DNA of 23,506 nucleotides from a virus. This document shows, piece by piece, positions 1 to 23,506 of this stretch; within the stretch, counting starts at the first letter, position 1, and each line of letters begins with the position of its first letter. Under the pieces are notes generated by a model that was given only the letters and a program-made list of their open reading frames with translations, did not search any database and had not been told where the DNA came from. Location of the stretch: positions 1-23,506 of the IMG/VR virus record IMGVR_UViG_3300010883_000493. One strand, 5' to 3'. The translations under genes and the position numbers were made by a program.

Positions 1-2
1 CA

Positions 3-95
3 TACGGTAATGGTTGGTGGATATTTGCAGGATTAGCGTCAGTAAAAAGAACACATTGGATAGATAAATTCAGAAAAACAGGAGGATTAGAATAA
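3..95 (+). CDS. C-terminal end of an unidentified gene cut by the window edge
   Basis: One frame stays open from the left edge to a TAA at 93-95 and gives about 31 residues, starting YGNGWWIFAGLASV and ending in GGLE. The other two + frames hit stops within the first 40 bases. The codon pattern is like that of the genes downstream and it runs in the same direction, so it is read as the tail of the gene before the 101 gene. Nothing in so short a piece identifies a function. An AGGAGG-like run near its end, at about 79-84, probably serves the next gene, although the spacing of about 16 bases is long. Confidence 0.5.
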   Translation, partial: YGNGWWIFAGLASVKRTHWIDKFRKTGGLE

Positions 96-100
96 TACGA

Positions 101-379
101 ATGAGTAAAAAGAAAATAAGAGAACCAGACCCAGATATTTGGGTTTGTCAGTGGTGTGGAAGTGATGATATTTATGAAGCAGCATATGTTCCAATGAATA
201 ATGTTACACTAAAATGGGACTATATTAAATGGCCTAAGAATAGTGGAGATTACATATCAGATTGTTGTGGTGATTTCGAACATCCAGTTACAGAATTTGA
301 ATGGCACGAAATAGTATTTGAAGAATGTCATGGAAACAAACACGAAATAATGAAAATAATAGAAGGGAGTAGAATGTGA
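101..379 (+). CDS. Small Cys-containing protein of unknown function
   Basis: A 92-residue acidic protein that I do not recognise. A CxxC pair lies near the N-terminus (VCQWCGSDD) and a CC pair follows about 35 residues later (SDCCGD). This spacing would suit a small zinc-binding knuckle, but no named family is evident. The segment between the pairs is rich in Trp, Tyr and Lys. The stop codon (TGA at 377-379) overlaps the GTG start of the next gene, so the two are probably translationally coupled. It belongs to the + strand run of early or replication genes. Confidence 0.6.
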   Translation: MSKKKIREPDPDIWVCQWCGSDDIYEAAYVPMNNVTLKWDYIKWPKNSGDYISDCCGDFEHPVTEFEWHEIVFEECHGNKHEIMKIIEGSRM

Positions 380-618
380 GTGAATTACAATTTACAATAG
401 TAGAAGATAAAAACGGTAATAAAATATGTAGAGTACCTATGTGTGACAAACACGTTCTTACAAGAGGAGTGTGTAAACCTTGTTATAGTATAGCTACACA
501 AGCAGTAAAGCGTGGATTAACTACTTGGAAGAAGTTGGTAGATAATGATAAGATATTACCAGCAGGAACAAAGGGAAGAAAAAGAAGTGAAAACTTAAAT
601 TGGATGTTAGAAGAATGA
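376..618 (+). CDS. Small basic Cys-rich protein, possible zinc finger
   Basis: An 80-residue protein that starts with GTG at 376 in a GTGA overlap with the preceding stop; GGGAG at about 365-369 is a reasonable ribosome binding site. Residues about 18-36 hold Cys and His (CRVPMCDKHV, then CKPCYSIA) in a pattern CxxxxCxxH...CxxC typical of a small zinc-binding fold. The C-terminal half is Lys/Arg-rich (KGRKRSENLNW), which would suit nucleic acid binding. This pattern occurs in many small phage proteins of unknown role. The zinc-finger reading is an inference from the spacing of the residues. Confidence 0.6.
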   Translation: MSELQFTIVEDKNGNKICRVPMCDKHVLTRGVCKPCYSIATQAVKRGLTTWKKLVDNDKILPAGTKGRKRSENLNWMLEE

Positions 619-1010
619 TGACAAACAATTATAGAATACTAGAAAACATAAAATCTAATCTAAAAATGGTAAGAGAACAATTAGACTCTGAAAACAAAGT
701 GATAAACAGATATCATTTTACATCGATACTAATTAATGATATTGCTGATAGATTAGATATTGGTGCTAAACGCTACGGTGAAGAAGTACCAATAGAAGTT
801 AGTGATGGAAGAGATATGGGAGTAGAAGCATATGAAGAATTATGCGATGCTGTAGTATATCTATCATCATTAACATTACGATTAAAGTCATATAAAGATA
901 ATAATTTAGAAATAGACACTCCACAAATAATAGCAATTAATAGTGTGTTGTTTAATACTTTATATCAATTAATTATATTCTTAGAATCGTACGAAGTAGA
1001 AAATAGATAA
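615..1010 (+). CDS. MazG-like / nucleotide pyrophosphohydrolase-related protein
   Basis: Probably 131 residues from the ATG at 615 or 618, which overlaps the preceding stop at 616-618. An in-frame ATG at 600 would only add five residues copied from the overlap. The central part reads ILINDIADRLDIGAKRYGEE, then a run with E-E-L-C-D-A-V-V-Y-L. This recalls the phage dNTP pyrophosphohydrolase/MazG-like group, in which a helix with spaced Glu and an EExxD-type pair bind magnesium. If so, it would hydrolyse (d)NTPs and adjust nucleotide pools or alarmones in the infected cell. The match is by eye and partial, with no full EXXE12-28EXXD motif that I can prove, so an unknown helical protein is the alternative. 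Confidence 0.5.
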   Translation: MMTNNYRILENIKSNLKMVREQLDSENKVINRYHFTSILINDIADRLDIGAKRYGEEVPIEVSDGRDMGVEAYEELCDAVVYLSSLTLRLKSYKDNNLEIDTPQIIAINSVLFNTLYQLIIFLESYEVENR

Positions 1011-1014
1011 ACTA

Positions 1015-1061
1015 ATTGTTGGAGTAAGAGTATAAATTGTTTATATTCTTACTCTAATAAT
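1015..1061 (+). promoter_or_regulatory. Long hairpin in the spacer before the annealing-protein gene
   Basis: Bases 1015-1035 pair with 1041-1061 around the 5-base loop ATTGT. This gives 21 continuous pairs, of which three are G-U (G1018-T1058, G1021-T1055, G1030-T1046). The core is GAGTAAGA against TCTTACTC. It is followed by a TAA repeat tract and then AAAGGAG, not by a T run, so a classic intrinsic terminator is unlikely. It could stabilise or mark a 5' end for processing, or act as an attenuator between the gene ending at 1010 and the one starting at 1082. Confidence 0.6.
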
Positions 1062-1081
1062 AATAATAAAGGAGAACTTAT

Positions 1082-1636
1082 ATGAAGTTCAAAGGTAGAG
1101 AGTACACAGAAGTAAAAGATAGGCTTATCGCATTCGCAGATGAGTTTCCACAAGCTACAATACAAACAGAATTATTACAAGTAAGTCAAATTATTGATAC
1201 ACCAACAGGTGAAACGTGTAATGAATATGTTGTAAAAGCTACAATATCACCAAGTCCTGTACAAGAACCAGAATGGTTTTATGTAGGTCATGCGGCTGAA
1301 CGTGATAATACAGGGTTTGTTAATAAAACTTCAGCATTAGAAAACGGAGAAACATCAGCAGTAGGTCGTGCCTTAGCATTTGCAGGCTTTGGTGGTGACT
1401 TTGCTATTGCTAGTAAAGAAGAAGTAGATAATGCTAAAGCAAAACAAAAAGTAATCAACCCTACTATCAAAACATTAGAAGCTATGGACAAGCTAGCTAA
1501 TTCAGGAATACTATCAGATGAAGATGTATTACGTTATAAACAAAAACGTGGTGCAGGATTCTTTGATACTAAACTAAAAGTCCAACAAAGTACAGAATAC
1601 TTTGAATCATTAACTAATAATAAAGGAGCTAAATAA
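1082..1636 (+). CDS. Single-strand annealing protein, Rad52/ERF-like
   Basis: A 184-residue protein with a strong AAAGGAG ribosome binding site at 1069-1075. The N-terminus (residues 8-31: a YTEV...RLIAFADEFPQA segment followed by IQTELL) and the block at 84-115 (TSALENGETSAVGRALAF, then AGFGG and ASKEEV) are the hallmarks of a phage family often annotated as a Rad52-type or ERF-like recombinase. Such proteins bind single-stranded DNA and anneal complementary strands during recombination-dependent replication. The C-terminal 60 residues are charged and probably flexible or partner-binding. The SSB-like gene follows directly through a TAATG junction, which fits a shared role on single-stranded DNA. 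The family assignment comes from remembered motifs, not from a search. Confidence 0.65.
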   Translation: MKFKGREYTEVKDRLIAFADEFPQATIQTELLQVSQIIDTPTGETCNEYVVKATISPSPVQEPEWFYVGHAAERDNTGFVNKTSALENGETSAVGRALAFAGFGGDFAIASKEEVDNAKAKQKVINPTIKTLEAMDKLANSGILSDEDVLRYKQKRGAGFFDTKLKVQQSTEYFESLTNNKGAK

Positions 1637-2181
1637 TGGCTATAACTGGAACTAAACAACCAAGACAAACAAATGGAATGATGAAAAACTACTTCGTTAA
1701 TAACTGTACAATTGACAGTGCTGAACAAGCAGAATCACCATACCACGATTGTAGTGTTCGTGTACAACTTACAGACACTAGCAATGGATATAACTATAAT
1801 CTATTCGTAAATCAAAACTTCGAAAAGGATACAGCAGGAGTTGTTGTAGATTTATCATTTCCAGATAATCTAAACACGCTATATCTTTCTAGTGGAGCAG
1901 ATATTAATGTATCAGATAATGGTAAAGTTAACTTAACTGATTTGATTGGTAAAGAGATTGCTGTAATCAATTATATGTCAAACGGTAAGTACAAAAAACA
2001 AATATGGCAAACAGTGGGTAAATCAGATGACCACGATGCTTTAACTGTTAAATTTGAAAAATCTGTAAAAGACGGATACCCTAAGAACTTTATAGGATAT
2101 TCATCATCTACAGAAGAAGTTGCTGATTTAAAAACAGAAGTATTAAAATCAGTACCTAAATCAGACGGTATGCCGTTTTAA
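1636..2181 (+). CDS. Single-stranded DNA-binding protein (SSB-like)
   Basis: A 181-residue protein whose ATG shares a base with the stop of the annealing-protein gene (TAATG). The first 130 residues are rich in beta-prone and aromatic segments (for example YNYNLFVNQNF and the QIWQTVGK end), compatible with an OB fold. The tail is acidic and polar and ends in SDGMPF, close to the DDxPF tip with which bacterial SSB recruits partner proteins. Position between an annealing protein and a primase-helicase supports a role in coating single-stranded DNA at the phage fork. There is no strong sequence identity to bacterial SSB, so the call rests on the tip, the size and the context. Confidence 0.65.
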   Translation: MAITGTKQPRQTNGMMKNYFVNNCTIDSAEQAESPYHDCSVRVQLTDTSNGYNYNLFVNQNFEKDTAGVVVDLSFPDNLNTLYLSSGADINVSDNGKVNLTDLIGKEIAVINYMSNGKYKKQIWQTVGKSDDHDALTVKFEKSVKDGYPKNFIGYSSSTEEVADLKTEVLKSVPKSDGMPF

Positions 2182-2447
2182 TGACATCTGAAAAGATAAT
2201 CATTAAATGGCTATCTAGTCGTGTTAATTCTTCAGACCCGTGGTTTTATTCGTATAACTTCGAGTCTGAAGTACCGATGTATGGTAGATTGGCACATCAA
2301 AAAATACACACAGCAAGTACTTATTCAAGAGCATTTAGAAAATTACGTGAAAGTAATACTTTAAGTCGCTATGGATTAAAACTAGAAGAAATTAAACATA
2401 AAGATAATGGAGCAGTAAAAGGATGGAAAATAATCAAAGATTCATAG
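2181..2447 (+). CDS. Small basic protein, possible winged-helix DNA-binding protein
   Basis: An 88-residue protein that I do not recognise, starting in a TAATG overlap with the SSB-like gene. After an N-terminal helix (SEKIIIKWLSSRV) there is a Tyr/Arg-rich helix (TYSRAFRKLRES), then a short strand-like segment and a final GWKIIKD. This order would fit a small winged helix, but no motif is diagnostic. Its last 25 bases overlap the start of the primase-helicase gene in another frame, so the two are likely co-translated. Placement next to replication genes suggests an accessory role in initiation or helicase loading, which is inference only. Confidence 0.55.
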   Translation: MTSEKIIIKWLSSRVNSSDPWFYSYNFESEVPMYGRLAHQKIHTASTYSRAFRKLRESNTLSRYGLKLEEIKHKDNGAVKGWKIIKDS

Positions 2448-4225
2448 AGTATGTTGAAAACAGCATCTCTAATAGAAATCAAATCATACCAATTGACCTT
2501 TATCATAGTGCAGTTAAAAATACTTCATTTGTTGACAAAGAGAGCTATGGCTCTTATTATCGTTTTGATAACTCCTTATTTGAATACGTCAATAAAATAA
2601 GTTCTGTAAAAGGGTATGAAGGATTAGTATATGTAGATAGACTAATCTTAGATATTGATAAAAAAACATCCGATGATAACAGCCTTTATGAACAAGTAAA
2701 GGCTTATATCGGAATGTGTTTAGATTTTGGTATCAAAAGCGAAGATATAAATCTTTGGTATAGTGGTAGTGGATTTCATATTGAACTATTAGATGTATTT
2801 GGTTTTCAACCATCTAAAAATGTTCATGAGAAAGTAAAACAAACACTTACTAAACATTTTAACTTTGCTGATAGTATCTATGATAAAACAAGAATAATAA
2901 GAAGTAATTGGTCATTCAATTTAAAGACGAATAAATATAAAGTATATATTCCATTAAAATATCTAGAAGATATATCAATAGGAGAAATACAAAAAGCAGC
3001 GTCAAGTAAAGAAGAATACCAATCCTTCTCAGAAGAGTACAATGAATGGTATGGAGAATTAAACGAACCATACAAAACAATAGAACCATACTTACAAGCA
3101 AATATAATAGATGCACCAGTAACTATAAACAAAGCTATAAACAAAACAAGTAAAACAAATTCAGTTGTTACTTGTATGCAGCACGTTTTTAATGAAACTG
3201 CTCTTGAAGGTTCTAGACATCAAAAATCACTAAGATTAGCATCGTCTTATAAACGTGCAGGGTTGCCTTTCTTGGCAGCTGTTGCTAGTATATTAGAATG
3301 GAATAATAATAGTCTTAGTGCAAATAACATTACACGTATTGTTCAAAATGTATACGAAGGTAATTACCAATATGGTTGTAATGATATTGTTATGTCAGAG
3401 TATTGTGATAGTAAATGTATTTATTACAAAAACAAAAACTATACTTTAGATATAAAAGGAATTGAAGAACTAGAAGATTCATTCAGAGAATATATACAAA
3501 ATGATTTCTCTAAAAAATCAATTGATATGGCTGAAATATTCGAAGGAGTACCAAGCTATCAAATGAAACCAGGAGAACTTATTATATTTTCAGGTGATAC
3601 AGGTATGGGAAAAACAGCATTTGTACAAAACATCGTAGCAAAAGCTAAAAAAGACACCCTATTCCTATCATTAGAAATGAATGAATACTTAACATTTAGA
3701 CGGTTCGTACAAATAGTTGCTCATAAAACAAAAGATTGGGTTAATAATATGTACCTTAGTAATGAAAACGCTTCATTTAAGGAACTATTACATAATATTA
3801 AAATTATGACGATTCAACCTCAGTTAGATGCAGTAAAACGTATTGTAGCAGAACATGAACCAGCAGTACTAGTAGTAGATACTACTGATGAATTACAAAT
3901 AGAAGGATTCAGAAATGATATCCAAGAACAGAATATGAAGATTGATGCCTTAAAAAGTATTGCTCAAAAACATAACACTGTCGTATTAGCTATTCATCAC
4001 ATTAATAAGTCAAGTGCTATGGCAGGAAACTTAGGAGTACACTCATTAAAAGGTTCGTCAAATGTAGTTCAAAAAGCAGATAAGGTTATTATGATAAAAG
4101 GAGCTAATAGAGATGACAAACTTAGGACAATATCCTCGGTTAAATCTCGTGATGAAGCACCATTTGAAATGATAGCAGAGTTTAACTATGAAACAATGAC
4201 ATACAAGAAAGTAGAGTTAAAATGA
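2423..4225 (+). CDS. Primase-helicase: AEP-type primase fused to DnaB/RecA-type helicase
   Basis: A 600-residue protein likely to unwind the phage fork and lay primers. The N-terminal part has archaeo-eukaryotic primase (AEP) features: D77-I-D79 after a hydrophobic strand (RLILDID), then SGSGFH at 114-119, then a basic strand around 156-177 (TRIIRS, KYKVYIPL). Four Cys at 251, 319, 328 and 332 (YGC, then YCDSKC) flank a helical segment and may hold zinc or an iron-sulfur cluster. The C-terminal part is a RecA-like helicase: Walker A GDTGMGKT at 391-398, SLEM at 416-419, Walker B LVVDTTD at 483-489, and a sensor segment AIHHIN at 523-528. It differs from T7 gp4, whose primase is TOPRIM-type. 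GGAG about 10 bases before the ATG supports the start. Confidence 0.88.
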   Translation: MENNQRFIEYVENSISNRNQIIPIDLYHSAVKNTSFVDKESYGSYYRFDNSLFEYVNKISSVKGYEGLVYVDRLILDIDKKTSDDNSLYEQVKAYIGMCLDFGIKSEDINLWYSGSGFHIELLDVFGFQPSKNVHEKVKQTLTKHFNFADSIYDKTRIIRSNWSFNLKTNKYKVYIPLKYLEDISIGEIQKAASSKEEYQSFSEEYNEWYGELNEPYKTIEPYLQANIIDAPVTINKAINKTSKTNSVVTCMQHVFNETALEGSRHQKSLRLASSYKRAGLPFLAAVASILEWNNNSLSANNITRIVQNVYEGNYQYGCNDIVMSEYCDSKCIYYKNKNYTLDIKGIEELEDSFREYIQNDFSKKSIDMAEIFEGVPSYQMKPGELIIFSGDTGMGKTAFVQNIVAKAKKDTLFLSLEMNEYLTFRRFVQIVAHKTKDWVNNMYLSNENASFKELLHNIKIMTIQPQLDAVKRIVAEHEPAVLVVDTTDELQIEGFRNDIQEQNMKIDALKSIAQKHNTVVLAIHHINKSSAMAGNLGVHSLKGSSNVVQKADKVIMIKGANRDDKLRTISSVKSRDEAPFEMIAEFNYETMTYKKVELK

Positions 4226-4419
4226 ATATAGAAAATATATTTAAAATAGAAACAGTAAATATGGATGACTCAATACTACAAAAAGTAACGATGTTAACTA
4301 TATTTCACTTAAGTGTATTTGTATCAGAACAAAAAGGAAATCATTTTTCCTTTGCATTTGGTATAGGTCCAATAGAAATGGAATGGAGTGTAAGGCTATG
4401 GCTCACCCAAACAAAATAA
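4222..4419 (+). CDS. Small protein of unknown function
   Basis: A 65-residue product whose ATG overlaps the stop of the primase-helicase gene in an ATGA junction. It shows a short N-terminal charged part, a hydrophobic middle (TMLTIFHLSVFV) and an aromatic end (FSFAFGIGPIEMEW). The hydrophobic stretch is too short and broken to be a convincing membrane helix. No family is recognised. Its 3' end overlaps the 5' end of the resolvase-like gene. Coupled position and uninterrupted spacing are the main reasons to believe it is expressed. Confidence 0.5.
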   Translation: MNIENIFKIETVNMDDSILQKVTMLTIFHLSVFVSEQKGNHFSFAFGIGPIEMEWSVRLWLTQTK

Positions 4420-4730
4420 GAGGTAACAACCTTGAACGTGAATGTGTAAATATAGCAAAAAAAGAAGGGCTCTCAGCAAAGAGAGCCTATGCTTCTGATG
4501 GTAGAGCGTTAGGTAAATCAGAAAAAGTAGATTGTATGGTAGAAGAATACTGCATACAAGCTAAAAGAAGAAAGAAAGTAGCCCAATGGCTATATCCAGA
4601 GAATCATGCTGACGATGTAGATATTGTAGTTACTAGAATGGACCGTAAAGAAGCATTAGCTGTATTACCATATAGAGAATGGATAAGGTTAATTAAAATA
4701 GAAAAGGAGTTCAATGATGGACATGAGTAA
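4398..4730 (+). CDS. Holliday-junction-resolvase-like PD-(D/E)XK nuclease
   Basis: A 110-residue protein counted from the ATG at 4398, which has GGAG at 4385-4388 nine bases upstream; an in-frame ATG at 4383 has no good ribosome binding site. The order of motifs fits small Hjc-like or VRR-type nucleases: NNLERECVNIA (E13/E15) in the first helix, KRAYASDG at 28-35, VDC with D45, and IQAK at 53-56 in the position of the usual (D/E)xK. Gln in place of Glu is seen in some family members. Likely role: cutting branched recombination or replication intermediates before packaging. It works in the same gene group as the annealing and SSB-like proteins. The exact subfamily is uncertain. Confidence 0.68.
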   Translation: MAHPNKIRGNNLERECVNIAKKEGLSAKRAYASDGRALGKSEKVDCMVEEYCIQAKRRKKVAQWLYPENHADDVDIVVTRMDRKEALAVLPYREWIRLIKIEKEFNDGHE

Positions 4731-4923
4731 AGAAGAAGTAGCAGCAATAATGTCGTTAGCTAAAAAGATTCTTCAACATCAAAGTGATAAACAATGGTTG
4801 CAGGATTTACAAGATGAAAGTGTAGATACACCTGACGACTTAAAAGTTCTTAGAAAATCAGAAGATGAACATGATATGACTGGACGTCCAGGTCCAGGAA
4901 ATTGTGGGTGTCACAATGATTAA
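4717..4923 (+). CDS. Small acidic protein of unknown function
   Basis: About 68 residues. The two adjacent ATG codons at 4714 and 4717 follow AAAAGGAG (4702-4709); 4717 gives the better 7-base spacing. The N-terminal 35 residues form a charged helix (KEEVAAIMSLAKKILQHQSD) and the C-terminus ends in a Gly/Pro/Cys segment (GRPGPGNCGCHND) with CxC and a His that could bind a metal. No family is recognised. The start overlaps the end of the resolvase-like gene and the end overlaps the next small gene. Confidence 0.55.
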   Translation: MDMSKEEVAAIMSLAKKILQHQSDKQWLQDLQDESVDTPDDLKVLRKSEDEHDMTGRPGPGNCGCHND

Positions 4924-5062
4924 ATTTAGTAACGAAGAACTATTGATAATAAGGTCTGCTTTACTTAATTTTAAAAAAGCACCTTTTGTATCACAAGAAG
5001 AACAAGAAGTAATTAAAAAGATTATTCAAAACATTTACGATAATCTATTTAAAGAAGAGTAA
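4916..5062 (+). CDS. Short helical protein of 48 residues, unknown function
   Basis: A short open frame starting MIKFSNEELLIIRSAL and ending DNLFKEE, with its ATG eight bases before the end of the previous gene. It reads as two amphipathic helices separated by KAPFVSQEEQ, a helical hairpin often seen in small phage regulators or accessory proteins. Codon use is like that of its neighbours, it fills the gap exactly, and the non-coding leader begins right after its stop. The ribosome binding site is weak (GTGGGTG before the ATG), so translation may depend on coupling. Confidence 0.5.
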   Translation: MIKFSNEELLIIRSALLNFKKAPFVSQEEQEVIKKIIQNIYDNLFKEE

Positions 5063-5069
5063 CAAACAT

Positions 5070-5244
5070 TATTCCTCTCTCTACCTAATGCGATTTGAAG
5101 GAATCGAGTGGTTTAATCCACACTTAGCCTTAGTTTGATGGTTATCGACTAACGTTAATATGATTTACAAATCTTTAAGCTAGCATATGAGTAAAGTTGG
5201 TTCGGTTGGCACTGAATTTCATATAAAACTCAGAGAGAGGAATA
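5070..5244 (+). promoter_or_regulatory. Structured-looking leader or non-coding RNA closed by a 13-bp stem
   Basis: TATTCCTCTCTCT at 5070-5082 is the exact reverse complement of AGAGAGAGGAATA at 5232-5244. Together they could close a domain of about 175 bases that fills the largest non-coding stretch of the left arm. Inside are several possible hairpins: 5091-5095 with 5102-5106 (CGATT/AATCG), 5108-5111 with 5118-5121 (GTGG/CCAC), 5130-5139 with 5144-5152 (nine pairs, one bulge), and 5162-5165 with 5170-5173. The ribosome binding site AAAGGAG of the next gene lies ten bases downstream. A cis-regulatory leader, a free RNA or a DNA-level site are all possible; I recognise no known RNA family. 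Confidence 0.5.
5187..5213 (+). repeat. 27-nt element, copy 1 (could encode MSKVGSVGT)
   Basis: This 27-base stretch matches 5999-6025 at 23 of 27 positions in the same orientation. It begins ATGAGTAAAGT and ends TTGGCACT in both copies. Read from its ATG it encodes MSKVGSVGT and stays in frame with the downstream nuclease-like gene. It has no clear ribosome binding site. It lies in the 3' part of the structured leader. Confidence 0.65.
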
Positions 5245-5264
5245 TAAATAACAAAGGAGTATTA

Positions 5265-5639
5265 ATGAAACATAACAATGATTTTAGATTTGATTTAGAT
5301 TACGGTAAAGAAGGAGAAGGCATGTTACACAAAATGCTAACTGGCGAAGAAGGGTATAGGGTGGAAGTAAAAAGAGATAGACAAGCTCATAGAACAAACA
5401 ATCTATACTTTGAATATGAATCTAGAAACAAACCTTCTGGTATTGCTAAGACAGAAGCAGATTACTATTGCTACTTTATAACAGATACTTTTTGCTTTAT
5501 TATGAAAGTAGATGTATTAAAAGCAAAGCTAAGAAGGTTGATAAAAGAAAAAAAAGTAATTAATGACAAACAACCTGGAGGTGACAATAATACATCTCTT
5601 GGAGTATTAATAAGTATAAACAACTTTATGAAGGAGTAA
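5265..5639 (+). CDS. PD-(D/E)XK-like phage nuclease
   Basis: A 124-residue protein. The ATG at 5265 has a textbook AAAGGAG seven bases or so upstream, so it is preferred over the in-frame ATG at 5187, which would add 26 residues encoded by the leader. Key positions: GKEGEG at 14-19, VEVKRDR at 33-39 with E34-V35-K36 as the E-x-K pair, then a conserved-looking NNLYFEYESR, KPSGIAKTEADYYCY block at 45-70. This arrangement is typical of a small phage family related to restriction-type or VRR nucleases. The likely substrate is DNA, perhaps branched or host DNA. It is the second such fold within 1 kb. The stop overlaps the ribosome binding region of the GroES-like gene. Confidence 0.6.
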   Translation: MKHNNDFRFDLDYGKEGEGMLHKMLTGEEGYRVEVKRDRQAHRTNNLYFEYESRNKPSGIAKTEADYYCYFITDTFCFIMKVDVLKAKLRRLIKEKKVINDKQPGGDNNTSLGVLISINNFMKE

Positions 5640-5641
5640 GA

Positions 5642-5896
5642 ATGAAACCACTAAGAGATGAAGTAATAATAAAAGCTGTAAAGCAAGAAGTTCAAACAGC
5701 ATCGGGTATTGTATTACCAGATGCTATACCACCTAAGCAAACAACGGGTACAGTTATAGCAGTAGGTAAAGATGTAAAAGAAGTAAAATTAAACAATAAT
5801 GTTTTATTCGGAGAGGATTCGTACTACGCAATATCAATTAATGAAAATGATGTATTGTTTATAAAAGAATTGAATATATTAGCTATTTTAGATTAA
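5642..5896 (+). CDS. GroES-like co-chaperonin (Cpn10)
   Basis: An 84-residue protein that lines up with bacterial GroES nearly end to end: KPLRDEVIIKAV at the N-terminus, a mobile-loop region with SGIVLPDA, then GTVIAVGKDVKEVKLNNNVLFGEDSYYA, and the C-terminal VLFIKELNILAIL. GroES caps the GroEL ring; phage versions such as T4 gp31 or related proteins adapt the host GroEL for capsid folding. It is slightly shorter than the usual 95-100 residues, mainly in the roof-loop part. AAGGAG stands five bases upstream of its ATG. No GroEL gene is seen in this window, so it would work with the host ring. It is the last + strand gene before the convergent junction. Confidence 0.88.
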   Translation: MKPLRDEVIIKAVKQEVQTASGIVLPDAIPPKQTTGTVIAVGKDVKEVKLNNNVLFGEDSYYAISINENDVLFIKELNILAILD

Positions 5897-5938
5897 TAAT
5901 TAAAAACAGGCTCTTAGAATAGCCTTGTAAGCCTTTAA

Positions 5939-5974
5939 AATAAATTAAGCGAACACTATGTCGCTTATTTTATT
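5939..5974. terminator. Bidirectional intrinsic terminator between convergent operons
   Basis: Bases 5939-5952 pair with 5961-5974 around the 8-base loop ACACTATG; 13 of 14 positions pair, with one T-T mismatch (5945/5968). The inner part, AAGCGA/TCGCTT, is the strongest. The right arm ends in ATTTTATT and the left arm in AATAAATT, so an RNA from either strand would show a hairpin with a U-rich end. It lies between the GroES-like gene (+) and the end of the giant gene (-), where a two-way terminator is expected. Confidence 0.72.
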
Positions 5975-5998
5975 AACATTCGATACAGTATGGATTTA

Positions 5999-6025
5999 AT
6001 GAGTAAAGTGGGCTCTATTGGCACT
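5999..6025 (+). repeat. 27-nt element, copy 2 (could encode MSKVGSIGT)
   Basis: It matches 5187-5213 at 23 of 27 positions. Read from its ATG it would encode only MSKVGSIGTLT before a TAA at 6032-6034. It sits in the convergent junction, 15 bases past the end of the giant gene on the other strand. Three of the four differences from copy 1 fall on third codon positions and are silent; the fourth changes Val to Ile. Confidence 0.65.
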
Positions 6026-6039
6026 CTAACTTAACAATG

Positions 6040-9000
6040 CTACTCTGAATCTTCTATTTCTTCTTGTAAACGCTTGTCTTCGTTATTTTTTCTATTTTTC
6101 TTAACTTCTGAGCCTACTCTATGAATAGGAAATCCTGTCATCCAGTCAACTGCCATACTAGGATTTTTAATACTTCTATGAATATCTCTTCCCAATCTTC
6201 CAAATGGAGCATATGTAGCTAATTGGAAATTTACAAATGTATCAAAATCACCTGATGCAATAGCAGTAATAGGTGGTAACACATAACGTGCTATTGGAGG
6301 TGTAACAACTTGTAGTGGAGCAAGAGCTGGTCCTAAAGGTCCTACACTAGGCCACTGACTAAAGAAAGCACGCTTTCTAGTTTCTTCATCACCAAACAAC
6401 CATTGAGCTGTATCTTGTAACCAAGACATAGGTGGAGATAAGGCATACTCAAATATAGTAGAAGTAAACACTGACGCTAATGCCATTGACATTAAATCAG
6501 CAGTTAGTTGTCGTTGTGCTACTTTACTATTATTAGTGTATTGGCTCCATTCTGTATATTGAGCACCTTTAAATATTGCTCTTCTACGCTTAATACTATT
6601 CCAAGCATAAGGATGGAAACGTGTCATAACACGACCCAATGACGTATTTGAATAATTACTTCTAAATGCTGAATGATAAATAAACTGTGAAGACTCAATA
6701 CCTTTTTTTGCAATATGCATCAGCATAGGTGAATTATATGGAAGTTCTTTCATTAGTGGTTGCAATACTTGTCTAGCATTAATATAATGTGCTAATGCTG
6801 CTGTACGTCTTAAAATAATTTCTGATTTACTCATAAATATTGAACCAAATTTTACAACAGCATCTTCAATACCATTCTTTATTCCTATCTCTCTTATAGT
6901 AGCTAATCTTTCTTTTTCATATTCAGTAGGATTTTCACTTAACATTTTTTGATTTTTCTTTGAAAACAATCGTTTTATAATACCTTGAGCAGCTTTTTGC
7001 ATATTAGCATCTCTAAAAGTTCTATTAATACCTGTTTCCTCAATATACATACCTTCCAAGAATCCTTCTTGAGAAAGCCACGTTTCGATATCTTTCATAC
7101 TTTTAAATTTTTCTAATCTTATTTCACCAGTTAAAGGATTTTTAATTTCGTACTTTGCACCATTAAACACTTCATTTATTAAATACGACTGATTAGTAGC
7201 TTGTCTAAATGGTTTCCAGCCTGTATCAGCATATATGTTAGTTGTACCACCAAACATATTAGTTACTGCTGTTTTAGGGTGAGACAATAATGATAATAGT
7301 TCCCACTTACCTTCAAAATCACTAAATGCTTTTATCTTTCTAGCGATAGCTATACGTTTTGCTGATTCAGATACTTTTTTCATTTCACCCGTTACTGGGT
7401 CTTTAGACATCCTTAAGTCACCAAATATACTAAACTCTCCTTCCTTATATCCAAGCACTCTTCCAATACGCTCTTCTTGTGTTCTAATAAAATTAGTAGC
7501 ACTATGGTCTGTTACCATATTATACATTGTTCCACTTTTGTTAATTTTATCAATATTTTTTATGGAGTTTAATTCTTGAGCTTCTCTCATTTTATGGTTT
7601 TGTATTTCAGTTCTTAATTGTTTTCCCGTTAAATTTTCTCCAACTTTTCTATACCAATGAGCTTCAGGAGCAATATGTTCATTTACTTGTTGTATAAACC
7701 ATTTTTCCTTATACTTTAATTCTCGTCCAAGTCTTTTCGTTAACTCTCGTGTATCTAAACCAGATTCAATATACGTATTTAATATTTGTTTCTCAGATAT
7801 AGTAACACCATGTAGTTCTAGACTACGACTAGTATTTAACCCTAACATATTATTTAAAGCATCTCTCATATATCCAGCCCAATGATTAGTATGGTCTTGA
7901 TTTTTCATATAGTTTTTAGATTCAAACGTATCAATTAAATGAGTACCTCTTAATCCAACTAATGTATCGATATAAGATTTAGAAGTAGACTTAACATATC
8001 GTGTCAAAACATTCAAATCTTTACCAAATCCAGGAATAGGAGTTTGACCTTTACTTCTAAACATACCAGCAACACCTACAGAACCAATAGCATCTTTACC
8101 TCTTCTTTGTCCAATAAATGAGTTCATAGATTCGCTCATACCTGCATCCATATTCTTAAACTTTTGTAATGATATTACCATATCATCTTTCATAGAACTC
8201 ATTATTTGTTCTTTTACTTCAGCTAGTGTTTCATATCCTTTTACTTTAGCTTTATACAATACTCTATATTCTCTAGGTAAAGACTCTTCGTTCATCATTC
8301 CAACTTTATGGATAATATCTTCCATTTTATTAGAAATCCAATCTCTAATATTTTTTTCATTAGATTTAAATGCACTATGATTGGTAAATGTCCAATAGTT
8401 AGACGGTTTACCATCTCTAGTTACAACTTTTACTTGTTCTTGTTGTGTAGCTTTACGCAATTCTGCTACTTCGTTTAATATTTTTCTTGTGATTGTTTTT
8501 TTATCAGCAGGATTAAATTTTGGATATAATAATTCTCCAGAAAATGGGTCTTTCATGTTTTTAATTGTTCTTAATATTTGATATTCATACTTGTAGTACA
8601 ATAGCTCGTTCATACCAATAAGATTATCCATTAAATTAACCTTAGTTTTTTTACTTAATTGTAGTTCTTTAAACTTACGATTTACTTTATTCATATCAAT
8701 AAAATTATTGGTCATTACATTATTTTGAGCTTCATCGGTTAATCTCCATTTACCAGGTGAAGTCTCTTGCATATTTTTAGTAATTACATTTTTCATAAAT
8801 GTATTATAAAAACCAGTAATACGTTCGTTAATAATATCAACCACTTCATTTGGAGAAGCTTCTCTTGTCTTACCTTCTGTTGAAGATTCATTTAAAATAT
8901 TAAACTTTTTATATTTTTTATCCATTCTTTTTATTTGGTCTTTAGAGTAATTCCAAGAATCTGTAAATTGTTTTATAGTAGTGCTATCGTAATGAATTTT

Positions 9001-12000
9001 AACAGCACCGTTTGAATCTATTCTTCCACCAAACTGCCCATTATCATATAGTCTTTTATTGATTGCAGCTTCCACTAATGTATTTAATTCTTTTTTAAGT
9101 GAAGCATCCTCTACATTCAATATTCTAAACGAATCCTTAACAATATCTTCAAAATAATCTTGGAACGTAGATGCCATTGTATTACCGAAATCAACTTGTT
9201 GTCTTACTAATTCTAATGTACTTGTAGGTACAGTTAGAGAACGCTTAGTAACAATATATTCTCCATCAACTTTATCTATAACGGGAACATCATTTCTAAC
9301 TTGGGTTAACATTTCTTTCATACGCATTTTACCAGCAACGCCAGTATTACCTTGGAAGAAATAATGATATTGTTTTAAAATAGGGTTTAAATCTTTTGCA
9401 GGAGGTTTATTAAAATCTAAATCAAAAACATTCTTACCAATTTTTCTAGCATAGTCTTTTAATTTCTCTCCCATACCTTTTCTACTAACATATACATCTT
9501 CTAACATACGTCTAAATGCTCTTAAATCGGGTAAATTCATTAGCTTAGGTGCTTTACCTAATACGGGTGCTCCAGTCAATCCATACTCTGCTGCAAATTG
9601 AGTAAATTCTCCTTCTAAATTAGTTGCTAAATGAGGATTTTGTCTTATAATGTCAGTTATTAATTGAATTTCTTTATTAATATTCTCAGTTGTAAGAAAT
9701 TCTTTTTTAATAATGTCATTTTTCATATCAAACATATCTAAAGGAACATCTCTATCTAATTGTTTTTCAAGAAAATCAATTTTATCTATCTTACTCATTG
9801 CATCATAATTCTTTATAATATTTTCAGCAGTAACTGAATCAACATCACTCAAATCTGTGTCTTCTAATAATTTTTTAATAAAGTCTACTTGTTCTTTGTT
9901 TTCTGCAATAATTAAAGATTCTAAATTTTCTTCCATTGTTTTTTCTTCTAATCGTCCCACTTCTTTTTCTACAATCTTTTCACCTTCTTTAGAAAGTTCA
10001 ACTATTTTTGTTTTTGGATTTAGTTTTTGATTATTAAATCTTCTTTTTGGAAGTGACCCCATTGATGGGTCTAATGGAATATTTACTTTTACAGCAATTT
10101 TTTCTGTATTTGTAATTTGACCAATCTCTATAACATCCTTAACTCCACGCAAAAAGTTAATTTTATGCTCAGTCGGTATAGATTCTAGCTTTAAAAAGTT
10201 AGGTCTAAATTGATTTATTCTTCCAATATGGTCAGGAAAAGATTGTGCCCATCCATTGTTTATAATAACATCAGATGGATTTTTACCAAGTTTTACTTGT
10301 TCTAATATATCACGTCTTCTAATTTGGTAATTTCGAGTAGCACTCGCTATAGCAATTTCTAAATTTGTACGACCAGGGCTTTCACTTAACTCACTTAAAT
10401 CTAAATCATATCTTTTTAAAAAGTTATCGCTTTTTTTAGCATTACCAGTCATAGAGCGTTCCATCTCATTGAAGTAACTTCTATATTGTCTTTTTCCAGA
10501 AGTTACATTAGATAATAATGATTGATAAAAAATATCTTCTAAAATTTTAATAGAAACAGGGTCTTTAAGAGTTAAACGAGATACTTCACTCATCATACCA
10601 TTTTCAAAGTCTTTTTCTCTATAACCTTCTCTGTCTGTTCCAAATTCTCGCAATCTTTTTGTAACATAGTTATCTATATGTTTATTAATATCAAACTCTT
10701 TGTTTAAACCGCCTAATGCAGTCTGTTGTTTAATAAAATCGCCTAATTTTAATTCATAGGCTACATCAATAATCTCTTGAATTTTGTTATTAATCTGAAA
10801 TGGTTTAAGCCCTTGTCCCAGTAAAGCTTCATTGGCTTGTGCTGCTCTTACTTCTAAGTTTAATAAAGAAGCTACTTTAAAAAACTGCTCTGGCAATCTA
10901 CCAGGGTCAAACTCTTTCCCTTTAGCATTTTTTTGATTTAATAAATCTTCGTAAACATTAAACGTTTTAATAATTTCACTATGAGATTTACCCTTTTTTA
11001 TAGCTTTAATTAAATCAGGATTAGCAGTTTCTATGAAAGATAATAAATCTTCAGAAATTATACCTTGTTTTATCATATATCCTAGTCTAGGGCTATCTTT
11101 TACCTTATGTAATGCTTTTAATAAATTGATGTATAAATCTGGATAAGTAGACTCATTCATTGATTGCAACTTAATTTCATACTTATTAAATCCATCTTTT
11201 TCTGTATAAGTTCTTGCTATGTCAATTAAACTATCTTTATAAAATTCTATATTTTCTTTGTCCACCATGTAATGTTCAAGAAATTCTTCTGCTAATTTAG
11301 ATACATTTCCAAGATTTGTTTTTCTTCCATTCTCATCTCTTCCACCCTTGATAGCTGCTAACCATTGTTGTCTAGCTTTTAATCCTCTAGATGGGTGTAC
11401 ATCAATACCGCCGATTCCAAATACAGCGTCTTGGTTCATTGCTATGTTTTCTTCCCCTTTTTTAGCGTGCTGCATTCTGAACTCTAGTTGACCTTTTTTA
11501 TTTATTCCGTCGTAAATATAATATTCTCTTACACCCTTATCGACTTCATAAGTTAATCCAAGGGTTAATATATCCTTATCAAATTTTGCTTGAGCTGCTT
11601 TTTCAAAACCTTTCGGTGCACTATTCAATTCTTTTTCAAACACTTCGTATTTTTTTTGTTGAGCTGCATCAAGTACTCTTACCTTACTTCCTTCTAAAAT
11701 ACCACTATTTAATAACCCTTCAAACTCTACTGTCTTATTTAAATATATTGTGTCTTTTAATCCATTGGTTAACGAATTATAATCTAATACTCTTATTGGT
11801 GTTGACTTCTTTCCAAACTGCGTCATAGTTGAAGTGTCATATGATTTCATCCATTTATGTGGAACAATATTAGTTAATCCTGTATTAGCACCTGTTACAT
11901 CAAAATACTTTGTAAATAATACATTCTTTAACCAATATGCTTCGGGATTATTTGAATTTTTAGTTCCATCTAATGTAAGATTTAATATGTTAGGAGCATC

Positions 12001-15000
12001 TTTAGACTCAAAGAAATTTAAAAGTTCTTCTGGATTCATTTTAACATTTTTGCCGTTAATTCTAATAGATTTTTTTGCAGTAAGTATAAAATTTCCATCC
12101 ATATCTAAACTATGAGATTTATTTTTACTTTGTATGATGTAGTTTAGGTGTTCTCTAATTGTTTGATTTAAGTTAGTTACTTGACCAATCATTTTAGATA
12201 TTTTTATCATTTCTAATGATTGGTCCCTACGTTCTTTTGGACTAAAAATATCTTCTACAGAAGCATTCTTTTTAGTAGGAGTTTTAGAAAAACCTAATTC
12301 TCTACGCTCCTTAGTTAAATCAAAATCTCTTAACATATCTTTTACTTCAGGTTTCATAAATGTTTTCTTAATAACTGAAGGAAGAGATTGATAAATAGCA
12401 GCAGCATCTCCATCAAAATCTAATCCACCACCTCTATTAGCATTTTCTTTAGATACAATAATACCTCTACCAGCAATATCAGCAAACCCTCCAAACTTTA
12501 ATGACAAAATACCTGAAGGATTTCCTACTGGACTACGTACTATAACCATAGACATTGCATCTTCTAAATCAAGTTCTAATGTTTTATTGCCATCTTTTTT
12601 AGCTTGCTTATACATATCAAAAACTTCGCCTAAAGGTTTAATCTCTCCATTATTTAATTGAATAGGCTTAGATTTATCTCCAGAGTGTAAATAAAAATTA
12701 TCATCAGTTAAGTTAATTTTACTTAACAACATAGGGTCTGCTGCTTTAAATCTTAAATAAGACATACCATGGTCTACTCTAGGTCTAGAAAATCTAGTAG
12801 CAATATAATTACGTAGTGTAGTTTCTATAAATTTAGCATTATTACCTACCATAGCAATAATAGGGTCATAATTAAATGTTTCTAATAAATCTTGAACAGA
12901 ACGCATTTCTTGATTTAATTCTTCTTTACCTACTCTTTCATAAGGTTCAATATTTGAAACCTTATCTTTAAATATAGATTTAACAATAGCGGACCAATAA
13001 GGTTTATTATTTTGACCATTATTTAAAACATTTACTATCTCAGCTACATCCAGCCTATCTATTTGTAAAGGTTTACCATCTACTAACATCTCTGCTGTTG
13101 GGTCTATAAAACCTTTATCTATTTCTAGCTTTACTTTAGCTATATATTTTGCATCACCTCGTGGTGCTGCTTTAAATAAATCTGTCATAGCATTATTAAA
13201 TTCTACACCAAAAGAATGATTTCTAATCATAGATTGACCCCAAGGCATACGTTGAAAGATTTTATCTTTAACTTCAGCTTCGGTTTTTGTAATTCTTATT
13301 TCTTTTGGTTTAACCTGTATGATTTCTCCAGCTTTTTTTACTTTATAGCTATCTGTTTTTGCATCATAGGCTACTTCTGCTTTTTTGTGCCTACTATTAC
13401 TTTTAACTGAACTATCAACTATTAAAATATCAACACCTAATCTTTTCATTAAATCATAAATACCTTCATGCGTAGCTTGTTCTGCAGATTTATTAAGTAG
13501 CATTCCTCTATCATTTAGATACTCTGCTTCTTTAAGAATAACATCCTTTATATACCCATCAGATTTGTTTCTACCAATCTCCGTATTAATTGTTTCACGT
13601 AATTCTTTACTGTAATATTTCTGACCATCTGATATACCAAATAAACCATTAGCGTCATTTATAATCATAGTTCTAATGCCACTTTCTCCAGTTTTAATAA
13701 ATGAAGAATAATCACCTTCTAAAGGTCTACCAGTTTCAAATGATTTTCTATAACCACTCCATTTAATTAAATTTTTAAAGGCTGGGTTATTGTTATATTT
13801 TTTAAATCCTTGTTTAATGTCATTAACACTAATATTGTTCATGCTTCCATCGGAATTTCTATGTAGCATACCAGCGTCTTGTAATTCGTAAATAATATTA
13901 CTTAAATACTCTTCAGCATATCTTTCTACTTGTTCCTCTTTAGTTTTACCACGAAATTTCATTTGTTCACTAATAAATTCGGATTTACCCATAGAAAATT
14001 CTAAAATTTTCATTGCCTTAGTCGTGTTAGCCCACTTAAATAACTCTTTCCTCATTTCTGTGGGAAGATAATTAATATCATTACGGTCTTTACTAAAAGC
14101 TATTTTTCTTATATTTAAAGCATTAGATGAGCCAGAGTTGTTTATATGACTAATGTATTCTTTAGTTCCATCGCTTACTAATTGACCGTTTATAGCTTCC
14201 CAACTATTTTTACCTTGAGTAAATCGCCCTAGTTCATCTCTAGTAGACTTAATATATGTATCAGGTTTATTTGATAGTTGAAAGTATTGAATCTTTCTAT
14301 CAATAGGTGTATCGTATAGAGTATTATGATAAGAATCCTCTCTAGACATTAACAAACCGTTATTATTCCCATCTGTTCTAGGAGTTGCAACTAATGTCCA
14401 ATCACCCGTTTTAGAATCTTTGATTGCTGTTAAAGAACTGCGTTCTGACATTGCTGCATAATCAAAATATATTTTATTCAATTCTGCATCAGTAAAACCT
14501 TTCTTATCGCCTACAACTTTTTCTTTACTTGAGATAAAATCAAAAGCAGCGTCTTTAAACTCGTTAATGTTGGTACTTTCTTGAGCTATTTTCTTTAATC
14601 CTCGTCTAGTTTCTGTAACGTCTATATTGGGAAAATCTTTTTTAACTCTAGTTAATATCTCTGAAACCTCTGTATCAATATCTATTTTATCGCTTTGTTG
14701 TCTATCGGTTTCTTCACCTACTTCTCTTTCAGTAACTGTTTTTTTATCTGGATTTTCAACAATATCTAGAGCTGCTTTTTCAGATGCATTTAATTCTTTA
14801 GGTTTTACAAATGTACTTCGTTCTTTTTCAATGAGATTATTTAATTCTATAATGCTTTTTTCTAATTTTATTACTTTGTTTGCCCAATTTTTTCTTATAG
14901 CTTTTTTTTGTTTTTGAGTTTTCCAAGCCATGTAAGGAACGTTATCTTTTATAGCTTGGTCTATTTCTGTTAATTTAGGTTTTTGAGAATCTAATTTACT

Positions 15001-17217
15001 TTGTTCAATTCCTATTTCACCTTCTAAATACTTAATTTGTTGTTCAGCTTCATAATTAGGGTTTTTTTCAATAGATATTTTCTTATCCAAATTAGTTTTT
15101 TTTACACCCATATCAATCAATATGTTATATTTTTTAAGTAAATCTGATTGAGTTTTAGGATTTTTATTTCCATGAAAATCTGGATGATTTCTCATTTCTT
15201 CAAGTGTTATTTCTCCTCTGTCCTTAGCATCTGCCACATCATTAGATTTCTTAGTCAACTCTCTAGCAACATTTGGATTGTCTTTTTTGAATTGAGCTAT
15301 TTCTTCTTGTAATGTATTAAATTCAACTTCATTTTTAGAAGGTTCTACAGAAGTGTCAAGTCTATCGTTAATATCTTTACGTTTTAAAATTTGAGAAATT
15401 CTTTGTGCATTATGTAAAATAAAATCAGCATTTTTAATTGGAACATTTTTATTAGTTGTGCTTATCATAGCTGCATTATTTGCTCTTGCTAATTCAGTTC
15501 TTTCAGCGTTAGTAAGTTCCGATACTCTTTTGCCATGGAATTTTTCTGGAAGAAAGTCATAGTTTGGGATAACATACTTAGGATTAAAAACATTTTTAGC
15601 AGTGTAGTTTCCTTCTTCTAATATTTCTTTTGTATTAGAAACCTTATCAAATATTTCAATTTTTCCATCTGTTCCAATATTTTTAATTTCTACTTGTACT
15701 TGGCTACCATCTTTATCGTAAACAATAATTTCATCACCAATCTTTGATTTAGCAACATCTGCATCTGGACGTTGCTCGATATCTTTTTTACGAGCTTCAA
15801 GTAATGCTTTGTTTTTAGTTACTAAATCTTTAGTAACTCTTGCTGATGCAGCTTGAAATGCAGCAACTTTTTGTCTTTTAGTTAAAACTGCATCACCAGG
15901 TACTCCCATATCTACTAATGCTTCTTTAATAGCTTCAAAAAGTAAATCTCCAGTATTTTTTCCCATAGATTCTATTCTAGATACTATGTGGTCTGCCATG
16001 AAAGCATCCACGTATTCAGCGGCTTTAGGGTCTTTAGTTTTTAGGTCTTTATACCACTCAGATTTTACATATTCACCATTTGCTACTTCTACTTGTTTAG
16101 ATACATTCAATAAAGAGTCTTTATCGCCCATTTTACCATTCATATGCTCTATAATAGCCTTAGTACCTCTTGCTTCGTGAGCAGGTCTACCACCAGCACC
16201 AAAGAAGAATCCTAATAAGTATTCATACGCTTGGTCTTCTGTTGGAGCTCCTTGATACGTAGATTGAAAACCAGTAAATGCTGAACCTGCACTACCACGT
16301 ACAAAGAAATCTATATATTCTGCTTTATTTTTATCTACTCCACCTTTTGTAGCAATAGTCCTAACAAAGTCTTTTGCTTTTCCTCTTAAAATACCTTTAG
16401 CAGCTACTATTTCAGCTTTATTAGCAGATGCTAATTTTTGACCTATATTAACATAGTTTCTAACACTACCAAAAAATGCTCCAGCCATTACTCCATGTTT
16501 AGCAGCATCAACCATACCTTCTGGACCTTCTTTCCTTGCTGATACGGCCATAGCTAGCCCTAAGTGTGCAGACTCTTCTAATAAATCTTTAAACCCTGGA
16601 TGTTGAGCTAATTTTTTACCTATAAAATTGCTACGCATAAATTCTTCGCCACCTAATGCTTTTTTACCATTGTCAATTACCCAGTCAGCTGCACGCATAG
16701 GAACGGAACGCAATGTAACATCTCCAGCTTTATTGGTCTTAGCTAACATAAATGGCTTTGTAGCTAAATCTCCTAATCCTTTTTGTACTTTTGTAGCTGC
16801 AGCTAATCTTGCTGCTCTAAATGCACCTTTTTTAGCAACACTACCTGGTAAACTTGTACCAAAAGATAATACACCCATAATAATATCAGGAGCAAACCCT
16901 AGTAAATGACCCATTTTATTAACCATGGCTTCAGTGGAGTTAGAAGGGTCATCAGCCCAACCTATAGTAGTGAATCCTTCTACTACTCCACTAGCAAGTT
17001 GATTTAATACTCCTACAATCTTTCCTTCATCGTCATCAAGATTGCGTTTAAAACCAATGTCGTACTTTTTACTTCTTTTTTCTAGGTCGTCAACTTGGTC
17101 TAACGTAAAGTCGTTATTAGGTTTAGAATATTCATTCATAGAAAGAGAATAAAATTTCTTGTCATCTATTAAGCCTTTTTCAAGAAGGCTAGTATAATAT
17201 TTATACTTATTACTCAA
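6040..17217 (-). CDS. Giant virion protein with RNA polymerase catalytic motif (DFDGD)
   Basis: A 3725-residue protein, probably packaged in the virion and ejected with the DNA. The start is TTG at 17217, six bases after GGAG. Residues 1560-1604 read V-R-S-P, then a Gly/hydrophobic stretch, then GLDFDGDAA with D1600, D1602 and D1604; this mirrors the RxP...NADFDGD catalytic loop of RNA polymerase beta' and the DFDGD of crAss-like phage virion polymerase and YonO. Further upstream a beta-like region (SDGQKYYS at 1196-1203, K1243, K1272) may be the second double-psi barrel. Residues 103-125 are hydrophobic, about 630-840 are coiled-coil-like, and the C-terminus (3571-3660) is hydrophobic and Pro-rich. 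The outer parts, over 2500 residues, have no function I can name. It is the last gene of the virion operon and far longer than phi14:2 gp66 (about 2200 residues). Confidence 0.85.
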   Translation of the reverse strand: MSNKYKYYTSLLEKGLIDDKKFYSLSMNEYSKPNNDFTLDQVDDLEKRSKKYDIGFKRNLDDDEGKIVGVLNQLASGVVEGFTTIGWADDPSNSTEAMVNKMGHLLGFAPDIIMGVLSFGTSLPGSVAKKGAFRAARLAAATKVQKGLGDLATKPFMLAKTNKAGDVTLRSVPMRAADWVIDNGKKALGGEEFMRSNFIGKKLAQHPGFKDLLEESAHLGLAMAVSARKEGPEGMVDAAKHGVMAGAFFGSVRNYVNIGQKLASANKAEIVAAKGILRGKAKDFVRTIATKGGVDKNKAEYIDFFVRGSAGSAFTGFQSTYQGAPTEDQAYEYLLGFFFGAGGRPAHEARGTKAIIEHMNGKMGDKDSLLNVSKQVEVANGEYVKSEWYKDLKTKDPKAAEYVDAFMADHIVSRIESMGKNTGDLLFEAIKEALVDMGVPGDAVLTKRQKVAAFQAASARVTKDLVTKNKALLEARKKDIEQRPDADVAKSKIGDEIIVYDKDGSQVQVEIKNIGTDGKIEIFDKVSNTKEILEEGNYTAKNVFNPKYVIPNYDFLPEKFHGKRVSELTNAERTELARANNAAMISTTNKNVPIKNADFILHNAQRISQILKRKDINDRLDTSVEPSKNEVEFNTLQEEIAQFKKDNPNVARELTKKSNDVADAKDRGEITLEEMRNHPDFHGNKNPKTQSDLLKKYNILIDMGVKKTNLDKKISIEKNPNYEAEQQIKYLEGEIGIEQSKLDSQKPKLTEIDQAIKDNVPYMAWKTQKQKKAIRKNWANKVIKLEKSIIELNNLIEKERSTFVKPKELNASEKAALDIVENPDKKTVTEREVGEETDRQQSDKIDIDTEVSEILTRVKKDFPNIDVTETRRGLKKIAQESTNINEFKDAAFDFISSKEKVVGDKKGFTDAELNKIYFDYAAMSERSSLTAIKDSKTGDWTLVATPRTDGNNNGLLMSREDSYHNTLYDTPIDRKIQYFQLSNKPDTYIKSTRDELGRFTQGKNSWEAINGQLVSDGTKEYISHINNSGSSNALNIRKIAFSKDRNDINYLPTEMRKELFKWANTTKAMKILEFSMGKSEFISEQMKFRGKTKEEQVERYAEEYLSNIIYELQDAGMLHRNSDGSMNNISVNDIKQGFKKYNNNPAFKNLIKWSGYRKSFETGRPLEGDYSSFIKTGESGIRTMIINDANGLFGISDGQKYYSKELRETINTEIGRNKSDGYIKDVILKEAEYLNDRGMLLNKSAEQATHEGIYDLMKRLGVDILIVDSSVKSNSRHKKAEVAYDAKTDSYKVKKAGEIIQVKPKEIRITKTEAEVKDKIFQRMPWGQSMIRNHSFGVEFNNAMTDLFKAAPRGDAKYIAKVKLEIDKGFIDPTAEMLVDGKPLQIDRLDVAEIVNVLNNGQNNKPYWSAIVKSIFKDKVSNIEPYERVGKEELNQEMRSVQDLLETFNYDPIIAMVGNNAKFIETTLRNYIATRFSRPRVDHGMSYLRFKAADPMLLSKINLTDDNFYLHSGDKSKPIQLNNGEIKPLGEVFDMYKQAKKDGNKTLELDLEDAMSMVIVRSPVGNPSGILSLKFGGFADIAGRGIIVSKENANRGGGLDFDGDAAAIYQSLPSVIKKTFMKPEVKDMLRDFDLTKERRELGFSKTPTKKNASVEDIFSPKERRDQSLEMIKISKMIGQVTNLNQTIREHLNYIIQSKNKSHSLDMDGNFILTAKKSIRINGKNVKMNPEELLNFFESKDAPNILNLTLDGTKNSNNPEAYWLKNVLFTKYFDVTGANTGLTNIVPHKWMKSYDTSTMTQFGKKSTPIRVLDYNSLTNGLKDTIYLNKTVEFEGLLNSGILEGSKVRVLDAAQQKKYEVFEKELNSAPKGFEKAAQAKFDKDILTLGLTYEVDKGVREYYIYDGINKKGQLEFRMQHAKKGEENIAMNQDAVFGIGGIDVHPSRGLKARQQWLAAIKGGRDENGRKTNLGNVSKLAEEFLEHYMVDKENIEFYKDSLIDIARTYTEKDGFNKYEIKLQSMNESTYPDLYINLLKALHKVKDSPRLGYMIKQGIISEDLLSFIETANPDLIKAIKKGKSHSEIIKTFNVYEDLLNQKNAKGKEFDPGRLPEQFFKVASLLNLEVRAAQANEALLGQGLKPFQINNKIQEIIDVAYELKLGDFIKQQTALGGLNKEFDINKHIDNYVTKRLREFGTDREGYREKDFENGMMSEVSRLTLKDPVSIKILEDIFYQSLLSNVTSGKRQYRSYFNEMERSMTGNAKKSDNFLKRYDLDLSELSESPGRTNLEIAIASATRNYQIRRRDILEQVKLGKNPSDVIINNGWAQSFPDHIGRINQFRPNFLKLESIPTEHKINFLRGVKDVIEIGQITNTEKIAVKVNIPLDPSMGSLPKRRFNNQKLNPKTKIVELSKEGEKIVEKEVGRLEEKTMEENLESLIIAENKEQVDFIKKLLEDTDLSDVDSVTAENIIKNYDAMSKIDKIDFLEKQLDRDVPLDMFDMKNDIIKKEFLTTENINKEIQLITDIIRQNPHLATNLEGEFTQFAAEYGLTGAPVLGKAPKLMNLPDLRAFRRMLEDVYVSRKGMGEKLKDYARKIGKNVFDLDFNKPPAKDLNPILKQYHYFFQGNTGVAGKMRMKEMLTQVRNDVPVIDKVDGEYIVTKRSLTVPTSTLELVRQQVDFGNTMASTFQDYFEDIVKDSFRILNVEDASLKKELNTLVEAAINKRLYDNGQFGGRIDSNGAVKIHYDSTTIKQFTDSWNYSKDQIKRMDKKYKKFNILNESSTEGKTREASPNEVVDIINERITGFYNTFMKNVITKNMQETSPGKWRLTDEAQNNVMTNNFIDMNKVNRKFKELQLSKKTKVNLMDNLIGMNELLYYKYEYQILRTIKNMKDPFSGELLYPKFNPADKKTITRKILNEVAELRKATQQEQVKVVTRDGKPSNYWTFTNHSAFKSNEKNIRDWISNKMEDIIHKVGMMNEESLPREYRVLYKAKVKGYETLAEVKEQIMSSMKDDMVISLQKFKNMDAGMSESMNSFIGQRRGKDAIGSVGVAGMFRSKGQTPIPGFGKDLNVLTRYVKSTSKSYIDTLVGLRGTHLIDTFESKNYMKNQDHTNHWAGYMRDALNNMLGLNTSRSLELHGVTISEKQILNTYIESGLDTRELTKRLGRELKYKEKWFIQQVNEHIAPEAHWYRKVGENLTGKQLRTEIQNHKMREAQELNSIKNIDKINKSGTMYNMVTDHSATNFIRTQEERIGRVLGYKEGEFSIFGDLRMSKDPVTGEMKKVSESAKRIAIARKIKAFSDFEGKWELLSLLSHPKTAVTNMFGGTTNIYADTGWKPFRQATNQSYLINEVFNGAKYEIKNPLTGEIRLEKFKSMKDIETWLSQEGFLEGMYIEETGINRTFRDANMQKAAQGIIKRLFSKKNQKMLSENPTEYEKERLATIREIGIKNGIEDAVVKFGSIFMSKSEIILRRTAALAHYINARQVLQPLMKELPYNSPMLMHIAKKGIESSQFIYHSAFRSNYSNTSLGRVMTRFHPYAWNSIKRRRAIFKGAQYTEWSQYTNNSKVAQRQLTADLMSMALASVFTSTIFEYALSPPMSWLQDTAQWLFGDEETRKRAFFSQWPSVGPLGPALAPLQVVTPPIARYVLPPITAIASGDFDTFVNFQLATYAPFGRLGRDIHRSIKNPSMAVDWMTGFPIHRVGSEVKKNRKNNEDKRLQEEIEDSE

Positions 17218-17231
17218 AAGTTACTCCTAAC

Positions 17232-18158
17232 TTATTGTTGATAAGATGGTTTAGTTGAAACTCGTGTACCTTCTAACTTTTTAGTGTCTTGAAGGTATTT
17301 ATTAGCTTCTAAAATACTGGCAACGTATGCAGTATAAAATGTTTTTTGAGAGCTATCGCCTTTTTTAGACATTTTATTTTTTACCCATTGATTGTTTACA
17401 AGAGTATGCATCAAACTATCTACTTCTATTTTTAAAGCAGCTCTTCTAGGATTTTTTAATCCAGCGTAACCGTTTGTTTTTTCTTGAGCTTCTAACAACG
17501 ATAACTCGGTTGTTACAACGCCAACTCTATCGCCAGTAAGTTTGATTAAATTGGTTGGGTCAAACTTTTTAATCCCAAACAATTTTCCAGAATATTGACC
17601 AGGCTGCAAGTCTCCTCTACCCTTAATCCACATATTGCCTCTTTTGTCATATTTTTGAGATTCACGTAAATCTGTTGCCCCGCCATATTTTGTTTGTTCT
17701 GCAGCTCGACCATAAGCTGCCTCTGCTAAACTAGCTTCCATAGCCAAACTTGCCGTAATATGTCTTGGGTCCTCTAAGTCGAGTAATTTTTGTTTACTTG
17801 CTGCCTCACCAACATCAACAACATATTTTAAATCACTTACATATTTTTCTGCTAATGCATCTGCTTCTCTATCTTCTGCTCTATCTTCTGTTTTTATAAG
17901 AAATGTTTCTTCTAACTCTAGTCCCTTTTTTTTGTATGCTAAATCTCCAGGTCTTGCAGCTCTTTCCATAGCTTTTTCTGCTTTAAGTTGCTCTAACTCT
18001 AAAAGATTAGTAGCTTTTGTTTCTCCTATTCTTATACCAGAAGAAATTTTCTCTTTTTGCTCATAAAGCTCAAGCTCTGAAGGTTTCCTAAACTCACTCG
18101 CACTGCGTAATAATCCAGTAAACGCCTTTACTCTACTTGTAAATAAATCATCTGCCAT
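17232..18158 (-). CDS. Helical internal virion protein (ejection-protein candidate)
   Basis: A 308-residue protein with AGGAG six bases before its ATG. The first 130 residues are almost entirely charged and helical (for example KATNLLELEQLKAEKAMERA, then TEDRAEDREADALAEKYVSD), predicting long coiled coils. The middle has a Gly/Tyr-rich turn (RGNMWIKGRGDLQPGQYSG) and the end is again helical. There is no enzyme motif. Placed directly before the giant gene and after the small membrane-anchored protein, it occupies the position of the T7 gp15 internal core protein, but sequence similarity is not visible. It may help carry the giant protein through the cell envelope. Confidence 0.6.
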   Translation of the reverse strand: MADDLFTSRVKAFTGLLRSASEFRKPSELELYEQKEKISSGIRIGETKATNLLELEQLKAEKAMERAARPGDLAYKKKGLELEETFLIKTEDRAEDREADALAEKYVSDLKYVVDVGEAASKQKLLDLEDPRHITASLAMEASLAEAAYGRAAEQTKYGGATDLRESQKYDKRGNMWIKGRGDLQPGQYSGKLFGIKKFDPTNLIKLTGDRVGVVTTELSLLEAQEKTNGYAGLKNPRRAALKIEVDSLMHTLVNNQWVKNKMSKKGDSSQKTFYTAYVASILEANKYLQDTKKLEGTRVSTKPSYQQ

Positions 18159-18167
18159 AATATTCTC

Positions 18168-18716
18168 CTATACGTATTTCATTTGATTAACATCGCCAAT
18201 ACTAACTTCATCTGAGGATATACCTTGTTGTGCATATCCTGCTCTAATTTCATCAATATTAATTTGTTGTCTATTTAATTCAGAAGCTAGTTGATTTTGT
18301 GTTTGAAACACTTGTGAACTAGTCTGTAAATTTTGTCGTTGTAATTGTTGTCCTAATAATCCACCTATGTTACTTCTATTGGTATTTTCTTGTCCAAAAG
18401 CTAAGTTAGACTGTCCTCCCATTTGCATTTTACGAGCACTACTTCCATATATTTGCTCTCCCATAACATTTCCACTACTTCTATACATATCAGCAGTTTG
18501 AGCGTATTCTTGTTGAATATCACCTATTCCACCTTGAACGCCTGCTATATCAGCACCCATTTGACGTTTTAATTTTTTACGTCTTCTTTTTTCTGCTCTT
18601 CTAGAGCTAAAGTAACTAATACCGCCCATTATTACAGCTGCACCAAATAAATAAGGGTTAGTTGATGCAAACTGACCCATTTTACTTTCTGCAATTCTTT
18701 TTCCAATATCTCCCAT
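18168..18716 (-). CDS. Small virion protein with one membrane segment (T7 gp14-like position)
   Basis: A 182-residue protein. A hydrophobic segment at 21-36 (PYLFGAAVIMGGISYF) is followed at once by a very basic stretch (RRAEKRRRKKLKRQ, 39-52), as in a membrane anchor. The rest is Gln-, Gly- and Ser-rich with low complexity and many short helices (for example LLGQQLQRQNLQTSSQ), a composition typical of T7 gp14-like inner core proteins that form a pore in the outer membrane on ejection. Ribosome binding site AGGA lies before the ATG. The functional call rests on composition and order of genes, not on homology. Confidence 0.6.
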   Translation of the reverse strand: MGDIGKRIAESKMGQFASTNPYLFGAAVIMGGISYFSSRRAEKRRRKKLKRQMGADIAGVQGGIGDIQQEYAQTADMYRSSGNVMGEQIYGSSARKMQMGGQSNLAFGQENTNRSNIGGLLGQQLQRQNLQTSSQVFQTQNQLASELNRQQINIDEIRAGYAQQGISSDEVSIGDVNQMKYV

Positions 18717-18718
18717 AA

Positions 18719-19414
18719 TTATTCCTTATTCCTATCGCTGTTTAATTGCTGTTCAAATCCAAGACCAATCCTCATTGTTTCTTTTAAAGTAAGCCCCTTT
18801 GCTACTTCATCCGATAACACTTGGTTTGTTTGCTTTTGCATTAATTCTAAATGTTCTTTACTGCCTTCTTTTACAATACCTTTACCATCATTAGTTAGCA
18901 TATTATCTCCTTCTTTGTCTCCTGTAAGACGTTCTCCATAAACTTCTCCAAATACTTTTTTTGCTCTTTTTTTAGTAGCATCATCTGGAGCTGTGTGGTG
19001 TAATTTATAATAAGCATCCATAGAACCTTGCTTATCACCCTCCATAACTTTTTTCATAAAACTGTCACTACCATCTTTTTCTAATACATCAGCCATAAAC
19101 ATTAACTGCTGTTGTTCTTCTGTTAATTTACTAGCATCTTTATGTTGTATAGCTTCTTTCATCCAAGGTTTCATACCTATACGTCTAGATAGTCTATTAA
19201 TAGCAGGTTGTACAGAACCGTCTACAAATTGAAATCCACCCTTTGCAGTTGTATTGTTGTTAGAAGCAGTATAATCTCCACTACTTTCCATTTCTAATAC
19301 AGTTGGCATAAATACATTATGTAAATTATGAGTAGCTTCTTCTTTACTTACTCCGACTTCCATACCTTCTCGATTAAGATGAAATTCTATAAGTTTTTTC
19401 ATATCTTCATTCAT
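18719..19414 (-). CDS. Lytic transglycosylase (SLT-type), virion-associated
   Basis: A 231-residue protein. The ATG at 19414 sits in a TAATG junction with the preceding stop and has GAGG about seven bases upstream; an in-frame ATG at 19432 would add six residues without such support. Residues 36-63 carry the transglycosylase signature: LEMESSGDY with E43 as likely catalytic Glu, then ASNNNTTAKGGFQF. A later helical block with AYYKLHHTAPDDATKKRA (134-151) also appears in phage enzymes of this kind. It would open the peptidoglycan during DNA ejection, the job done by the N-terminal domain of T7 gp16; here it is a separate gene. No signal peptide is present, which fits delivery from the virion. 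Confidence 0.78.
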   Translation of the reverse strand: MNEDMKKLIEFHLNREGMEVGVSKEEATHNLHNVFMPTVLEMESSGDYTASNNNTTAKGGFQFVDGSVQPAINRLSRRIGMKPWMKEAIQHKDASKLTEEQQQLMFMADVLEKDGSDSFMKKVMEGDKQGSMDAYYKLHHTAPDDATKKRAKKVFGEVYGERLTGDKEGDNMLTNDGKGIVKEGSKEHLELMQKQTNQVLSDEVAKGLTLKETMRIGLGFEQQLNSDRNKE

Positions 19415-20127
19415 TATTCTACCTCTATCCAACCTTTTTTGTCATCCCATATATAATTTGGATTATTGTAATACTCACTAAATCTAGTGTTAGTTTTATT
19501 AGCAAGTTTTTGTTTAAGAGTACCTGCTCGTTGTTGTTCTTGCCATTTGGTGGAATTTAAAGGAACTGCATTAAATCCACCATGACTTCCACTTTCAATG
19601 GTATCTCCACTAAGAATTCTTGATGCAGCATTAGATATTCCTTGATGATTAACAAAAACATAAGGGTTATCAATTTTCTTCTCAACTACTGGATTTTTTT
19701 TGTATGCATCAATTAAGGATGTATCTCCATATCCCAATTCTACATTTTTACCCTCAACCTTAACACCTTTTGGAATAAAAGAATCTTCTGTAAGTGCATT
19801 ATAATCATCTAAATCTGCTAATTTTCCAGGTAAAGTTTTATCGTCGGCAAATTGTAAAGCTGCTTCATCAGCCGCATCAACATCAAATAATCCTATACCT
19901 TGATTATAATCTTCTAATACATTATCTCTTCCAAGAGAGCTTTCTTCTACTGCTTTTTCTTTTGGTATGAAATCTTCTGCAATATTTAGAGTATCCACAA
20001 CTGTCTTACCTAATAGTCCAGCCTGTGTTCCTAAATCATTAAAAGCTGCTGTTGTTCTTTTAGCATCATCTTGATACTTTCTAGTTTTAGATTTATAAGT
20101 TATTACGTCTCCTGCTCTTGTAGCCAT
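19414..20127 (-). CDS. Virion-region protein of unknown function
   Basis: A 237-residue protein that I do not recognise. The ATG overlaps the preceding stop (TAATG). It starts with a basic part (ITYKSKTRKYQDDAKRTTAAF), goes through an acidic region (LEDYNQGIGLFDVDAADEAA), and ends with Asn- and Trp-rich turns (NNPNYIWDDKKGWIEVE). There is no signal peptide, membrane helix or catalytic motif. Coupled on both sides to the 72-residue gene and the transglycosylase gene, it is most likely a structural or ejected protein. Confidence 0.55.
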   Translation of the reverse strand: MATRAGDVITYKSKTRKYQDDAKRTTAAFNDLGTQAGLLGKTVVDTLNIAEDFIPKEKAVEESSLGRDNVLEDYNQGIGLFDVDAADEAALQFADDKTLPGKLADLDDYNALTEDSFIPKGVKVEGKNVELGYGDTSLIDAYKKNPVVEKKIDNPYVFVNHQGISNAASRILSGDTIESGSHGGFNAVPLNSTKWQEQQRAGTLKQKLANKTNTRFSEYYNNPNYIWDDKKGWIEVE

Positions 20128-20345
20128 TATGCTTTCTCCATTTCTATTTTATACCACTCATTGTCTACTTTGTGATATAAAAATACTTGTTGTCCTTCTT
20201 TTACTATTTTTTTACTTCCTTGTGAACCTTGGTCATTAGTAGGAATTACTGACACTACTTTAGCTGGAGTATCCATTTGCTGTTGAATCTCTTCAATTTT
20301 ATCTTCCAACTCAGTTCTAATATTTGTTTTGTCTATATCCCACAT
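20127..20345 (-). CDS. Small virion-region protein, coiled-coil N-terminus
   Basis: A 72-residue protein starting in a TAATG overlap with the stop of the nozzle-like gene. Residues 8-26 form a charged helix (IRTELEDKIEEIQQQMD); the second half has a Gly/Ser linker and a beta-prone end with VFLYHKVDNEWYKIEME. This helix-plus-beta design is common in small phage fibre or trimeric tail-associated proteins, but no family can be named. It is translationally coupled on both sides. Confidence 0.55.
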   Translation of the reverse strand: MWDIDKTNIRTELEDKIEEIQQQMDTPAKVVSVIPTNDQGSQGSKKIVKEGQQVFLYHKVDNEWYKIEMEKA

Positions 20346-23230
20346 TACTTTACACTCTTTTCTCTAAATATAATTTGCATATCGTTAATTTCAAAATCAG
20401 TAGCTACATCAGACCCAGAAAGTCGTAATCCAAACCCTTTTATTTTATCAAAAGCTTTTTTATCGACAAATTCAGTCTTAGCTTTACGAATTGGTATATG
20501 AAGAGTTTTAAAGTTAGCCTCAGAACTACCATCTAATGTAGCTAAAATTTCTTCAGACCCATCATCTGTGAATCCGTATAAGTAAGCACCGTTACCGTTT
20601 TTATAGCTTAAATACACGCTTACAATCTTTTTATCGACACTTGGCTTGCCAAATGTATATTCTTTCGTTTTTAGTGCCATTTCGTCGATATTAGAAGCAT
20701 CTAGCTTACTTGGTGACACATTAAAACGCCTTAATTCTATGTTTGTTCCATTATACTTTTCAATCCACAACATTTTACCATCATTAGCATTAATAATATT
20801 AGTAGTATGATTCGTTGTAGTTCCCTTGCTTCTAGTTGTAATAGAACCAGACTTAAGTTCAAGAGAAATTATTGTCTGATTATTTTTAAATATATGAATA
20901 GTTTTTTCTACTGGGTCATAACTTATAGTCATGTGTTTGTTTGTTGCAGTATCTTCTTCGTAATAAGAATCCCAGTTTAAACGTTCTTGACCTTTCTTAT
21001 CCAATAAAAGGTCTCTAATTTGTTTTCCATCATATAAATAAAATCCAAATTTATTAAACCAAGCAATAAATCCTTCTCCACGTACTATGTGGTAATCTTT
21101 TTCACACCCTTTATATTCTAAAGTAGCTTCTAAAAATTCAATATCTCTAGCTATATTAATTACGTATAAATGATTTCGTTTAAATTCTAATAATTTACTT
21201 CCTAAAGACTCTAATGCTACAATGTCGTCTCCGTCATTTATTTCAACATCAATTCTATTTTTAAATGAAAACGTATCAAAAGCATTTACACTTGATTTTA
21301 AAATAGTATCATTGGCTTGTTTCAATTCTTTTGTTATAGGGTCTGTATAACTAATATTCCCAATATATAATCTTCTATTAGCCATAGTACTTGTTTTGTA
21401 ACCAGTTCCATGAGCTCCCATTGCATATTCATTCAACCTTATATAAGCTTCAGCTGATACATTTTCTGGTTTATCTTTAAGTTTTATACTTCCTAAAACA
21501 ACATTAGAAAAGTTAGCAAGAGATACAATAGCAGCTAAAGAACTAGGGTAAATAAAAAATGATTTTTCATCGGTAGCATTATGCAAGACAGGATAAGCAT
21601 TGTAATAATCTTTTCCAGCAGCATAACGAATTCCCTTTCTAAAATCTACTTCACATAATAAGTACTTAATTTGATTTCTAGCATAATCTTCTGCTGGTTC
21701 TACTTGAGAAGAATTTGTTAATGTATAGTTTGCTTTATGTTCGTTGTAATAAATTTTAACGCTTTTTATGTTTGGTAAATTTGGAACTCTTCCAAACATA
21801 TTAACATTAAGTGATTGATTTGCTTTTGTACTTGTTAATACTTTTTCTAGTTTTAATTGACTACGTTGTCCATCTAAATAAACTACTTCACTATATATAG
21901 TTACTACATTATCAGCTGTGCTAAAAAAAGTACCGCTACTATCGGAAGCTGTTGTATTTCCATTTGTTGTAGCTCTATCACCAACCCATAACGAAATATA
22001 AAAAGGTCCTCTACCGTTTGTGCCAGTTCCAGAAAAAAGAGTATCTGTACTTACTTGAGCTGTAGGAATACTAAATGTTTCCCCCCAAGAAGCTCTGTGT
22101 ACTATTGTTATATTAGCACCATTTGAATGAGTGGTTGCAGTTCCCCAAAGATTTCTAGTAACAGTTAACGAAGAACCTCCTACTGAAGAAATTTTCATAT
22201 AATCATTGCCTATTTTTATTATATCTCCAATAGTAAACCCAGTAACACTTGTAACTGCAATAGAAGTAGCTGTAGTAGACCCAACAGCACTGCTTAAAGT
22301 TGTAATAGTTGCAGATAATAATTCTGACGTATTATTGTGAACTACTACTTCATTAGTTGTAACATCTGGCAATTCTATATTTAATTGTTTCCAACCTACT
22401 TCTTTAGCAAATAAAGTTTGACCACTATCCCATTTATAAATATATACATCAGAACCAATTCTAGTAAAGGGATAACTTCCTGAATAAGCAGCAAAAGTTA
22501 TAGTTTTATTACCAGAGTTATAAGCAGTTATTACAATAGGACTAGAAAAAAATGTAATACCATTAGATATTTTTTTTAGTTTAATACTATCTCCAACAGA
22601 AAATCCCCCACTTGCACCCGTATGTATGATTTCAGTAGAGCCTGTAATTAAAACGTCACTAACTGCTAATTGTTTATTTGTACTACTAAATAAAACACCA
22701 CCCACGTCCAATTCTACGTTAAAGCCAAGATTATATTGTTCATTTACGTGAATAAGTTTTATAGGTTTGTTTCCTTTATTGAAACTAGTAGGAGTAATAC
22801 GTACCACACCATCAACAGCATTAAACACTACTTCAGAATATATATCTCCGTATGTAAGTGTTTTTGTTCCATAAGATACATCATTTAAATTTAATACTTT
22901 TACTAGACCACTATTTTGTGCTGGTGAAGTTTCAGATTTAGATGTATTGATAAATAACATTTCATTGTTTTCAAGAAATGCTGTTGTGTCGTCAATATCA
23001 TAATCGGCATTAAACTGAAATAACCCATTACCATATGTAATAGGAGTAGCAAAATCAGCTGATATAGAACCAGTATAATCTTGCGAAGCACCTGTAAGTT
23101 TTAACTTACCAGGAGTTTCAATAGATAGTGAATCTAACGCTTGAAATTGATTATCTTCAAGGTCACGAGGATTTGTTTTATTGTTTAATCCACCACTATA
23201 ATTTGATATGTTTAGTATTCCCTTTGCCAC
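20345..23230 (-). CDS. Tail nozzle / tail tubular protein B-like structural protein
   Basis: A 961-residue protein beginning with GTG at 23230, with AAAAGG about 10 bases upstream. The N-terminus (YSGGLNNKTNPRDLEDNQF, then LSIETPGKLKL) is the usual opening of phage nozzle or stabilisation proteins, which form the distal end of the short tail (T7 gp12, P22 gp10). Later parts show the matching propeller-like pattern: NRRLYIGNISY, then DGDDIVALESLGSKLLEFKRNHLYVI and a WFNKFGFYLYDG segment. Residues 311-379 hold a separate beta module (TTATSIAVTSVTGFTIGD, then LTVTRNLWGTATTH) found in many phage tail proteins. It is larger than T7 gp12 (about 790 residues), partly because of such insertions. Confidence 0.78.
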   Translation of the reverse strand: MAKGILNISNYSGGLNNKTNPRDLEDNQFQALDSLSIETPGKLKLTGASQDYTGSISADFATPITYGNGLFQFNADYDIDDTTAFLENNEMLFINTSKSETSPAQNSGLVKVLNLNDVSYGTKTLTYGDIYSEVVFNAVDGVVRITPTSFNKGNKPIKLIHVNEQYNLGFNVELDVGGVLFSSTNKQLAVSDVLITGSTEIIHTGASGGFSVGDSIKLKKISNGITFFSSPIVITAYNSGNKTITFAAYSGSYPFTRIGSDVYIYKWDSGQTLFAKEVGWKQLNIELPDVTTNEVVVHNNTSELLSATITTLSSAVGSTTATSIAVTSVTGFTIGDIIKIGNDYMKISSVGGSSLTVTRNLWGTATTHSNGANITIVHRASWGETFSIPTAQVSTDTLFSGTGTNGRGPFYISLWVGDRATTNGNTTASDSSGTFFSTADNVVTIYSEVVYLDGQRSQLKLEKVLTSTKANQSLNVNMFGRVPNLPNIKSVKIYYNEHKANYTLTNSSQVEPAEDYARNQIKYLLCEVDFRKGIRYAAGKDYYNAYPVLHNATDEKSFFIYPSSLAAIVSLANFSNVVLGSIKLKDKPENVSAEAYIRLNEYAMGAHGTGYKTSTMANRRLYIGNISYTDPITKELKQANDTILKSSVNAFDTFSFKNRIDVEINDGDDIVALESLGSKLLEFKRNHLYVINIARDIEFLEATLEYKGCEKDYHIVRGEGFIAWFNKFGFYLYDGKQIRDLLLDKKGQERLNWDSYYEEDTATNKHMTISYDPVEKTIHIFKNNQTIISLELKSGSITTRSKGTTTNHTTNIINANDGKMLWIEKYNGTNIELRRFNVSPSKLDASNIDEMALKTKEYTFGKPSVDKKIVSVYLSYKNGNGAYLYGFTDDGSEEILATLDGSSEANFKTLHIPIRKAKTEFVDKKAFDKIKGFGLRLSGSDVATDFEINDMQIIFREKSVK

Positions 23231-23336
23231 GAAGGTTCATCCTTTTTGTTTTTGTACTACTTAAATTAAATTTTTTTCTTGTAGAGTCTATAGATACGCC
23301 TTCTACTGGTCCACCGATATTTTTACTTGTTACCAT
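23196..23336 (-). CDS. Small basic protein of 46 residues, unknown function
   Basis: An overlooked short gene. The ATG at 23336 follows GGGGAGAG by seven bases, a strong ribosome binding site, and lies just inside the end of the upstream gene. It encodes MVTSKNIGGPVEGVSIDSTR, then a basic end (KTKRMNLRGKGNTKHIKL), and stops with TAG at 23196. Its last 35 bases overlap the nozzle-like gene in another frame. It fills the only gap in this part of the virion operon. The product is not recognised. Confidence 0.6.
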   Translation of the reverse strand: MVTSKNIGGPVEGVSIDSTRKKFNLSSTKTKRMNLRGKGNTKHIKL

Positions 23337-23505
23337 CTACAATCTCTCCCCATACACTTGTTTTACCATCTTTAATTTCTACGGTTTCTACTTTAAACTC
23401 ACCATTGTCAAACCAATCAACAATAGCAAATGCGTGACCCCAGTTATGTAATCGTCCTTTAAGCCACTTGTTACTCTCGTGAGACATATCTTTTAAGCAT
23501 CCCAT
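23323..23505 (-). CDS. C-terminal part of an unidentified virion-operon gene (cut by the window edge)
   Basis: The last 60 residues of a frame open to the right edge. An ATG happens to lie at 23505, but there is no room to see a ribosome binding site, so the true start is probably outside. The text HNWGHAFAIVDWFDNG, then VETVEIKDGKTSVWGE, is a beta-rich end with HxxxH spacing. It recalls, weakly, the C-terminal sheet of phage metallophosphoesterase-like proteins, but no active-site set is visible. It is transcribed with the nozzle-like gene. Confidence 0.5.
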   Translation of the reverse strand: MGCLKDMSHESNKWLKGRLHNWGHAFAIVDWFDNGEFKVETVEIKDGKTSVWGEIVDGNK

Positions 23506-23506
23506 A

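Follow-up and report, generated by a model that had tools for sequence, protein, structure and literature searches.

A giant protein of uncultured phages with a core homologous to the virion RNA polymerase of phage phi14:2

Introduction

Crassviruses carry RNA polymerase-associated proteins as virion cargo (PMC10172136). In the crAss-like phage phi14:2 (Crassvirales), which has a genome of ~100 kb and three large cargo proteins, the virion RNA polymerase gp66 (PDB 6VR4) is a single chain of 2180 aa, encoded among structural genes. In Thermus phage P23-45, gp96 is a two-barrel virion RNA polymerase fused to the tape measure protein (PMC10770324); its core is N-terminal (~1-1200 of 5002 residues), the tape measure is that of a very long tail, and an R-N-P stands 38 residues before the D of its DFDGD. 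The 3500-aa gp50 of coliphage N4 (Schitoviridae) consists of a putative membrane-inserting N-domain, a polymerase at 998-2103 (~1100 aa) and a large C-domain (PMC12633501). Its core is T7-like and lacks the DxDxD motif. The two-barrel fold with DxDxD is also found in YonO and in the eukaryotic RNAi polymerases QDE-1 and RDR2, which are not virion proteins and share ~10-12% identity over structural alignments with the core described here.

Here, we analysed a virus record from IMG/VR with a length of 23,506 bp (the window), which encodes a giant protein of 3725 aa. Like gp66, this protein is a single chain whose gene lies among structural genes, and its K, GSQ-like, R-x-P, DxDxD, GxxxN and DxxK motifs are collinear with those of gp66. 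Unlike gp66, it has other N- and C-terminal parts and no similarity at the tblastn level; the genomes of its relatives measure ~47 kb, and where phi14:2 has three large cargo proteins, the window phage has a single giant protein. It shares with P23-45 gp96 a two-barrel core with DFDGD inside a giant, presumed virion protein, but here the core lies inside the chain, joined to a putative ejection protein, and the two show no close sequence similarity. With N4 gp50 it has in common the three-part layout, the size and the adjoining putative ejection proteins. Single-chain two-barrel virion polymerases are already known; what is new is a large group of uncultured phages, the internal position of the core within a giant protein of the ejection type, and an N4-like architecture.

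Results

The giant protein starts at a TTG codon in the window, and the ATG start of its relatives lies one codon further in. RSP and DFDGD were found exactly where the preliminary description, made from the sequence alone, had placed them, and each occurs only once in the protein; from its composition, 0.003 DFDGD and 0.06 DxDGD would be expected by chance. The same description had counted ~1900 residues after the core, which stands, and ~1100 before it, where we found ~860 (core ~860-1830). The window is a fragment of a longer genome, given that the genomes or contigs of relatives are mostly 44-54 kb, so the compact gene layout noted earlier is partly an artefact of the cut.

Searches of Pfam, PHROGs and PDB sequences with the whole giant protein gave no match. 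Neither the window core nor the C-terminal part matched any of 50,697 INPHARED phages by tblastn, and the cores of three relatives (L014, L138 and L178) gave the same result in INPHARED. Searches of GTDB genomes, with either the core or the tail protein as query, found no relative, and thus no host can be assigned. No description of the family was found in open-access texts; a distant member may already be among the 23 RNAP families of PMC10770324. The T7-type polymerase profile PF00940 matched none of the records of 10 relatives, and since the control genomes were also without a match, this does not prove that a T7-type polymerase is absent from them.

Relatives were obtained from IMG/VR. One of 47.3 kb (G001) was reached via the C-terminal part, its giant ORF spanning the contig ends, and core profiles found L014 (27% identity) and L015/L016 (57-59% identity in the active-site region). 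A search with the 961-aa tail protein gave at least 108 relatives, of which 80 were kept; R-x-P followed by DxDxD was present in all 45 tail-protein or related loci whose giant ORF reaches the core, with a spacing from R to the first D of 39 (29 loci), 40 (6) or 42 (10). A separate search with the N-terminal module gave 196 relatives, and among the 80 kept, every long-enough ORF (59/59) carries R-x-P and, 39-42 residues later, DxDxD; the other 21 are cut by contig ends or have no usable ORF. The two-barrel core is an obligate part of this giant protein family. In L014, DVDID stands in place of DFDGD, and R-A-P is still 39 residues upstream (R1753 to D1792). This spacing equals that of the window protein and of gp66 (R1322 to D1361), and the change from G to I is also present in the DFDID of gp66.

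The core alignment comprises 35 sequences with 16-46% identity. The four barrel A residues and the R and P listed in Table 1 are invariant (35/35), as are G1577, G1583, G1598, D1600, D1602 and D1604, while F1601 (K, T, Y or V) and G1603 (I or A) vary. The alignment has the pattern expected of a catalytic site. The putative trigger-loop lysine of DGTKNS is conserved in 9/35 sequences only.

Profile comparisons show that residues ~860-1830 are homologous to phi14:2 gp66. The gp66 family was represented by an alignment of 72 sequences from IMG/VR. With a window family of five sequences, hhalign gave a collinear match to it (score 50.1, P 6e-5; 40 column shuffles <=21.8, reversed 19.5), and with the 35-sequence profile the score rose to 86-94 (probability 95-96%, P 2e-9 to 2e-8, 549-578 columns; 60 column shuffles <=21.3, reversed profile 16.8). 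Unrelated phage virion proteins scored 11-26. In masking tests, the lysine block before RSP and the part from RSP on each scored ~32 in the right place, indicating that the match is not due to DFDGD alone. The paired motifs (window/gp66) are SDG/tDAQ, SSVKSN/DGVKVG, RSP/RIP, GLDFDGD/GSDFDID, IGQVTN/VGITAN and DGTKNS/DNAKDP; K1272 of SSVKSN aligns with gp66 K1065 (97% conserved). A comparison of a two-member family profile with single gp66 failed, as expected at an Neff of 1.3. Profiles of 2 and of 35 sequences found no PDB chain, hence the homology rests on profile-profile and fold comparison. Between the window family and P23-45 gp96, hhalign gave a weak match at the active site (score 28.9).

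AlphaFold, run on the 35 core sequences with family sequences only and no templates, produced a core model with pLDDT 80.6 and pTM 0.83; an earlier run on 3 sequences (pLDDT 41) was discarded. The first match of this model in the PDB by Foldseek was 6vr4, the phi14:2 virion RNA polymerase (E 2.7e-10), followed by QDE-1 (1.3e-8) and RDR2. All 13 matches at E<=1e-3 were gp66, QDE-1 or RDR2, with phiKZ/AR9 and cellular enzymes at weaker scores. In the BFVD library, the model matched viral proteins without names as well as proteins from uncultured crAss-like phages. VIA-align gave Z 13.2 with QDE-1 (531 residues, 5.0 A), Z 11.7 with gp66 (727 residues, 5.9 A) and Z 9.9 with P23-45 gp64 (8f72); an apparently unrelated influenza polymerase reached Z 9.7, so that the values of 12-13 for QDE-1 and gp66 are only moderately higher. 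The model covers QDE-1 487-1141 and gp66 245-1638, and both stretches span both barrels, from which we infer that the barrels face each other. The core is thus predicted to take the two-barrel fold of gp66 and QDE-1, with both barrels on one chain, unlike the multisubunit cellular enzymes. As far as alignment shows, the model does not lack the two facing double-psi barrels, whose absence the preliminary description had named as evidence against a polymerase. Its proposal of a polymerase core finds support in the conservation, in the gp66 profile match with its shuffling, reversal and masking controls, and in the structure model.

The N-terminal module is the best conserved part of the giant protein (27-54% identity among relatives). 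It is rich in Gly and Ala, and its hydrophobicity peaks at 67-85 and 105-123; EGFTT, GHxxG, SxP and HGxxAG are invariant. In the C-terminal part, the two closest relatives share long invariant blocks towards the end of the chain. Neither part matched PDB sequences. When the N-terminal module, the core and the C-terminal part were each compared with N4 gp50 by hhalign, no similarity was found in any of them, and the likeness in layout is convergent. The giant protein of L014 contains a DUF7831 insert at residues 570-672 (locus 6341-16396); by eye, further inserts look like SLOG and NADAR segments and are reminiscent of phage 'polyvalent' proteins.

On the minus strand of the window, the order of transcription is the 961-aa tail protein, small proteins, the transglycosylase-like protein, the 182-aa protein, the 308-aa protein and the giant protein. 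The plus strand encodes a DnaB-type helicase/primase, a RusA-like resolvase and GroES. In G001, the strand of the giant gene also encodes the portal (phrog_156), terminase and major head protein, and the synteny with tail genes on the late strand extends to relatives. The giant gene is thus located in a late structural operon, opposite the early and replication genes, as expected for a packaged polymerase rather than for one newly made as an early or middle product. An ejection cluster like that of T7 had been suggested for this region. Gene order and sizes agree with gp14-gp15-gp16, but no PHROGs profile ties the proteins to T7 gp14-16, and among these genes only the transglycosylase-like one matches PHROGs; the L015 counterpart of this gene matches tape-measure PHROGs.

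Table 1. Features of the window and of related loci. Positions refer to the window unless a locus is named.
Feature	Position	Strand	Basis or remark
Giant protein, 3725 aa	6040-17217	-	TTG start; N-terminal module, two-barrel RNA polymerase core (predicted) and C-terminal part
N-terminal module, residues 1-345; putative membrane/ejection module	16183-17217	-	best conserved part
RNA polymerase core, predicted two-barrel, ~residues 860-1830	11728-14640	-	conservation, profile alignment, structure model
Barrel A segment, residues 1197-1272	13402-13629	-	alignment with gp66; invariant D1197, K1224, K1243, K1272
RSP, residues 1561-1563	12529-12537	-	35-sequence alignment; R1561 and P1563 invariant; corresponds to gp66 RIP 1322-1324
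DFDGD, residues 1600-1604; predicted catalytic Mg2+-binding DxDxD loop of barrel B	12406-12420	-	profile alignment; corresponds to gp66 DFDID 1361-1365
IGQVTN, residues 1677-1682; probably bridge helix start	12172-12189	-	aligns with gp66 VGITAN; G 32/35, N 28/35
DGTKNS, residues 1750-1755; possibly trigger-loop region	11953-11970	-	aligns with gp66 DNAKDP; D 29/35, K weakly kept
C-terminal part, residues 1850-3725 (~1900)	6043-11670	-	47-51% identical in two closest relatives
Putative ejection protein, 308 aa, directly upstream of giant gene	17232-18158	-	position; syntenic counterparts in L014, L015, L006; no profile match
Putative ejection protein, 182 aa	18168-18716	-	position and syntenic counterparts; no significant profile match
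Transglycosylase/lysozyme-like virion protein, 237 aa	18719-19432	-	phrog_4067 transglycosylase, E 7e-5
Tail-type structural protein, 961 aa, family marker	20345-23230	-	at least 108 relatives in IMG/VR
GroES-like co-chaperonin gene	5642-5896	+	phrog_3188; convergent to giant gene
Hairpin sites before gene 1082-1636 and counterparts	1015-1060 (window); L002:10677-10747; L183-L192	+ (window); - (L002)	
TTTTCTTTWTGRTTTYWTTTT sites upstream of small early genes	L193 13521-14738, L194 4273; L196 6019-7225, L198 15931; L007 14216-15447, L008 479	+ (L193, L194, L007, L008); - (L196, L198)	

The early-promoter region lies outside the window, and a candidate promoter was read in three relatives, G001, G002 and G004. 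There, the AT-rich motif TTTTCTTTWTGRTTTYWTTTT is found 4-5 times in each genome, where 0.2-0.65 occurrences would be expected. After refinement, ~15 strong sites were obtained, all on the strand of the early genes and for the most part no more than ~30-50 bp from the start codon of an early gene. The majority of sites in G001 and G002 cluster between the divergent terminase and early genes, and a seed-free search of G002 and G004 returned the same motif as the top repeated intergenic one. The distant relatives that were tested lack it, hence it is either limited to a close subgroup or wrong. On this evidence TTTTCTTTWTGRTTTYWTTTT is a candidate promoter for the polymerase of the giant protein, comparable to the AT-rich promoters of P23-45; in its form of hairpin plus T-run, it could instead be an intrinsic terminator or a leader element.

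The window has a near-perfect hairpin of 21-22 bp (-24 kcal/mol, z -7) that ends ~30 nt short of gene 1082-1636. In G001, a hairpin that is just as stable but differs in sequence occupies the corresponding place, and most of 10 other relatives have strong hairpins before this gene, some of them followed by T-runs.

Discussion

Our results indicate that the giant protein is very probably a virion-packaged, single-chain two-barrel DNA-dependent RNA polymerase within an ejection protein. Its packaging and injection are suggested by the gene order, the late strand and the N-terminal module, and by the precedents of gp66, P23-45 gp96 and N4 gp50; its activity is suggested by the conserved active site. 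The protein would be packed in the head of a phage of the short-tailed type and ejected through the short tail ahead of the DNA, with the N-terminal module aiding passage across the envelope. Once in the cytoplasm it would refold, and the polymerase would bind a promoter specific to the phage, on the part of the DNA that enters first, and make early transcripts, with two Mg2+ held by D1600, D1602 and D1604. By analogy with N4 gp50, the C-terminal part may have a role in packaging, ejection or regulation.

A two-barrel RNA polymerase need not be a virion protein, and the enzyme might be synthesised in the infected cell to transcribe middle or late genes, like P23-45 gp64 or YonO. The fold and the motifs are common to non-virion enzymes, and gp64 is among the VIA-align matches. 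However, the core is fused to ~860 residues on one side and ~1900 on the other, every long-enough relative has the Gly/Ala-rich N-terminal module, and the gene follows tail genes in a late structural operon opposite the replication genes, all of which makes a non-virion enzyme improbable. We give slightly less credit still to the idea that a fold derived from a polymerase has lost catalysis and survives in the ejection protein in a structural or DNA-translocating role. The secondary motifs do vary, namely the trigger-loop-like K and the F and G of DFDGD, but it is precisely the catalytic residues that never change among sequences of 16-46% identity, and a dead core would not be expected to keep D, D, D, R, P, K and K while the rest drifts. 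That DFDGD arose by chance in an unrelated structural protein of giant size, an idea in keeping with the lack of matches to the whole protein in Pfam, PHROGs and PDB sequences, has a negligible probability and was ruled out by the 0.003 expected occurrences, the conservation in 35/35 and 59/59 relatives and the profile and fold matches to RNA polymerases.

Beyond the proposal of an injected polymerase, we lean somewhat towards the view that these phages form a widespread undescribed lineage, in which a core of the gp66/QDE-1 type lies in a three-part ejection protein of the N4 style and, in close relatives, reads the AT-rich promoter TTTTCTTTWTGRTTTYWTTTT. The core known from crAss-like phages and RNAi probably serves as the injected transcriptase, too, in a large group of phages that have small genomes and no relatives among sequenced isolates. 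Two unrelated polymerase folds, T7-type in N4 and two-barrel here, seem to have converged on one layout of a giant ejected protein. The compact core may be useful for the study of the catalytic centre of cellular RNA polymerases in one chain, and the whole protein offers a model of a large enzyme that would pass a short tail and then refold. Moreover, the candidate promoter TTTTCTTTWTGRTTTYWTTTT in three relatives makes the hypothesis of host-independent early transcription directly testable. As a separate observation, a GroES-like co-chaperonin gene is convergent to the giant gene (Table 1); as a guess, such a phage protein could conceivably help to fold a very large protein.
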